A stretch of 64,000 nt of DNA from Pseudanabaena sp. PCC 7367. Lineage in GTDB: Bacteria; Cyanobacteriota; Cyanobacteriia; Pseudanabaenales; Pseudanabaenaceae. Below the pieces are notes generated by a model that was given only the letters and a program-made list of their open reading frames with translations, did no database searches and had not been told where the DNA came from. The position numbers were made by a program, and so were the translations under genes. The DNA lies in assembly GCF_000317065.1 (NCBI RefSeq), contig NC_019701.1:1612001-1676000 (forward strand). The letters run 5' to 3'. This document shows, piece by piece, positions 1 to 64,000 of the stretch (positions are counted from its first letter, which is position 1; each line of letters begins with the position of its first letter).

Positions 1-308
1 TTGAAACCAGTGCGGGGTTTGCGCTGCGCCTCAGAACCGAGTTTGAAGACCTGGTGCAAAAAATTATTCCTGCTGATATTGGTCGTGGAGCGCTTAGAAC
101 CCTGGCGGCGATCGCCCTGAAGGCTCCAATCACCCAGGTGGATCTGGTTGAACTACGCGGTTCGAGTGCCTATCAACATATTCAAGAATTAGTGGCACAG
201 GGATTTGTGCGTAAGCGCCGTCAAGCGGATGGGCGATCGTTCTGGCTCCAGGTAACCGACAAGTTTCATCAGTATTTTGAACTCAATGATCTCTCTGAAT
301 TGATCTAA
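1..308 (+). CDS. scpB: Segregation and condensation protein B (ScpB), C-terminal part
   Basis: This is the 3' end of a gene whose start lies outside the window. The frame is open from base 3, and the residues before the first possible internal start (ETSAGFALRLRTEFEDL) already look like ScpB. ScpB is the winged-helix partner of ScpA in the SMC condensin complex. The visible part holds the second winged-helix domain, with the typical stretches RGALRTLAAIALKAPI, ELRGSSAYQHIQEL and a final LQVTDKFHQYFEL. It ends normally at a TAA. The identification rests on recognised family sequence; only about 100 of the usual 170-200 residues are present, so the protein cannot be judged in full. Confidence 0.85.
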   Translation, partial: ETSAGFALRLRTEFEDLVQKIIPADIGRGALRTLAAIALKAPITQVDLVELRGSSAYQHIQELVAQGFVRKRRQADGRSFWLQVTDKFHQYFELNDLSELI

Positions 309-332
309 CTTGCGCCTGAGTTGATTTCTGGC

Positions 333-518
333 TCACTCCAAACTTAACGGAACCCACCACCACTTCGCCACGTCATAAAAGAGCAAGTCTAACCAACTTA
401 ATCCAACTAACTCAATCTGACCTAGCTGGTTGATTACCAGCAGTGTGTGAGGAAAACCCATCTCAGATGAGGCGATTTGCCAATGGCGATCGCTCACACA
501 TCTAGGCAAGGGCGGCAT
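333..518 (-). CDS. Small hypothetical protein, 61 aa
   Basis: This short frame is read leftwards in the gap between scpB and a secreted protein. The ATG at 518 is preceded by AAAAAAGGACGACATA, a purine-rich stretch with a good Shine-Dalgarno-like AAGGA at a normal distance. The product has a protein-like pattern (DRHWQIASSEMGFPHTLLV, then GLSWLDLLFYD) with an aromatic-rich C-terminus (KWWWVPL) and no signal peptide or clear membrane helix. I do not recognise the family. The ribosome site and the balanced composition argue for a real gene; the short length and lack of an identified homologue argue for caution. Confidence 0.45.
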   Translation of the reverse strand: MPPLPRCVSDRHWQIASSEMGFPHTLLVINQLGQIELVGLSWLDLLFYDVAKWWWVPLSLE

Positions 519-569
519 TATGTCGTCCTTTTTTATTGACTTTATTTTCTTTGCGATCGAGAGATACTG

Positions 570-1121
570 CTAATAGCCACCGGATTTTTGATCGGCAGCC
601 CGCCTGCCACAACGTCGCCCCGCCGCATCCAGTTGCCAGGAATAACGACAGTTGCCAGTATAGGCTGGTTGGGTAGGTGAAGTGGTGCTGCGAGTTGATC
701 GATTTGGGTTGTAGGTACTGGGCTGATTACAGAAATCTAGCGTCACTTGGCGACCATCGGCGGTGGTGATGCCACAATTCTGATCAGTCTGATCGGTGAT
801 ATTTGTAGCATTTGTACTGGTATTAATCTCACTGGCGCTAATGTCACTAACAGTGCATCCCATTGCGGCGATCTCCTCGGTGGAGGGAAATAACGAGCCA
901 TCTGCATAATTTAAAATATGCGCCGCATAATCTCGCCATTGCGCCGCAGCCTGAGCATCACTGGACTGACTGCTATATTGCATGGCGATCCCATAGACTA
1001 ACTGCCAATTCTGGGTGCAATAGGCGGCTTGTAATTCCGGGGTGGTGGCGTGGATGGGGGTTGCCAGCAGGGCGATCGCAGTGCCAGCGCAGATCGAAAA
1101 GCCAGATTTAAGTAGATTCAT
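570..1121 (-). CDS. Secreted hypothetical protein, 183 aa
   Basis: The N-terminus is a clear Sec signal peptide: MNLLKS, a hydrophobic run (ICAGTAIALLATP) and a cleavage-like AxA site at IHA, about residue 25. The mature part has several cysteines (AAYCTQNW, MGCTV, NCGITT, DFCNQ, NCRYSW, GRRCGRR), which would allow disulfides in the periplasm. A Ser/Thr/Asn-rich linker lies near residues 95-150, and the C-terminus is short and basic (LDAAGRRCGRRAADQKS). ATG start at 1121, with an AT-rich spacer of about 140 bases before the next gene. No family is recognised, so only export is inferred. Confidence 0.65.
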   Translation of the reverse strand: MNLLKSGFSICAGTAIALLATPIHATTPELQAAYCTQNWQLVYGIAMQYSSQSSDAQAAAQWRDYAAHILNYADGSLFPSTEEIAAMGCTVSDISASEINTSTNATNITDQTDQNCGITTADGRQVTLDFCNQPSTYNPNRSTRSTTSPTQPAYTGNCRYSWQLDAAGRRCGRRAADQKSGGY

Positions 1122-1259
1122 ATTGATTTATCTCCTAAAAGTTAGGTTCACTCAATACAAATCTAGCATTTAAATTGGTTAAATGTGTTCAATAAATGAA
1201 AATATGTTGTTTTTTAACACAATTAATCGCTTTAATCAGGGGGTATGATCCGGTGTGTT

Positions 1260-2747
1260 TCAGCGATCGCCTGCCCCTAAATCTTCTGTCTCGCCTTCTT
1301 CCATTGCCTGATTCATCCGATCGACCTCGGTCATAATTGCTTCTGGGTCGATCTTGCTCGATTGTTTGAAGTAATTGATTTTTAGTTCTTCCAGCAAATC
1401 TGATAACAAGTTTTGTAGCTCTTTCTGGGTGGCCACATCCTGTAATTCAGTTCTTAAAACCTGCTTAACCTGCTCAGTGAGCCGATCGAGCAATTCGCGC
1501 CCCTCTTCATCGGCATAGGAAAGCGCCATCACATCGCCGATCGATTGACTCAGGTAATCGGCCAGTTGATCGGTGGCTCCCTGGGGCAGCATTCCGATCA
1601 GAGGTAAGTTTTTTAACCCCTCATAAAACTCAAACTGCTTGAAGGATTCTTCCAGGCTGTGGCGCAAAAAAGACTTTAATTCTGGTTGAATCTGCGGCAC
1701 CACCTTGTAGATTGTTAGTTGCAACAGGCGATCGCTAATCGCTTCGATCTTGTCGATGTTACTAACCTGAATATAGCTGCCATCTTGTAGTAGCATCCTG
1801 GCCACTTCACCCTGATTAACCGAATCCTGCACCTGATCGACTAGGCGCACCAGAAGAAATTGAGAGACGCGATCGGCCAGATAGGCGGCGGGCTCATAGG
1901 TAACCTGTGCCATAATCCGCTCCAGGTTAATCAAGCGCGATTGATGCAACTTGGCCACCACGGGAATGATGCGTAGCCAGCGCCAGATTGGCGTGATCAT
2001 AATCAAGTCATACCAACGACGCAGTATGGCATCCCACCAGCTTACTGTGGGTTTGCGTAGACTACGAATAAATGTCCGGAGCAGGAATTCAGCACCAAAA
2101 AACACCACAAAGAAAATATCGATCCGCCAGAAGTTATCAATAAAATCACCATTGATATCGATACTGCGGTAATAATTGATCGCCAGGAGGGGACGAACTT
2201 TGGCATCAAAAAAAGCCAGCGCTTGACTTATGCCAGCTTCCTCTAAATAGGTTGGGCTCCAGAACTGCTTGAAGGCTTCGGCTGCGGAATTAGTGCCCAT
2301 CTGTGCTTGCATAATCCGCCGTAATCGCGCAAAAGTACCAAACTTGTTAGCGACAATGAAAGGATTGCGATCGAGTAATGATTGACTCTGCTGGCGTAAA
2401 TCAGAGAGCAGATTGATAATTTGGGGCGATCGTAGCTCACTGGGCTCACTGGGCTCACTGGGCTCATTGGTGGCTAGCTGGGTAGTAAGCGCATCAACCG
2501 TATCTAAATATTGCTCGGTGTCGGGGTGAGGCTCAATATTTTTGATCGGATCATAGTAATGCACCACGATCGGGATCTCGCGCAGATAGATATCTCGCAA
2601 TGGTACATAGCTGAGATTGAATAGCACCAGCCCAAAATTAATGATCGCAACCACGGCTGCAAGCCTCTTCCACCAAAGCCAAAAAGACTTATTCTCGGCG
2701 ACCTCTAGTGCTTTTGCCTGCAATTCCTGGTTATTACCAATCTGCAT
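1260..2747 (-). CDS. Conserved membrane protein, voltage-sensor-like helix region
   Basis: A protein of about 495 residues, family not recognised. It has an N-terminal membrane helix (LAAVVAIINFGLVLFNLSYV) and a second hydrophobic segment (FFVVFFGAEFLLRTFI). A basic amphipathic stretch follows (RRWYDLIMITPIWRWLRIIPVVAKL), resembling the S4-S5 region of ion-transport proteins, and the rest is a long, mostly soluble helical C-terminal half. A triple SEP repeat lies near residue 115, encoded by a 9-base tandem repeat. I chose the ATG at 2747. The longer TTG frame from 2810 would overlap the upstream GlsB-type gene. A channel or channel-regulating role is only inference. Confidence 0.6.
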   Translation of the reverse strand: MQIGNNQELQAKALEVAENKSFWLWWKRLAAVVAIINFGLVLFNLSYVPLRDIYLREIPIVVHYYDPIKNIEPHPDTEQYLDTVDALTTQLATNEPSEPSEPSELRSPQIINLLSDLRQQSQSLLDRNPFIVANKFGTFARLRRIMQAQMGTNSAAEAFKQFWSPTYLEEAGISQALAFFDAKVRPLLAINYYRSIDINGDFIDNFWRIDIFFVVFFGAEFLLRTFIRSLRKPTVSWWDAILRRWYDLIMITPIWRWLRIIPVVAKLHQSRLINLERIMAQVTYEPAAYLADRVSQFLLVRLVDQVQDSVNQGEVARMLLQDGSYIQVSNIDKIEAISDRLLQLTIYKVVPQIQPELKSFLRHSLEESFKQFEFYEGLKNLPLIGMLPQGATDQLADYLSQSIGDVMALSYADEEGRELLDRLTEQVKQVLRTELQDVATQKELQNLLSDLLEELKINYFKQSSKIDPEAIMTEVDRMNQAMEEGETEDLGAGDR

Positions 2748-2793
2748 TGATTTTTTGAATTTGGGGTTAATTAACTTACGCCTGACTTCTAGC

Positions 2794-3081
2794 CTAACGC
2801 CTAGGACCAACGATCAATCGATTAACCAAACCCAAGGCGGCAGAAAAAATGGCTGCCCCCACAATACACCAAATGATCGGGAAAGCATTTCCGCTGATTG
2901 TAATTGTAAAAATAGGCGGCAAACCGACATATCCTGCGAGCCAAATACCAACGTAGGCACCAATGATGCCCACCACGATCGCACTGATGCAACCGCCGGC
3001 GGAGTAGCCAACCATGGTTTGACCAATGCCGCCGCAGATCGCCGCGATCAGCAAAATTAAAAGTATTTCTGGAGGAGTCAT
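2794..3081 (-). CDS. GlsB/YeaQ/YmgE-type small membrane protein
   Basis: A 95-residue protein, almost entirely hydrophobic, with the glycine-rich pattern of the transglycosylase-associated / GlsB-YeaQ-YmgE family. The segment ICGGIGQTMVG is followed by GGCISAIVVGIIGAYVGIWLA and IIWCIVGAAIFSAALGLVNR, giving three membrane helices. These proteins sit in the inner membrane and are linked to general stress responses; no enzyme activity is established. It lies 15 bases downstream of the Pmp3-type gene on the same strand, so the two are probably co-transcribed as a small stress unit. Start ATG at 3081. Confidence 0.8.
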   Translation of the reverse strand: MTPPEILLILLIAAICGGIGQTMVGYSAGGCISAIVVGIIGAYVGIWLAGYVGLPPIFTITISGNAFPIIWCIVGAAIFSAALGLVNRLIVGPRR

Positions 3082-3096
3082 AATGCTAGATAAATT

Positions 3097-3300
3097 CTAT
3101 CTGGTCAGAATAATCCATACAGCATGAATGATACCAGGAACATAGCCCAGGAATGTTAGCAATAGATTGATCCAGAATTGTGTGCCAATGCCCACTTGTA
3201 AAAACACACCGAGGGGAGGAATGAAAATAGCGACCAAAAGCCTGACTATATCTACTGAATCTACACCTTTGGAATTAGCATTAAGATTAAATTTAGACAT
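3097..3300 (-). CDS. YqaE/Pmp3 family membrane protein
   Basis: A 67-residue protein with the two-helix Pmp3 pattern: LLVAIFIPPLGVFLQVG, then FWINLLLTFLGYVPGIIHAVWII. Pmp3/YqaE proteins are small membrane proteins connected with membrane potential and salt or cold stress; the mechanism is not settled. The N-terminus (about 20 residues) is longer than in the shortest family members. The ATG at 3300 is preceded by CAAGGAGGCAAT, a strong Shine-Dalgarno sequence. It is the first gene of the likely two-gene unit with the GlsB-type gene. Confidence 0.85.
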   Translation of the reverse strand: MSKFNLNANSKGVDSVDIVRLLVAIFIPPLGVFLQVGIGTQFWINLLLTFLGYVPGIIHAVWIILTR

Positions 3301-3626
3301 TGATTGCCTCCTTGAAAATTAGCTTGCTTGACGCTAATTGCTGTCACATAACACCAAATGGCATCCCAAAATAGCAACAATGTATATTTAGCAGCCAATT
3401 GTGAAAGGAGAGTGACTTTAAGTGATTAGCTAATGTTTAGTTTTCTGGGCGATCGCAATAGCTCCCTTGTAAGGGTTCAACATTGGTGTAAGAAACGATT
3501 ATTAAATTTAGAATTGGTGGCTTTTCTTGATGAGTGATGGCAATTAATTACTGCAAGCACATTTTGCTTTAATCTCTTTATCCTGCTTCAGGGTGTAATT
3601 GGCTTGAATAGATGCAGATAGACTAA

Positions 3627-3663
3627 CTAATGAGCTAATGAGCTAATGAACTAATGAACTAAG
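3627..3663. repeat. 8-base tandem repeat in a 469-base spacer
   Basis: Four direct copies of CTAATGAG or CTAATGAA follow each other at exact 8-base spacing, with a partial fifth copy. They lie in the gene-free stretch 3301-3769, between the Pmp3-type gene (leftward) and the acetyltransferase (rightward). Otherwise this spacer shows only AT-rich sequence, one HIP1 octamer, and no RNA gene or convincing hairpin that I could find. It must contain the promoters of both flanking genes. Confidence 0.8.
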
Positions 3664-3769
3664 GTTGCAAGATAGATCTGGCTGACTGAGTGGGTTATAG
3701 ATAATATCTGGCAGGATCAGCATAAAAATAACTAGAGTTTGGTTTTAGATTCAAGACGTAGATAAGTTT

Positions 3770-4243
3770 ATGGCTGGCAAATTTATGACAAGCGGAGAAT
3801 TACAAGTCACAGCGATCGCCACGTTGAATGAAGCGCAAATGCAAGACCTGCAAGAAATCTATAAAACCACCTGGTGGGCAAAGGAGCGGCAATTGCCAGA
3901 TATTAATTTAATGTTGCAGCAATGCGACATCGTGGTCGGCTTGTGTGAGCTGGAAACTAACAAACTAGTTGGATTTACGCGGGTGCTCACGGATTATATT
4001 TATCGGGCATTTATTTTTGATGTGATTGTGGCGGCAGAGATGCGAGGCAAGGGCTTAGGGACGCGATTGCTGCGGGAGGTGCTGGATCATCCGCGATTGC
4101 AAAAGGTCGAATTATTTCAACTGGCCTGCCTACCCGATATGGTGCCTTTCTATGCCAAGGTGGGTTTTCAAATTAGTACGGCAGGGATGACAGGTATGTT
4201 TCTCAAGCGCAATACCTCTTCCAACTCGCTCAAAAACTATTGA
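3770..4243 (+). CDS. GNAT family N-acetyltransferase
   Basis: A 157-residue single-domain acetyltransferase. The acetyl-CoA binding motif A is clear: FDVIVAAEMRGKGLGTRLL, with the R-G-x-G-[LT] loop, followed by a helix and the usual FYAKVGF motif near the C-terminus. Such enzymes transfer acetyl from acetyl-CoA to an amine of a small molecule or protein; the substrate cannot be read from sequence. ATG at 3770; an in-frame ATG at 3785 is also possible. It stands alone upstream of purL on the same strand with a 122-base gap. Confidence 0.8.
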   Translation: MAGKFMTSGELQVTAIATLNEAQMQDLQEIYKTTWWAKERQLPDINLMLQQCDIVVGLCELETNKLVGFTRVLTDYIYRAFIFDVIVAAEMRGKGLGTRLLREVLDHPRLQKVELFQLACLPDMVPFYAKVGFQISTAGMTGMFLKRNTSSNSLKNY

Positions 4244-4365
4244 TTGGTGCCTTTGGTATTATCAGCATTGACCTTGGTGTAGATATTGATAAGCCGATAT
4301 AATCTGGCATATAGGGCTAATCGCCTTTGTTACTAGCTTTAAGTGAGAATATTAAATTGGCTTTC

Positions 4366-6720
4366 ATGGATAAAAATACTGCCCCCTTTTCTGCTGCTGA
4401 GATCGCTGCCGAGGGGATCAAGCCCGATGAATATAAGGAGCTAGTGCAGCGCTTGGGCAGGCATCCGAATAAAGCTGAACTGGGTATGTTTGGCGTGATG
4501 TGGTCGGAGCATTGTTGCTACAAAAACTCACGGCCATTGTTGAGTCAATTTCCCACCAAGGGCGATCGCATTCTGGTGGGCCCTGGCGAGAATGCTGGTG
4601 TAATCAAGCTCACCGATGAGATTGCCATTTGTTTTAAAATCGAAAGCCACAATCGCCCCTCTGCGGTCGAACCCTATCAAGGTGCTGCCACTGGTGTCGG
4701 TGGCATCCTGCGCGATATTTTCACGATGGGAGCCAGACCGATCGCCATTCTTAACTCGCTTCGGTTCGGCGATCTGGCTGATCCCTGGGTGCGCGATCGG
4801 GTCAATGGGGTGGTCAGTGGGATCGCTGGCTATGGTAATTGTGTGGGCGTGCCGACGATCGGCGGTGAGGTGTATTTTGATCCGGCCTATAATCGCAATC
4901 CGCTGGTAAATGCGATGGCGATCGGGATTATGGAAACCCCGCAGATCGTTAAAGCTGGCGCTTCTGGCGTAGGCAACCCTGTGTTGTATGTGGGATCGAC
5001 CACTGGCCGAGATGGCATGAAGGGGGCGAGTTTTGCCAGTGCTGAGCTGAGCGACAAATCCGAGCAAGATCGACCTGCCGTGCAAGTTGGCGATCCTTTT
5101 TTGGAAAAGTCCTTAATTGAAGCTTGCCTAGAAGCCTTTAAAACTGGGGCAGTGGTGGCCGCTCAGGATATGGGGGCGGCGGGGTTAACTTGCTCTACTT
5201 CGGAGATGGCGGCCAAGGGCAATATTGGGATTGAATTAGACCTGGATAAAATCCCCGCCCGCGAAACTGGCATGAGTGCCTATGAATATTTGCTCTCGGA
5301 ATCTCAGGAGCGGATGTTGTTTGTGGCACACCAGGATCGCACCCAGGAGTTAATTGATATTTTCGATCGCTGGGGGCTCCATGCAGTCGTGGCGGGGCAG
5401 GTAATTGCTGAGCCGATCGTGCGGATTTTGTGGCAGGGCAAAACAGCAGCGGAAATTCCGGCTACGGCTCTGGCCGACAACACCCCAATCTATTACCGCG
5501 AACAGTCTGATCCACCAGATTATTTGGTTAAAGCCTGGCAATGGCAGGAAAGTGAGCTGGTTGAGCTTAGTAATATTAGTAATAGAATCGCACCAGCATC
5601 AGCCCTGTTGCAATTGCTCGATAGTCCGGCGATCGCCTCTAAGGCATGGGTCTATCGTCAATATGATCATCAGGTGCAGAATAATACGGTGGTGATGCCG
5701 GGGGCTGCCGATGCGGCGGTGATCAGGGTGCGCGATCTAGATTTTGGGGTGGGTGAGTTGGCCTTACCTACCCTGGAAAATCAACGGGTGGGGATCGCAG
5801 CCACGGTCGATTGCAATGCCAGATATGTATATCTCGATCCCCATGAGGGAGCCAAGCTGGCAGTCGTGGAAGCAGCGCGTAATCTGGCTTGTGTAGGCGC
5901 AGAGCCGATCGCCATTACGAACAATCTCAACTTTGGTAGCCCAGAAAATAGCGTTGGTTATTGGCAATTGGCGGAAGCCTGTAAGGGGATTTCTGCTGCT
6001 TGCCGAGAGATGGGTACACCGGTCACGGGCGGTAATGTGTCGCTCTACAACGAGACGATCGATAGTGATGGCAACTCTAAACCAATTTATCCTACGCCTG
6101 TCATTGGCATGGTGGGCTTGGTGGCAGACTTTACGAAAACCTGCACCCAGGGCTGGCAAAATCCTGGCGATTTAATCTATTTAATTGGCGCAATTGATCC
6201 GGCATCGGTAACCCTAGCGGCTTCAGAATTTTTGGCGATCGTAGCTGACCAAGTGGCGGGGCGGCCATTGCCAGTTAATTTTGAACTAGAAAAGCAAGTC
6301 CAGGCGGTTTGTCGAGATGGAATTGCCCAGGGTTGGCTTAGGTCTGCCCACGATTGTGCGGAAGGTGGTTTGGCGGTGGCGATCGCTGAGTCTTGTATTG
6401 CTGGCGATCTTGCCGCACAAATTAATTTACCTTTGGCTGGGAATCCATCACCTGATCAACTTGCCATCCTGAAGTTGCTATTTGGGGAGGGAGCCAGCCG
6501 GATTGTGGTTTCCGTTCAGCCCAGTGATCAAAAAGCCTGGGAGGCTTATCTCAAGCAACATCTGGGTGATCATTGGCAATTAATTGGTGCCGTAGGCGAT
6601 CGTAATAGTGATTTCACGATCACGATCGGCAATGATTCGCAATCTTCGATCGACTTGCCCCTTGAGCAAATCAGCCAGACTTATAACCAGGCAATTCCGC
6701 GTCGGATGAATGCTCGGTAG
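4366..6720 (+). CDS. purL: Phosphoribosylformylglycinamidine synthase subunit PurL
   Basis: This is the large synthetase subunit of the fourth step of purine synthesis, turning FGAR, ATP and glutamine-derived ammonia into FGAM; it works with PurS and PurQ, which are not in this window. Recognisable parts are the N-terminal [20 protein letters not shown], the PurM-like ATP-binding segment [18 protein letters not shown], and in the second half [10 protein letters not shown] and [12 protein letters not shown]. The length (784 residues from the ATG at 4366) suits the small, PurQ-dependent type. A TTG 39 bases upstream stays in frame, but the residues it would add do not look like PurL. Confidence 0.95.
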
Positions 6721-6758
6721 CAATAACTGAGATAAATTTACTGAATTACTATGAAAAT

Positions 6759-7259
6759 TTATTCATCGTCATCAAAACTCAATTCAGTCTGTTTAACCGA
6801 AATTTGTGGTTTTCTTACTTCAATAAATGGATCATTTAATTGCCCCTGAAACTTAGCAATTATTCCCTCATCAAGAGTCTCAAAATAATTAACCTTACTT
6901 TTGATAGCGGTTGCAACATGGATTGCATCAAAAGCCTTTATCCCAAAATCCCAGGCGATTCTTCTAGATAATTCTGCTGTTTTTCTCTCTAGCTCTCTTA
7001 TCACAATATACTCGTGGCTAAAAAACAACTCTATTTTCCTGCTTTCTTCACTTTCAGGTAGCGCGGGCTGTTTTTGTGATCCTATCTTAATTATTGAAGC
7101 TAAGGTTAAGGAGGATGTAACTATTAAAAGGTTCCCTTTCTCAGCCTCATTCAATACATCTATACATCCTTGCAAACCATTCTCATCACCTTTCAAAATT
7201 GTTAAAAAATTGCATGTATCCCAGTAGTGTAGAGGTAGTTTGACTTTTTCCTTAGGCAT
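6759..7259 (-). CDS. PIN-domain protein (putative RNase, toxin-like)
   Basis: A 166-residue protein with the PIN fold signature. An early Asp lies in YWDTCNFL (about residue 14), acidic residues in the middle (PESEESRKIE), a third acidic site in KAFDAIHVATAI and a fourth in FETLDEGI. These positions form the metal site of PIN nucleases such as VapC toxins. A charged tail (ELSFDDDE) follows the domain. I chose the ATG at 7259, which overlaps the stop of the upstream gene by 8 bases and suggests translational coupling; a TTG at 7280 is also open. The pair contains no CGATCG, unlike the neighbours. A toxin role is inference. Confidence 0.7.
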   Translation of the reverse strand: MPKEKVKLPLHYWDTCNFLTILKGDENGLQGCIDVLNEAEKGNLLIVTSSLTLASIIKIGSQKQPALPESEESRKIELFFSHEYIVIRELERKTAELSRRIAWDFGIKAFDAIHVATAIKSKVNYFETLDEGIIAKFQGQLNDPFIEVRKPQISVKQTELSFDDDE

Positions 7260-8001
7260 CGAGACTCCGCCATAGCCCAACTATTTGATCAACATCAGGC
7301 AACTCGTTTTCTATTGGGAAAATTTTGATCTCTTCCACTTCCACTTTTACTCGCTTACCATCCTCTCTAGAATATATCAGCCCATACACATAAACTCTTC
7401 GCTCTAAAGCCTGGGTTGCTTGACCTAAAATTTGTCGATCAAAATAGCAATCAATGGTCTCAAGGGTTAACCGATCCGAGAGCTTAAATATAGGTTTATC
7501 TCTCAAATCAATGACATTTAAAATTCCTTCAACCGCCCCATAGCTTTTATGCCTACCGCCTATTATTTTTTCAATATTCCTTGCTAATTTTTTGTCTAGG
7601 TTTATTTGCCCGAAAGAGTTAAGTAGGCTAACCGAGTCTTCACTGGTAGAGAGATTAGCTAGCTTCTGCGCATTTGTTAATAAGGCATCAGAAAAATAAG
7701 TAGGTCTAATCCCTGTGGTCGTAATATCTCTTAAGCCACTTTCTAGCTTCTTTATTTTTTTTATTATTTCTCGTTCTGAGGTTTTACCGTCCTTCGATAT
7801 CCCTTCTACAGTGACCGAATAGCTACCAGCCTTAGCACTTGTAACAATCCATTCAACCTTGGTCTTGTGAGTTGATGCAGTTTTCCGATCAATTTCCTTG
7901 AGAATATTTACAAGATACTTTTGCGCCTCAAGTACCTTAGAGAGAGGAAGCGCTTTATCCCTGATAGTCATAGTAAGCTGTCGCTCAGCTCTGTCAGCCA
8001 T
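7252..8001 (-). CDS. Hypothetical protein, upstream partner of PIN protein, 249 aa
   Basis: I do not recognise this protein. It is soluble and has a charged N-terminal half rich in Lys, with likely helices around IKKIKKLESGLRDI. A C-terminal beta-rich region contains GRHKSYGAVEGILNVIDLR, a short YFDRQILGQA motif, an ERRVYVYGLIYSR segment and the end QIVGLWRSLDA. It is the first gene of a two-gene unit; its TAA overlaps the ATG of the PIN gene. It is far longer than classical antitoxins and shows no obvious AbrB, RHH or Phd/YefM N-terminus. It may be a regulator or substrate adaptor of the nuclease (inference). Confidence 0.65.
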   Translation of the reverse strand: MADRAERQLTMTIRDKALPLSKVLEAQKYLVNILKEIDRKTASTHKTKVEWIVTSAKAGSYSVTVEGISKDGKTSEREIIKKIKKLESGLRDITTTGIRPTYFSDALLTNAQKLANLSTSEDSVSLLNSFGQINLDKKLARNIEKIIGGRHKSYGAVEGILNVIDLRDKPIFKLSDRLTLETIDCYFDRQILGQATQALERRVYVYGLIYSREDGKRVKVEVEEIKIFPIENELPDVDQIVGLWRSLDA

Positions 8002-8135
8002 TGGTGAAACCTAACATAAGAACAAAGGCATTTTGAACGGGGATAAGTAATATCTAAATATATTGTGCAACATAATACCTGAACTGTGCAAATTCAGACT
8101 TCTGATTGCTTCTTATTTGAAAGTCAAATAGCAAA

Positions 8136-9605
8136 CTACTTACCAATACAAAACCGACTGAAAATCTGATCCAGAACAGACTCGGTCACCGATTCTCCAG
8201 TGATCTCACCGATCGCCATGATCGTTGCCCTTAAATCAATTGTCCAGAAGTCTAATGGTAATTGCGCGGCGATCGCCTCTTGTACCTTGGCCAAGCCTTG
8301 CACTGCTCTGAGCAAGCATTCTTTCTGGCGTTGATTGATCGCCACATCAAGATCACCCGCTTGAATCGCGCTGGCATTCACACTGGCCAGGATCGCTGCT
8401 TCTAGTTGTTCGATCCCCTGATTTAAGGCGGCGGCCGTTTTGACTGTGGCCATAAATCGCTTGCGATCGTCTAGTTGCGGTAAGTCTGAACTGGATTGGT
8501 AATCTGATAATTGAGCTAGTTGCTCCGATCGATTGCTTAAAGCTGATTGAGTTAGATTTGTTAGATTTGTTTGAGTTGCTTGATCATCAAGTAAATCAAC
8601 TTTATTAATAATCAAAATAATTGGGCGATCGCCAACAATTTGATAAATCTGTTCATCTGCCTCAGTCCAACCCTGCGCCGCATCGATTACCAGCAAAACT
8701 AAATCCGCTTCCTGGGCAGCCTGTTGCGATCGCTCCACGCCAATTTGCTCGACCATATCTTCAGTCTGGCGAATCCCCGCCGTATCCAGCACCTTGATTG
8801 GGATACCCCCCACGACCAAGTGCGAATCAACCACATCGCGGGTTGTGCCCGGTAGATCGGTGACGATCGCCCGATCGCTGCGACTCCACATATTCAACAA
8901 GCTGGACTTACCCACATTTGGCCTGCCCACGATCGCCACTTTGAGGCCGGAATGCAGCAGCTCACCGCGATCGGCTGTATCCAAAATTTGCTGAGCTTGC
9001 TGAGCAATTAGCGCCAATTGCTGGGCTACCCATGCTTGATCTAATGGTGGTAAGTCATCCTCAAAATCAATTCTGGCCTCCACTTCTGCCAGTATATCCA
9101 GACACCTAGCCCTTAGGTCTTTGAGGGGTTGTGCCAGTTTACCTCGTAACGAAGCGATCGCTGCCTGTGCCGCCTGGGGCGAAGTCGAACCCACCAGATT
9201 GTTGATCCCCTCCGCCTGGGTTAAATCAATCCGGCCATTCAGAAATGCCCGCAACGTAAATTCACCGGGTTGTGCCAGTCTGGCTCCTTGCTCCAGGCAA
9301 AGGTTCAGGATTTGCTGCACCGCGATCGCGCCGCCATGACAATGTAACTCGATCACATCTTCGCGGGTATAGGAACGCGGGGCTTGCATGATTAATAGCA
9401 AACATTCATCGATCGTCTCACCAGTGTCAGGAGATTTGGCATAACCATACAAAATCCGGTGGCTCTGCCAGGTTTGGTTGCCTGGGGCAGAAAAGATGCA
9501 TTTGGCGATCGCTAGGGCTTGCTCGCCGGACATGCGCACAATACCAACGCTGCCCTGTTGCGGTACGATGGCGGTGGCGATCGCGGCGATGGTGTCGCTA
9601 ATCAT
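8136..9605 (-). CDS. mnmE: tRNA modification GTPase MnmE
   Basis: With MnmG this GTPase makes the 5-carboxymethylaminomethyl group on U34 of several tRNAs. The N-terminal folate-binding domain starts with [22 protein letters not shown] helical part follows, carrying an inserted G domain with G1 [12 protein letters not shown], switch GTTRDV, G3 DTAG and G4 NKVD. The protein ends in the invariant FCIGK, whose Cys is needed for modification. At 489 residues it is slightly longer than usual, because of a Gln/Ser-rich stretch after the NKVD motif (about residues 340-375). ATG start at 9605, facing away from cbiB. Confidence 0.96.
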
Positions 9606-9867
9606 GTCAATAAGTTAATGTGCGTGAGTTCAGGTTTGAGGTACTTCCTGCTAAGTCCATATTCTCGATCGGTCATAAGAATAACTATAATCAAATCCAA
9701 TAGCCTGAATGAAATCGTTCTAACTACTGTTCTAGCAATGCTGCGACTATGGAGGATTAAAGATTGCTATTGCTGGTTGTAAGGGCTCTTGCGAATTTCT
9801 GTATTACCACGAGGGGCTTATTCACTCAACTGCTATTTGAACATTGATGCAAGCAGTCCATTGATTT

Positions 9868-10959
9868 ATGCCTGATCACCTAGCAATCTATATATATCAA
9901 GTAGCTAAGATATTTTCCCTAATATCATTCAAATCTGCGATCGGCCTAGAACAGACCGAATTGAATGGTTTATTGAATAGCCTAAGCTTTGTTCTACCGC
10001 TGATTATAGCCAGTATGCTCGATTGGCTTATCGGCGATCCCTGGGATTGGCTGCATCCAGTGCAGGTGATGGGGTGGGTGGTTGCCTGGGCGAAAAGCTT
10101 GATGCTTAAATATTTAGCCAATGAGCTAGCCCAAAGAATTGCTGGAGTTCTGTTGGCGATCGGCTTAATTATGGGCAGCTATGGAATCGCCTGGGCGCTG
10201 ATTTTTGCCGCTAGTAGGGTTAATCCCTGGTTTGGTCTGGTGGCAGAAAGTATTATGATCGCCAGTTGTTTAGCACACCGTAGTTTACAAGACGCGGCTG
10301 TTTCGGTGCTGGAGCCGATCGAAAAAGATGATCTTGATCTGGCCAGAAAAAAACTAGCGCTCTATGTGGGTAGAGATACTGAGCAGCTCGATCGGCCAGA
10401 AATCCTGCGGGCAGTTTTAGAAACCGTGGCCGAGAACTGCACCGATGGCGTGATTGCACCGTTGATTTTTGCGATCGTGGGTGGTGCGCCCTTGGCCTTG
10501 GCGTATAAAGCTGCCAGTACCCTCGATTCGATGATTGGCTATAAAGAAAAACCATACACTTACATCGGTTGGTTCAGCGCCAAGCTAGAGGATGCTTTAA
10601 CCTGGCTACCTTGTCGATTATTAGTCTTGGCGATCGCCTTGCTCAGCGGTCGTCCGGTTCAAATATGGCGCTTGTGTCAACGGGATGCGCCCCAAGATCC
10701 AAGCCCCAATGCTGGCTGGAGTGAATGTGCGTTTGCGGCGGCGCTAGGTGTGCAACTGGGGGGCAAAAACACCTACAGAGGCCTAGTAAAAACTAAACCT
10801 CTGCTGGGGGAGCCAGATCGACAAATCACCATTGCGGTGATCAATGAAACATTAGGATTGATGCAGCAATGTTTTGTGCTTTTTCTAGGGCTAGGTGTTC
10901 TATCTCACACTTTAGTTAGCTTTAGCGGCCTGCTTCTAGGGCTGATTCAGCACGGCTGA
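9868..10959 (+). CDS. cbiB: Adenosylcobinamide-phosphate synthase CbiB/CobD
   Basis: This membrane enzyme joins aminopropanol phosphate to adenosylcobyric acid late in cobalamin synthesis. Motifs seen are DWLIGDPWDWLHPVQVMG near the start, TENCTDG-like AENCTDGVIAPLIFA, AYKAASTLDSMIGYK and the C-terminal SPNAGWSECAFAAALGVQLGG. Several membrane helices are visible. The N-terminus is about 40 residues longer than typical CbiB; the ATG at 9868 is the first clear start, and a shorter form is possible. No cobalamin riboswitch was recognised in the 262 bases upstream. Its last 38 bases overlap psb27, which runs the other way. Confidence 0.9.
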   Translation: MPDHLAIYIYQVAKIFSLISFKSAIGLEQTELNGLLNSLSFVLPLIIASMLDWLIGDPWDWLHPVQVMGWVVAWAKSLMLKYLANELAQRIAGVLLAIGLIMGSYGIAWALIFAASRVNPWFGLVAESIMIASCLAHRSLQDAAVSVLEPIEKDDLDLARKKLALYVGRDTEQLDRPEILRAVLETVAENCTDGVIAPLIFAIVGGAPLALAYKAASTLDSMIGYKEKPYTYIGWFSAKLEDALTWLPCRLLVLAIALLSGRPVQIWRLCQRDAPQDPSPNAGWSECAFAAALGVQLGGKNTYRGLVKTKPLLGEPDRQITIAVINETLGLMQQCFVLFLGLGVLSHTLVSFSGLLLGLIQHG

Positions 10960-11419
10960 TTTGACTAATTGCCCGATCGGCTACCCGTTGTGGTACCGAT
11001 CGCTTGGTGGTGCCGTTGTAGTAGGAAGCCAGGGAATTGATTACCGTTCGCATCGTGGTGAAAGAGACCAGGCCAGTTTTACTATTGTCTGCACGGTAGC
11101 GAGCTGAATAGGCATTAATTCTAGCTCTAGTTTCAGCCTGGGCTTCGGAGCGATCGTCAGCATCCTTGGCTAGGCTGAGCGTATATTTAAGGCTTTCAAT
11201 CAATTTTTTCGTGTCATCGACATAATTGCCCGTCAAACCGGCATTAACTTTTTCCCGCAATTCTTTGGTAGTAAGCGGATTGCCAGAGCCTAGAGTATAG
11301 GTATTACGAGCCGCATATGCGCTGCTGGTACAAGTTAGCGCGATCGTTGCCACCAAAACTAGCGCAACTAGCTTAAAAACAATATTTTTTAATGATGATT
11401 TGAGCATATTTCTATTCAT
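10922..11419 (-). CDS. psb27: Photosystem II assembly protein Psb27
   Basis: Psb27 binds CP43 on the lumenal side of assembling photosystem II. The conserved core is present: LTGNYVDDTKKLIESL, ARINAYSARYR and SFTTMRTVINSLASYY, ending with a helix like the family's C-terminal helix. The 165 residues include a signal peptide, MNRNMLKS to about SAYA. Cyanobacterial Psb27 is usually a lipoprotein, but here the Cys follows ALT, a poor lipobox, and an AxA-type site (AYA) lies just after it. About 25 extra residues (from ARNTYTLGSGN to KVNAG) separate the signal from the usual mature start. The 3' end overlaps cbiB. Confidence 0.9.
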   Translation of the reverse strand: MNRNMLKSSLKNIVFKLVALVLVATIALTCTSSAYAARNTYTLGSGNPLTTKELREKVNAGLTGNYVDDTKKLIESLKYTLSLAKDADDRSEAQAETRARINAYSARYRADNSKTGLVSFTTMRTVINSLASYYNGTTKRSVPQRVADRAISQISRAESALEAGR

Positions 11420-12126
11420 AACTTATTCTATTCATAACTAAGATTTTGATGGTTAAACAGTTTCCGATGGCGTTCTTAATCTGCGACCACACTTTACTTT
11501 CTTCAGGATTTTTAGCCTATATCGCTAATTATCTTATAGTTTTTGGCGTACCAGCATTAATTACCCTAGCGGTATAGTTTTGCAAATGTCACAATTAGAT
11601 GACATTATGATCCCCATTTGATCCCCCAGCGATCCCCATTGCGGTAAAATGGCTTCGATCGATAAACCGTCTATGTACTGCTCTCAGTCAGCCCTGTCGA
11701 TGCATAACATTATCTTGGGGATCACTTGATTTAGTTTTTAATTGTTGATTAAGCATTAAATAATCATGTTTGTAGGCTATTGACCAAACTTGTATTTTTG
11801 TAACAGAATCTCATATAGCAAAAGCCTATGTAGATCCCGGTGATTCTGTTAAGCCAGCTAAGCCAAATGTTAAGTCAAGTTGGATCAAGTTTTACGATCG
11901 CTGAGCAACTGAGCCTAAGCACCTAAATCGATTGAGTTAATGTGATCGATATGTAGGTAAATCGATCGCTGCATCTATCTGCTGGTGATTTATCAGATTA
12001 AGAGTAGATTAAGAGTTTTCGCTAGCAGCTAGTTTTCTCGTTTCACCTTGTCAGTGCGTAATCCAACTTACGAGTTTAGTAATCACCGATCGCACATTTC
12101 CGCTAATTTCATTCGGAGCTGAACAG
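11420..12126. other. 707-base spacer between psb27 and the DUF4912 gene
   Basis: A divergent intergenic region with no open frame that I find convincing. It must hold promoters for psb27 (left) and the DUF4912 gene (right). It contains one clean inverted repeat (listed separately), a run of GATCCCC-type motifs around 11610-11640, and several CGATCG sites toward the right end. The base before the DUF4912 start shows a weak ribosome site (TCGGAG). I saw no tRNA, terminator or known small RNA here. Confidence 0.5.
11585..11606. promoter_or_regulatory. Inverted repeat AATGTCA-N8-TGACATT, possible operator
   Basis: Perfect 7-base arms separated by 8 bases (CAATTAGA). The site lies about 166 bases upstream of psb27 and 520 bases upstream of the DUF4912 gene, between divergent genes. 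There is no T-run after it, so a terminator is unlikely. The regulator is unknown; the shape suits a dimeric DNA-binding protein. Confidence 0.4.
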
Positions 12127-14277
12127 ATGCCTAAAGAGATTCCCCCCCTAGAAGAGATGACCCTACGCCAATTGCGTAAACAAGCCCAAAAGTATGAAAT
12201 TTCGCGCTACAGTCGGATGCGTAAGGATCAGCTACTGGCAGAGATCAAGCAGGCTAAGGAAGTGGCCGAAAGCGCTGTGATGCTTGAGCATGCCATGTTG
12301 TCTAGTTTTGATCCAAAATACGATCAGACTGAAAATATGGAGGCGAAGAAATTTGATCTGGGCAACAGAGAAATTAAGCCAGTTGAATTACTAGCTGATG
12401 TGGATGCTGAACTTGGCGATCTGCCTCAGGGCTATGGTGAAAGCCGAATTGTGCTCATGCCCAGAGACCCGCAGTGGGCCTATGCCTATTGGGATATTAC
12501 CAATGACCTGAAGGAAGAAAAGCGCTCCCAGGGTGGTCAGCAATTGGTGTTGCGGTTGTATGACTCAACCAACGTCGATCTCGATCGCCAAGCCCCCCAT
12601 AGTGTGCAGGAATATTACTGTGATGAATTAGCCAAGGAATGGCATTTGCCAATTCCAGTTAGCGATCGTGACTATACAGTCGAGATTGGTTATCGCACCA
12701 ACGATGGTAAATGGCTACCACTATGTCGATCGGCTTCGGTACGCATTCCTCCCACTTACCCATCCGATTGGGTTGATGATCACTTTGTGACGGTTAACTG
12801 GGAGCAAAGCCTAAGGGGAGCCAAAGTTTTTGAATTGGGTCGCCCCACCTCTGCCCCCACAGCCGAAAAGAGCCATGAAGAAATGTATGGCATGGCCAAA
12901 GAAGCCGAGTCACAGCGGGTCGCAGGTTCGGCCTATGGCTCTCAGCAAATGTCTGGTGCTGGCCTGGAGACAGAGTCGATCAGCTCCTATGTTTTCCCTT
13001 CCGGGGTAGGTAGTTGGAGTGGTGGTGCTGTCTCTGGTGTTGGCATGGGAGCTTCCGAACAAACTATGTCTGGGGCTGGAGCCCTGACCGCATCTGGCGC
13101 TGGCATGTCTGGTATTGGCGCACTAACTGCCTCTGGTATCTCTGGCAGTGGGATCGCCGCCTTAACTACTTCAGGTAGTGGGGTTGGCTTCTTGACCACC
13201 TCTGGTGTGGGTATGTCAGGTATTGGTGCATTAACCGCCTCTGGTATTTCTGGCAGTGGGATCGGTTATGTATCTGCCTCTGGTGTGGGTATGTCTGGTA
13301 TTGCAGGATTAACCGCTTCTGGCATTTCTGGTAGTGGGATTGGTTATGTATCTGCCTCTGGTGTAGGTATGTCTGGTATTGCAGGATTAACCGCGTCTGG
13401 CATTTCTGGTAGCGGGATTGGTTATGTATCTGCCTCTGGCGTAGGCATGTCTGGTATTGCAGGATTAACCGCGTCTGGCATTTCTGGCAGTGGGATCGGT
13501 TATGTATCTGCCTCTGGTGTGGGTATGTCTGGTATTGCAGGATTAACCGCTTCTGGCATTTCTGGTAGTGGGATTGGTTATGTATCTGCCTCTGGTGTAG
13601 GCATGTCTGGTATTGCAGGATTAACCGCGTCTGGCATTTCTGGTAGTGGGATTGGTTATGTATCTGCCTCTGGCGTAGGTATGTCAGGTATTGCAGGATT
13701 AACCGCTTCTGGCATTTCTGGTAGTGGGATTGGTTATGTATCTGCCTCTGGTGTAGGTATGTCTGGTATTGCAGGATTAACCGCTTCTGGCATTTCTGGC
13801 AGCGGCATTGGCTATCTAACCACTTCTGGGATGGGGATGTCCGGCGCTGGCTATCTAACTGCCTCTGGGATGGGAATGTCGGGGGTTGGTGCCCTTACTA
13901 CTTCTGGCCTTGGGATGTCTGGAATTGGTTATCGGACTACCTCTGGCATGGGAATGTCGGGGGTTGGCCTGTTCTCTGGTTCTGGTGTACCCAAGCGACC
14001 GCGCCAGTTCTGGTTGGTTGCTGATGCTGAGTTAATTGTCTATGGTGCAACTGAGCCGGATGCCAATGTCACGATCGCTGGTAGACCAGTTAAGCTGGAA
14101 TCCGATGGTACGTTCCGTTTCCATATGTCCTTCCCAGATGGTTTGGTTGACTTCCCCATTTTTGCGGTGGCCGCTGATGGTGAACAAACCCGATCGATTC
14201 ATATGAAGTTTGAGCGCCAAACTCTCGATCGCAATACCAACACCAAAGAAGAAGCAGTCCCAGAATGGATTGCCTAG
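12127..14277 (+). CDS. DUF4912 protein with Rho-N-like head and large Gly/Ser repeat array
   Basis: A 716-residue protein. Residues 10-42 (LRQLRKQAQKYEISRYSRMR and following) resemble the small Rho N-terminal/SAP-like helical domain. Residues about 100-220 are a DUF4912 domain (YGESRIVLMPRDPQWAYAYWD, then YTVEIGYRTNDGKWLPL). Residues about 300-620 are low complexity, built from units such as GMSGIAGLTASG and ISGSGIGYVSASGV; eight 26-residue units are nearly identical. Residues 625-716 form a second globular part (RPRQFWLVADAELIVYGAT, then a beta-rich end). No signal peptide is seen, so it is probably cytoplasmic. The function is unknown. It stands alone with long spacers on both sides. Confidence 0.8.
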   Translation: MPKEIPPLEEMTLRQLRKQAQKYEISRYSRMRKDQLLAEIKQAKEVAESAVMLEHAMLSSFDPKYDQTENMEAKKFDLGNREIKPVELLADVDAELGDLPQGYGESRIVLMPRDPQWAYAYWDITNDLKEEKRSQGGQQLVLRLYDSTNVDLDRQAPHSVQEYYCDELAKEWHLPIPVSDRDYTVEIGYRTNDGKWLPLCRSASVRIPPTYPSDWVDDHFVTVNWEQSLRGAKVFELGRPTSAPTAEKSHEEMYGMAKEAESQRVAGSAYGSQQMSGAGLETESISSYVFPSGVGSWSGGAVSGVGMGASEQTMSGAGALTASGAGMSGIGALTASGISGSGIAALTTSGSGVGFLTTSGVGMSGIGALTASGISGSGIGYVSASGVGMSGIAGLTASGISGSGIGYVSASGVGMSGIAGLTASGISGSGIGYVSASGVGMSGIAGLTASGISGSGIGYVSASGVGMSGIAGLTASGISGSGIGYVSASGVGMSGIAGLTASGISGSGIGYVSASGVGMSGIAGLTASGISGSGIGYVSASGVGMSGIAGLTASGISGSGIGYLTTSGMGMSGAGYLTASGMGMSGVGALTTSGLGMSGIGYRTTSGMGMSGVGLFSGSGVPKRPRQFWLVADAELIVYGATEPDANVTIAGRPVKLESDGTFRFHMSFPDGLVDFPIFAVAADGEQTRSIHMKFERQTLDRNTNTKEEAVPEWIA
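13210..13833 (+). repeat. Eight in-frame 78-base tandem repeats
   Basis: Starting at codon 362 of the DUF4912 gene, eight copies of a 78-base unit follow without a gap, encoding GMSGI(A/G)xLTASG plus ISGSGIGYVSASGV. The sequence ATTGCAGGATTAACC recurs at exact 78-base steps in seven of them. Copies differ mainly at synonymous third positions (for example GCTTCT versus GCGTCT), and the protein is almost unchanged. The outer units on both sides are more diverged 13-26-residue versions. Length change by slippage or recombination between copies is expected. Confidence 0.95.
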
Positions 14278-14330
14278 AACTGCTTTAATCTTCTATTTCT
14301 GCGATTGGTATTGGTAGTTTTATGCCTTGG

Positions 14331-14376
14331 CGGGGAGATTGAGCAAAATTGCTTTGCTTTTAAATTTTTCTCCCCG
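14331..14376 (+). terminator. Hairpin after the DUF4912 gene, possible terminator
   Basis: CGGGGAG pairs with CTCCCCG, and inside the loop AGCAAA pairs with TTTGCT. The structure begins 53 bases after the stop codon. A T-rich run (TTTTAAATTTTT) lies within rather than after the outer stem, so it is not a textbook intrinsic terminator. The position fits transcript-end formation or protection. Confidence 0.4.
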
Positions 14377-14460
14377 ATCGCATTTTCCACGTAGCTAATC
14401 AAGCTTGATGCTTGACTCATGCAGTAAATCACTTAAATTGCTGGCCAATGATTAACTAAC

Positions 14461-14898
14461 CTATTGCCATCCTAAATTTACCTGGATGGTTTTTTCATAC
14501 ATGGCGCTCAGCCTGAGTTGTTCTAGCCACGATCGCATTTCTGCTTCGGAAGCGACGGAGGTTGATTGCCCGGTAATTGGATCATAGGCAGACCAATAGA
14601 CATGACCGCGCCGATCGTATTTTTGCCATACCTTTACTTCTGGTTCTTTGGTAAGGCGATCGCCAAGGTTACTAAAGCCAGCTTTGAGGTGTTTAACTAA
14701 TTCAGTGGCAGTTTTTTTAATCGATCGATAACTAAGACCACGCTGACCGTTTGCGATCGGCTGGTCTTGATCAACCTTTAATTCATCTTTTAGATCGGTT
14801 CGATCAGAGCGATCAGAGCGGTCAGATAAAGCATTAAGTAGCTCAAGCCGCTTATATTCTTGCCATTGTACTTTAGTTTGCCTTAGGTTATTTTTCAT
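14461..14898 (-). CDS. Hypothetical protein, 145 aa
   Basis: Soluble, charged protein with no family recognised. It has a basic N-terminus (MKNNLRQTKVQWQEYKR), then a short SDRSDRSDR repeat encoded by imperfect 9-base copies. The more conserved-looking C-terminal half has KVWQKYDRRGHVYWSAYDP, then a helix (SEAEMRSWLEQL). The WQKYDRRGHVYWSAYDP part looks like a small beta-hairpin region. ATG start at 14898. It is convergent with the DUF4912 gene and lies more than 330 bases from the LysR gene. Confidence 0.6.
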   Translation of the reverse strand: MKNNLRQTKVQWQEYKRLELLNALSDRSDRSDRTDLKDELKVDQDQPIANGQRGLSYRSIKKTATELVKHLKAGFSNLGDRLTKEPEVKVWQKYDRRGHVYWSAYDPITGQSTSVASEAEMRSWLEQLRLSAMYEKTIQVNLGWQ

Positions 14899-15236
14899 TT
14901 TGACTCACCTCTGAGCGGTTGGATAATGTGGTTTCATGATTTGGCCAACTGAAGGAACCTATCGCAACCTTGCTGATGCAAAATTAATCGTGATTGCCAG
15001 AATTCGATTAATCAGACGGCAAACATGCTTTAGCTATTTCCCAATAAATCTCTGATTCAAGGTCAACATTGGGTAAATAGGCAACAGGCTCAATTCGTAG
15101 CGATTCCTCACACCCCTAATATATTCAGTTCTATCCCAAGATTCAAAAACAAGCCCGCATGGCTTACATGAATAAAATTAATGAAAGGCGCAACAGTTAG
15201 CTGGCTCGATCGGCACCTGATGGCGATCGCTATGAT
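14899..15236. other. 338-base spacer before the LysR gene's 3' end
   Basis: It holds no gene that I can support. A short hairpin (AAGCC/GGCTT near 15151-15166) and the string ATTCCTCACAC near 15105 were examined; neither supports a recognised small RNA. The promoter of the hypothetical gene ending at 14461 must lie at the left edge. Confidence 0.4.
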
Positions 15237-16202
15237 TCAGGCAGTCAGACTAGCTTTTAGGTAATTCTTGCTATAGGCTAACTGGGCAATATCATAGCTG
15301 CGCAGCATATCCAGGAACGCATAGACCGCAGGTACCTGCATGGCATTTTCCCGCATTGTCACGCCAATTTGACGATAGAGCGGTACTGGCAGGCTATAGG
15401 TTTGTAATTCTGAGGGGATCGGTTGGGCAGCCAAACGCGCCAGGATCGTCGATCCTAGTCCCTGTGACACCATTCTGATAATAGTTGAATCTTCACGCAC
15501 CACATAGGCCACGTTGAGCTTTTGATGCTGGGCTTCCAGATGCTTTCTGATCAAAATGCCGCAGGTATTGTTCTGGGGCACACTGATCAGCGGATAGGTG
15601 GTTAAATCTTCCCAACTAATATGATTGTTCTTGACTCTATGTTTGGGGCAGTAATCAGGTGGAAAGATGGCGATATACTCATCCCGCAGCAAGGGCCAAC
15701 TCAGGAAGCCTTCGCCGGTGGGCAGGTGGGTGATGCCGATGTCTGCATAGCCCTGACGCAGGGTTTGTTCAACTTCTTGATCGTCGTCGTGTTCAATGAT
15801 TCTGACCTTAATGCCGGGGAATTTCTGGCGAAAGTCTACTATGATTGCCGGTAGAATATAGGCCGCAGCACTACGAAAAGCCACCAGCCGAACTTCGCCA
15901 TTTTGAAGTCCCTTGGCCTGGTTAGCCGTTTGGGTCATCTCTTCCAGCGATCGCAAAATATTTTCTGCATAATCGAGCAATTGCTTGCCGATCGGCGTGA
16001 GTATTGCGCCATGACGACCGCGATTGAGCAAAACTACGCCTAACTGTTCTTCGAGGGCGGCGATCGCATGGGAGATGGCTGATTGAGAAATTTCCAGGTT
16101 CAGGGCAGCCTCGCCAAAACTACCAGATTCTGCCACGGCCACAAAGGCTCTGATCTGCGATAACTTAACCTGATTATGATTAAGGAGGTTGTTCCCATGC
16201 AT
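15237..16202 (-). CDS. LysR family transcriptional regulator
   Basis: A 321-residue regulator. The N-terminal winged helix-turn-helix is typical: IRAFVAVAESGSFGEAALNL, ISQSAISHAIAALEEQLG, then LLNRGRHGAILTPIG. The effector-binding half has two lobes, starting at about residue 95 (GEVRLVAFRSAAAYILPAII). LysR proteins bind DNA as tetramers and usually respond to a small metabolite; which one is not readable here. ATG at 16202; the first 12 residues are extra compared with many family members. A palindrome sits about 73 bases upstream (listed separately), suggesting self-regulation. No divergent target gene is adjacent. Confidence 0.9.
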   Translation of the reverse strand: MHGNNLLNHNQVKLSQIRAFVAVAESGSFGEAALNLEISQSAISHAIAALEEQLGVVLLNRGRHGAILTPIGKQLLDYAENILRSLEEMTQTANQAKGLQNGEVRLVAFRSAAAYILPAIIVDFRQKFPGIKVRIIEHDDDQEVEQTLRQGYADIGITHLPTGEGFLSWPLLRDEYIAIFPPDYCPKHRVKNNHISWEDLTTYPLISVPQNNTCGILIRKHLEAQHQKLNVAYVVREDSTIIRMVSQGLGSTILARLAAQPIPSELQTYSLPVPLYRQIGVTMRENAMQVPAVYAFLDMLRSYDIAQLAYSKNYLKASLTA

Positions 16203-16274
16203 GGCTACCTACCATGTTGATCTTAGTAAGAGTTGGGGGTGCGATCGCAACAATCAACAAATAACTAATTGTTT

Positions 16275-16303
16275 ATGTATCACCTGACTATATATTGATA
16301 CAT
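16275..16303. promoter_or_regulatory. Palindrome ATGTATCA-N13-TGATACAT upstream of the LysR gene
   Basis: Perfect 8-base arms around a 13-base AT-rich spacer, ending 73 bases before the LysR start codon. The two arms contain the T-N11-A type geometry expected of LysR-family boxes (TATCA and TGATA). It may be the regulator's own operator. Confidence 0.55.
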
Positions 16304-16483
16304 AGACAAAAGTCTTGAATATTTAGTCAAAATTAACCCGATTAATTAATTTCACCCGATCGGGTGACCTGAATCAGCAGGTTTTAATTCGGTTAGATCC
16401 AGCCAACATAAAGCGATCGCAACTTTTGCTAATTGGGCGATGTCAGCTTGTTACGACCTTCTCTTATTGATTTAAAATTTAGT

Positions 16484-16516
16484 TAAATATGTCCTAAATA
16501 TGTCCTAAATATGTCC
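16484..16516. repeat. Three 11-base direct repeats (TAAATATGTCC)
   Basis: Three perfect copies follow at 11-base spacing, one helical turn apart. They lie in the 527-base gap (16203-16729) between the LysR gene start and the 3' end of the next leftward gene. Eleven-base direct repeats are a common binding arrangement for OmpR-type response regulators. Apart from this and the palindrome, the gap shows only AT-rich sequence. Confidence 0.6.
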
Positions 16517-16729
16517 AGAGAAAATAGCAATACATATCCTGAGAATCGTATTGCCAGGCCTGCGAATTATGGATTAGGTGCAATTTTAGCGGTAGCGATT
16601 ATGCCAAACCATCCTGATCATGTACATCGCTGAAAAATCGATAACCAGGTGGAAGGTGGGGTTGTTGTCGTATCTTCAGTCCAATGTCGCCAGATTTTGG
16701 GCATTACCTAAATACTAGCTAAATAGTAG

Positions 16730-17425
16730 CTAGCCAGCTTGCTTTTGATTTAATTTTTTCCCTTTTTGTTTTTTCCGCAAATAGCTAGTACCCATGCCCA
16801 GACTGACGATTGCCAGACCGATAGAAGATGAAAAGTTAAATGGCACTGGTATGGGACTCAATTGGCTCGTCAACGGACTTGCAGCAACTGCATTATTAAT
16901 CAGCTCAACCGAGACTTGCACAGTCTCATCACCGACTTCTGCTTCGATCGCCTCAGGAGCAAAGGGGTCAGTGCTATCACCATCAGCAGCACTATCTAGC
17001 ATTTCATCGATCGCGGCAACTGAACCAAGCGAATTACTACTGCTATCGGTTGGCTCACTTTGCTGATCCTGATTACCTAAATCAAGCGGCGAAATACCAC
17101 CTTGAGAATTGTTATTAGTGGTTTTACCGAAAGATTCTTGACTACTTTGATCTGCCGCCGTCTGCAACAAATCATTAATGGCTTGCTGCCTTTCACTTAG
17201 TTCAACCTGAGGCTGAACCACACCAGGTTGATCCACCAGATCAAACGCATAGGCACGATCGCGGCCAAACATTTCAACCATGCCAATCTGTACTGCCATC
17301 GCAGTCATGCCACATGCTGCAAATACAACTGCTTTATTTGCACAATTAATCAGATTCATAGTTTTTCCACGCATATGTTGGATTTCGATCTCAATGGTCA
17401 TAACTCTGCGCCCTGATACTTCCAA
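16730..17425 (-). CDS. Exported protein with exosortase-like C-terminal tail
   Basis: A protein of up to 231 residues. The real start may be the internal ATG before NLINCANK (about residue 23), because the signal-like helix (AVVFAACGMTAMAVQIGMV) follows there. The middle is acidic, Ser/Asn/Gln-rich and probably disordered (SSQESFGKTTNNNSQGG). The C-terminus has the three-part form of PEP-CTERM-like sorting signals: a Pro-Phe motif (PIPVPFNFS), a hydrophobic helix (SIGLAIVSLGMGTSYL) and a basic end (RKKQKGKKLNQK). This suggests surface sorting or membrane anchoring; the function is unknown. No exosortase gene is in the window. Confidence 0.6.
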   Translation of the reverse strand: MEVSGRRVMTIEIEIQHMRGKTMNLINCANKAVVFAACGMTAMAVQIGMVEMFGRDRAYAFDLVDQPGVVQPQVELSERQQAINDLLQTAADQSSQESFGKTTNNNSQGGISPLDLGNQDQQSEPTDSSSNSLGSVAAIDEMLDSAADGDSTDPFAPEAIEAEVGDETVQVSVELINNAVAASPLTSQLSPIPVPFNFSSSIGLAIVSLGMGTSYLRKKQKGKKLNQKQAG

Positions 17426-17852
17426 TCAGCTAGACTACTAATTACAAATGTTGTCGCAGATTCCGATCCAAACTACCCAAAACCACCAATACCGCTTAAT
17501 TCTTGAACATTAAGACGATCGTGGTTGGCTTCAAATCAATAGGAGTCGATGGATTTCTTTCAATCTGCTTGTTTCATAGACAAGCTTTTGCCAATTAATT
17601 AGAAATTCAGCCAATCTATTATTCTTGCTGCCCCCGTGAACGCGTTGAGTTACTCAGTCTGAATATAAACTGATAGGATGGATGTGTAATCCGCAAAAGA
17701 TCGTAACTTTGGTCAATGTGCCCAAACTAATCACTACACATCTGTCTTTAGACTTAGAGCTTTAGACTTAGAGACTTAGGCCTAGCAACTTGGGGCAAAC
17801 GGTTGAATCATTGGATTTGAATCATTTGGATTTGGCTGATTGAATCAAGATC
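17426..17852. other. 427-base spacer upstream of the VOC gene
   Basis: A divergent region holding the promoters of the flanking genes. It contains imperfect short repeats: TTTAGACTTAGAG-like units at about 17749-17775, and GAATCATTGGATTT followed by GAATCATTTGGATTT near 17804-17833. I saw no RNA gene or small frame that I would defend. Confidence 0.4.
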
Positions 17853-18224
17853 ATGGGAATTGACTATATTGCTTTGTTTGTCGATGATGTGGAGCGATCG
17901 ATTGTCTTCTATCGAGACCTGCTGGGGCTTGAATTCCCCAAACCACCAAAGAATGGCGGCACGGAAGGTATCAGCGGTAATCTCAAACTTGGTATTTACG
18001 ATCGCACCTGGCTAGTGAAGCTGTTTGGCGATCGGCTTGAGTCCCATCAGGCTGGACATGCATTTTTGTTATCATTACCGGTTGCTGACCTAGGAGCTTT
18101 TTATCAAACCCTGGTTACCGCTGGGGTTGAGATCGTTAGTCCACCCAAAAAAATGCCCTGGGGACAAGAGATTGTCTTTTTTAAAGACCCTGATGGCAAT
18201 TTGCTCGAAGCAGTGCAGGCTTGA
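17853..18224 (+). CDS. VOC superfamily (glyoxalase/dioxygenase fold) protein
   Basis: A 123-residue single VOC module: MGIDYIALFVDDVERSIVFY at the start, DLLGLEF next, a central HAFLLSLPV strand, and FFKDPDGNLLEAVQ at the end. The family includes glyoxalase I, extradiol dioxygenases and drug-binding resistance proteins, usually acting as dimers with a metal site built from His and Glu residues. The ending Glu (LLEAVQ) is kept, but the usual first His after the start is not evident (GIDYIALFV has Asp-Tyr there). A canonical glyoxalase reaction is therefore not certain. ATG at 17853. Confidence 0.8.
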   Translation: MGIDYIALFVDDVERSIVFYRDLLGLEFPKPPKNGGTEGISGNLKLGIYDRTWLVKLFGDRLESHQAGHAFLLSLPVADLGAFYQTLVTAGVEIVSPPKKMPWGQEIVFFKDPDGNLLEAVQA

Positions 18225-18547
18225 GAAGTATCGCGGTAAGCCGATCGCTCATTGGTGGCCGCTGATTCGCGTAGCTCACTTAACATCAAGTCTTTGCACA
18301 TATAGACTCAAATCTATATACTTGCCCTAAACAATAGTGTTAAGTTTGGGTTGGAGATTACATCTGCTGCCAAGATTCGGGGTAATCTGCAATCACTGAT
18401 TTTAATAAATAGCTAATTAACTATTTGCTACTAGCTCTGTTCACGGTTGCAGATCTATTCAATAATTAAGGTTAGATGCTGTTAGAGAATTAAAGGATCG
18501 ATCGATTATTCTGTTAGTCTGCCTAATTGAATCGAGGGCTCATATAT

Positions 18548-18574
18548 CTGAATAGCCTGAATAGCCTGAATAGA
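18548..18574. repeat. 9-base tandem repeat upstream of ycf51
   Basis: Three copies of CTGAATAGC-like units (the third ends AGA), followed by ATAG tetramers, lie about 100 bases upstream of the ycf51 ATG. This is the only patterned part of the 442-base gap between the VOC gene and ycf51 (18225-18666). Confidence 0.6.
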
Positions 18575-18666
18575 TAGATAGATTGCTTGTCGTACAAGTA
18601 GCCTCAAACAAAACTATCTCTCATAGCGCTCTTAACGAATTACTACTGCCATTAATAGCCATTACT

Positions 18667-19179
18667 ATGCCACCACTCAGTCCAGAATTATTTGGTCAGC
18701 TTGCCCAGGGAATGGGTGCCTTTGTTCTATTTTGTGCGTTGATATCTGGGATCGCCTTTGTGCGCGATTGGGGCTGGCGCTTTCGGATGGTTGGCGTTAC
18801 CTCTTTTTGTGTAGTGCTAACGGTCGGTCTATTTGCGCTGAGCCTGGAACCATTCACCACCAAAGAAATTTCCGGAGCGGCTCCCTATGCAATTGTTTAC
18901 GATCGCCTGGGCACCGAGGCAGTAATTAAAGTACAGCCCGAAATCACCGCCGATCAGCTTGAATCCACCCTCGAACAAGCTGCATTTCGCCTATTCACCT
19001 CTGGGCGGGGCAGTGATGGCGGCAGGAGTAGTCAACTGCGGATTCGAGCCAGGACAGTCTTACACCCTCAACCTGGGGTTTCCCAACCGCTCTATTTGGG
19101 TGAAATTAAGCGATCGCTGCGGGTCAGAGAAGACCCCAACATGCAGATCACCCTCTATCCAAATGAACTAATTAATTAG
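18667..19179 (+). CDS. ycf51: Ycf51 family membrane protein
   Basis: A 170-residue protein (DUF2518), conserved in cyanobacteria and some plastids and of unknown function. Typical features are the MPPLSPELFGQLAQGMGAF start, two membrane helices (VLFCALISGIAFV; VGVTSFCVVLTVGLFALSL) and a C-terminal soluble part with QLESTLEQAAFRLF and SSQLRIRARTVLHP. I chose the ATG at 18667, where the family begins. A TTG at 18583 would add 28 residues, and the 9-base repeat just before it makes that start less likely. Confidence 0.85.
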   Translation: MPPLSPELFGQLAQGMGAFVLFCALISGIAFVRDWGWRFRMVGVTSFCVVLTVGLFALSLEPFTTKEISGAAPYAIVYDRLGTEAVIKVQPEITADQLESTLEQAAFRLFTSGRGSDGGRSSQLRIRARTVLHPQPGVSQPLYLGEIKRSLRVREDPNMQITLYPNELIN

Positions 19180-19237
19180 CTGGTGCAATTATTGCCAATT
19201 ACAGCGATCACTCCTAATTCACTAGCCTGGGTTGAAT

Positions 19238-22200
19238 TTAGTCCGATTGACCAATGCAATGAATCCGATCGCGGCCCTGTTCTTTGGCTTCATACAAAGC
19301 ATAGTCAGCTAAATTAACCAACACAGTTGGGTTATGGTCATCTTGCAGGAGTGGCACCATACTAGCGATGCCAAGGCTCAGAGTCAGGTATGAGCTGGCA
19401 TCAGAGGTAGCATGTTCAATTTTGAGACTGTGCATCTTACTCTGAATTGTCTCTGCCACCTGGTTAGATATCTTGACTGTGGTGTTGGGCAAAATGATCG
19501 CAAATTCTTCGCCACCATAGCGTGCTACTAAATAATCAGGATGATCGAGCGATTCTGATAATACTGCTGCCACCTGGCGTAATCCCTCGTCCCCAACAAT
19601 ATGACCGTAGGTGTCGTTGTAGCGTTTGAAATAATCCACATCACATAAAATCAAAGACAGGGGCTTTTGCTGTTGGGCTAACTGCTGCCATTGTTGTTGC
19701 AAATATTGATCAAACCGCCGCCGATTTGCCACCCTGGTCAAACCATCCAAACTGGCTAAACGCTCTAGCTCCTTATTGGCTCTTTGCAGGGCGATCGTGC
19801 GCTCTGAGACCTTTTCCTCCAGACTGGCGTATAGCTGGGCATTCTCCAATGAGATCGCAGCCTGGGAAGAAAGTAGTTTTAATAGTTCCAGGCGTTTTTC
19901 CGTAAAGGCATCCTGGCTGAGGTTATTCTCCAAGTAGAGAATTGCCACCATCCGTCCTTGATTAATAATCGGAATACAAAGCAACGACTTGGGTTGTTGG
20001 CTGTTGATATAGGGGTCATCGGCAAAATTCCCTTCCCCATAGGCATCATTTAGTACCAGGTCAGTTTCAGCCCGCGCCACATAGTTAACCACCGAAATTG
20101 GCAAGTTAGCGGTTTCTTCGATCGGTGTATTTTTCTTTGTAACCGGCAACCGGAGGTCGATCGTAGATTCGGCAATTGTGACCAGGCGATCGTTTTGCCA
20201 GGAGATAATTGCCCCGCGTGTTGCACCAGCATTCTCGATCATGATTGCCATTAGTTTTTCTAGCAGTTGCGAGAGCACAATCTCACTTGACATCGCCTGG
20301 GTCGCTTTAATCACTGTCAACAGGTCAAGTTCTTCTGATTTATTGCCGCCAGAGGTAGTTTTGAGAGCCAACATTGAAGGTGAGGTAATGCTGCCATTAA
20401 AACCGCCATATCTCGGCAACAGCTCTTGATACTTGATCTCTAAATCTCTCACCTTGGCGATCGCCCCCCACCGCAAATAGCTATGCCTTGCATCTAGCAT
20501 GTAGGCCTGGGCAATGGTTAGCTTGCCCTTGGTGAGGTAAAACTTGGCCGCCAGTTCATTGGCGATCGCCGCATCATTTAAAAACTTGTGCTCCTGAGCC
20601 AGATCGATCGCCCGATCATAATATTCCATCGCTAGATTATGGCTACCAAACAATCGTTCCCATTCCGCTGCCACTAAAAAATACTTATGTTTATAGTTGC
20701 TAGGAGCTTGCTTACCCCAAAGTTTCAGCTTGCGCCGATTAGCTTTAATCTGCTTGACTAGCTTGCGCTGAAATCTTGTCCCCTTTTGTGGTTGTTCATA
20801 GAGGTTAATGCAGGTAAGTGCTTCAAACATGGATATGGCTGGGATGTGCGGGCTGGCTTCCATCTGGCCATGCTGCTGAGCGACGATCGCATATTCATAG
20901 GCTTGTTGGGGGCGATCGAACAGGTAATTAAGCACTAGCTTGTGGAAGCTTAGGAAAAATTTTGAGATGCCATCCATTTTGCCTGAGGCAGTTTCGTCAA
21001 AAGCCGTCCCAATCAACTCATATGGCTCCTGCGTCGCTTTCCCCATCAGATTCAAAATTGCTTGCTTGTAGATACAGGTATGGTTGTTGATCGTTTGCTG
21101 TTTTAGTTGTTGACTAATTGCACTGCCGCATTCATCCAGGTTCTTCTCAATAATTGGTAAATCCCCACCACTTAGATAGGAAAAAGCACAGCGCATGAAT
21201 ATGGCGGTTGCGGCAAAAAACAAGTCACCATTTTCCATTGCCACAGCATAGGCAGTAGAAAAATGGGGGATTAATTCACGCATGGGGGTGCGCCAGTGTT
21301 TTATGCCCACATTGGAAACCACTAATGCAAAGGGCTTCATTTTCTTGGCATCAAATTTAGCTTGAAGATCCAGAGCCAACTGGCCAAGTCGATAGCCAGG
21401 CTCGATATCGCCCAGTACCTTAATGTGAAGCAGAGCATAGTTAATGTAGGGTGAGATCGCAAACGGTGAATTACCATAAATGCGCGTCAGCCGCAGCATC
21501 TTAAACACAATCAAGCTACAGAAACTAGGCATACTAAAAAAGGTGGCGGGGATCACCACTGCCATAATCTGCATCGCTTTTAAGATGCGAGGGTTAGTCA
21601 TGGTTGGTAAATTCAACAATGATTCAATCCGCTTACCAGTAAAAAACAGCCTGGTAATAGCAAGATTGATCACAAAGTCAATTTGATTGGGCTGGGCGGG
21701 AAAACTTACCCCCAGTAGTTTGAGAATCGTGACCGCCTCTGCCACCGCTTCACGCAATCGATTTTGGGATACTAACGTCAGGATTTTTATTTCATAAGCG
21801 CCGGCTTGATCTAAAGTATTTTTGGTTTGAGCCAGAATATTACTGATTAAGCGATAGGTAAGCTCGAATTCTCCGCTTTGAGATGCTGCTCTGGCGGCAG
21901 TGATATGCATTGTTAAAGCTAATTCATACTGGCTCTGCCAACAATCGGGTGCGAGCAAGTCTAAGCCGATTTGTAAATAACCCAAAGCAGTCTCAAAGGC
22001 GTTGGCATACTGGGCTTTCTGGCCAGCAGTTAGGTTCAATTCAGCTAGCTGTTGCTTTTCGCGGCGATCGCTAATTAGCTGGCTGCAGTGGTTCAGTTGG
22101 TTGACAATGTCAAAAATGCGCTGCTCCCGCTGAGCCTGGGGAATATATTCAAGTAATAATTGGCCAATTTGATAATGTACCTGTTGCCTTTGTTCCGGCG

Positions 22201-24577
22201 AAATCAATAAATAAGCCGCCTGTTGCACCCGATCGTGGACAAACTTATAACAGATTGGCTGAGTGACCTGCTGACTTTGGCTAGATGCTGGTTCAGCTAG
22301 GGCGATCGCTGAATTGGAAACTGATCTGAACTGCTCAGACTCATCAAACTCATCAGAATTATTAGACCCATCAGAATTAGTGGCGGTGCTGACAGGCTTA
22401 ACGGGATTCCGGGGTAAGGTATAAAAGCTGTCAATCTCTAACTCAGCCAGCTTGTAATTATCATCAATCGGTACAATGATTTCTTCTTGAATTGCTTGTT
22501 TCAAAGCCATCGCCATGGCATGGATATCTCTTTGTAAAACCATTGCCAGGGTGTCGAGGTCGAAGCGATTGCCCACACATGCAGCCAACTGCAATATTTC
22601 CTGGGTGGGGTGGGGTAGCTTTTGGATTTTATCGGCCATCAATGTGACCACATTGTCGGTAAAACTACGCTGGGCAATTTGCTCGATCCGCCACTGCCAG
22701 CAAAGACATTCCGGCTCAAAATTAATCAGATGTTCGGTATAGAGTGATTTCAAAAACTCATTCATGAAAAAAGGATTGCCAGCGGTTTTATTAATCACCA
22801 GTTCCGCCAGCGATCGCGTTTCTGCAAGACTCTGGCGCAGGGTATCGGCCACCAGTTGATTCACATCGTCTAGGCTTAATGGTTTGAGGGTAATTTCACT
22901 AACGACAATATTTTCTTTGCGGATTTGCTCCACCATCGCCATCAGTGGGTGGTTCGGACTCACCTCGTTATCACGATAAGCACCAATACAAAACAAGCAT
23001 TGCTCCACTGATTCGCTGACCAGCGTTTGCACCAAATGTAGCGAAGCTAGATCGGCCCACTGCAAATCATCGAGGAAAATTATCAGTGGGTGTTCGATTT
23101 TGGCAAATACTTTCACAAAGTTCTGGAATACCATCCGGAAGCGGTTTTGAGCCTCGCGGGCAGGGAGTTCAGCGATCGCTGGTTGCGGACCAATCAGCAA
23201 CTCCACCGCTGGAATCACATCAATGATCACCTGGCCATTATTACCAAGTACCAGCATTAATTGCGATCGCCACCGTTGTAGCCGGATCTCTGATTCTTTG
23301 AGGAGTTGCTGGACTAATTCTTGAAATGCCTCAATCAGTGCAAAGTAGGGAACATTGCGTTGATATTGGTCAAACTTGCCAGCAATAAAATAGCCGCGCT
23401 TGGCGGTCAATGGCCGATAGGTCTCACGCACCAAGGCGGATTTACCCATGCCAGAATAACCAGACACCAGCAATAGTTCAGCACGATGCTTGAAGCCCTC
23501 GGCACCAACTGCTGCGGTTTGGGCTACGCGTTCAAAGGCCTGGAGTAATACTTTGATCTCCGCTTCCCGCCCATAGAGCTTTTGGGGAATCTGGAATCGC
23601 TCGGAGATGTCATTACTAGCGATCTCAAATTGCTCAATTTGCCTGGTCGATCGCCATTGGCCAAGACATTGCTCTAGATCAGCTTTTAGGGCATAGGCAC
23701 TCTGATAGCGATCTTCAGCCATTTTAGCCATCAGCTTGAGCACCATGTCCGACACCACCGATGGGATCGCCGCGTTTAGTTGATGTGGTGGGACTGGCTG
23801 CTTGGCCAGGTGGCTATGCACCAATTCCATTACATCATTGGTTCTAAATGGTAGCTGTTGGGTTAGCAGCTCATAGAAAGTGACTCCTAAGGAGTAAAAA
23901 TCAGTGCGATAGTCGATCGACCGATTCATCCGGCCAGTTTGTTCTGGCGAGAGGTAGGCTAATGTGCCTTCGAGGATATGGGGATTTTTGATTGTGGGAT
24001 TTTCGCGGCTGAGAATTGTAGAAATGCCAAAATCAATTAGTTTTAACTGCCCTGTGGTCGGATTGAGGACAATATTAGCCGGATTAATATCCTTGTGGAT
24101 GATTTGCAGGGAGTGGATTTGCGCTAAACCATCGGCAATTTTAATTGCAATTTCTAAGAACTTCTCGATCGGCAAGGAAAATTGTGGTTGCTCGCCAGTA
24201 GCATACAAACAATCTAAGGCCTCCCCATCAAAGTCCTCAAAGGTAATTAGCAGTGTGTTTTGGTATTGTTCTAAATCAAAGGATTTAATCACCCGATCGA
24301 GATCAAGATTGTGGGTGATTTCGTATTCTTGTTTGTATTTAACTAGTTCTTGGGGAGAGGGATAATCCTGCTTCAGGATTTTGATAATTACTGGCTGCGG
24401 GCAGTTTTCTGTGCTTGTGACAGCGCAATTTTCTATTTGATTAATGACCTGGCTCTGGGTATCTGCAGAATTTGAGGTAGCTAAGTCATCATCGGTTAAT
24501 TTACAACCGCGATAGACGATCGATCGATCGCTTTCGTAGAGCTTGCATGAAACTTGATAACCCGCGATCGCCAGCAT
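19238..24577 (-). CDS. Multidomain signalling protein: Ser/Thr kinase, ATPase, GAF, GGDEF
   Basis: A 1779-residue protein. Residues 1-310 are a protein kinase: K66 in VIIKIL, catalytic HKDINPAN at 161-168, DFG at 182-184. The glycine-rich loop is absent, as is usual for this large family. Residues about 335-800 form a STAND-type ATPase with P-loop GYSGMGKS (373-380) and Walker B LIIFLDDLQWAD (498-509). A long helical-repeat middle follows. GAF lies at about 1417-1580, a short coiled coil comes next, and a GGDEF domain spans 1607-1779 with GGEEF at 1688-1692, so it could make cyclic di-GMP. The RxxD inhibitory site is missing (DHPD instead). Most relatives end in a histidine kinase. Confidence 0.9.
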   Translation of the reverse strand: MLAIAGYQVSCKLYESDRSIVYRGCKLTDDDLATSNSADTQSQVINQIENCAVTSTENCPQPVIIKILKQDYPSPQELVKYKQEYEITHNLDLDRVIKSFDLEQYQNTLLITFEDFDGEALDCLYATGEQPQFSLPIEKFLEIAIKIADGLAQIHSLQIIHKDINPANIVLNPTTGQLKLIDFGISTILSRENPTIKNPHILEGTLAYLSPEQTGRMNRSIDYRTDFYSLGVTFYELLTQQLPFRTNDVMELVHSHLAKQPVPPHQLNAAIPSVVSDMVLKLMAKMAEDRYQSAYALKADLEQCLGQWRSTRQIEQFEIASNDISERFQIPQKLYGREAEIKVLLQAFERVAQTAAVGAEGFKHRAELLLVSGYSGMGKSALVRETYRPLTAKRGYFIAGKFDQYQRNVPYFALIEAFQELVQQLLKESEIRLQRWRSQLMLVLGNNGQVIIDVIPAVELLIGPQPAIAELPAREAQNRFRMVFQNFVKVFAKIEHPLIIFLDDLQWADLASLHLVQTLVSESVEQCLFCIGAYRDNEVSPNHPLMAMVEQIRKENIVVSEITLKPLSLDDVNQLVADTLRQSLAETRSLAELVINKTAGNPFFMNEFLKSLYTEHLINFEPECLCWQWRIEQIAQRSFTDNVVTLMADKIQKLPHPTQEILQLAACVGNRFDLDTLAMVLQRDIHAMAMALKQAIQEEIIVPIDDNYKLAELEIDSFYTLPRNPVKPVSTATNSDGSNNSDEFDESEQFRSVSNSAIALAEPASSQSQQVTQPICYKFVHDRVQQAAYLLISPEQRQQVHYQIGQLLLEYIPQAQREQRIFDIVNQLNHCSQLISDRREKQQLAELNLTAGQKAQYANAFETALGYLQIGLDLLAPDCWQSQYELALTMHITAARAASQSGEFELTYRLISNILAQTKNTLDQAGAYEIKILTLVSQNRLREAVAEAVTILKLLGVSFPAQPNQIDFVINLAITRLFFTGKRIESLLNLPTMTNPRILKAMQIMAVVIPATFFSMPSFCSLIVFKMLRLTRIYGNSPFAISPYINYALLHIKVLGDIEPGYRLGQLALDLQAKFDAKKMKPFALVVSNVGIKHWRTPMRELIPHFSTAYAVAMENGDLFFAATAIFMRCAFSYLSGGDLPIIEKNLDECGSAISQQLKQQTINNHTCIYKQAILNLMGKATQEPYELIGTAFDETASGKMDGISKFFLSFHKLVLNYLFDRPQQAYEYAIVAQQHGQMEASPHIPAISMFEALTCINLYEQPQKGTRFQRKLVKQIKANRRKLKLWGKQAPSNYKHKYFLVAAEWERLFGSHNLAMEYYDRAIDLAQEHKFLNDAAIANELAAKFYLTKGKLTIAQAYMLDARHSYLRWGAIAKVRDLEIKYQELLPRYGGFNGSITSPSMLALKTTSGGNKSEELDLLTVIKATQAMSSEIVLSQLLEKLMAIMIENAGATRGAIISWQNDRLVTIAESTIDLRLPVTKKNTPIEETANLPISVVNYVARAETDLVLNDAYGEGNFADDPYINSQQPKSLLCIPIINQGRMVAILYLENNLSQDAFTEKRLELLKLLSSQAAISLENAQLYASLEEKVSERTIALQRANKELERLASLDGLTRVANRRRFDQYLQQQWQQLAQQQKPLSLILCDVDYFKRYNDTYGHIVGDEGLRQVAAVLSESLDHPDYLVARYGGEEFAIILPNTTVKISNQVAETIQSKMHSLKIEHATSDASSYLTLSLGIASMVPLLQDDHNPTVLVNLADYALYEAKEQGRDRIHCIGQSD

Positions 24578-24802
24578 AAACCAAGAGTGTAATTACTAAT
24601 CTCTATGATTGCATTTCTAGGCACATTAATTATGCTTAATCCTAACACTGGAGCTAGATTAGATTTATGATCCAGGTTGATTTAAAGCAAAGCATCTATA
24701 ACCTAAGATAAGTTATTTTTTTGTGAAAGGGTAATTGTTTTCGATCGTTGTTAATCTAAATTTAAACAAAAACAGCTATTTATTGAAAACCAGGATATCA
24801 AG

Positions 24803-25708
24803 ATGTCTGTACCAGATTATCAAAGCCTAATGATGCCTGTGCTAAAGTCCGCCGCAAATGGTGAAGTTGCTTACCGCGATACAGTTAACCTATTAGCAGA
24901 AGCATTAGGACTTAAGGAAGAAGATTTAACAGAACTGCTCCCATCGGGTAAACAAACAGTCTTTGCTAATCGAGTTGGCTGGGCAAAAACATATCTTAAG
25001 AAAGCTGGGTTAATTGAATATACACGTCGGGGTTACTTTGCAATAACACCTCGGGGTAAGAAAGTTCTTGAGTCTGGAATAGCCCAAATTGACAATCAGT
25101 TTCTTGCTCAATTTGACGAGTTTCAAGAATTTAGAACTAGCAAATCTGAACCAGATGAGCCGGAAATCATTCCAGAAGTTGAAGATAGCAATACACCCGA
25201 CGAAATAATGCGATCGGCGCATCAACAGATCAACAAAGCCCTTGCCTCCGAGCTGATCGATCGAATTTTACAAGCACCACCCGATTTTTTTGAGAGATTG
25301 ATTGTGAGGCTTTTAATCAGTATGGGGTATGGTGGATCGGTTAAAGAAGCGGGGAGAGTTTTGGGCAAAAGTGGTGATGATGGCGTTGATGGGGTGATCG
25401 ATCAAGATGCCTTGGGACTAGACCGAGTCTATGTGCAAGCCAAGCGTTATGCTTCTGGTAATAATATTGGCGCAGGTGCGATCCGCGATTTTTTTGGTAG
25501 CCTCGATCGTCATAAGGCCAGCAAAGGATTATTTGTAACTACCTCGCGTTTTTCGTCATCAGCCCAGGAAACCGCTGATTTTTTAAGCAAGCGGATTGTC
25601 CTGATCGATGGAGCGCAATTAGCCAAACTGATGATCCGTTATGACGTGGGTTGTCGGATCGAAGAAACCCTTCATCTCAAGAAAATCGACGAAGACTTTT
25701 TTGAATAG
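24803..25708 (+). CDS. mrr: Mrr-type restriction endonuclease
   Basis: A 301-residue protein with the two Mrr domains. The N-terminal winged helix (Mrr_N, about residues 5-95) has VAYRDTVNLLAEALGL and AKTYLKKAGLIEYTRRGYF. The C-terminal PD-(D/E)xK nuclease has FERLIVRLLISMGYGG, catalytic Asp in GDDGVDGVI (D196) and VQAKRY (K214). Mrr cuts DNA with foreign methylation in E. coli. Here no specificity gene or methylase is adjacent, so it probably acts alone. CGATCG sites inside the gene make it look long resident. ATG at 24803, divergent from the large kinase gene. Confidence 0.85.
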   Translation: MSVPDYQSLMMPVLKSAANGEVAYRDTVNLLAEALGLKEEDLTELLPSGKQTVFANRVGWAKTYLKKAGLIEYTRRGYFAITPRGKKVLESGIAQIDNQFLAQFDEFQEFRTSKSEPDEPEIIPEVEDSNTPDEIMRSAHQQINKALASELIDRILQAPPDFFERLIVRLLISMGYGGSVKEAGRVLGKSGDDGVDGVIDQDALGLDRVYVQAKRYASGNNIGAGAIRDFFGSLDRHKASKGLFVTTSRFSSSAQETADFLSKRIVLIDGAQLAKLMIRYDVGCRIEETLHLKKIDEDFFE

Positions 25709-25996
25709 CGATCGCCCTGTTGGCCATTACTACTGAATTCTTACGTCTGCATTCTTACCACTGAAATTCATGGCAATTATTGAGCAGACTTTTTCCCTAC
25801 AGATCTGACTCTGGCAGTAGTACAAAAAGAGATCAAACTGGTAACTAATCCTACCTATTCCGACTCCATTGCCGATTAATTCTGACTATTTCTGGTTTCG
25901 CTGCCCATTGCCCTGTGGAATAATCCCCCCATAGCAGTGGCAGGCTATCAAAGGTGGGCAAGATCTAGCAATTATACTCATATAGGAGCGCGGCAC

Positions 25997-27058
25997 ATGG
26001 CGATCGCAAAACATCTATCGTTACTAAAGCAGAGTATAGCTAACTGGCAGGAATGGCGCGTACAGAACCCCAGCATTGTGCCCGAACTGAGTGGTGCAAA
26101 TCTGCGGCGTGCCACCCTGCGCGAAGTAAACTTGAGCGGCGTAGATCTACGCTGGGCTAACTTTGGTAGTGCCAACCTGTTGGGAGCAAACCTGAGCGAA
26201 GCCAATCTCACTAAAGCCAATTTGCGTGAAGCTGATCTCTACAAGGCTGATCTAGGTGGGGCTAAGTTAATTGGCACAAGCTTGATTCGAGCTTATTTAC
26301 GGGAAGCCAACCTGCGCGACTGCGATTGCAATTCTACTGCCTTGATTGGTGCAGATCTAACGGAGGTGTGCTTAGAAAATGCCGATCTAACCGGGGCAAA
26401 TCTGAGCGAGAGCAACCTGAGCAGCGCTAATCTCAATTTTGCGATCCTCAAGGATGCGATCCTCAGCAATGCGATCGCCAGCTATGCCAACATGAACGAA
26501 ACGATCATGGATATGGCTGTGCTCGATCGCGCCCAACTAAATTTTGTTGATTTTAATGGTGCCGCAATGGTACAAGCCAGTTTACGCCATGCCAACCTTT
26601 GCGGTGCTGATTTGAGTGGGGCAAATTTAAGCTATGCCAATCTCAGTGGTGCTAATTTATGCGAGGCAATTCTGAGTAATGCCAATCTTAGCCATGCCAA
26701 CCTGAGTGGCGCAATTTTGCGGGATGCCAGCCTCAGCAATGCTAATCTCAGTGGCGCTGATCTCAGTGGTGCCAATTTAACCGATGCGATCCTCAGTGAT
26801 GCGGATTTGAGTCGGGCAAACCTGAGTGAGGCGATCCTGGCTGGGGCGCAGCTTATTTCCGCCAAGCTGGAGGCTGCCTTTTTGGTGGGCACTGATTTAA
26901 TTAAAGCTAATCTGCGTTTAGCTAGCCTAAAAGGAGTGAGCCTTAAGGATGCTGACCTGAGCGGCGCTAGTTTGAGTGGCGCGAGTCTCAGTGGCGCAGT
27001 AATGCCGGATGGTTCCACCTACGATCAACAGTTAGGTCGAAATGGCATGTTGAGCTAG
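25997..27058 (+). CDS. Pentapeptide repeat protein
   Basis: A 353-residue protein made mostly of A(D/N)Lxx pentapeptides from about residue 30 to 340, for example LSGANLRRATLREVNLSGVD and many SxANLSG units. Such repeats fold into a right-handed quadrilateral beta-helix. The N-terminal 30 residues (MAIAKHLSLLKQSIANWQEW) form a leading helix. I chose the ATG at 25997, which follows AGGAG by eight bases; a GTG at 25937 would add 20 residues. The biochemical role is unknown for most cyanobacterial members. The repeats also create long open frames on the other strand, which I treat as shadows. Confidence 0.85.
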   Translation: MAIAKHLSLLKQSIANWQEWRVQNPSIVPELSGANLRRATLREVNLSGVDLRWANFGSANLLGANLSEANLTKANLREADLYKADLGGAKLIGTSLIRAYLREANLRDCDCNSTALIGADLTEVCLENADLTGANLSESNLSSANLNFAILKDAILSNAIASYANMNETIMDMAVLDRAQLNFVDFNGAAMVQASLRHANLCGADLSGANLSYANLSGANLCEAILSNANLSHANLSGAILRDASLSNANLSGADLSGANLTDAILSDADLSRANLSEAILAGAQLISAKLEAAFLVGTDLIKANLRLASLKGVSLKDADLSGASLSGASLSGAVMPDGSTYDQQLGRNGMLS

Positions 27059-27961
27059 CTTAATAATTTAAGCGGTAATTGGAGCGATATCTCAAAAATA
27101 TTTCTACCTTAATAACTTAATAATGCATGGCCTGATCTAGAGATGGTTAGGTCGGTATTGCAGATCTAAATCGCTAAGCCGATCGCCATTAGCACTGGTT
27201 CTGACTGCTCAACTTCTTGTGATTTTGGCTCAATTTATATACATCCCAACCAACAAAAACAACAAGATAAATAAATCTAACGATTAGACGTTCATAGCTA
27301 GAACTGGCTATTTATTTAGATTTGTCTATAGCGATCGTAAGAACTATTGATGTCAGGGCGATCGCAATTAATGCTAATAATTGCTTAATAGCGTTACTTG
27401 ATCGCGGCAAAAATTATTCTAATCAAAGTTGAATTGGCTGCTGATAAGTCATTGGCAAGCTGCTATTTAAGGTAGCTTGGGCGATCGGATTTAGCCGCCG
27501 AAGTTTGGCCACCAGAGTGTAGGATGAAGAATTAGAGGGTAAAAACACTGTCCTCTCTGCAAGCTAGCATTTTCGGCTCTAGGTGTAGATCTGTAGATCT
27601 TAGGCACAGATCTAAGCTCAGATCGTAAATCATGGCATATGGATATGACATATGGATATGACACATGGATATGGCGCATGGATAAAGTCGCTACTTGCTC
27701 AATAGAATTAGCAAAAAATTAGTAAAAATTGCTTAACTGTGAATTGCGTAAGCGAGAATAAAAGTAACCTTCAATCATCATTTTTTGACCGTCATCCCCA
27801 GAGCAGGTGATGGGCATACACATCATCAAAAACAGGATAGAAACCCTGCCAGCTAAATAGTATTCAGTAGTATTGAGTAATACCAGTAATCACACGCAGA
27901 TTTAATCGATTTACAACTCCAGTTTAGATATTTAGATACTTACGATACTCGGATAAATAAC
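27059..27961. other. 903-base spacer before the transketolase-like gene
   Basis: Long gene-poor stretch with many CGATCG sites, AGATCT-rich sequence near 27590-27620 and the 13-base tandem repeat listed separately. A 62-residue leftward frame (27491-27679) runs through the repeat and has no ribosome site or protein-like pattern, so I do not call it. No tRNA or known small RNA was seen. Confidence 0.5.
27636..27687. repeat. 13-base tandem repeat (CATATGGATATGA)
   Basis: Two exact copies are followed by two diverged ones (CACATGGATATGG, CGCATGGATAAAG). They lie about 275-325 bases upstream of the transketolase-like gene. Confidence 0.8.
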
Positions 27962-30172
27962 ATGGTCATAACCGCAGATGCAATCAAATCGTTACCGACT
28001 TTTTGTGAAGGAATTCAATATTTTGGCGAGCCGATCGACGGTTTTGAGGTTCTGGGCAAATCGCCGTTAATTCAGCCTGGGCAAAAGGCGATCGCTGATC
28101 CTAATGCGGAAGCAGCGGTCTTCCAAACCATGTTGGCTGCTGATGCACTGCGCTATCTAACCCTGCAAGTTACTGCCAGTAAGTCATCGGGACATCCTGG
28201 TGGTTTTGCCAGTAGCGTCGAAGCCTTTGCCTCTTTGTTCATGCTTGGCCACAAAAATATTCCTACCGAAGTTGGCCACCATGCGCCAGGTTTCTATAGT
28301 GCCATGTTCCTAGATCGCTCCCTAGAACAAATGGACATCCACAATGTTGCCCAGATGCGGGAGCGCTTCCGGGAGCTACATGGTTTGCTGGGACATCTGT
28401 CTGGCTATATTCCGGGCATTCTTTCTCCCGCTGGCCCCCTCGGTCAGGGTCAACATTTTGCGATGGCGGCGGCCTGGTTACACCGCGATAAGCTGATTCC
28501 GTTCACGATGGGTGACGGTGGCATGGGTGAGCCCTATCCTATGAGTGCGATCGCCCACTTCAATACCAGTTTCCCGGAGGTGACCAATTTCTTGCCAGTG
28601 CTGGTGTGGAATGGATTTAGCCAGGAGCATCACAGTATGGTGTCCACCAAAACCAATGAAGAAATGCTGGCCTACTGGCGTGGCAATGGCTTTGCAGAAG
28701 TAATTTTGATTGATGCCAAGGACTTTGACGATCAAGATCAGTCCGGTGCTTATGTGGATAGCACCATGTTCTCGTTGGGACAAAGGCTAGCCTTTACGCA
28801 AGCAGTTTTAAACGGTTGCGATCGCGCGGCAAAGTCCGCCCTCTCTGGCAAGCTGACCGTTTTCATTATCAAGCAACTCAAGGGTGCAGGTGTCCATGCC
28901 AGGGGGGCTAAATCCCATAACCTCTATGCCTATCACAACCTGGAAAACCAGGAAATTGTCGATGCCTTGCAATCGCTAGCCCTCAGCCCTGAAGCCTGGC
29001 AAACGGTGCGGACTAATTTTGAGAATGCTGGTGGCGGCCCTGCTGCTCAAACTGCCGTGACTGAATCGGTGCTGCCGATCGCTGAGCTGGGTGAATTGCC
29101 CCTAGAGGAATACGAAGTCGGTGGCGATCGAAAAGTGGCCACTACGGCGATGGGTCAACTGGTGGCAGCAGTGGGACAGAGCGATCCTAACTATATTGTT
29201 ACCAATGCCGATGGTAACGAAGCTTCGGGGATCAAAAATATTAATGTGGCGCTGCGGATCAATCACCCCACCACCGACGATCTCTATAACCAGAGCCCTG
29301 GCGGTCAGGTTTATGAACCACTCAGTGAAGATGCCTGCGCTGGTTTTGCGGCTGGCCTGGCACTGATGGGTAGCCGTACTCTGTGGTGTTCCTATGAATC
29401 ATTTGCCGTCAATGGCCTGCCGATCTGGCAAACGGTTACTCAGGCAATGGCAGAACTACGCCGCCCCACCCCTTCAACCGTAACGCTTTATACCGCTGGC
29501 GCGCTGGAACAGGGGCGTAATGGATGGACACATCAACGCCCGGAGATCGAAGCCTATTTTGCAGCGATGATGCGCAATGGCAATATTTTCCCGCTATTTC
29601 CAACCGATGCCAACAGTATTCAAGTTTGCTATGACTGGGCATTGACCACCAAAAACAAAGGCATCACGATCACGGCGAGCAAGACTCCATTGCCGATCCA
29701 TACCACGTTTGCCCAATCGCGTCAGGCTTTGCAAGATGGGGCGATTTTGTTGCAAGAGATTCTGGGCAGTAAAACCGTGGTACTGGCGACGATCGGTGAT
29801 ATGGTGCTCATTCCAGTCTTAGAAGCAGCCAAAGCCCTGCAGGAACAAGGGATCGGCTCCAAGATTGTGTCTGTGGTCAGTCCACGTCGGCTCTATCGTG
29901 TCCATGATACGGCTTGGGAAACTTGCTCCGAGCCCGATGGTGGTTTCCTGGATGAGGCTAGGTTTGAAAAGCTATTTGGCGGCGATGCACTCCTGGGTAT
30001 TACTGGCGGTGCTTCTGGCATGTTGGAGCCAATCATGTTGCGATCGAACCTCAAGCGGGATACCTTTGCCTGGAAACGGGGTGAGACCACTTCTGCGGCT
30101 GGGGTTTTGATGGGCTTGAATGGCATTACCGCCGAAGCGATCGCCAAGCGGGCGATGGAGTTATTGGCTTAA
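27962..30172 (+). CDS. Transketolase-like thiamine diphosphate enzyme
   Basis: A 736-residue protein with the transketolase order. The N-terminal thiamine-diphosphate domain has SSGHPGGFASSVEAFASLF, GHLSGYIPGILSPAGPLGQG and the cofactor motif GDGGMGE. A pyrimidine-binding domain starts around residue 395, with GNEASGIKNINVAL and LYNQSPGGQVYEPLSEDACAG. The C-terminal domain is beta-alpha (VVLATIGDMVLIPVLEAAKAL). It differs from housekeeping transketolase and lacks the longer phosphoketolase layout; a second cyanobacterial transketolase/phosphoketolase-like group seems the best fit. The donor sugar and product are not certain. It stands alone behind a 0.9-kb spacer. Confidence 0.8.
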   Translation: MVITADAIKSLPTFCEGIQYFGEPIDGFEVLGKSPLIQPGQKAIADPNAEAAVFQTMLAADALRYLTLQVTASKSSGHPGGFASSVEAFASLFMLGHKNIPTEVGHHAPGFYSAMFLDRSLEQMDIHNVAQMRERFRELHGLLGHLSGYIPGILSPAGPLGQGQHFAMAAAWLHRDKLIPFTMGDGGMGEPYPMSAIAHFNTSFPEVTNFLPVLVWNGFSQEHHSMVSTKTNEEMLAYWRGNGFAEVILIDAKDFDDQDQSGAYVDSTMFSLGQRLAFTQAVLNGCDRAAKSALSGKLTVFIIKQLKGAGVHARGAKSHNLYAYHNLENQEIVDALQSLALSPEAWQTVRTNFENAGGGPAAQTAVTESVLPIAELGELPLEEYEVGGDRKVATTAMGQLVAAVGQSDPNYIVTNADGNEASGIKNINVALRINHPTTDDLYNQSPGGQVYEPLSEDACAGFAAGLALMGSRTLWCSYESFAVNGLPIWQTVTQAMAELRRPTPSTVTLYTAGALEQGRNGWTHQRPEIEAYFAAMMRNGNIFPLFPTDANSIQVCYDWALTTKNKGITITASKTPLPIHTTFAQSRQALQDGAILLQEILGSKTVVLATIGDMVLIPVLEAAKALQEQGIGSKIVSVVSPRRLYRVHDTAWETCSEPDGGFLDEARFEKLFGGDALLGITGGASGMLEPIMLRSNLKRDTFAWKRGETTSAAGVLMGLNGITAEAIAKRAMELLA

Positions 30173-30253
30173 ATTGGCTTAATAAATTGGCTTAAATTGA
30201 TCACCTAGCTCAAATCCAAAAATACAGGCATAAGCCTTAGCTCACGATGAGAT

Positions 30254-30286
30254 AGCCAGATCCGGATCGATGTGATCTGGCTGTTT
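30254..30286 (+). terminator. Strong hairpin after the transketolase-like gene
   Basis: AGCCAGATC pairs with GATCTGGCT (9 perfect pairs, 11-base loop), followed by GTTT. It starts 82 bases after the stop. It is the only patterned element in the 440-base gap (30173-30612) to the next gene. The short T-run makes it a probable rather than certain terminator. Confidence 0.55.
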
Positions 30287-30612
30287 CAGATGACAAGCTG
30301 TTTAAGGCAACAAATCTAACTTGTTTAAGAGATTGCCCCTAGGTAGCTCTAACCCAAACCCTAAAATCCAGGTAAATCATAGCTAACTATTTCGCTTGCC
30401 TTTGCTACTATAAATTTTTAGTCAGTCCCTAAAGTTCTATTAAGCATTAACCAGGGCAATCGATTATCTTGTTTTGGCTGGCTATACTTTTTAGGTAGGA
30501 TGATATTACTTTGTAAATATTGATTGGTGGTCAAGATTAAACAGACGGATTCGATCGCGGTGATTTTTAGCATAGCCGCACCGCCCTGGTTAGCTATATT
30601 GGCAAGGGTTTG

Positions 30613-33600
30613 ATGCAAGAACAGAACACGGGTGATATTCAACTCCAGACATTTTTTGCAATGTCTCCCAATTTGCTGTGTGCCATTGCTCCAGAAGGAC
30701 ATTTACATAACATCAACCCCGCTTGGCGATCGATCCTGGGTTGGAGCGAGACGGAATTGCAATCGCGCAACTGGTTGGAACTGGTTCATCCCGAAGACTT
30801 AGATGCTACGATCGCCGCCCATCAGCTCGTGAATAGTTGTGGACTGAATGCTCAGGGGCGCAGCGATCGGCTGGAGTTTGAACATCGCTACCAGCATAAA
30901 TTAGGCCATTACTGCTGGATTAAATGGAACCTGTGCAAAGACGAACGAGGCTGGATTTATGGCACCGGTGAAAATATAACCGCACAGCGACAGATTTGGA
31001 GTGAGCTTTGTGATGAGGTTACTGATCCCGATCAGTCCGAGCTATGCACCACTACCTATCCTTCTACTGAGCTGATTGTGGCTCAAGTCAGGTCAAATGC
31101 CAGGGAACTCAGAGCCCAGCACAAGCGCGATCGCCTGATTGCCAGTATTACCCTGAGTATTCACCGTTCGGTGGAGCTAAATGCGGTGCTCAATACGATC
31201 GTGACCGAGGTCAGAGAATTCCTAGACTGCGATCGGGTCTTGCTATATCAATTTGCCAATAGCCAGGTTGTGGCCGAAGCAGCCCTGCCCCCTTGGCCCA
31301 CCACGCTGGGAAATGTAGCCCAAGCCCATTGTTTCAATAGTGAAATTACCCGCACCTATTTCCAGGGGCAAAATCTGGCAATTCACAATATTTCCCAAAT
31401 GCAGATGCCTGGTTGTTTGCTAGCAGTGCTAGAGCAACTGGCGGTCAAAGCGATCCTGGTTGTGCCCATTCAAATTGATCAAAATACCTGGGGGCTCTTG
31501 ATCGCGCACCAATGTAATGCACCGCGCCAATGGCAATCGGCAGAAATTGAGTTACTGGCGCAACTAGGTATGCATGTGGCGATCGCCATCCAGAAATCAG
31601 AACTGCTCTGGCAGGTGCAAACCGAATTAGTCGAACGTGAACAAATCGAAGCTGCATTACACCGCAGCAACTCAATGCTACAAGCCCAACAGGATGCTGC
31701 TGTGGATGGCATTCTGGTGGTGGATGAGCAGGGGCGGGTGATCGCCTATAACCATCGGTTTTGCCAAATGTGGCAGATCAGTGATGCTCAGATTCAGCAG
31801 CTTCAGGAGACTGAATTATTGAGATTGGTGACCGATCGGCTCGATCTAAATTCACACAGTACAGCTTTAGCCGAATCTGCCGAAACTACCGTATCTTGTA
31901 GCCATGATCAAGTTTGGATGCATGAAGGCGGTGTGTTTGATTGGCATTCAGTCCCAGTTTTAAGTGAACAGGGCAACTATCAGGGCCGGATCTGGTATTT
32001 TCACGATATTACCGAGCAGGTTGCCGCCAATGAAGAATTACGGCAGAGTCGTAAGCGGTTACAAACAGTAATTACTAATTTGCCGGTGATCCTTTTTGGT
32101 GTCGATGCCAAAGGAGTCTTTACGATTTCTGAGGGGCAAGGTTTGCAGGATCTTGGCCTGGTTGCGGGTGAATTGGTGGGGCAATCGGTTTATGAGTATT
32201 ATCAGGACGCGCCAGAAGTAATTAATGATATCGATCGTGCCCTAGCTGGCGATTCTTTCCGCAGTATCCGCCAGTTTAACAGCATTACCTATGAAATTTG
32301 GTACACGTCTCTATTTGACGAGCTAGACCAGGTTAGCGGCATAATCGGCGTGGCCACCAATATCAGCGATCGGCAACGAACTCAACAACGCTTGCGGCAA
32401 AGTGAAGAGCGATATCGCTGGGTGGTAGAAAGTCTGCGTGAGGTGGTATTCCAAACCGATGAGCTGGGGATTTGGACTTTCCTCAATCCAGCCTGGACTG
32501 CTAGCACTGGATTTAGTTTGAGTGAAACTATTAATAAAAACTCACTGGATTTTGTGCATAGAGAGGATCTTAATCTCTATCTCAGCGAATTTCGTCGCCT
32601 TGTAGATCAGCAAATTGAATATTGTCACTTTGAATTACGTTGTACCAGCAAAAAAGGCCATACAATCTGGTTCAAGGTCTATGCCCAGCTTCTCACCGAT
32701 GATCATGGCATGGCGATTGGTATTTCCGGCACCCTGCGCGATGTGACCAAAACTAAAGAGGCGGCCGCCAAGCTAGAAGAAAGTGAGCAGTTCTTGCGCA
32801 GCATTTATACGGGGGTGGCAGAATCAATTTTTGTGTTTGATGTAATTTGGGAGCGGGCAAGGCCAGATCAAGTTAAAGAGTATCGTTATGTGGGCTTGAA
32901 TCCAGCTCATCAAAAGTTAACCGGCCTTACCAATCAAGATATTCAAGGTAAAACGCCACATCAACTCTTCGCGCCGGAAATTGTTGCTGATTTAATTCGG
33001 CATTATGACAATTGTATCGATGCGGGTAAGTCAGTTACCTATGAAGAGTGGCTTCCGTTTCAAGGCCAAGCGTCCTGGTGGCTGACCACACTCACCCCCT
33101 GGCGCGATCGAAATGGCAAAATTTATCGCATTGTGGGCACCAGCACCAACATTACTGAACGCAAAAAAGTTGAATCAAAACTACAAGAGCTGAATATCAA
33201 GCTAGAGCAGCGGGTACAAGAGCGGACGCTCGATCTAGAAAACCTGATCACCCAACTTCGTAAGGAAATGCGCGATCGACAGGCCGCCGAATCCCGTTTT
33301 CGCAACTTAGTTGAAACCAGTAGTGATGTGGTGTGGGAGATGAATGCAGAGCTTGAATATACCTATATTAGCCCCCAGATTAGCCGGGTGCTCGGTTATG
33401 AACCAGAGGAGTTAATTGGCCGGACAGCAATCGCCCTGATTGCCACTGATCAAGAAACCGATCAAGAACTAGATCAAGAAACCAATCAGGAACTAGAGCA
33501 TCACAACCAAGCCCCTGAGATCAACCAGTTCCCATTGATTAAGCCAGATCAACCCTTTACCTGTGAAAATATGTATATCCACAAAGACAATTCGATCGTG

Positions 33601-34653
33601 ACGATTGAAACCAGTGGTGTACCTTGCTATGACCCAGACGGTAAGATTATTGGCTATCGAGGCATCGATCGTGATATTAGCGATCGCAAGCGTGCAGAAG
33701 CGGAAGTTTATCGCACCCTAGAAAAACAGCGCCAGCTTTATGATCTCAAAACGGATTTTGTGACGACTGTGTCCCATGAATTCCGCACCCCTTTGAGTAT
33801 AATTATGTTGGCGGCGGACATGCTGGAGCACAGTTGGCATCATTTATCCCAAGAAAAGCGAATCAAGCGATTGGTCAAAATTCGCCAGTCAGTCAATGCC
33901 ATGACCCGCTTGCTTGAAGAAGTAATTTTGATTGGTCAGGTGGAGGCAGACAAACTTACTTATAAGCCAGAATATATCGATCTAACTGCCTTTTGCCGAG
34001 AAATCATTGAGGAAATTCAATTGATGTCAGGCGATCGCCCAATCATTCAATTTAGCTTGAAGATTCCCGACCTGGAAGCAGAAAAAATTTGTCATCAGCC
34101 TGCCTATGTCGATCCCAAACTGATCCGGCATATCGTTTCTAACTTGCTCACCAATGCGGTCAAATATTCGCCAGAGCAAAAGCAGGTAGATTTTGAAATA
34201 ACCTACAAATACATCGCTTCTTTAGCCGAACCATTATCTCAGATCTCTCAGGTATCTCAGACTGGCTCGACATCCAGCTCTGATTCATTGCCATTGCCAG
34301 ATTCAAGCGCGGTAAAAGCAGAGCACACAACGCAAATAGCTCCATCGCCTCCTGTTGCGACCTACTCAATTGATGATCATAATGTCGGCAACATCAATCC
34401 AGCAGCCGATCAGCCTGGCCAGATCCCAGTGGCGGTAATTAAAGTAAGCGATCGTGGTATTGGTATTCCCAAAATTGATCAAGAGAATTTATTTGAATCT
34501 TTCTATCGAGCCAAAAATGTAGGCAATATCTCTGGCACTGGCTTGGGGCTGGCGATCGTCAAAAAAGCAGTCGATCTCCAAGGTGGTAGAATTAGCTTCC
34601 AAAGTGAAGTTAATCGCGGTACTACGTTTACGATCGAACTACCAATCAGTTAA
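30613..34653 (+). CDS. PAS/GAF multisensor histidine kinase
   Basis: A 1346-residue kinase without membrane helices. The order is: PAS (about 10-130); a GAF of the phytochrome/cyanobacteriochrome kind (about 180-335); four to five further PAS/PAC modules to about 1040; HisKA with SHEFRTPL (His1055); and an ATPase with NLLTNAVKY, DRGIGIP and GTGLGLAIVKKAV. In the GAF, PGCLLAVLEQLAV puts Cys268 where cyanobacteriochromes bind bilin, but the usual next His is Leu. Two low-complexity inserts are present: a DQETDQELDQ repeat in the last PAS, and about 65 Ser/Pro/Gln-rich residues inside the ATPase. ATG at 30613; a tldD-like gene follows after 16 bases. Confidence 0.9.
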   Translation: MQEQNTGDIQLQTFFAMSPNLLCAIAPEGHLHNINPAWRSILGWSETELQSRNWLELVHPEDLDATIAAHQLVNSCGLNAQGRSDRLEFEHRYQHKLGHYCWIKWNLCKDERGWIYGTGENITAQRQIWSELCDEVTDPDQSELCTTTYPSTELIVAQVRSNARELRAQHKRDRLIASITLSIHRSVELNAVLNTIVTEVREFLDCDRVLLYQFANSQVVAEAALPPWPTTLGNVAQAHCFNSEITRTYFQGQNLAIHNISQMQMPGCLLAVLEQLAVKAILVVPIQIDQNTWGLLIAHQCNAPRQWQSAEIELLAQLGMHVAIAIQKSELLWQVQTELVEREQIEAALHRSNSMLQAQQDAAVDGILVVDEQGRVIAYNHRFCQMWQISDAQIQQLQETELLRLVTDRLDLNSHSTALAESAETTVSCSHDQVWMHEGGVFDWHSVPVLSEQGNYQGRIWYFHDITEQVAANEELRQSRKRLQTVITNLPVILFGVDAKGVFTISEGQGLQDLGLVAGELVGQSVYEYYQDAPEVINDIDRALAGDSFRSIRQFNSITYEIWYTSLFDELDQVSGIIGVATNISDRQRTQQRLRQSEERYRWVVESLREVVFQTDELGIWTFLNPAWTASTGFSLSETINKNSLDFVHREDLNLYLSEFRRLVDQQIEYCHFELRCTSKKGHTIWFKVYAQLLTDDHGMAIGISGTLRDVTKTKEAAAKLEESEQFLRSIYTGVAESIFVFDVIWERARPDQVKEYRYVGLNPAHQKLTGLTNQDIQGKTPHQLFAPEIVADLIRHYDNCIDAGKSVTYEEWLPFQGQASWWLTTLTPWRDRNGKIYRIVGTSTNITERKKVESKLQELNIKLEQRVQERTLDLENLITQLRKEMRDRQAAESRFRNLVETSSDVVWEMNAELEYTYISPQISRVLGYEPEELIGRTAIALIATDQETDQELDQETNQELEHHNQAPEINQFPLIKPDQPFTCENMYIHKDNSIVTIETSGVPCYDPDGKIIGYRGIDRDISDRKRAEAEVYRTLEKQRQLYDLKTDFVTTVSHEFRTPLSIIMLAADMLEHSWHHLSQEKRIKRLVKIRQSVNAMTRLLEEVILIGQVEADKLTYKPEYIDLTAFCREIIEEIQLMSGDRPIIQFSLKIPDLEAEKICHQPAYVDPKLIRHIVSNLLTNAVKYSPEQKQVDFEITYKYIASLAEPLSQISQVSQTGSTSSSDSLPLPDSSAVKAEHTTQIAPSPPVATYSIDDHNVGNINPAADQPGQIPVAVIKVSDRGIGIPKIDQENLFESFYRAKNVGNISGTGLGLAIVKKAVDLQGGRISFQSEVNRGTTFTIELPIS

Positions 34654-34669
34654 TCTCAAGACCCCAGTT

Positions 34670-36073
34670 ATGGCCTCAACCACTGTCAGCGATCGCCCCG
34701 AATATATTTCGGCCACCGCCCAACTAGCACAGCTCGAAGCCAGCTTCAATCAGGTGGTGGATGCCCTGCTCAATCAATTGCAAGCACCTGAACAAATCAC
34801 GATTAGCTTGCAATGCGAACGCAGCCAGTTTACTCGCTTCAATCGCGCCAGGGTGCGCCAAACGGGCTTAGTGGACGATGGCACGCTGTCGGTTAATTTA
34901 ATTTGCGATCATCGTGAAGCCTATGCGGAGTTTGTCTTTACTGGTGAGTCGGCGATTGATGTGGCGATCGCCCTGCAAAACCTGGATTATCTGCGGCAGG
35001 AAGTGGCTCAATTACCAGAGAACCCCTATACCGTTGCGCCCAGTGGCGAGGCATCCAGCCGTGCTGTGTATGTGGGTAACTTGCTGGAGCCAGCCACCGC
35101 GATCGAGGCAATCCTGGCACCAATTCAACAAATTGATTATGTGGGTCTTTACTCAGCCGGGGTAGTAATTCGCGCCAGTGCCAACTCATCTGGCCAGCGC
35201 CATTGGTTCGCCACCGATTCTTTTATTGTAGATTATTCCATGTTTGCCAGTGTTAGCAGCAGCAGCGGACAGAGCGATCGAGCGATCAAGGGTAGCTATG
35301 CGGGCAGAGATTGGCAACAATCGCAATATGTCGCTCAGGTTACTCAATCACAACAACAACTCCAGGTACTCCAGCGCCCTGCCCACCAGGTCGATCGTGG
35401 CACCTATCGTACTTACCTAGCACCAGCAGCAATGGCTGAGATCGCCTATTTTCTGGCCTGGGTAGTGGGGGAAGCCGGATTACAACAGGGTAGTAGTGCT
35501 TTGATTAAGCTGTGGCAAAAAGAGCAGCGGCTATCGCCATTGTTTACGCTCCAGGAAAACTTTGCTAACGGCATGGTGCCGCAGTTTAATAGTTTGGGTG
35601 AAATCGCACCGGAGCAATTGCCAATTATCGCTAACGGTAAACTGGTGAATACATTAGTCAGCGCCCGTAGTGCGGCGGAATATGGCAAGCCAGCTAATGG
35701 AGCCGATCGCGGTGAAGGGATGCGATCGCCGGAGATTTTACCGGGCAATTTACCCAGGGAGCAGATTTTAGCGGCACTGGATACGGGGTTATATCTATCC
35801 AATTTGCATTATTTAAACTGGAGCGATCGGCCTGGTGGCCGCATTACTGGCATGACCCGCTATGCCTGCTTTTGGGTAGAGGGTGGCGAAATTATCGCGC
35901 CGATCGAGAATCTACGGTTCGATCACAGCATCTATAGCTTTCTGGGTGAAAACTTGGCAGCTTTGACCAATTTCAGCGAGTTCCAGCCGGATACTGGCAC
36001 CTACTACAGTCGATCGTTGGGTGGGGTGCTCACCCCTGGGCTACTGGCTAAGGAATTTACTTTTACGCTATAG
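34670..36073 (+). CDS. TldD/PmbA family metalloprotease-like protein
   Basis: A 467-residue member of the TldD/TldE(PmbA) group, which in E. coli forms a heterodimeric zinc protease acting on unfolded peptides. Recognised parts are a central GRDWQQSQYVAQ region, the C-terminal FNSLGEIAPEQLPIIANGKL, and the end part with NLHYLNWSDRPGGRITGMTR and CFWVEGGEI. The HExxxH zinc motif of TldD is not visible, so this resembles the non-catalytic TldE/PmbA partner or a cyanobacterial variant. ATG at 34670; an in-frame TTG/GTG lies upstream, inside the kinase gene. The 16-base gap suggests co-transcription with the kinase. Confidence 0.85.
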   Translation: MASTTVSDRPEYISATAQLAQLEASFNQVVDALLNQLQAPEQITISLQCERSQFTRFNRARVRQTGLVDDGTLSVNLICDHREAYAEFVFTGESAIDVAIALQNLDYLRQEVAQLPENPYTVAPSGEASSRAVYVGNLLEPATAIEAILAPIQQIDYVGLYSAGVVIRASANSSGQRHWFATDSFIVDYSMFASVSSSSGQSDRAIKGSYAGRDWQQSQYVAQVTQSQQQLQVLQRPAHQVDRGTYRTYLAPAAMAEIAYFLAWVVGEAGLQQGSSALIKLWQKEQRLSPLFTLQENFANGMVPQFNSLGEIAPEQLPIIANGKLVNTLVSARSAAEYGKPANGADRGEGMRSPEILPGNLPREQILAALDTGLYLSNLHYLNWSDRPGGRITGMTRYACFWVEGGEIIAPIENLRFDHSIYSFLGENLAALTNFSEFQPDTGTYYSRSLGGVLTPGLLAKEFTFTL

Positions 36074-36266
36074 ATTACTGTTTTCTATAGGCGATCGCCC
36101 CATATCCCATAATTTGCTAATTGCTGCTTTGGGTCGAAGCGAATATTGCCAGGAAACGCTAAATTTATTTAATTGAATTTGGCCAATTAGATCAATTAGA
36201 CCCAGTTAATTAGGTTATTTTTACGCCCTCATATCTTTAGTAAGATCAAGTAGCAAGATCAAGTCC

Positions 36267-36968
36267 TTGAATACAACCGAATCAAAAATCAACAATTTCA
36301 ATCCTCAGACCCAAAGTCGGGGCAACAGCGATCGCGCTAACGGCTCTAACGCAAATATCATTACCGTAGGTGTATCCGGTGCATCGGGCATGATTTATGC
36401 GGTGCGATCGCTTAAGTTTTTGCTGGCTGCTGGCTATCAGGTGGAGCTAGTGGCTTCCAAATCCGCACTGATGGTGTGGAATGAAGAATATGATGTGCAG
36501 ATGCCTGCCAATTGCGAAGCCCAGACGCAATTCTGGCGCGATCAATGCCAGGAAAATGGCGGTAAGTTAATCTGTCATCCCTGGTCGGATGTTGGTGCAA
36601 ACATTGCCAGTGGCTCATTTCGCACCCTTGGCATGGTGGTGATTCCCTGCAGCATGGGCACAGTGGCGAAGATCGCCCACGGGTTTAGTTCCGATCTGCT
36701 CGAACGTGCCGCTGATGTGCACCTCAAGGAAGGGCGTAAACTAGTGGTTGTGCCGCGCGAAACGCCATTTAGTCTGATTCATCTGCGTAATTTAACTGCC
36801 CTGGCAGAAGCAGGAGCCAAAATTGTGCCAGCGATCCCAGCCTGGTATCATCGTCCCCAGTCGATCGAGGATCTGGTTGATTTTGTGGTGGCTCGTGTCT
36901 TTGATCAGTTTGGCATTGACGCTGATTTGATCAACCGTTGGCAGGGCCGGAATAATATTTCGGAATAA
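36267..36968 (+). CDS. ubiX: Flavin prenyltransferase UbiX
   Basis: UbiX attaches a dimethylallyl group to FMN, making the cofactor of UbiD decarboxylases, which in cyanobacteria serves plastoquinone synthesis. The family stretches are clear: VGVSGASGMIYAVRSLKFLL (flavin binding), SGSFRTLGMVVIPCSMGTVA and LVVVPRETPFSLIHLRNL. At 233 residues it is about 30 longer than usual because of a polar N-terminus (from TTG at 36267: MNTTESKINNFNPQTQ). No better start is obvious, so the true start may lie nearer IITVGVSGASG. The stop codon lies within a 13-base tandem repeat. Confidence 0.9.
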   Translation: MNTTESKINNFNPQTQSRGNSDRANGSNANIITVGVSGASGMIYAVRSLKFLLAAGYQVELVASKSALMVWNEEYDVQMPANCEAQTQFWRDQCQENGGKLICHPWSDVGANIASGSFRTLGMVVIPCSMGTVAKIAHGFSSDLLERAADVHLKEGRKLVVVPRETPFSLIHLRNLTALAEAGAKIVPAIPAWYHRPQSIEDLVDFVVARVFDQFGIDADLINRWQGRNNISE

Positions 36969-36986
36969 TATTTCGGAGTAATATTT
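36949..36986 (+). repeat. 13-base tandem repeat spanning the ubiX stop codon
   Basis: Three copies of GGAATAATATTTC (the third with one change) cover the last codons and stop of ubiX. The C-terminal residues NNISE and the TAA are encoded by repeat units. Confidence 0.8.
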
Positions 36987-37035
36987 AAGTAGATAAGCAA
37001 GGTATTAGCAGCACATCAGCCGCTCCAACCAAACC

Positions 37036-37881
37036 ATGACCAGAAATCGTAATCGCCAGAAATCCAAACGTAAGGCTGAACCATTCCCAATCTTTCGGTT
37101 TGGCCTGTTGGCAACGGCGATCGCAGGTTTGGCAGCACTGGTGTTGCAAAATCTTGCTAATTCAATCACACTTAGTTTCCTAGGGTTTGTCTCTATTTCG
37201 ATGCCGCTTAGCTTAGCGATGATCGCGGCATTTGTGAGCGGTGCGATTTCAGCCTATGTCATAAATTTGTTTTCCTTTTGGTTAGGTGGCGATCGCCAAC
37301 CAGAACGCAGTAGTCCAGTTGATTTTGACCCGCCCCCTTCGTCTACTTCAAAATCTGGCAATAGCAATAGTTATAATAGTTATGAGCGGCAGAACGATCG
37401 AGAGTCAAACAATTACACTACGATTCAAGCAGATCAGCAGGATGATTATGATATTTACTACGAGCCGAGCGCCGCTGTGAATGATGTGGATGATGTGGAT
37501 GATTCAGAACGGCCAGATGTAGAAGTTGTTTATTCACCACGCATCAATAGATCTAATAGATCCAGCGCATCACCAAGCTCTGATCAAATGGAAGATCAAA
37601 TGGAAGATCGACTGGATGATCGCCCCATAACCGACTTTGGGCGCGATCGTGATAATTCTGGCAGGGAAAAAAATATAGATGAATGGGTGGATGGTAATTT
37701 TTATGGCGGTCGCACCCCGTATAAGCGTGAAGATCTACCCGAAGAGGAGATGCGAGAATATCCACCCAAGCAACGACCCGATGGTTATGACGAATACTAT
37801 GATGCTGATCAGGTAGCTAAGGTAGAACCCGAAGATTATTTAGAGGCGAAATATATTAGAAGGGGTGACGAAGAGAGCTAG
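37036..37881 (+). CDS. LapA-like membrane protein with acidic tail
   Basis: A 281-residue protein. A basic N-terminus (MTRNRNRQKSKRKAE) precedes two membrane helices (FGLLATAIAGLAALVLQNL and LAMIAAFVSGAISAYVINLF), matching the small LapA/DUF1049 membrane module. The rest is a long hydrophilic, Asp/Glu/Tyr-rich tail, probably disordered (DDYDIYYEPS, YDEYYDADQ), with short duplications (DDVDD, QMEDQMED). Family members are inner-membrane proteins of unclear role. The ATG at 37036 follows ubiX by 67 bases on the same strand. Confidence 0.65.
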   Translation: MTRNRNRQKSKRKAEPFPIFRFGLLATAIAGLAALVLQNLANSITLSFLGFVSISMPLSLAMIAAFVSGAISAYVINLFSFWLGGDRQPERSSPVDFDPPPSSTSKSGNSNSYNSYERQNDRESNNYTTIQADQQDDYDIYYEPSAAVNDVDDVDDSERPDVEVVYSPRINRSNRSSASPSSDQMEDQMEDRLDDRPITDFGRDRDNSGREKNIDEWVDGNFYGGRTPYKREDLPEEEMREYPPKQRPDGYDEYYDADQVAKVEPEDYLEAKYIRRGDEES

Positions 37882-38026
37882 CACTTACCTGATTACTTGA
37901 GGGCAAAGAACAATTCGATCGCATATGGCGATTAGCAATTTATAAACATCCCATGTGCAGATGCTATTAGGGAGCGCTAATTAAAATGGTCGATTTAAAT
38001 TTTTGGCTACCAACTAGACAGCTAAA

Positions 38027-39163
38027 TTAGTTGTATTTGAACAGCTCGATCTGCGGCTGGGTTGTCTGGTTGAGTTGAGGTAACTGGATCGTAAACATAC
38101 TCCCCTTACCTTCCTCACTACTAACCCTGATGCTACCAGACAGATTGTCTAAACACCGCTTGACGATCGTTAGGCCCAAACCATTACCCCGATGGCCACT
38201 AACATTCCTGGCTCGGAAAAAGGGATTAAATAACCTTGCCACATCACCAGCAGGAATACCAATGCCCTGATCGCATACCCTGATTTCTATTTCCGAATCA
38301 AGGCAAGCCAGATACACCTCAACTTTGCCATTGGCAGGGGAATACTTAATTGCATTAGAAATGAGATTATACAAAATATGGTGTAGCAATCGTTGATCGG
38401 TATAAAACAGCTGCGAACAATCGAGGCTATGAAATTCTATTTGATTACGATCGCCACTATTATGGCTAACTTCGTCGATTACCTGCCGACAAAAATCAAC
38501 CAGATCGATCGGTGCTATGTGGAGCTGTTCTGAAGTAGTGTCAGCACAATCGGTGGTGAGAACATCTTCCATCAACTGATTGAGATGCTCTACGGAAGCC
38601 TTAATCCGATTCAAGCATCTTAGCTTTTGAGCCTCAGTGCCTCTCTCCTCATACCGTTGGATCAGGTCAAGAGACATCAAAATTGAGGTTAGTGGGGCGC
38701 GACCATCATGACAAAGCATGGAGATTAGCTCTGATTTAAATGCTTTGAGTTTCTCAGCTTGAGAAAGTTGCTGCCTGATCCCAGTTTTAGCATGGTGGCG
38801 ATCCAGGGCAACTTTGATCGCTATTTGCAATTGCATTTCCGACGCTGGCTTAACCACAAAACCATAGGGTTTAATATTCTGAGCCTGGGTAATCAATGGA
38901 TAATCGATCTGCTCGGTCAGGAATACAACTGGAACATACAGTTCCGACTGCACGATCGCCGCTGCTTCGATGCCATCAGCTTTTTCCTTTAAGCTAATTT
39001 CAGTAACTACCAGATCCGGCATTAGTACCCCGGTTAGCGCAATCAGTTCCTGGCTACTACTAGCGATCGCCACCACATGGTAGCCAAACCGCATCAGCGT
39101 GCTGCGTAATTCAAGCGCATTTTTTATATTTGCATCTGCAATAATAAGATTTATTTTTGACAT
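38027..39163 (-). CDS. Receiver-histidine kinase with substituted phosphoacceptor
   Basis: A 378-residue soluble protein. Residues 1-120 are a response-regulator receiver and residues 140-378 a kinase core. The receiver keeps Thr83 (FLTEQ) and Lys105 (FVVKPAS), but the phosphoacceptor place (PDLVVTEISL) has Glu55 instead of Asp, and the first acidic pair is AD. It therefore probably cannot be phosphorylated and may be fixed in one state. The kinase has His152 in SMLCHDGRAPLTS (a variant H-box), N-box NLISNAIKYS, DQGIGIP and GNGLGLTIVK. ATG at 39163. No partner response regulator is adjacent. Confidence 0.88.
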   Translation of the reverse strand: MSKINLIIADANIKNALELRSTLMRFGYHVVAIASSSQELIALTGVLMPDLVVTEISLKEKADGIEAAAIVQSELYVPVVFLTEQIDYPLITQAQNIKPYGFVVKPASEMQLQIAIKVALDRHHAKTGIRQQLSQAEKLKAFKSELISMLCHDGRAPLTSILMSLDLIQRYEERGTEAQKLRCLNRIKASVEHLNQLMEDVLTTDCADTTSEQLHIAPIDLVDFCRQVIDEVSHNSGDRNQIEFHSLDCSQLFYTDQRLLHHILYNLISNAIKYSPANGKVEVYLACLDSEIEIRVCDQGIGIPAGDVARLFNPFFRARNVSGHRGNGLGLTIVKRCLDNLSGSIRVSSEEGKGSMFTIQLPQLNQTTQPQIELFKYN

Positions 39164-39987
39164 GACCGCATCCCCTCATTGCTTGAATAAATTAGGTTCA
39201 AGCGCCGTGAATAACTGTGATGCACCTAATCTAAGTTTCAAGCCCCCAATTAGGAGTAGGTTGAACCGATCGCTGTTGCTAATTGGCTTGACCGATTAGA
39301 CCAATGTCCAATTAAGCAGACTTTAGACAAACACATGTATGGTAGGAATCCCAATAGTCAAAATATCTGGCTCTAAAAACGTGTCACATTCGAGAGCCGT
39401 GTAAATTGCAACTAATCAGTCTGAGGCGATCGCCATTACCGATTATTCTCTGTTTCAATTCAATGCAGATGCAGGCTTAACTCAAAGGCAACCCAACCAA
39501 TACCATCCAGATAATCTAATAACTCTGAGCTAGTAGGGCTGGTTTATGCCCCGGCTCAAAAATTTAAGTCGGTTCTTACTTAATCTAATTATTACCTCAA
39601 AAAGTAAAGATCTCGGTATTTTTATTACGATTTACTAAAAATAACACCTGCGATAGAGGCAGTGAAATCAACTTACTCACAAATAGGTAACTATTCCATT
39701 CCTTGCAAAGTTAAACATGACAGGACATGAACGCAAATCTAACCATAAGTATAAATTGAGGATAAATACAGTGCCAATCTGGCTCTAGCTATTCATTTCA
39801 AGGCATAGCTGCTCAAGCTGGTCTGGTAAAGTTAGCCATACTAGATCCTGGCGATCGCTTGCTTTATTTTGAATGCGTCAGTAACTATTCTGACTCACAT
39901 CAAGTTCTTGAGGTTTCAATTGCGATCTCAGTATGGCAACCTAAACTCTGGCCGAGCAATTGTTTTTGATAATTATTTGATGATTAC
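39164..39987. other. 824-base spacer between the kinase and trpD
   Basis: No supportable gene. The sequence is AT-rich with scattered CGATCG sites. It contains the promoter of the receiver-kinase gene at its left edge. I saw no hairpin-T-run or tRNA. Confidence 0.4.
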
Positions 39988-41022
39988 CTAATTACTCAAA
40001 AAATCTACCAGTTCGGTTAGTTTTTGCCACGCTGCACCACTATCAATGATTTCGCCGGCTTGGTTAGCTCCTGCTTGCCAACTTGCCGACTGACCAGTGA
40101 TGCGCAGAGCAATCCCAGCATTTAAAGCAACACAATCCCTTTGCGCCTTTGTACCTTTACCCTGCAATAGCGATCGCAATATTTCCGCATTTGCGGCCAC
40201 ATCGCCCCCCTGCAAAGCTTCGATCGGTGCTGATGCTAGCCCCACTTCTGCCGATGCGATCGTGCTTAGTTCCACCTTATCGCCTTCCACGATCGCCAGA
40301 TCGGTGAGATCGCCTAATCCAGCTTCATCCAAACCCTCGCGGCTATGGAGAACCACTGCCTGTTGCCGCCCCATGATTTTAAGGGCTTCCGCCACGATCG
40401 CAATTAGCTCCTGATTATAGACCCCTAGAACCTGGGCAGTGGGCAAGAGCGGATTTACCAATGGCCCAATTAGATTAAAAATGGTGCGAATTTTCAGTGC
40501 CTTGCGGATTGGGACAACCGCTTTCATCGCCGGATGCCAACTAGGGGCAAACAAAAAGGTAATGCCAACTTCCGCGATCGCGGCATGAATCTTTTCCGTT
40601 GGCGAGTTCAGCTTAATCCCCAGAGCCTCCAGCACATCAGCAGAGCCCGACTTACTGGAAACAGCGCGATTGCCATGCTTTGCGACCGGAACTCCAGCAG
40701 CGGCAGCCACAAACGCCACTGCGGTGGAAATATTAAAGGTACTTTTGCCATCACCACCCGTACCGCAGGTATCGAGCAACATCGGCAAATTACCGGTAGA
40801 CATTGATTGCCCCAACGAAGAGCGTTGCAACACATTGGCCATTGCCGCCAATTCCACTGCATCCACGCTTTTACATTGCAGGGCGGTCAAAATGCCACCA
40901 GAGATTTCTGGGGCGATCGCTCCGGCTAGCCAACCTTCCATTAGCTGAGTAGCTTGTTCAGCGGATAGGGATTGGCGATCGATTAGCTGCTGCAATAAAG
41001 CCGACCAGTTGTACTCTGTCAT
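39988..41022 (-). CDS. trpD: Anthranilate phosphoribosyltransferase TrpD
   Basis: Second step of tryptophan synthesis: anthranilate plus PRPP to phosphoribosylanthranilate. Key motifs are [19 protein letters not shown] (PRPP and magnesium binding), [40 protein letters not shown] and [20 protein letters not shown]. The 344-residue length is normal. I chose the ATG at 41022; a TTG at 41037 would add five residues. It stands alone with long spacers on both sides, as trp genes usually are scattered in cyanobacteria. Confidence 0.95.
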
Positions 41023-41121
41023 AATTGCTTTACTCAATTGCTCTACTCAAAACCTTGATGTTTGCGATCCACCCCAAATATTATCAGTCTGCCTTGACCT
41101 GTGGTAGCGATCAACATAGAA

Positions 41122-41201
41122 TTCCGGTTTAAAATATCAACTTCCGGTTTGAAATATCAACTTCTGGCTTTAAATATCAACTCTTGGCCTGAATAATCTA
41201 A
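41122..41201. repeat. 20-base degenerate tandem repeat
   Basis: Three units of TTCCGGTTTNAAATATCAAC follow each other at exact 20-base spacing, then a fourth, more diverged unit and a trailing fragment near 41203-41220. It lies about 100 bases upstream of the trpD start, in the 566-base gap (41038-41603) that also serves the flavoprotein gene. Confidence 0.75.
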
Positions 41202-41461
41202 AATTCTGGCCTAAAGGCCGCAAAGCGGGCGCATCTATAGTCGATCGATCGGCAGTAGATTAGCTATGGATTGACTTAACTACATGCAATCTTAAATATC
41301 GATTAAGGATTAATTATGGATCGAGCCTAAGTATGTCATAATCTGCCTTGGCATCAACTGCCATAGAAATTTATGGATACTAACTAGCGCTGCATTTCAA
41401 CCTTGATTATTTGTGATTCAGCTATTTGTTAGTTAGTCATAGCCTTGACCAAGCATTACTA

Positions 41462-41493
41462 TTAATCACGTATCAATTTAATCACGTATCAAT
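41462..41493. repeat. 16-base direct duplication (TTAATCACGTATCAAT)
   Basis: Two exact copies next to each other, about 110 bases upstream of the flavoprotein start codon. Confidence 0.8.
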
Positions 41494-41603
41494 CGCCTGG
41501 ACAGCCACCGACTAGTTGGATCAATGGCGATCGCATCCACGTAATCCACATCCACCAAGATTTAAGTTTTAAGAATTTAGGAATCAGGAACTAGATTTAA
41601 GCT

Positions 41604-43715
41604 ATGCAATTGCGCCAATTCTTGACTGCAACCAGCTTTGCCACTACCACAGCGATCACCACTACGATCGTAGCGATCGCGGCTCCCGTCAATGCTGCTC
41701 AACCTCCCCGCATCGATCAACAAATAGAATGCGAGATTTTGATTGTTGGTGGTGGCCTATCGGGAACAGCCGCTGCCTATGAAGGATTGTTGGCGGGGCG
41801 CACTGTCTGCATGACTGAAATTACCGATTGGGTTGGGGGGCAGATTTCAGCGCAGGGTACTTCTGCTTTGGATGAAAGACCGACGCAAAGGGAAATGCTA
41901 TTTTACGATCGGGGCTATAAAAAACTGCGCGATCGGATCGAGGAAAAATATGGCAGGCTCAATCCTGGTGGGTGCTGGGTCAGTGCCTCCTGTTTTTTTC
42001 CCCAGGATGGGCATGAGATTTTGCTGGGTCTGCTCAGAGAAGCAGAAGCGGAAGGAAACGGTAAGCTGAATTTGCTGTTTTCCACGGTAATTAAGGATCT
42101 AGAAATTACCGATGGCCAGATTAGAAGCGCGATCGCCATTACCCACACCCCCGCAACGGGAGCGCCGCCACTAAATACGTTTCCATTGTCGCAGATCATG
42201 CCGGAAGCCTATCGCTATGATAATTCAGAGCGGTTTACCAAAACAGTCACTAAGTTCATTCCCCAACCACCAAAGCCAGATCCAGAAACAGGTTTACCTG
42301 TGCCAAGACCAGCAAATAGCCCTGATTGGTATGTGATCGAAGCAACCGAGACGGGTGAGATTGTCGGCTTGGCCGATGTCCCCTATCGCCTGGGGATCGA
42401 TCCCCTCTCGCCCCGCGAACCATCTTCATCAAGTAAAACAGCTGATAACTACTGCACTCAGGGATTTACCTACACCTTTGCGATGGAAGCCACGGCGGAG
42501 CCACAAAATCATCAAACCCCTGAGCTATACGCCCAATATGCACCCTACTACAGCTATGAGCTAGAACGTTTGGCCAGCTTCCCCTTTGTATTTACCTATC
42601 GCCGCATTCATACTCCCACGCCAGAATTCTTTGAGACTGTTGATTTTAGCTTCTACAAGGAAGAAGAGGCGATCGTGGTGGGGGATATTTCGATGCAGAA
42701 CTGGACCTGGGGGAATGACTATCGCCCTGGCACCAGCAAGGATAATTTGATCTACAGCCGCGATCAACTGCAATCTAATGGTCAGCTTAATCCTGGCGGT
42801 TGGCTGGGTGGACTGCGGGTAAAAACCCTGTCCGAAGGGGAGCGGATTTCCTGGGGCTATTTCCATTGGTTGGTTTCTGGCACCACTGATTCGCGTCTGG
42901 ATAAACCAGCTACCACTGCCAAACCAGAGGAGGAAAAAAGTCAGCCTAGCATTAAGCAGCCTCGCCCCAATAATCGCTTTTTGTCTGGTCTTGATTCGCC
43001 GATGGGAACTGAGCATGGCCTGTCGAAGTATCCCTATATGCGTGAAGGCAGAAGAATTATTGGCAGACCTAGTTGGGGTAATCCAGAAGGATTTAAGATC
43101 GCTGAGATCGATATTTCGCGCCGCGACTATAACGATGAATATTACAAGACTAATCTGCCAGAGGATATGTATCGCAAGTTGCGGGTGGCGATCGCTGGTC
43201 TGGAAAAGGCAGCGGTGATCAGTGGGGATCTTGATAGTGCCGAAATTCCGGTACGCGCCCGATCGACCATTTATCCCGATGCGGTGGGTATTGGTCATTA
43301 TGCGATCGACTTTCATCCCTGTTTGGTTAAGTATCCAGTGGAAACCCCTGGTAATTTTGAACGCCCTGGTGAACGACGCGGCCAGGGGCAGGCCTATCCA
43401 TTCCAGATTCCGTTGCGGGCGATGATCCCTCAAAATCTAGATAATTTGATTGTGGCCGGGAAAAGCGTTGCCACCAGTCACATTGCCGCTGCTGCCTATC
43501 GGGTGCATTCCTTTGAATGGTCTTCGGGAGTAGCCGCCGGCACCGTGGCAGACTTCGCCCTCGAAAATGCGATCGCGCCCTTTGAAATGGTGGACGATCT
43601 ACCACGCCAGGAACCGCAGCTAGAGGCTTTTCAGCAACGTTTAAGGGAAAACGGCAATCCAATTTCTTTCCCCGATACTTCAATCTTTAATGAAGATTGG
43701 GAAGATTGGAAATAG
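41604..43715 (+). CDS. Exported FAD-dependent oxidoreductase
   Basis: A 703-residue flavoprotein. It begins with a signal peptide: MQLRQFLTATSF, then a Thr/Ala-rich hydrophobic run and a VNA-AQ type cleavage near residue 32. The dinucleotide-binding motif IVGGGLSGTAAAYEGL follows at about residue 47. A second conserved part lies near the C-terminus (IPLRAMIPQNLDNLIVAGKS, then AAAYRVHSFEW), typical of the FAD_oxidored family. The substrate is unknown. The signal has no twin-arginine pair, which is unusual for a cofactor-binding exported protein. ATG at 41604; alone on its strand. Confidence 0.8.
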   Translation: MQLRQFLTATSFATTTAITTTIVAIAAPVNAAQPPRIDQQIECEILIVGGGLSGTAAAYEGLLAGRTVCMTEITDWVGGQISAQGTSALDERPTQREMLFYDRGYKKLRDRIEEKYGRLNPGGCWVSASCFFPQDGHEILLGLLREAEAEGNGKLNLLFSTVIKDLEITDGQIRSAIAITHTPATGAPPLNTFPLSQIMPEAYRYDNSERFTKTVTKFIPQPPKPDPETGLPVPRPANSPDWYVIEATETGEIVGLADVPYRLGIDPLSPREPSSSSKTADNYCTQGFTYTFAMEATAEPQNHQTPELYAQYAPYYSYELERLASFPFVFTYRRIHTPTPEFFETVDFSFYKEEEAIVVGDISMQNWTWGNDYRPGTSKDNLIYSRDQLQSNGQLNPGGWLGGLRVKTLSEGERISWGYFHWLVSGTTDSRLDKPATTAKPEEEKSQPSIKQPRPNNRFLSGLDSPMGTEHGLSKYPYMREGRRIIGRPSWGNPEGFKIAEIDISRRDYNDEYYKTNLPEDMYRKLRVAIAGLEKAAVISGDLDSAEIPVRARSTIYPDAVGIGHYAIDFHPCLVKYPVETPGNFERPGERRGQGQAYPFQIPLRAMIPQNLDNLIVAGKSVATSHIAAAAYRVHSFEWSSGVAAGTVADFALENAIAPFEMVDDLPRQEPQLEAFQQRLRENGNPISFPDTSIFNEDWEDWK

Positions 43716-43853
43716 TCTCAATGCCGCAATGCCTGGAGCAACTCAAGTATGGCAGTCTGTGGCGCAAGGGTGGAGATAGCCAGAGCATGGTTCATACATC
43801 GCAAACCGTTAGGTTCAACCCACTCGAAATTCAGTCCACCCGCAAGGATTGAA

Positions 43854-44303
43854 CTATAAAAACCATTCCTTCAACTCTTGCACATAATAATCAGGGAAGC
43901 TGTGGCCGATCGCTGCCTCCACAATTTCCTCCAAATAGCCATCCATAGGAATGCCAGACAGCTCATCGGTAGCGATATAGATCAATGCCTCGATCGGTGC
44001 AACCGGTTCCGAATCGATCGGCAAGTTGAGCAGGTTCACCTGGGCGATCGCCCGTTCATATAGCTCCAGGTCTATGTCTTCGTAGTCATCCAACACCGCC
44101 TCGTGATCCGGCGTGATTTGCCATACCACCCCATAAACTTTGCTAACCGGTGATTGAACAACCGTGGCCACACCCTGACTATTGATTAAAAAGCGATTGT
44201 TGGGTAGCTCGGCAACACCGACCAGGATCGCCCCTGGACAGCGCTCTTGCATCCCCGCAATCACAATATTAGAACCATAGCCAAAGTAATATCGATATGC
44301 CAT
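43854..44303 (-). CDS. Gamma-glutamylcyclotransferase-like protein
   Basis: A 149-residue protein with the GGCT fold. The start YYFGYGSNIV gives the substrate-loop YGSN motif, and VYGVVWQITPDHEAVLDDYE carries the region of the catalytic Glu. The family splits gamma-glutamyl compounds to 5-oxoproline, or acts in related cyclisation; the substrate is not certain here. The C-terminal helix ends with ELKEWFL. I chose the ATG at 44303, because family proteins begin directly before the YGSN strand; an ATG at 44321 would add six residues. Neither has a strong ribosome site. Confidence 0.75.
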   Translation of the reverse strand: MAYRYYFGYGSNIVIAGMQERCPGAILVGVAELPNNRFLINSQGVATVVQSPVSKVYGVVWQITPDHEAVLDDYEDIDLELYERAIAQVNLLNLPIDSEPVAPIEALIYIATDELSGIPMDGYLEEIVEAAIGHSFPDYYVQELKEWFL

Positions 44304-44510
44304 TAGACTCACATTAAGCATCTTGCTGTGCGCTACAGCATTTAATGTACTACAGCCAATGGCAAGATCATCTTTTTGCCAACCAAATCTTATTTACCAA
44401 GTCAGCATTGTGATGCCCTGGCGAGAATATCTAGGGCAGCTTCAAACGATCGCCCTGGCAAGGATAGCGATCGCTCCCAGCATTTATATAGCCAAATATA
44501 TAATCAAGCC

Positions 44511-44678
44511 TTAAGAGGCCGAGCCACCAACCCGATATTTTGGCTTTACAGTAGGCATCTGATACCGCATGTTCATATCGCGCAGATTCTCTACCTCGTC
44601 GATCAGCTCCCTTAACTCCCAATCGCCCCAACCATGCATTTGAGCGACCATTCCTTTTACTCTCATTGAAGTAGTCAT
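44511..44678 (-). CDS. Small protein, 55 aa, family not recognised
   Basis: This frame runs from ATG 44678 to TAA 44511. The start is preceded by GGGAGTAAGGAAA, a purine-rich ribosome-site-like stretch. The product begins MTTSMRVKGMVAQMHGWGDW, continues with an acidic amphipathic helix (ELRELIDEVENLRDM) and ends in a basic, Pro/Gly-rich tail (PTVKPKYRVGGSAS). The helix pattern and the stop-free in-frame reading look like a real protein. It lies in the 1-kb stretch between the GGCT-like gene and the methyltransferase, where nothing else is encoded. Function unknown. Confidence 0.55.
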   Translation of the reverse strand: MTTSMRVKGMVAQMHGWGDWELRELIDEVENLRDMNMRYQMPTVKPKYRVGGSAS

Positions 44679-45324
44679 TTTCCTTACTCCCAGATTTGAT
44701 TTAATGGATTTAGTGATTTTTAGACTGGTAGTTACAACCCATCACGATCGCTACGATGCAACTCCACCAGGCTAAGCCACGATCGATCTACCAGCAGAAA
44801 ACTTAATTCCCCTCACCTCCAGATGCATTGATATATATGCACCGCTAACTAAATTGTAAAAAATGTTACAAAACACTGGTGGCGATCTTCAGGTTTCTTA
44901 ATGCACTAGATTAGTGGCGATCGCAATTCTTCCTCAGCCTTACTGCAATTACCAGCACCTTAAGCCGATTCATTTTTCCTGGTTCAATTATGTCCTGGGT
45001 GAATTTGTACCAGCCAGCATACTTATGATTTAATATGCGATCGCCTCAATATACAACTTGCATTAATCAAATTCCCATTGTCAAAGCTGGCATATATAGC
45101 CAGGCGGTTTGTCATGATTTGCTTTTCTAGGTTTAGGACGTATATTAGAACTCTTGCGAAGGCATTGCACATGGTTGGCATGATTTAACAATTAATCGAT
45201 CGGTCAAACTGATATCAGGCATAAATTTGATATCTTGGTTAGCAGCATTTTCATCTTTGGATTATGTAATGCCTCTCCTTCAAAATTGAATTAGTTATAA
45301 GTTGAGCAAATTGAGCAACACAAT
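44679..45324. other. 646-base spacer upstream of the methyltransferase gene
   Basis: AT-rich, with CGATCG sites and no gene or repeat I can support. It probably holds promoters for the 55-residue gene (left) and the methyltransferase (right). Confidence 0.4.
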
Positions 45325-46845
45325 ATGGGCAGGCATTCAAAAACCGTAGCAACAGATTGTGGCAAGGATCGCAGGTCGATCGGTTACTATGCTACGCCCC
45401 CATTTGTGGCTAAATTCCTAACCCGCAAGCTGCTGGAAATTCGATCTGATGGCGAGAACGTGATCGATCCCTGTGTGGGGAAGGGTGAGCTAGTTGCTGA
45501 TTTTGCGAGCGCCGGCAAGCGAGTAACCGGAATTGATCTGGTTGACTTTGCTACTCCCATTAATTATCAATTCTTTCAATTCTTAAACCATAATTTTATT
45601 GACCTCTATCAAGCAGCCCGATCGCCTGATTCCCTGCCTCAAACTGCGATCGACTTTACTCAGTTTGACTATTGGATCGCCAACCCACCCTACAACTGCC
45701 ATGAGGTTAACTATATTCAATCAAACAAAACGGAGCTAAAAAGACTGTTCCACGATGTGGGCGTTCATAACATGTATTCCATGTTCCTATCTGCGATCAT
45801 CGATCTGGCCGCTGAGGGTGCGGCGATCGGCCTAATCACGCTCGATTCGTTTTTGACAGCCAAAGCCCACACTAAGCTAAGAAGAAAGATCCTGGCACAG
45901 ACCACAATCCATTATTTATTACTCTGCCCCACGGATTTATTTAAGCCCCAGGGCGCAGATGTACGCACCTGCATCATGATTTTGCAGAAGGGAAAGCAGT
46001 TTGGGGATTTGGGTAATCAAATAAAAATCTGCAATCGCCCTAGTTCAACTAGTGAATTTCAATGCATTCTCCAAAAAGAAGAATTTACCCTGACCCAAGA
46101 GCAGGATATTGTGCTTGGCGATCTTGCGAGCGATCGGAACCGCGACAACCATGAATTTCTATTAGAAGTACCAGCCGAAATTAAACATCTCTTCAAAGAA
46201 CTACCAAGGCTAGGACAACGATTTAACTGTGTGACCGGAATTTCCACTGGCAACGATCGTAAGTATTTAGCCGATCGCCCCCAGCCTGGTTTTTCTGTGC
46301 CTTTTTACAAAAATCCTGGTACGCGTAAGTTCTACACCCGCCCAGATGCCTATATTTGCGATCGTTTCCTTGCCCTGGCCAAGCAGATTAAAAATTTTTC
46401 CGTTCGCAATCCCCATCTACTCTATCAGCCTGGGATCACCTGTTCTTCGATGGGAGTTCCATTCTCAGCCTGCTACCTACCACCCGGCAGTGCCTATGGC
46501 GTGAATGCAAATATTATTTGCGATCGGCAAGATATCTGGTGGTTGATCGCCTATTTAAACTCAGGCTTAGTTAGTTATTTAGTGAGGGGAATCCTAATTC
46601 GCACCAATATGATCACCTCCGGTTATGTGGCCAGGATTCCAATTCCTGATTTTGACTCAGCCACGAAATCAAGATTAGCAAAAATTTCCCAGGCTACCTA
46701 TCAGGAAGTCAAGCAGGAGCAAGGCCGCAACATCAGTCCAGCAACAGTTTTAATTACCAAGATCTGCTTTGACTATTTAAATATTTCTGCAAAAACAAGA
46801 GAATTAATTGGCGAATTCAATGCCGATTTGATCAAAAGAACTTAG
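45325..46845 (+). CDS. Orphan N6-adenine DNA methyltransferase
   Basis: A 506-residue class I methyltransferase of the Eco57I/gamma-like group. S-adenosylmethionine motif I is DPCVGKGELVADF (about residue 48), followed by GKRVTGIDL. The catalytic motif is NPPY in DYWIANPPYNCHE (about residue 118), marking adenine-N6 transfer. The C-terminal 200 residues resemble a target-recognition part (GVNANIICDRQDIWWLIAYL, then TSGYVARIPIPDF). No nuclease domain or neighbouring nuclease or specificity gene is present, so it is either an orphan or a type IIG relic without the nuclease. The target is not readable from sequence. Confidence 0.85.
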   Translation: MGRHSKTVATDCGKDRRSIGYYATPPFVAKFLTRKLLEIRSDGENVIDPCVGKGELVADFASAGKRVTGIDLVDFATPINYQFFQFLNHNFIDLYQAARSPDSLPQTAIDFTQFDYWIANPPYNCHEVNYIQSNKTELKRLFHDVGVHNMYSMFLSAIIDLAAEGAAIGLITLDSFLTAKAHTKLRRKILAQTTIHYLLLCPTDLFKPQGADVRTCIMILQKGKQFGDLGNQIKICNRPSSTSEFQCILQKEEFTLTQEQDIVLGDLASDRNRDNHEFLLEVPAEIKHLFKELPRLGQRFNCVTGISTGNDRKYLADRPQPGFSVPFYKNPGTRKFYTRPDAYICDRFLALAKQIKNFSVRNPHLLYQPGITCSSMGVPFSACYLPPGSAYGVNANIICDRQDIWWLIAYLNSGLVSYLVRGILIRTNMITSGYVARIPIPDFDSATKSRLAKISQATYQEVKQEQGRNISPATVLITKICFDYLNISAKTRELIGEFNADLIKRT

Positions 46846-46892
46846 TAAATGGTTGATTCTTCGCAGTATTGATAAAGAACTACTCGCATTAG

Positions 46893-48584
46893 TTAGACCG
46901 CAGCAGGGAAGAATTGCAGAACTAACATACCCAATAGGCCAGTAAAAGCCAAATAATAGATCGTAGGTAGTAGCACCTTCCTGATAATGCTTCCTTCCAG
47001 CCCTGCTAGACCAACGCTGGCCTCCGCTGCCACCACATTCGCAGAACAGATCGTATTACCCGCCGAAGCACCCACGCATTGTAAGCCTAAGATAATCGCC
47101 GTGGGGGCACCCACATCCGAGGCAATCCCAAACTGAAACAGCGAAAACATCATATTACTAACTGTCACGCTGCCAGCCACAAAAGCGCCCACCATGCCCA
47201 CGATCGGTGCGAATAATGGCCAGGTCTGCCCCGCGATCGCTGCCATGCCATTGGCCAGGGTGAGAGGCATACTTTCAAGTCCGGCAGTATTGACACCAGA
47301 GTTAATGAAGACCCGCGCCATTAAGACTGCTGCCCCCAGCGCCAGGGTCGTTTTTTGGAGCATAGGCAAGGCATGTCCGATCGCCTGTTGCATTGACTTA
47401 GGCTGCATTCGATGCATAAAGAAGGTGATCGCCACCACCAGCAAAAACACACTCCCCGGCAGGAAGAGCGGTTGGCTAGCGATCGAGATTTCTGTGCCCA
47501 AGACACCAGGCCAAGTCAGCTTGATTGACTGCAACCAGCCACGAATCGGTAAAAATTCCAGCCGGGTCAACATCAAAATAAAGCCAAGTAACACATAGGG
47601 TAACCAGGCTAATCGCGCTGAAAGGGAACTACTCAAGTTGGGATCAGCCTGTATAGACTGCCCACCCCAACTACTCGGCCATTGCTCCGCTGATGGGAAA
47701 TCCCAGGTTTGTGATGGCACCAGAAAACCGCGACTCGCAGCCGGCACGACAATACTAAGACCGACCAAGCCACCAATTAGGGATGGGAACTCTGGCCCTA
47801 GGAAGATCGCCGTAAGCAGATAGGGAATGGTGAAAGCGAAGCCAGCAAAGAGAGCAAATTTCCAGGCTGCCAGACCATCAGAGACAGACTTAGCGATTGA
47901 TTGGCGATCGCCAAATCCAGCAGTGAGCACCATCACTAAAATCAACGGCACAAAGCTGCCCACAAGGCCATTGAAAATACCAGCCCATTGGCCAATATTT
48001 ACTAGATATTCGGCCTGAGTTAACCCCAGTTCGGATAAGCGATCGGTTACGGTGGGAACATCTTCTAAGCCCGTATTCATGCCAATCAGAATCGGCGTAC
48101 CCACTGCGCCAAAGGACGATGGGGTACTTTGAATAATTAAGGCTGCGGTCACTGCTGCCATTGCCGGAAAGCCGATCGCTACTAGCAGAGGCACAACAAT
48201 TACCGCTGGGGAACCAAATCCAGAGGCTCCCTCAATAAAACTACCAAATAACCAGGCAATGATAATTAGCTGCACGCGGCGATCGGGGGAAATTCCTAGG
48301 AGGCTCTGTCGAATTGCGGCGATCGCACCTGATTCCTGTAACGTATTCAGCAGCATGATCGCGCCAAATACAATGTAGAGAATCTCGGCGGCTGCCACCA
48401 AACCCTGGATACTTGATGCGGCTACTTCTACCAAAGGAACTCGCCAGATCAAAAGGGCAAGGATCGCAGTTACTAAATAGGAAAGCGGCATCACCTGGGC
48501 AGCAGGTCGCTTGGCAATCACTAACAATAAGAAAACAGTGGCGATCGGCAGCAGTGCCACCAGGGTATAGAGCAGTTCTTCCAT
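46893..48584 (-). CDS. Lactate/glycolate permease (LctP family)
   Basis: A 563-residue inner-membrane permease with about 12 or more hydrophobic segments. LctP-family stretches include [24 protein letters not shown] and a late conserved part with [19 protein letters not shown] and [20 protein letters not shown]. These carriers bring in L-lactate, D-lactate or glycolate with protons; in cyanobacteria glycolate is also plausible, but the substrate cannot be told here. No lactate dehydrogenase or glycolate oxidase gene lies next to it. ATG at 48584. Confidence 0.9.
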
Positions 48585-48632
48585 TGATCACATGTTTATT
48601 TTATGGGATAAACTTGTCTAGATGATTAAAAT

Positions 48633-49481
48633 ATGAGCAATATGTTTGTTGAAACCGTTAATGCTGTTAGCACTGGATTAGGATTAGTTCAAATTTCTAG
48701 AGAGACCTTTCCAACATTCAAAAGAATATACAACAGACTAACAAATGGAAATTTGCGTATTGCTGTTTTTGGTGCTAGTGGAACTGGCAAGACTACTTTA
48801 GGAAAAATTTTAACGGGTGATCTAGATAATCTTTCTCAACCATATCAGGAGTCGATCAGAATCGAAGAGTATAAGCTATCTAACAATTTGGCTGGGAAAG
48901 TTATTATTGCCCCAGGCCAAGAGCGTAGGGAAAATAGCTGGAATGATCTATTTCGATTGATATCTGGCGGCCAGATCAGGCTCATTATTAATGTTGTTTC
49001 ATGGGGCTATCATTCTTTTGGAGAAGCTGGCGTAGGCTTCAGCTACAAGTATCATGAACTTTATCAACCAGGTATGGATGTTGGAGATTTTGTAAAAGTA
49101 TATGCTCAGAATCGGCGCGATCGAGAAATTAATGTTTTAAAAAAGTTATTGCAATACTTGGAAATTGCTGATAGTAAAGAAACCATACTGATTACTCTAG
49201 TTACTAAGCAAGACTTGTGGTGGCATGATCGGCAGCTTGTCAAACAACACTATATGCAAGAAGACTACAATAAAATATTAGAAGAGGCCACTAACAAAAT
49301 AGGCTCAAATAATTTTAAGCATGAATTTTTATCCGCCTCACTTGTGATCGCTAACTATATTTCCGCTGCTGGAGAGCTTATGATACCAAATGCTGAGGGA
49401 TACGATAGTAGCCTACGAGATGCCAATTTAAGAAATTTCTTCGATACGGTGGAGTCTTTAATCGGAACCTCTTTAACTTGA
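48633..49481 (+). CDS. P-loop GTPase-like protein, first gene of an AT-rich pair
   Basis: A 282-residue protein with a Ras-like G domain after a 40-residue N-terminal helical part. G1 is GASGTGKTT at 47-55. The G3 place is APGQE at 93-97, with Ala instead of the magnesium-binding Asp. G4 is TKQD at 191-194, and a possible G5 is LSAS. Several residues between G3 and G4 are aromatic and charged (WGYHSFGEAG). The gene is visibly more AT-rich than its neighbours. The next gene starts 17 bases after its stop. Family membership beyond P-loop GTPase is not recognised; GTP binding is likely, hydrolysis less certain. Confidence 0.75.
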   Translation: MSNMFVETVNAVSTGLGLVQISRETFPTFKRIYNRLTNGNLRIAVFGASGTGKTTLGKILTGDLDNLSQPYQESIRIEEYKLSNNLAGKVIIAPGQERRENSWNDLFRLISGGQIRLIINVVSWGYHSFGEAGVGFSYKYHELYQPGMDVGDFVKVYAQNRRDREINVLKKLLQYLEIADSKETILITLVTKQDLWWHDRQLVKQHYMQEDYNKILEEATNKIGSNNFKHEFLSASLVIANYISAAGELMIPNAEGYDSSLRDANLRNFFDTVESLIGTSLT

Positions 49482-49498
49482 GCAGAGGTATGAGTGCT

Positions 49499-49984
49499 AT
49501 GGATGTAGATAAGGGTTCTGATAAGGATACACCTCCCATTTACGATGATGATGACAGGGAAGTGTTAATGTCTCTACTTGAAGAATATTCCAATAAGTTG
49601 CTAAGAATATGCGAAGAGTTAAACAAGCTATATAGAAATGCTAACCTCTTGACTCTTACATTTGCTTTTGTCTCCCCTATTATATTTGTCACTTCTTTAA
49701 GCTATGTCCGAGTTTACCCCCTAATGTATCTTGTGTTATTTAGTTGCTGCTTTATCATGATTCTTCTTGGAGCCTACATTAATGCTCGCAGCTTTAATTT
49801 GCAGAAGAAACGTGGGCAAAATATATATTATAGACTTAGTAAAATAATTAGGATAATTTCTCAGCTCCAAGAACATGTAGAATCCAGAGTATCCCGAAAA
49901 CTTGAGCTTGATTTTCGCTTAGCGGATGCGGAAGTAGCATTGGAAGAGTTCAAGCGTTTTTCTGGAAAAAATCTAATTCCCTAG
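49499..49984 (+). CDS. Two-TM protein with flanking coiled coils, partner of the GTPase
   Basis: A 161-residue protein. An acidic N-terminus (MDVDKGSDKD, DDDD) and a helix (LLEEYSNKLLRICEELNKLY) come first. Two adjacent membrane helices follow (LLTLTFAFVSPIIFVTSLSYV and LMYLVLFSCCFIMILLGAYI), then a basic, helical C-terminal half (LSKIIRIISQLQEHVES). This layout resembles the two-TM SLATT effector type seen in defence loci, but I cannot confirm homology. I chose the ATG at 49499, ten bases after AGAGG; an ATG at 49490 and a TTG at 49478 (overlapping the GTPase stop) are also in frame. Probably one operon with the GTPase. Confidence 0.65.
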   Translation: MDVDKGSDKDTPPIYDDDDREVLMSLLEEYSNKLLRICEELNKLYRNANLLTLTFAFVSPIIFVTSLSYVRVYPLMYLVLFSCCFIMILLGAYINARSFNLQKKRGQNIYYRLSKIIRIISQLQEHVESRVSRKLELDFRLADAEVALEEFKRFSGKNLIP

Positions 49985-49998
49985 CTTCTTTATCTTTT

Positions 49999-52269
49999 CT
50001 AATAATCGATCGCCAACACCTTAGTTAAAAACGCCCACTTATCCGCCGCCTCTTCGATCTGCTTGGTGGTAGGTTTCCCCGCCCCATGTCCCGCCTTTGT
50101 TTCGATTCTGATTAAAACCGGTGCATCACCAGCATGATTGGCCTGCAAAGCTGCTGCAAACTTGAAGCTGTGGGCAGGCACGACCCGATCGTCATGGTCA
50201 GCAGTAGTAATCATTGTGGCAGGATAATTAGTATCAGGTTCAAGATTATGCAATGGCGAATAGGCATAGAGCACCTTGAATTCTTCAGGATTTTCAGGCG
50301 ATCCATAGTCAGAAGTCCAAGCCCAGCCGATCGTGAATTTATGGAAGCGCAACATGTCCAAAACCCCTACCGCCGGAAGTGCTGCCCCAAATAGATCTGG
50401 GCGTTGGGTCATGCAAGCACCAACCAACAGGCCGCCATTACTGCCACCACCGATCGCCATTTTTTGCGAACTAGTATAATCGTTCCTAATTAACCATTCT
50501 GCCGCGGCGATGAAGTCATCAAACACATTCTGTCTCTTCAACTTCGTGCCGGCTTGATGCCAGGCTTCACCATATTCACCACCACCGCGCAAATTCGGCA
50601 CCGCAAAGACTCCACCCATTTCTAACCACACCAGGCTACTGATCGAAAAACTGGGAGTAAGCGAAACCCCAAACCCACCATAGCCATAGAGATAGGTGGG
50701 GTTTTGTCCATTCAGATCTAATCCTTTCTTGTGAGTAATGAACATAGGAATGCGAGTGCCGTCTTTACTCCCATAGAAAACCTGCTTGGTTTCATAGCGA
50801 TCGCTCTCAAAATCTACCTGTGGTCGCCGAAATACCGTGCTGGTATTTGTGGTTAGGTCATAGCGATAGATCGTGGGCGGCGAAGTAAAGCTGGTAAAAC
50901 TATAGAACGTCTCTGCATCTTCTCTCTTGCCAGCAAATCCACCCGCAGAGCCAATTCCTGGCAATTCAATTTCCCGCTCAAATTCTCCTGCTAGGCTAAA
51001 TACTTTGATCTGAGTGTAGGCATCTTTTAAATAGGAAGCCACAAATTGATTGTTAATCAGGCTTACCGATCGCAGCGTTTCTGGCGCTTCGGGAATCACT
51101 TCCTGGGTTTGATTGGGATTGTTGAGATCGATCGCAATCAGGCGCGATCGTGGTGCATCCCGGTCAGTCCGGAACCAAAACTTGGTATCTTCATTACCAA
51201 TGAAACGATATTCCGATTCAAATTCCTGAATTAGCTTAGTTACCTGGGCAGATTGGCCTTGGGAGATCTTAGCTAACTCAGCGATCGGCATCACAAAAAT
51301 TAAGTTCTTGGGATCAGTACCCCGCCACACGCTAATAATTAAATATGAACCATCTTCGCTGACAGAGCCATTAAATCCCCATTCCTTATGCTCCGGTTGT
51401 TGATAGACCAGGAGATCTTGGTTTTGATTGGTGCCCAGGCGGTGATAGTAAAGCTTTTGGTAATAGTTAATCCCCTGCAAGGCTTCATCGCTTTCCGGCG
51501 GATCATAAGCACTATAAAAGAAGCCCTGATGATCAGGTGTCCAATCCGCACCAGAAAACTTGCTCCATTCAACCCGATCGGCCAGGTCTTCACCAGTCAG
51601 AATCGATCGCACCCGCCATTCCACCCAATCGGAACCAGATCTAGAGATACCATAGGCCAGATGCTTACCATCACGGGCGATCGACAATCCCGACAGTGCC
51701 ACCGTCCCATCATTTGATAACTTATTTGGATCGAGTAAAACCTGGGGCTCTTGATCGAGGGATTCTAGGGTGTACAGTACGCTCTGGTTCTGCAAGCCAT
51801 TGTTTTTAAAATAAAAATAGCGATCGCCTTCCTTAAACGGCGCACTATATTTTTCATAGTCCCATAACTCGGTCAACCGCTGTTTGAGTGGCTCACGGGC
51901 AGCGATCGATTCCAAGAAGGCAAAGGTGACTTCATTTTGGGCTTCAACCCAGGCCTTAGTCTCTTCTGAGTCAGCATCCTCTAGCCAACGATAGGGATCG
52001 CTAACTTCAATGCCATGATAAATATCAACTTGATCGACTGTTTTAGTGTTGGGATAGGAGATTGGCTGCATCTGGGTTATGGAATTTGGCTGTTTTGGTG
52101 GGAATATTGAGTTGAGCGTTGAAAAATCTGGTTTGAGAAAATGGCTAGTAATTGCTAAAGCAACACCACCGATCATAGCTAAACATGCAGCTAAACCAAA
52201 CCATAGACTTGTTTTGCTACGGTTTTGCTTGTTTCTTGCTAATCGCTGCTGTTTTTTGGCCACTGGCAA
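49999..52269 (-). CDS. Prolyl oligopeptidase family serine peptidase
   Basis: A 756-residue S9A-type enzyme that cuts short peptides after proline. A basic N-terminus and a membrane helix (WFGLAACLAMIGGVALAI, about residues 23-40) suggest membrane anchoring or export. A beta-propeller part follows from DPYRWLEDADSEETKAWVE. The catalytic domain has Ser in GGGSNGGLLVGA, Asp in TADHDDRVVP and His in KAGHGAGKP. The start is TTG at 52269 or GTG at 52263. Its 3' end converges on the two-TM gene with a 14-base gap. Confidence 0.92.
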   Translation of the reverse strand: MPVAKKQQRLARNKQNRSKTSLWFGLAACLAMIGGVALAITSHFLKPDFSTLNSIFPPKQPNSITQMQPISYPNTKTVDQVDIYHGIEVSDPYRWLEDADSEETKAWVEAQNEVTFAFLESIAAREPLKQRLTELWDYEKYSAPFKEGDRYFYFKNNGLQNQSVLYTLESLDQEPQVLLDPNKLSNDGTVALSGLSIARDGKHLAYGISRSGSDWVEWRVRSILTGEDLADRVEWSKFSGADWTPDHQGFFYSAYDPPESDEALQGINYYQKLYYHRLGTNQNQDLLVYQQPEHKEWGFNGSVSEDGSYLIISVWRGTDPKNLIFVMPIAELAKISQGQSAQVTKLIQEFESEYRFIGNEDTKFWFRTDRDAPRSRLIAIDLNNPNQTQEVIPEAPETLRSVSLINNQFVASYLKDAYTQIKVFSLAGEFEREIELPGIGSAGGFAGKREDAETFYSFTSFTSPPTIYRYDLTTNTSTVFRRPQVDFESDRYETKQVFYGSKDGTRIPMFITHKKGLDLNGQNPTYLYGYGGFGVSLTPSFSISSLVWLEMGGVFAVPNLRGGGEYGEAWHQAGTKLKRQNVFDDFIAAAEWLIRNDYTSSQKMAIGGGSNGGLLVGACMTQRPDLFGAALPAVGVLDMLRFHKFTIGWAWTSDYGSPENPEEFKVLYAYSPLHNLEPDTNYPATMITTADHDDRVVPAHSFKFAAALQANHAGDAPVLIRIETKAGHGAGKPTTKQIEEAADKWAFLTKVLAIDY

Positions 52270-52487
52270 TGGTTGCTATAGCTGTTGGGGTTGTTATTGG
52301 GGCTGGCACAGAGCGATCTCCATTTGACTAGAGAATTACGCCCTTCGCAATTACGAGTAAGACTAGATGTGTATTTGATTTATTATTCACTAATTCCTAA
52401 CCAGACAGGTTCTGAGTAGGCTAACTGTAAGTTTTACCTTGATTGAATGGTTATCTAGCTGGGTTCGATCGGTGTTTTTCCCTGCCC

Positions 52488-53021
52488 TCAATTGGTCAAC
52501 TGAATCGCATACATTACCCCATCCAGGCCAGAATGCATATGCTTAGCGCTACCCCGATCGCTCATACCTAGTTTTTGAGCAAGCTTAATACTCGCCAAAT
52601 TTGCTGGTGCGCAATAGGCACGTAATTCATTAATTGCTTGGGTATTTGCCAGCGCTCGAATCAAAGCCTGCATTGCTTCATAGGCATATCCTTTATGGCG
52701 ATCGGCCTGATTGATGCTGTAGTAGCATTCATAAATGTCTGGCGGCTCGTAGGGCGAAAAACCGCAGGAACCAACGTAGCGATCGTCTTGCTTGAGGGCG
52801 ATCGCATAGGCATGAATGATTTCCGCCGGATTCTCGGCAGCATAGGAACTAACTACATAATTGAATAGATCAGTTGCCCCTGCGCTGGTTTTCTGTTCTG
52901 GCTCAAAGGCCAGGTATTTGGTCGAGTCGGGATCGAGCATAAATTCTAAATAGGGTTCTAGATCGGCGGGGATGAATTTGCGAATCACAAGACGATCGCT
53001 TTCAATGGGTAAATTAATCAT
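52488..53021 (-). CDS. GNAT family N-acetyltransferase (RimJ/RimL-like)
   Basis: A 177-residue acetyltransferase of the type acting on protein N-termini or small amines. Early DRLVIRKFIPADLEPYLEFM is typical of the RimJ/RimL subgroup. The acetyl-CoA part is weaker than usual: INQADRHKGYAYEAMQALIR replaces the strict R-G-x-G loop, and LRAYCAPANLASIKLAQKLGM follows. A real enzyme is still likely. ATG at 53021. The 327-base gap upstream (53022-53348), facing the aminopeptidase gene, shows only AT-rich sequence. Confidence 0.8.
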   Translation of the reverse strand: MINLPIESDRLVIRKFIPADLEPYLEFMLDPDSTKYLAFEPEQKTSAGATDLFNYVVSSYAAENPAEIIHAYAIALKQDDRYVGSCGFSPYEPPDIYECYYSINQADRHKGYAYEAMQALIRALANTQAINELRAYCAPANLASIKLAQKLGMSDRGSAKHMHSGLDGVMYAIQLTN

Positions 53022-53348
53022 TTTGCTAGTAGTTTAAATCGTTGATAGATTCTCAAGATCAAGCTTGATTACCTGTAACATATGCTGAGTCTGGATTCAA
53101 TAAAAATAATGGGTAGTCCTGCACATGTAAGGATATTTGATAATGCGATCGAGACTATCTCAATGGTGATCTGCTAAAAATCCTTACTTCTATACCACTA
53201 CCAAATAATGATTTCTCTTTAGACTTTAGTTTGATCAAAACGATCGCGCGATTGTAATTTTAATAATCCTTGGTAACTGGGCTTTTCTCTGGGCAGCAGC
53301 TCAAAAGATTAAACTTAAATAAATGCGTGATGGGAATCAGGGGTAAAC

Positions 53349-54740
53349 ATGCAGCTTAAAGCAACAATACAACAGCGCCGCCAGAAACTAGCCGATCGAT
53401 TCAATGGGTCAGTTGTGCTGTGGTCAGGTAGCAGAACAGCGCGAAATTTCCCCGCCAATGTTTATCCGTTTCGGGCTAGTAGTCATTTTCTTTATTTTGC
53501 TGGTTTACCACTGGAACAGGCAGCGATCCGCCTGGATGGGGGCAAGCTAGAGCTATTTATGGATGATAGTAATGCTACGGCCGAGCTATGGCATGGTAAA
53601 ACACCGAGCAGGGCACAGATCGCTGAATCGATCGGTGCTGATGCTGCCTACCCAATGTCAGAATTGGCTGCTAAGTTAAATGGAAATAGTCTCCAGACCG
53701 CCACCTTGCCCGTTCAAGATAAAGCGACTCTGGCACAACAGCAGCAATTATTGCAAAGAACTATTTCCAGCCAAGCGCTAATTAAGCCAGGAGAGAACGA
53801 AGCAACGATCGATCGTACTCTTGCCCTAGCCATAGTCGAATTGCGGCTTTGTCACGATCAAGGGGCAATATCAGAATTAAAGAAAGCAGCCTCAGTCACG
53901 ATCGAAGCCCATAAAGCTGGCATGACGGCGGCGAAGTCAGCGAAACGGGAAGCCGATATTCGTGCTGCGATCGAACAGGTGATTATGGCCAATAACATGA
54001 CCTGTGCCTATCAAAGCATTGTGACGGTGCATGGTGAGGTTTTGCACAATGAACATTATCACCATCCTGTCAGCCCAGGCGATCTGCTCCTGGCGGATGT
54101 GGGCGCAGAAACCGAGTTGGGTTGGGCAGCAGACGTGACCCGTACCTTTCCAGTATCGGGCAAGTTTTCGGCTTCACAACGGGCAATTTATGAGGTGGTG
54201 CTAGCTGCCCATGATGCCTGTATCGATCGCCTTGCGCCTGGGGTTGAATACCGCGATATTCACCTAACCGCGGCCAGGATTCTAGCGGAAGGGCTGGTGG
54301 ATCTGGGTATTCTGAAGGGGAAACCAGATGATCTGGTCGATCTCGATGCCCATGCTTTGTTCTTTCCCCACGGCGTTGGGCATATTCTGGGCTTGGATGT
54401 GCATGATATGGAGGATTTGGGCGATCTGGCTGGGTATGAGGTTGGCCGCACCCGTAGCGATCGCTTTGGCCTGGGTTACTTACGCCTCGATCGACCGTTG
54501 CGTGCTGGCATGTTGGTGACGATCGAACCGGGTTTTTATCAGGTGCCGGCGATTCTCGAAAACCAAGATTGGCGCGAGAAATACCAGGATCTGGTCGATT
54601 GGCAGCGATTGGCAGATTTTGCCGATGTGCGGGGGATCAGGATCGAGGATGATGTTTTGATTACTGATTCTGGTTGTGAGGTGTTGACCTCGGCGTTGCC
54701 AACTAAACCAGAAGCGATCGAGGAATTGGTCACAGGTTAA
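53349..54740 (+). CDS. pepP: Aminopeptidase P (Xaa-Pro aminopeptidase)
   Basis: A 463-residue M24B metallopeptidase that removes residues before proline. The N-terminal domain (RTARNFPANVYPFRASSHFL) is followed by the pita-bread domain with its five metal ligands: Asp in LLADVGAETE, Asp in WAADVTRTFPVSG, His in HGVGHILGLDVHDM, Glu in MLVTIEPGFY and Glu in IRIEDDVLI. Length and order fit the long bacterial PepP type. ATG at 53349, convergent with the carboxypeptidase gene seven bases away. Confidence 0.92.
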   Translation: MQLKATIQQRRQKLADRFNGSVVLWSGSRTARNFPANVYPFRASSHFLYFAGLPLEQAAIRLDGGKLELFMDDSNATAELWHGKTPSRAQIAESIGADAAYPMSELAAKLNGNSLQTATLPVQDKATLAQQQQLLQRTISSQALIKPGENEATIDRTLALAIVELRLCHDQGAISELKKAASVTIEAHKAGMTAAKSAKREADIRAAIEQVIMANNMTCAYQSIVTVHGEVLHNEHYHHPVSPGDLLLADVGAETELGWAADVTRTFPVSGKFSASQRAIYEVVLAAHDACIDRLAPGVEYRDIHLTAARILAEGLVDLGILKGKPDDLVDLDAHALFFPHGVGHILGLDVHDMEDLGDLAGYEVGRTRSDRFGLGYLRLDRPLRAGMLVTIEPGFYQVPAILENQDWREKYQDLVDWQRLADFADVRGIRIEDDVLITDSGCEVLTSALPTKPEAIEELVTG

Positions 54741-54747
54741 AAGCTTG

Positions 54748-56526
54748 CTAACAATCGCCCAGATTAGCCAACAGCAGTGCTATTTGATCCACATAACCCC
54801 GTAGCTGCCAAGTGGGTTGATTGCCATTATTAATCATGATGCTGAACGCCACTTCATCACCACCCACGGTAGTCACATAGCCAGATAAAGTAACCACACC
54901 GCTAAGGGTACCCGTCTTCGCGCTCAGGTTGTTTGCCGCGATCGTATCTTTAAATCGATTCCTGATTGTGCCATCCACCGCCGCGATCGGCAGGGAATCC
55001 CGAAATGCTTGATCATTCTGCATTTTCTCAAGCAAGGTTACGATCGCTTCCGGTGCAATTAAGTTATGCCGCGACAAACCAGAGCCATCGGCAATCGCAT
55101 AGCTATCTGGTGTAATTCCTAGCGAGTCTAAAAATTGGGTAACTTGTTCGATCGCTTGTGTATAGATCTGGTCGGCGGTTTCCTGGGGAATTTTGCGATC
55201 GCGGCTTCTCCTTGCCAACGCTTGCAAAACTAACTCCGCATAGAGATTATTGCTATCTTTGTTGATTTTTTTAACCAGATCGGCCAGTGGTGGTGATGAA
55301 ACTGTGGCCAGGTTAGATACGTCTCCAATAATACCCGGCGTAGGCACAATCATTGATTGCGTTATACCTGGGGGCAACTGATTGCTGATATCTACAAGTC
55401 CTGGTAGCTCTATTCCTTGTCGCCTTAGCTCAGCTTGCAATAGCTTTAAAAAATGTTGACGTGGATCGGGGACTGCGATCGCGCCTAGCTCTGGTGTGGC
55501 ATTAGCAGGCATCTTGCCCCTGAGAATCAACTCTTTATTAAAACCAACGCGTTGCACCGTCAGGGTATATTCGCCATCAACCTTACTAGTAGCCGCATAG
55601 TTACGCACCACCCAACCAGCGGCTAATAATGGATCAGCCCAAGTAAATTCAACTGCTTTACCAGACTGGGTCGGGGCGATCGTCCAATCCAATACATTCT
55701 CATGCACCGTCAGTGGATGCGGCTCTGCGCCATAATATTCCGGCAAGTCCTGCCATTCCCAGCCATAGCCAAAGTAATTAGAATTATCCTGTCTGGGGTT
55801 TTGAATTTCCAAGTTATTAATTGCATTAACGCCAGCATCTTTTAATTGGGTCACCAGGTCTTCAATCTGTTGTGGGGAAAGACTGGGATCGCCACTGCTA
55901 ATTACAATCAAAGGCGCTCTCAAGCGTCCAGAGCGATCCGGTGTGAGTCGGCTGGCTAAACTGGTTTGGAACTTAAAGTTTGTACCTAATCTTTGCAGTG
56001 CCGCAGCAGTAGTGAAGAGTTTGGTATTAGAGGCAGGCAAAAACAACCGATCGCCATCAATATCAACCAGCAGTTCATCATTAGGATCATTATTTAGGGC
56101 TACCGCATATACTCCCACCCGCGATCGCGCTAGGGCAGGATCATCAATAATCTTTTGGATTTGGGCTTCAAGATTAGCCGCGCAGATTTGCTGATCTATT
56201 AACTGGGGCTGATTACTGGGAGCAAGAGGAGCTAACTGAGAGGCAGTTGATTTAGCACTGTAGCGTGGTTCTAAATCATTTACCTGATCTATGGCAGGAT
56301 CAGATCGACTAACTGAAGTGGTTGATGTAGCAAATAATGTTGGCGGTAATTTAGCGATCGCCCCCAACGGCAGGATCAAGCCACAGGCTAAACAAGCGAG
56401 TAAGCATAGCCAGAATGCAGATTTATACCTCCAAGTTAGCCTAGATCGCTTTACTTGTTTGACCAAGTGTCTGGCCAAGGCAATCAATCGACGGGAGCAA
56501 GCATGAATGAATTTTACTAAAAACAC
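54748..56526 (-). CDS. dacB: D-Ala-D-Ala carboxypeptidase/endopeptidase (PBP4 type)
   Basis: A 592-residue class C penicillin-binding protein. A basic, membrane-targeting N-terminus (helix FWLCLLACLACGLILPLGAI) is followed by the catalytic SxxK in LPASNTKLFTTAAAL. A DGSGLSRHN part corresponds to the SxN motif region, and KTG lies in LSAKTGTLSGVV. It trims peptidoglycan cross-links in the periplasm. The start is the GTG at 56526, whose G is the last base of the fur stop TAG, so translation is probably coupled to fur. The N-terminus before the catalytic domain is long (about 100 Ser/Pro-rich residues). Confidence 0.9.
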   Translation of the reverse strand: MFLVKFIHACSRRLIALARHLVKQVKRSRLTWRYKSAFWLCLLACLACGLILPLGAIAKLPPTLFATSTTSVSRSDPAIDQVNDLEPRYSAKSTASQLAPLAPSNQPQLIDQQICAANLEAQIQKIIDDPALARSRVGVYAVALNNDPNDELLVDIDGDRLFLPASNTKLFTTAAALQRLGTNFKFQTSLASRLTPDRSGRLRAPLIVISSGDPSLSPQQIEDLVTQLKDAGVNAINNLEIQNPRQDNSNYFGYGWEWQDLPEYYGAEPHPLTVHENVLDWTIAPTQSGKAVEFTWADPLLAAGWVVRNYAATSKVDGEYTLTVQRVGFNKELILRGKMPANATPELGAIAVPDPRQHFLKLLQAELRRQGIELPGLVDISNQLPPGITQSMIVPTPGIIGDVSNLATVSSPPLADLVKKINKDSNNLYAELVLQALARRSRDRKIPQETADQIYTQAIEQVTQFLDSLGITPDSYAIADGSGLSRHNLIAPEAIVTLLEKMQNDQAFRDSLPIAAVDGTIRNRFKDTIAANNLSAKTGTLSGVVTLSGYVTTVGGDEVAFSIMINNGNQPTWQLRGYVDQIALLLANLGDC

Positions 56527-56987
56527 TAGAAAATCGATCGTTGCCCTTCAGGGCTGACACCATAAATCGTAAGCTGACAATCGAGCAATTTAAACCCAAA
56601 CTTATCAGCCACCTTCTTACTAATTTTTAAGATTGCATCATTCTTAAACTCAATAATCTCGCGGGTTTTCATACAAACCAGATGGTGATGATGCAGCGGC
56701 CTAGGTGGATTTATTTCGTAGTGTTTATGATCTTCTGCTAATTCTAATTCCCGTAAAATGCCCATCCGCGCCATCAGCTTCACCGATCGATAGATGGTCG
56801 AGAGGCTAATATTGTGACCTTTGTCCTTGAGCAAGGTGCAGAGATCTTCGGCACTAAGATGCTCGCCTTCCGGCAGATTTTGAAATGTATCCAGAATCAC
56901 TTCCCGTTGCGGGGTCATGCGCAAACCCTTAGCATTTAGCTCAGCCTTCAGAGAGTCGGTGGAGTAGTCAGTGGTGGTGGGGGGCAT
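56526..56987 (-). CDS. fur: Fur family regulator, FurA-like, with reduced Cys motifs
   Basis: A 153-residue regulator close to cyanobacterial FurA. The DNA-binding half has KGLRMTPQREVIL and ISLSTIYRSVKLMARMGILREL. The metal-binding half has HKHYEINPPRPLHHHHLVC and LLDCQLTIYGVSPEG. As I remember the Anabaena FurA sequence, it has two CxxC motifs; here the first is CMKT and the second (in the CPKC place) is SPEG. Only one Cys of the first motif and the LLDC Cys remain. Fur represses iron-uptake genes with Fe(II). ATG at 56987. It is followed by dacB in a one-base overlap, an unusual partner. Confidence 0.88.
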   Translation of the reverse strand: MPPTTTDYSTDSLKAELNAKGLRMTPQREVILDTFQNLPEGEHLSAEDLCTLLKDKGHNISLSTIYRSVKLMARMGILRELELAEDHKHYEINPPRPLHHHHLVCMKTREIIEFKNDAILKISKKVADKFGFKLLDCQLTIYGVSPEGQRSIF

Positions 56988-57060
56988 CTTAATGTCAAGA
57001 ACGTTATCTTATTGATAATAGCCTATTTTCCTGATTATTGAAAATGAGTTATATACAAAT

Positions 57061-57087
57061 AAATAAACCGCCCATAGATAGGCGGTT
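57061..57087 (-). terminator. Terminator of glnA
   Basis: On the minus strand AACCGCC pairs with GGCGGTT (seven pairs, eight-base loop) and is followed by a TATTT run. It lies about 42 bases after the glnA stop, before the fur promoter region, and fits an intrinsic terminator for glnA. Confidence 0.7.
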
Positions 57088-57128
57088 AGGGGTGTTTACT
57101 TTTATTGACAATAAATCAGGAGATTTGC

Positions 57129-58550
57129 TTAGATGTCGTAGTAAAGCTCAAACTCATAGGGATGAGGACGAATATTTACTGGCAGAGCTTCATTATCAAG
57201 CTTGTAGGAAATCCAAGTTTGAATAAAGTCTTCCGTAAACACATCGCCAGCCAAGAGGAAGTCATGGTCTTTCTCTAGGTTAGACAATGCTTCCATCAGC
57301 GATCCAGGTGTGGAAGGAACCTTAGCCAATTCTTCTGGCGAAAGTTCATAAATATCCACATCGAGCGCTTCGCCAGGATGGATTTGATTTTTGATCCCGT
57401 CGATTCCAGCCATCAACATGGCCGCAAATGCCAAGTATGGGTTACAGGATGGATCAGGACAACGGAACTCTAGGCGCTTGGCTTTGGGATTGGGGCCAGA
57501 CAGGGGAATCCGCACTGAAGCCGATCGATTACCTTGCGAGTAGGCCAGGTTCACCGGAGCTTCAAAGCCAGGTACCAATCGCTTGAAGGAGTTGGTCGAA
57601 GGATTGGTGAGTGCCAATACGGCAGGAGCATGCTTGAGCAAACCACCGATGTAGTAGAGGGCAGTTTGGCTTAGACCAGCATATTGATCGCCAGCAAAAG
57701 TGGGTTGACCATCTTTCCAGACCGATTGGTGGGTGTGCATACCGGTGCCATTGTCACCAAATAATGGCTTAGGCATGAAAGTTACGGTTTTGCCATACTT
57801 TCTACCTACGTTCTTACAAACATACTTGTAGGTCATCACCGAGTCAGCGGCAGCAACCAAAGTCGAGAACTTAATCCCCAGCTCAGCTTGACCACCGGTG
57901 GCTACTTCATGGTGATGTTTTTCGATCGGCACGCCGCACTTTGCCATCGTCAATAGCATTTCAGTCCGGATATCTTGATAGGTATCGAGTGGCGCTACTG
58001 GGAAATAGCCCTGCTTGTTGCGCAGTTTGTAGCCCAGGTTGCCGCCGGGTTCCTCTCTGCCCATGTTCCAAAGACCTTCAGAGGAGTCCACCTTGTAGTA
58101 ACCAGTGTTCATGCTGGACTGATAGGCGACGCTATCAAAGATGAAGAATTCTGGTTCGGGGCCAAAGAAAGCTGTGTCACCAATACCAGTGGAGGTAAGA
58201 TACTCGATCGCCTTATTAGCAACAACGCGAGGGCAGCGCTCATATGGTTGGCCAGTGCGAGGCTCTTTGATTGAGCAAATCATGCTCAGGGTCGGCTCTT
58301 CCATAAATGGATCGATCCAAGCGGTAGTGGGATCGGGCACCATGGTCATGTCAGAGTTGTTGATCGCCTTCCAGCCTCTAACACTGGAACCATCAAAGGC
58401 AATACCATCAGTAAATACGTCTTCATCAATCAGGCTGACGTGAAAAGAGCAGTGTTGCCAGATACCTGGCATATCAATGAACTTAAGGTCAATGATTTGA
58501 ATGTTCTGCTCTTTTATCATTTGCAGAACTTCTTGGGGGGTCTGAGCCAT
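57129..58550 (-). CDS. glnA: Glutamine synthetase type I
   Basis: This enzyme makes glutamine from glutamate, ammonia and ATP, the main nitrogen entry step. The 473 residues match GlnA type [20 protein letters not shown] is followed by [24 protein letters not shown] and the catalytic-region [13 protein letters not shown] (here [13 protein letters not shown]). The [21 protein letters not shown] stretch and the end LYYDI are also typical. A lysine/tyrosine site like the adenylylation loop is not evident, consistent with cyanobacterial control by small inactivating proteins (none encoded here). ATG at 58550, behind an NtcA-type promoter. Confidence 0.97.
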
Positions 58551-58572
58551 ATGTGTCCTTTGTATTTCAGTT

Positions 58573-58586
58573 GTAGGCTTATCTAC
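58573..58586 (-). promoter_or_regulatory. Second NtcA-type palindrome in the glnA leader
   Basis: GTAGATAAGCCTAC (minus strand) is another perfect GTA-N8-TAC. It lies just downstream of the predicted transcription start and 23 bases before the ATG. Its centre is 51 bases from the first site. The place is unsuited to activation; NtcA bound here could block transcription. A chance match is possible. Confidence 0.45.
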
Positions 58587-58595
58587 AGTTGATTT

Positions 58596-58637
58596 ATGTT
58601 AAGGACGATAGGTGTGGCATTTTGTAACTTTCAATAC
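58596..58637 (-). promoter_or_regulatory. NtcA-activated promoter of glnA
   Basis: On the minus strand GTATTGAAAGTTAC is a perfect GTA-N8-TAC NtcA site (58624-58637). It is followed after exactly 22 bases by TAACAT (58596-58601), a TAN3T -10 box. This is the class II NtcA layout. Transcription should start near 58589, giving a leader of about 40 bases. Confidence 0.85.
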
Positions 58638-58972
58638 AAACCAGTTCATACAGGCAATATTAAGAATAATTGTTTTAGATTTTGTTAATTATTCGCCAGT
58701 ATTCTTGATCGGCGATCGGCAATTTTGACTAAGCTATTTAACGGCTGATTACGATGGTTTCCGAGCAGTTTGGTTATGCTGATGGTCAGGACAACCAGAT
58801 ATAACAGATACAAAAAGAAATGTAAAAATACCTCAGTAAATTAACTCTGGGTGGGGAATTAGGAGTCAAGGGCGATCGCTTTATCCCTGAATGCCATGAT
58901 TTGACTAACTTAAAATATCTAGCCAATTGATTTAGGTTTTTTGATTATTAATATTGCCGTCTTTAAACCAAG

Positions 58973-59563
58973 CTAGTCTCTAAAAGCAATCCGGCCTTGC
59001 TGCGGCAATCGAAACAACACAAACGAGGCCAAATAAAAGCAATAGATCGTCAGGCCAATGATGCCCCATACCCCAAGATTGCCAGTGGGAATATTGGTAT
59101 GGAAAAGCGCTTTGAACGCCATTGGTGGCTCAAACCAGATTTTACAAGTTGCACCCAACTGCGCTGCCGGCACAAATGCACAGCCAATGAAAGCAATGCT
59201 AATGCCAGTGCCAACCAGTTTATAGGCTGTCATCGCCCAGCGCCAAATTTGATAGAGGGGCTTGATTGCGCCTCTAGTGGTTTCAATATCTTCGTTGATG
59301 TCCTGCCAGAACCAGAGCGAGAGCGGGATCAAGATTCGTGCGGCTAAGCTGGTCAAAAAACTAATTGGTAGCCCACCAATCATTAGATACACCGTGATCG
59401 CCAATAGGCTAGCCACGCGCCAATAGATCACCAGCGATCGCCGGATCGCCACTGCATTAACGCGGAATGCCCAGACCAGCAACACCAGGGGCAAAAAAAC
59501 CGTAAACAGTACGGCGAGGCGAAAATCTGTCCAAACTAATTGTCTAACGAGGGATTCCATCAT
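58973..59563 (-). CDS. DUF3177 family membrane protein
   Basis: A 196-residue protein with about five membrane helices (LAVLFTVFLPLVLLVWAF; SLLAITVYLMIGGLPISFL; TAYKLVGTGISIAFIGCAFV; GIIGLTIYCFYLASFVLF). The family is found mainly in cyanobacteria and its function is unknown. The DIETTRGAIKPLYQIWRW part is a conserved soluble loop. ATG at 59563 (a second ATG follows directly). The 422-base gap to glnA (58551-58972) holds the glnA promoter and otherwise only AT-rich sequence. Confidence 0.8.
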   Translation of the reverse strand: MMESLVRQLVWTDFRLAVLFTVFLPLVLLVWAFRVNAVAIRRSLVIYWRVASLLAITVYLMIGGLPISFLTSLAARILIPLSLWFWQDINEDIETTRGAIKPLYQIWRWAMTAYKLVGTGISIAFIGCAFVPAAQLGATCKIWFEPPMAFKALFHTNIPTGNLGVWGIIGLTIYCFYLASFVLFRLPQQGRIAFRD

Positions 59564-59801
59564 ATTTTGCTAATGCTGGCTATGGGGCGATTAATTTAAC
59601 CGATCAGGCGATCGGGCTATGTAATAGGCGTTTATCGGGCTTTTAAGTATAACTCTACAATCAGCAGCAGAAAATAGAAAATACGGCGATCGTTACGCCC
59701 CACTTAAATAATTCAATATAATTCAGTGCATTGACAAAGCTAACTCGATCGCCACTATGGCAATTTAGCTAGATCGCCTAGATCGCAAGGTAAAGATAAA
59801 G

Positions 59802-59875
59802 GGTGGATGACGGGGGTCGAACCCGCGAATGGAGGAATCACAATCCTCTGCCTTAACCACTTGGCTACACCCACC
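59802..59875 (-). tRNA. trnH: tRNA-His (GTG anticodon)
   Basis: A 74-base cloverleaf reads from GGTGGGT (acceptor, with the extra 5' G at position -1 pairing with C73) through AGCCAAGTGGTTAAGGC (D arm). The anticodon arm is AGAGGA-TTGTGAT-TCCTC, anticodon GTG, and the T arm is GCGGGTTCGACCCCCGT. The acceptor closes with one G-T pair. The extra G pairing with C73 is the hallmark of tRNA-His. CCA is not encoded. Confidence 0.95.
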
Positions 59876-60161
59876 ATAGCTGCAGTTAAAAATTATAGCA
59901 AAAATCTTTACTGGTTTACATGTTGTGTTCAATTTAGGCGCGATTTAATTGGGTTGTTCTTGATAGAAGCGATGAAACGCAATTATGCAAGTCACCTTAT
60001 CGGGCATTTCAACTTGGCATAAATACACCCAATCTTAATTTGTAAAATCAAGCGCTAGCCATATTTACCGTTTCGCTGCATATTGATTGTCTCTGAATCT
60101 TAAAACAGCTAGCTGCTATATGCGCGCCTAGACAAAAAGAGCCACCTTAAAACCATCACCC

Positions 60162-61082
60162 ATGCCTATCAGTCGATCAACTAACTTAACCACTTTCCCA
60201 CCTAACTTAGCCCCAGGCCAAAAGGTCTGTGTAGTTGCCCCCAGTGGCGCATTATATGAGCAAGAAAAATTTCAACAGGGGGCGCAGATATGGCGCGATC
60301 GCGGTTATCAGGTAGAAATCCCGGCCACGCTCGTTAAGTCGCATGGCTACCTGGCTGGAGATGACCAGTATCGTCGGCAGCAATTAAGATCAGCTTGGAA
60401 TGATCCTGAATGTGTGGCGATCGTCTGTGCCAGAGGTGGATATGGCGCAACTAGATTATTAGAGGATTGGCATTGGCAAAATTTACAGCCAGAACCAAAA
60501 TGGCTGATTGGCTTTTCGGATATTACGGCGTTGTTGTGGGCTTGGCAGGCAAATCTAGGCATTGGTGGACTCCATGCCCCTTTGTTAACCACGATCGCGG
60601 CGGAACCCCATTGGTCGCAAGCATTAATGTTTGATTGGTTAGAGGGCAAGCGCGATCAACACAAACTAATCGGCCAGGGCTGGGGCAATGTGGCAGAAGG
60701 AATTTTGCTGCCTGGGAACCTGACTGTGGCCACTAATTTATTAAATACCAGCTTGTGTCCTGATTTAGACCAAGTGATCCTGGCGTTTGAAGATACTGGC
60801 GAGGCTCCCTACCGGGTCGATCGGATGTTGACCTATTGGCGCATGACTGGTGCATTGGCAAAAGTAGTTGGGATCGCACTGGGGCAGTTCGACCATGTGC
60901 CCTTATCTGCAAATCGACCTAACTGGCAGATGGAGCAGGTGTGGCGCGATCGTTTGGCTGATTTAAATATTCCCGTTGTAACTAATCTCCAATTTGGTCA
61001 TGGGTCACCAAATATGGCCTTGCCCGTAGGTTGTCAGGCCAGGATCGACGGGGCGGCAGGTGAGTTGAGTTTTTGGCGCTAA
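60162..61082 (+). CDS. S66 family LD-carboxypeptidase-like protein
   Basis: A 306-residue member of the S66 peptidase family, which includes LD-carboxypeptidase A (peptidoglycan tetrapeptide trimming and recycling) and MccF-type immunity peptidases. The nucleophile Ser is in LIGFSDITALL, Glu in AFEDTGEAPYRVDRML, and the charge-relay His in FGHGSPNMALPVG. There is no signal peptide, so it is cytoplasmic, as expected for LdcA. A GxGGYGATRLL part (ARGGYGATRLL) is the conserved oxyanion region. ATG at 60162, 286 bases after tRNA-His on the other strand. Confidence 0.9.
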   Translation: MPISRSTNLTTFPPNLAPGQKVCVVAPSGALYEQEKFQQGAQIWRDRGYQVEIPATLVKSHGYLAGDDQYRRQQLRSAWNDPECVAIVCARGGYGATRLLEDWHWQNLQPEPKWLIGFSDITALLWAWQANLGIGGLHAPLLTTIAAEPHWSQALMFDWLEGKRDQHKLIGQGWGNVAEGILLPGNLTVATNLLNTSLCPDLDQVILAFEDTGEAPYRVDRMLTYWRMTGALAKVVGIALGQFDHVPLSANRPNWQMEQVWRDRLADLNIPVVTNLQFGHGSPNMALPVGCQARIDGAAGELSFWR

Positions 61083-61350
61083 TGGCGCTAATCCAGCAAA
61101 TTAGCGGACTAGTGAATCAGGAATAGTTGTCATCACTTCATCACAATTCTTACTTGGCCTACCCCACAGTCGATCGCCGAGGTGTGAGAATCGATCGACG
61201 CATCGACATAATGCATTTATTTCATTAATTCCATGCATACCTGTGGCTAAGGTTAAGCAACTGTGACTGGGAATACAAACTTACAAGTTCATCAAGTTTT
61301 TGATAGAGGCAAAGTAAATTTTGAACCAGTATTGTTGTGGAGCCAAGACG

Positions 61351-61995
61351 ATGTCACTAAAGGTCAAGTTATTAGAGGACAGTTTCGATCGGATCAAACC
61401 CAAAGCCAGAGCATTTAGCGCCAGTTTTTATCACAATCTATTTGAGATGTATCCAGTCGCAAAGCCGCTGTTTGCGAATACAGATATGATCGCGCAGCGA
61501 GAAAAGTTGATTAAGTCTCTGGTGCTGGTGACCAGCAATTTACGATCGCCAGATGTTCTCACTGAAACGCTGGCAGGGCTGGGTAGTCGGCATGTTGAAT
61601 ATGGTGCACTGCCCGAACATTATCCCTTGGTCGGTAATGCTCTGCTAGCTACATTTGAGGAATATTTAGGCACAGCATGGACTGAAGAGGTCAAGCAAGC
61701 CTGGGTAGAAGCCTATGCGGCGATCACGGAGCTGATGCTAGAAGGTGCGGACTACGGGCAGGAAGAGGTAAGCCTGGAATCAGCGGTGCCAGAACCTACG
61801 CCTATTTCTTCTGAAAATCAGATCGCCTATGAAGCCCCAATTGCTGCTAGCTATGGCAGTTCTAAGCCTCCTAAGCCAAAGACTAACAAATACAATCAGG
61901 AAACCAAGGCTAGTGATGTGAATTGGCCAGTGGTTGGTGGTTTGCTGGGGGTTGGTGGCATCCTGATTGTGGTGATCTGGCTTAGTAATACTTAA
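61351..61995 (+). CDS. Single-domain globin with C-terminal membrane anchor
   Basis: A 214-residue protein. Residues 1-135 are a flavohemoglobin-type globin: B-helix SASFYHNLFEMYP with the B10 Tyr place, and F-helix GSRHVEYGALPEHYPLVGNA with the proximal His. A helix-rich end (AWVEAYAAITELMLEGADY) follows. Residues 140-190 are a Pro/Ser/Lys-rich linker and the last 20 (VVGGLLGVGGILIVVIWLSNT) a membrane helix. It may bind oxygen or nitric oxide at the membrane face. No reductase domain follows. I chose the ATG at 61351 at the globin start; a TTG at 61321 adds ten residues. Confidence 0.85.
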   Translation: MSLKVKLLEDSFDRIKPKARAFSASFYHNLFEMYPVAKPLFANTDMIAQREKLIKSLVLVTSNLRSPDVLTETLAGLGSRHVEYGALPEHYPLVGNALLATFEEYLGTAWTEEVKQAWVEAYAAITELMLEGADYGQEEVSLESAVPEPTPISSENQIAYEAPIAASYGSSKPPKPKTNKYNQETKASDVNWPVVGGLLGVGGILIVVIWLSNT

Positions 61996-61997
61996 AG

Positions 61998-62381
61998 CTA
62001 ATACTCAAAGCTGGATTCTAAGTTAGATCTAACCGGGCGATCGAAAAAATTTTTATCTTGGCCAGACTGATTGCCCAAGGCGATCGCCACCAGAAAAATT
62101 GCCACGAACAGGGCAAAAATTTGTGCAGCTACGATGATCCTAAAAACAGTCTGAAAACTGGACTTGCGGGTTTTATGTCGAAACAGTTTTTGCCCCAGAA
62201 TTGCGCCCAATGTGCCTCCCATTAATGTCAACAGGTGAAACGTATTCTCAGAGATACGCAGCCCTTTACGCTGGGCAGATTGCTTATCAAAGACATAGAG
62301 AACCAAAACCAGGCCATTGACCACCATCAGATAGGCGATCGCTAGCGCGATCCGATTCAACAGGGCTGGGGTGATGGCCAT
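61998..62381 (-). CDS. DUF1294 family membrane protein
   Basis: A 127-residue protein. The first helix (IALAIAYLMVVNGLVLVLYVFD) is followed by the family pattern DKQSAQRKGLRISENTFHLL, TLMGGTLGAILGQKLFRHKT and KSSFQTVF, and then a second helix pair (IIVAAQIFALFVAIFLVAI). The function is unknown. ATG at 62381. It converges on the globin gene, two bases from its stop codon. Confidence 0.85.
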   Translation of the reverse strand: MAITPALLNRIALAIAYLMVVNGLVLVLYVFDKQSAQRKGLRISENTFHLLTLMGGTLGAILGQKLFRHKTRKSSFQTVFRIIVAAQIFALFVAIFLVAIALGNQSGQDKNFFDRPVRSNLESSFEY

Positions 62382-62415
62382 AACTTCAAAATGGGGGCAT
62401 GGGGGTTTGTTCTTC

Positions 62416-62450
62416 TGATGTTTGATGTTTGATGTTTGATGTTTGATACT
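62416..62450. repeat. 7-base tandem repeat (TGATGTT)
   Basis: Four perfect copies plus a partial one in the 331-base gap (62382-62712) between DUF1294 and the Excalibur gene. Short heptamer repeats are typical of several cyanobacterial genomes. The rest of the gap is AT-rich with no gene seen. Confidence 0.85.
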
Positions 62451-62712
62451 TAGTCCTATTTAATCCTATAGCTATTATATTTTTGGGACTGAATGCATAG
62501 ATATTCAAAGTAACCGCAGCAATATGTCAGATATTGATGGTTAGAAAAGCTAGAAACAATAAAAAAATGCAACTTTGCTTGCGATCAACTTTTTGAACTA
62601 ACTATGCTAGGGATTGTGCCCTGATTTTGTGGCTCCGTTTTCGTCTTGACCAGGCAGCCGTAAATTCAAAGTTTAATTGCGATCGATCGACTAACTTCGG
62701 CAAGTTACCAAT

Positions 62713-63456
62713 ATGGCCAAAAATTATTCCTCAGATCCAAACAATCGCCCGAAACCTGCGAAGCCATCTAAGCCTCAGCGGCCTAGTGATTCGGCTCAAA
62801 ATCGCAATCGCCCAGAAAAGCCAGTCAAAAACGAAGTTAGAAATCGATCCCAGGAATCATCGCTGTCTAGCAACTTGGAAAAAGCTGAAAACTTAGAACC
62901 ACAAATAGCCTATCAAGAATTATCAAACCAGGGACATGCGGTGTATCAAAAGCCAATCACCAAGGCCGACAGACGAAATCAAATGCTTGCCTTGTCGATC
63001 GAGATTGTGGTGGTAATTATGGTTGGTTTACTGGGGGCAAAGTTTTTATTCCCGCAATCGGTCGGTAATCTTAGTAATGAGAGCAATTTAGAGACAGGAA
63101 ATCTCAACCCTAGCGATCGTGGTGATGATGTATTTACCGACAACAATTTTGACAACAGTAATGATGTTGCAGTAGCGCAAGATAGCAACCTTTCCCTTAA
63201 TTGCCAAGACTTTGCTGTTAAAAAGGCTGCTCAATATGTCTTGAACTCGAACCCAAGCGATCCGTTTGGGCTCGATCGTGACAAGAATAACCTTGCCTGT
63301 GAGCGTTTACCTGAGGGCGATCGCCCCAACAAAGAAGATTTAAATTGTGATGATTTTATTGCGCAAAAAGCAGCCCAACATGTGCTGGAGCTAGACCCAA
63401 GTGATCCATTTGGGCTCGATCGGGATGGCAATAAGCTGGCCTGCGAAAGTCTATAA
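62713..63456 (+). CDS. Membrane protein with two Excalibur calcium-binding repeats
   Basis: A 247-residue protein. A long polar, Pro/Lys/Asn-rich N-terminal part is followed by one membrane helix (IEIVVVIMVGLLGAKFLF, about residues 95-112) and a linker. Two tandem Excalibur motifs end it: LNCQDFAVKKAAQYVL with DPFGLDRDKNNLACE, and LNCDDFIAQKAAQHVL with DPFGLDRDGNKLACE. Each has the paired Cys and the DxDxxxxxCE calcium-loop pattern. The DPFGLDRD part is also nearly identical in DNA, suggesting a recent internal duplication. Excalibur modules are probably extracytoplasmic. ATG at 62713. Confidence 0.8.
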   Translation: MAKNYSSDPNNRPKPAKPSKPQRPSDSAQNRNRPEKPVKNEVRNRSQESSLSSNLEKAENLEPQIAYQELSNQGHAVYQKPITKADRRNQMLALSIEIVVVIMVGLLGAKFLFPQSVGNLSNESNLETGNLNPSDRGDDVFTDNNFDNSNDVAVAQDSNLSLNCQDFAVKKAAQYVLNSNPSDPFGLDRDKNNLACERLPEGDRPNKEDLNCDDFIAQKAAQHVLELDPSDPFGLDRDGNKLACESL

Positions 63457-63556
63457 GCCCATATTAGGCAATAGTTACATAGCAGTAACTTGTATATTTT
63501 AAGATTTTAATTAGTTAGAGGTAGCCTAATAGCCTAAGTATGTAAAAATACTGCGC

Positions 63557-64000
63557 CTAAACCGCTTTGTTTTTTTGCTTTTCCTCATCGGCTGGTTCCG
63601 TAATGCGCTGGAACAAGTAGCCAGTACCTCTGGCGGTGAGGATTAATTCTGGATTACTAGGGTCTTCCTCTAGCTTGGCACGCAGGCGGGAAATATGGAC
63701 ATCGACCACTCTGGTATCAACGTGGCGCTCCGGTGTATAACCCCACACTTCTTGCAAAATGTCCGATCGAGAAAATGCCTCGCCCGACTTACCCACCAGC
63801 AGCTCTAGCAAGCTAAATTCCATCCCGGTCAGCCGAATCCGTTCATCGCCCTTATAAACCTGGCGCTTGTTTGTGTCGATCCGGATATTGCCAATTTGAA
63901 TCACCCCAGAACTGGGAATGCCAGAAGTGCCATTGCGTTCAACCCGGCGCAGCACCGATCGAATCCTGGCTTCTAGCTCCTTGGGCGAAAATGGCTTGAC
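63557..64000 (-). CDS. rpaB: Response regulator RpaB, C-terminal part
   Basis: The gene runs off the right edge of the window, so only its 3' part is seen. The visible reading frame starts with KPFSPKELEARIRSV at the end of the receiver. The OmpR-type winged helix follows: LTGMEFSLLELLVGKSGEAFSR, DILQEVWGYTPER, HVDTRVVDVHISRLRAKLEED and LTARGTGYLFQRI. These match RpaB (Ycf27), an essential cyanobacterial regulator of light-dependent genes that works with the kinase NblS. The kinase is not visible here. The last stop is a TAA at 63557. Confidence 0.9.
   Translation of the reverse strand, partial: VKPFSPKELEARIRSVLRRVERNGTSGIPSSGVIQIGNIRIDTNKRQVYKGDERIRLTGMEFSLLELLVGKSGEAFSRSDILQEVWGYTPERHVDTRVVDVHISRLRAKLEEDPSNPELILTARGTGYLFQRITEPADEEKQKNKAV

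Follow-up and report, generated by a model that had tools for sequence, protein, structure and literature searches.

A cyanobacterial globin with a predicted C-terminal membrane helix, and a multi-haem gene cluster beside its tailed relatives

The 64,000-nucleotide stretch of Pseudanabaena sp. PCC 7367 DNA analysed here (the window) encodes a globin of 214 residues that continues past its haem domain into a linker and an uncharged C-terminal segment, predicted to be a membrane helix. Judged by its sequence, the protein belongs with other tailed globins of cyanobacteria, in which one to three globin domains stand in tandem; the majority of this group are encoded by the first gene of a multi-haem gene cluster. 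Taken together, the tailed globins and this cluster point to a membrane electron system based on haem that has not been described before. The globin domain, the pocket residues, the hydrophobic tail, the absence of a reductase domain, the relatives and the gene link can all be read from sequence, and on these features we build the more conditional proposals discussed below.

The globin domain and its haem pocket

The gene (61351..61995, plus strand, stop codon included) runs from an ATG at 61351, with a GGAG a short way 5' of it, to a stop at 61995. Globin is the sole Pfam family matched by the product (6.3e-17 over residues 25-126; 62.6 bits, the cut-off being 22). The domain occupies residues 1-132 (61351..61746, plus strand), which AlphaFold2 predicts with high confidence as a six-helix globin, with pLDDT mostly above 90 and at least 90 over 121 residues. 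Its closest solved structures are Hell's Gate globin I of Methylacidiphilum infernorum (3s1i, 2.2e-23) and a globin-Roadblock protein (3wfw, 3.8e-22), and when the model is compared with structures 3s1i ranks first (Z 20.8, rmsd 1.4, 130 aligned).

Four pocket residues are invariant in all 87 rows of an alignment of the window protein with 86 relatives, in which arrays were entered as the last globin and tail only and fusions and outlying branches were left out: Tyr27 at B10 (codon 61429..61431), Phe41 at CD1, Gln49 at E7 (61495..61497) and His81, the proximal haem ligand, at F8 (61591..61593), all on the plus strand. The helix names derive from the alignment to 3s1i and from the residue names in the accessible part of PMC11203436. 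The original prediction had named beforehand a misaligned haem-binding His as a finding that could overturn it, and the F8 His aligns in 87/87. Hell's Gate globin I shares both the fold and these four residues. Thus, on its sequence, the window protein is well supported as a 3/3 globin with haem b, of the same type as Hell's Gate globin I, and it would be expected to bind haem and O2.

The protein belongs to the same family as Vitreoscilla globin and the bacterial single-domain F-type globins, which likewise lack a reductase. Flavohaemoglobin, the NO dioxygenase with a related globin domain, was considered and set aside: its model NF009805 covers residues 17-131 only, at 73.5 bits against 432, and the window protein has no FAD/NAD reductase domain. 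Similarly, a globin-coupled sensor was rejected, as no C-terminal signalling domain is present among the Pfam matches.

The linker and the C-terminal segment

Unlike a plain single-domain 3/3 globin of the F/M type, the window protein extends past its globin domain by a linker and hydrophobic tail of about 80 residues; the solved Hell's Gate protein also differs in having no linker or membrane tail. The linker (residues 133-189, 61747..61917, plus strand) carries the family motif ADY-x(n)-V-x-L and then becomes rich in Pro, Ser and Lys. It is followed by the uncharged segment, the longest such run in the tail at 25 residues (190-214, 61918..61992, plus strand), which hydropathy predicts to be a membrane helix and after whose best 19-mer only two residues remain, a short C-terminal end. 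The trait that marks the group, a C-terminal membrane segment after the ADY...V.L motif, is therefore present in the window globin.

Several tests bear on whether this segment is meaningful. None of 20,000 shuffles of the 80-residue tail equalled its best 19-residue Kyte-Doolittle mean of 2.42, and 105 of 20,000 did so when the entire protein was shuffled. A membrane-like segment found solely at the C-terminus occurred in 1 of 531 non-globin ORFs of at least 120 residues in the neighbourhoods fetched. When the last 28 residues were compared with 32 other tails, with shuffling to allow for the composition-driven likeness of hydrophobic sequences, the best match was the tail of L004 (genome G360) at a z of 11.7, a score that 0 of 300 shuffles of the L004 tail reached; the next tails, 13 among the matches listed, lay 3.2-8.2 SD above shuffles. 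The shuffles and the tail similarity suggest that the window tail probably descends from a common tailed ancestor and is no local accident. As AlphaFold2 gives no confident tail (pLDDT below 50 over residues 155-214, the model being unusable beyond residue 148), the helix rests on the sequence and on the relatives.

The claim of a globin with a C-terminal membrane anchor is thus borne out by the Pfam match and the tail statistics. The accompanying description of a Pro/Lys-rich linker is right for the window protein and does not extend to the group: the 25 residues ahead of the helix carry a net charge of +3 here and are net negative in 30 of the 33 other tailed relatives, so the Lys-rich linker is a peculiarity of this protein. 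Under the positive-inside rule, a positive stretch ahead of a helix suits a cytosolic N-terminal domain, and the +3 charge would accordingly suit a globin domain on the cytosolic side.

Relatives and domain architectures

With the window protein as query, matches came from 42 of the 386 phylum genomes (at 1e-5), 6 of the 38 genomes of the order and 83 of the 387 class genomes (at 1e-30). No tailed relative was found in the 37 other genomes of the order, and in the five that gave a match the gene is tail-less or broken. We classified 130 relatives, which are mainly the strong ones and not all globins, weaker phylum matches being partly included; labels came from a hydropathy rule, length limits and a hand-set list, and ten loci were excluded as truncated or broken (L018, L032, L044, L049, L050, L071, L097, L100, L119 and L145). 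Tail-less single globins account for 72 relatives and a tail-less double globin for one (L107, whose short terminal stretch may be amphipathic), while 34 carry one C-terminal membrane segment, including the closest, L004 of G360, whose globin is 65% identical and whose tail is clearly similar. The other finding that could have overturned the prediction, a helix absent from every close homologue, is thus contradicted. These 34 comprise 10 single, 19 double and 5 triple globins.

The remaining architectures are diverse. One or two globins with membrane helices and pentapeptide repeats make up 13 relatives (L014, L015, L020, L024, L025, L026, L037, L054-L057, L126 and L127; Pfam was run on L015), nine have a C-terminal globin on another protein, and one is a histidine kinase. 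Globins of the window globin's group end two MscS-type mechanosensitive channels (L143:2602-4434 and L151:2572-4410), dCache-HAMP-guanylate cyclases (L039, L041 and relatives) and a protein kinase-AAA-GAF-cyclase (L053:391-6186), L159 is a globin-histidine kinase, and L045 joins a cupin to a globin.

On a tree built from 170 globin domains, 12 changes suffice to explain the tailed label (50.9 when shuffled), although the tree rests on few columns and many of its forks are poorly separated. The window globin lies at such a deep, poorly separated fork beside L007 and L099, which are also tailed single globins. Copies of the globin within one array are 70-98% identical and in part cluster by lineage, which suggests repeated local duplication.

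A multi-haem gene cluster beside the tailed globins

The cluster emerged from an all-against-all comparison of the genes neighbouring all 34 tailed loci and 43 of the tail-less loci, its families being named with Pfam and NCBIfam. The counts, which are lower bounds because of contig ends, are at least 28/34 tailed and 6/43 tail-less loci for a penta-haem cytochrome c, 28/34 and 5/43 for a hexa-haem cytochrome c, 26/34 and 4/43 for a Tll0287-type haem lipoprotein, 23/34 and 4/43 for a four-histidine membrane protein, 18/34 and 4/43 for a thioredoxin-like protein, 20/34 and 3/43 for ResB, and 17/34 and 2/43 for ResC. The last two are a cytochrome c maturation-type pair. Among the tail-less loci, the penta-haem gene accompanies six: L035 (in the window's genome), L062, L103, L107, L112 and L153.

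The hexa-haem gene gives the same association from the opposite direction. It occurs in 36 of the 387 class genomes, always as a single copy, and a globin match is present in 33 of these 36 compared with 50 of the 351 others (Fisher p 1e-21, with related genomes not being independent). In 30 of the 36 genomes a globin gene precedes the hexa-haem gene by 615-908 bp on the same strand, the other six hexa-haem genes being near a contig end. Of these 30 globins 27 are tailed, and those of G482, G487 and G597 are tail-less. The cluster globin is tail-less in G213 as well, and none of these four genomes has a second globin match. The tail is thus not indispensable, and a general rule that a tailed globin acts in trans wherever the cluster globin lacks a tail is unsupported.

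In the membrane protein of the cluster, H98/H112 and H187/H201 (L059 numbering), with a spacing of 14 on two helices, are invariant in 27/27 sequences and, in a second count, in 28/28, a pattern that we take to be usual for a two-haem b-type protein; it is probably a di-haem b protein. Its Pfam match, DUF4405, is below the cut-off, Foldseek returned nothing at E <=0.001, and its profile found one unrelated match among solved structures (E 0.0012). The VIA-align hits include E. coli superoxide oxidase (Z 9.0), cytochrome b6 (8.9) and formate dehydrogenase N gamma (7.3) together with unrelated helical proteins, one of which takes the top row (Z 9.2), so this fold support for a di-haem b protein is suggestive at most.

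The penta-haem and Tll0287-type proteins had no match among solved structures at 0.01. The hexa-haem protein resembles an eight-haem nitrite reductase weakly (6.7e-6 over 51 residues), and its matches to DmsE-type decahaem families fall below those families' cut-offs. CxxCH is present in 30/30 of the Tll0287-type proteins of the cluster. In the accessible part of PMC12889525, stand-alone members of the Tll0287-like family are judged to be redox proteins and fused members NO sensors, and the words 'globin' and 'operon' do not occur in that part. In some genomes the cluster also contains another globin, divergent and tail-less, which is 177-178 residues long and has a conserved C-terminal extension (L061:4834-5367 and L153:3980-4510).

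Two globins and one cluster in the window's genome

The window's genome holds two globins of this type. The second, of 147 residues and tail-less, heads a cluster about 1.7 Mb from the window (G000:C2:3349000-3367000, locus L180; genes at L180:5437-15833, all on the minus strand of L180). There, the tail-less globin (9322-9765) is followed by the penta-haem cytochrome (8652-9293), the hexa-haem cytochrome (7804-8649), the Tll0287-type lipoprotein (7075-7746, Pfam 1e-17), the four-histidine membrane protein (6188-6808) and the thioredoxin-like protein (5437-5943); on the other side of the globin lie genes for a pentapeptide protein (10419-11345), a Rieske protein (11684-12154), ResC (12239-14002) and ResB (14292-15833).

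The window globin is not the lead gene of a cluster: it is flanked by genes for an S66 peptidase (60162-61082) and, on the other strand, a DUF1294 protein (61998-62381), and neither multi-haem cluster genes nor an NO-specific gene were seen beside it. The suggestion that the globin might adjoin respiratory or photosynthetic complexes consequently holds in part for the relatives, through their multi-haem cytochrome cluster, and not for the neighbours of the window copy. NtcA-type GTA-N8-TAC sites number 8 in the window against 5.8 expected, with none just upstream of the globin gene, and a promoter and terminator scan gave no excess over shuffles. A tailed globin away from the cluster is not peculiar to one genome: G005, G131 and G511 each carry a tailed single globin and lack the hexa-haem gene, and in G539, which has the cluster, another tailed single globin lies elsewhere. 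Together with the window's genome, these indicate that a tailed globin outside the cluster is a recurrent state.

Discussion

We tentatively favour, at somewhat less than even confidence, a cytosol-facing, membrane-tethered globin that handles O2 or NO, most plausibly as an NO dioxygenase, and that is re-reduced by membrane haem proteins. As a tail-anchored protein, the globin would be held on the cytosolic face by its single C-terminal helix, and there it would bind O2 tightly and convert NO to nitrate, or otherwise handle NO and O2, at the membrane. Having no reductase domain, it would be re-reduced by the membrane haem proteins, and the window copy, being outside the cluster, might work with the cluster proteins in trans. 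The cytosolic side, the NO dioxygenation and this route of reduction are what we infer. We favour NO because its dioxygenation is widespread among globins, because of a fusion to an NO synthase, and because the hexa-haem protein weakly resembles eight-haem nitrite reductase. According to the available text of PMC3820574, NO dioxygenation is common in globins and membrane association may aid reduction; in that of PMC6104048, a globin modelled on 3s1i is fused to an NO synthase in Synechococcus PCC 7335, and conversion of NO to nitrate is proposed. Against the favoured reading count the position of the window copy outside the cluster, the tail-less cluster globin in its genome, the tail-less cluster globins of G213, G482, G487 and G597, the tailed globins of G005, G131 and G511 in genomes lacking the hexa-haem gene, the lack of an NO-specific gene seen beside the window copy, and the fusions of other branches of the group to signalling proteins and channels. 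Caution about NO also comes from the judgement that stand-alone Tll0287-type proteins are redox proteins rather than NO sensors.

We could speculate further that the tailed globins are the cytosolic heads of an undescribed trans-membrane haem complex of cyanobacteria, with the penta- and hexa-haem cytochromes and the Tll0287-type lipoprotein outside, the di-haem b protein across the membrane, one to three globins inside, and its own ResB and ResC. Electrons would pass between the periplasm or quinone and globin-bound O2 or NO, and the window protein would be a detached head able to serve in trans. We consider this possible but doubtful.

Other functions can be drawn from the same evidence. The globin could be a membrane-held O2 or NO sensor that signals to a partner by contact, with no catalysis, and the sibling fusions to dCache-HAMP-guanylate cyclases, a protein kinase-AAA-GAF-cyclase, a histidine kinase and MscS-type channels would suit sensing equally well. 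The tails of the tailed group, however, carry no signalling domain, and two or three globins in a row beside a multi-haem cluster better fit redox work or ligand capacity, which makes sensing rather unlikely in our view. A role like that proposed for Vitreoscilla globin, in which O2 is supplied to or buffered for a membrane respiratory oxidase, is another reading; repeated globins would raise the capacity for it, and the Tyr B10/Gln E7 pocket is that of the O2-binding Hell's Gate globin I; but no terminal oxidase was seen among the recurring neighbours and oxygenic phototrophs produce their own O2 in the light, and we hold O2 supply to be quite improbable.

The cluster may instead be a trans-membrane haem chain that feeds a periplasmic reductase (acting on nitrite, NO or some other acceptor) or exports electrons, with the globin only clearing leaking NO or guarding the chain from O2. 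The weak nitrite reductase and sub-cut-off DmsE-type matches of the hexa-haem protein, whose decahaem resemblance could equally mean electron export, and the adjoining ResB/ResC genes are consistent with such a chain, which is nonetheless unlikely given that the matches may come from CxxCH spacing alone and that the window copy is outside the cluster. Finally, a soluble globin with a degenerate or accidental C-terminus and no membrane role would agree with the unconfident AlphaFold2 tail and with the lack of tailed relatives elsewhere in the order; it is rejected by the shuffle, base-rate and tail-similarity tests and by an architecture common to 34 of 130 relatives, and we regard it as very improbable.

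Bacterial single-domain globins are regarded as soluble, and their electron donor is often not known; Vitreoscilla globin is not known to have a membrane helix, and to our knowledge Hell's Gate globin I has no multi-haem neighbours. Membrane-held globins as such are already known. In the accessible part of PMC3820574, fish globin X and the shore crab globin are held at the membrane by a lipid anchor, and Vitreoscilla globin is listed with membrane affinity; these animal globins use a fatty-acid anchor, whereas the window globin has a C-terminal helix. Similarly, Hell's Gate globin I is reported in the available text of PMC11203436 to bind or respond to lipids, which indicates that the globin fold tolerates membrane contact. 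We found no description of a C-terminal-helix globin, of globin arrays or of the multi-haem cluster in the literature searched, in part as partial texts and with subscription journals mostly outside it. The recurrent tail, the arrays of two or three globins and the link to the multi-haem genes offer a concrete candidate electron donor for bacterial globins, and in cells that make oxygen the tailed globins would bring globin chemistry to the bioenergetic membranes. The cluster, which lies outside the window, merits more interest than the single window gene, and the window's genome, with its lone tailed globin and its tail-less cluster globin, is a natural experiment on the role of the tail.

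Two further proteins were observed along the way. At L096:1360-2397 a globin leads into an extended series of PEPVAEP-like repeats, and in place of a membrane helix the protein has a short basic terminus that may be amphipathic. In the window itself, 62713-63456 encodes a protein that has an Excalibur domain, a single hydrophobic stretch and an N-terminal region rich in Pro and Lys.
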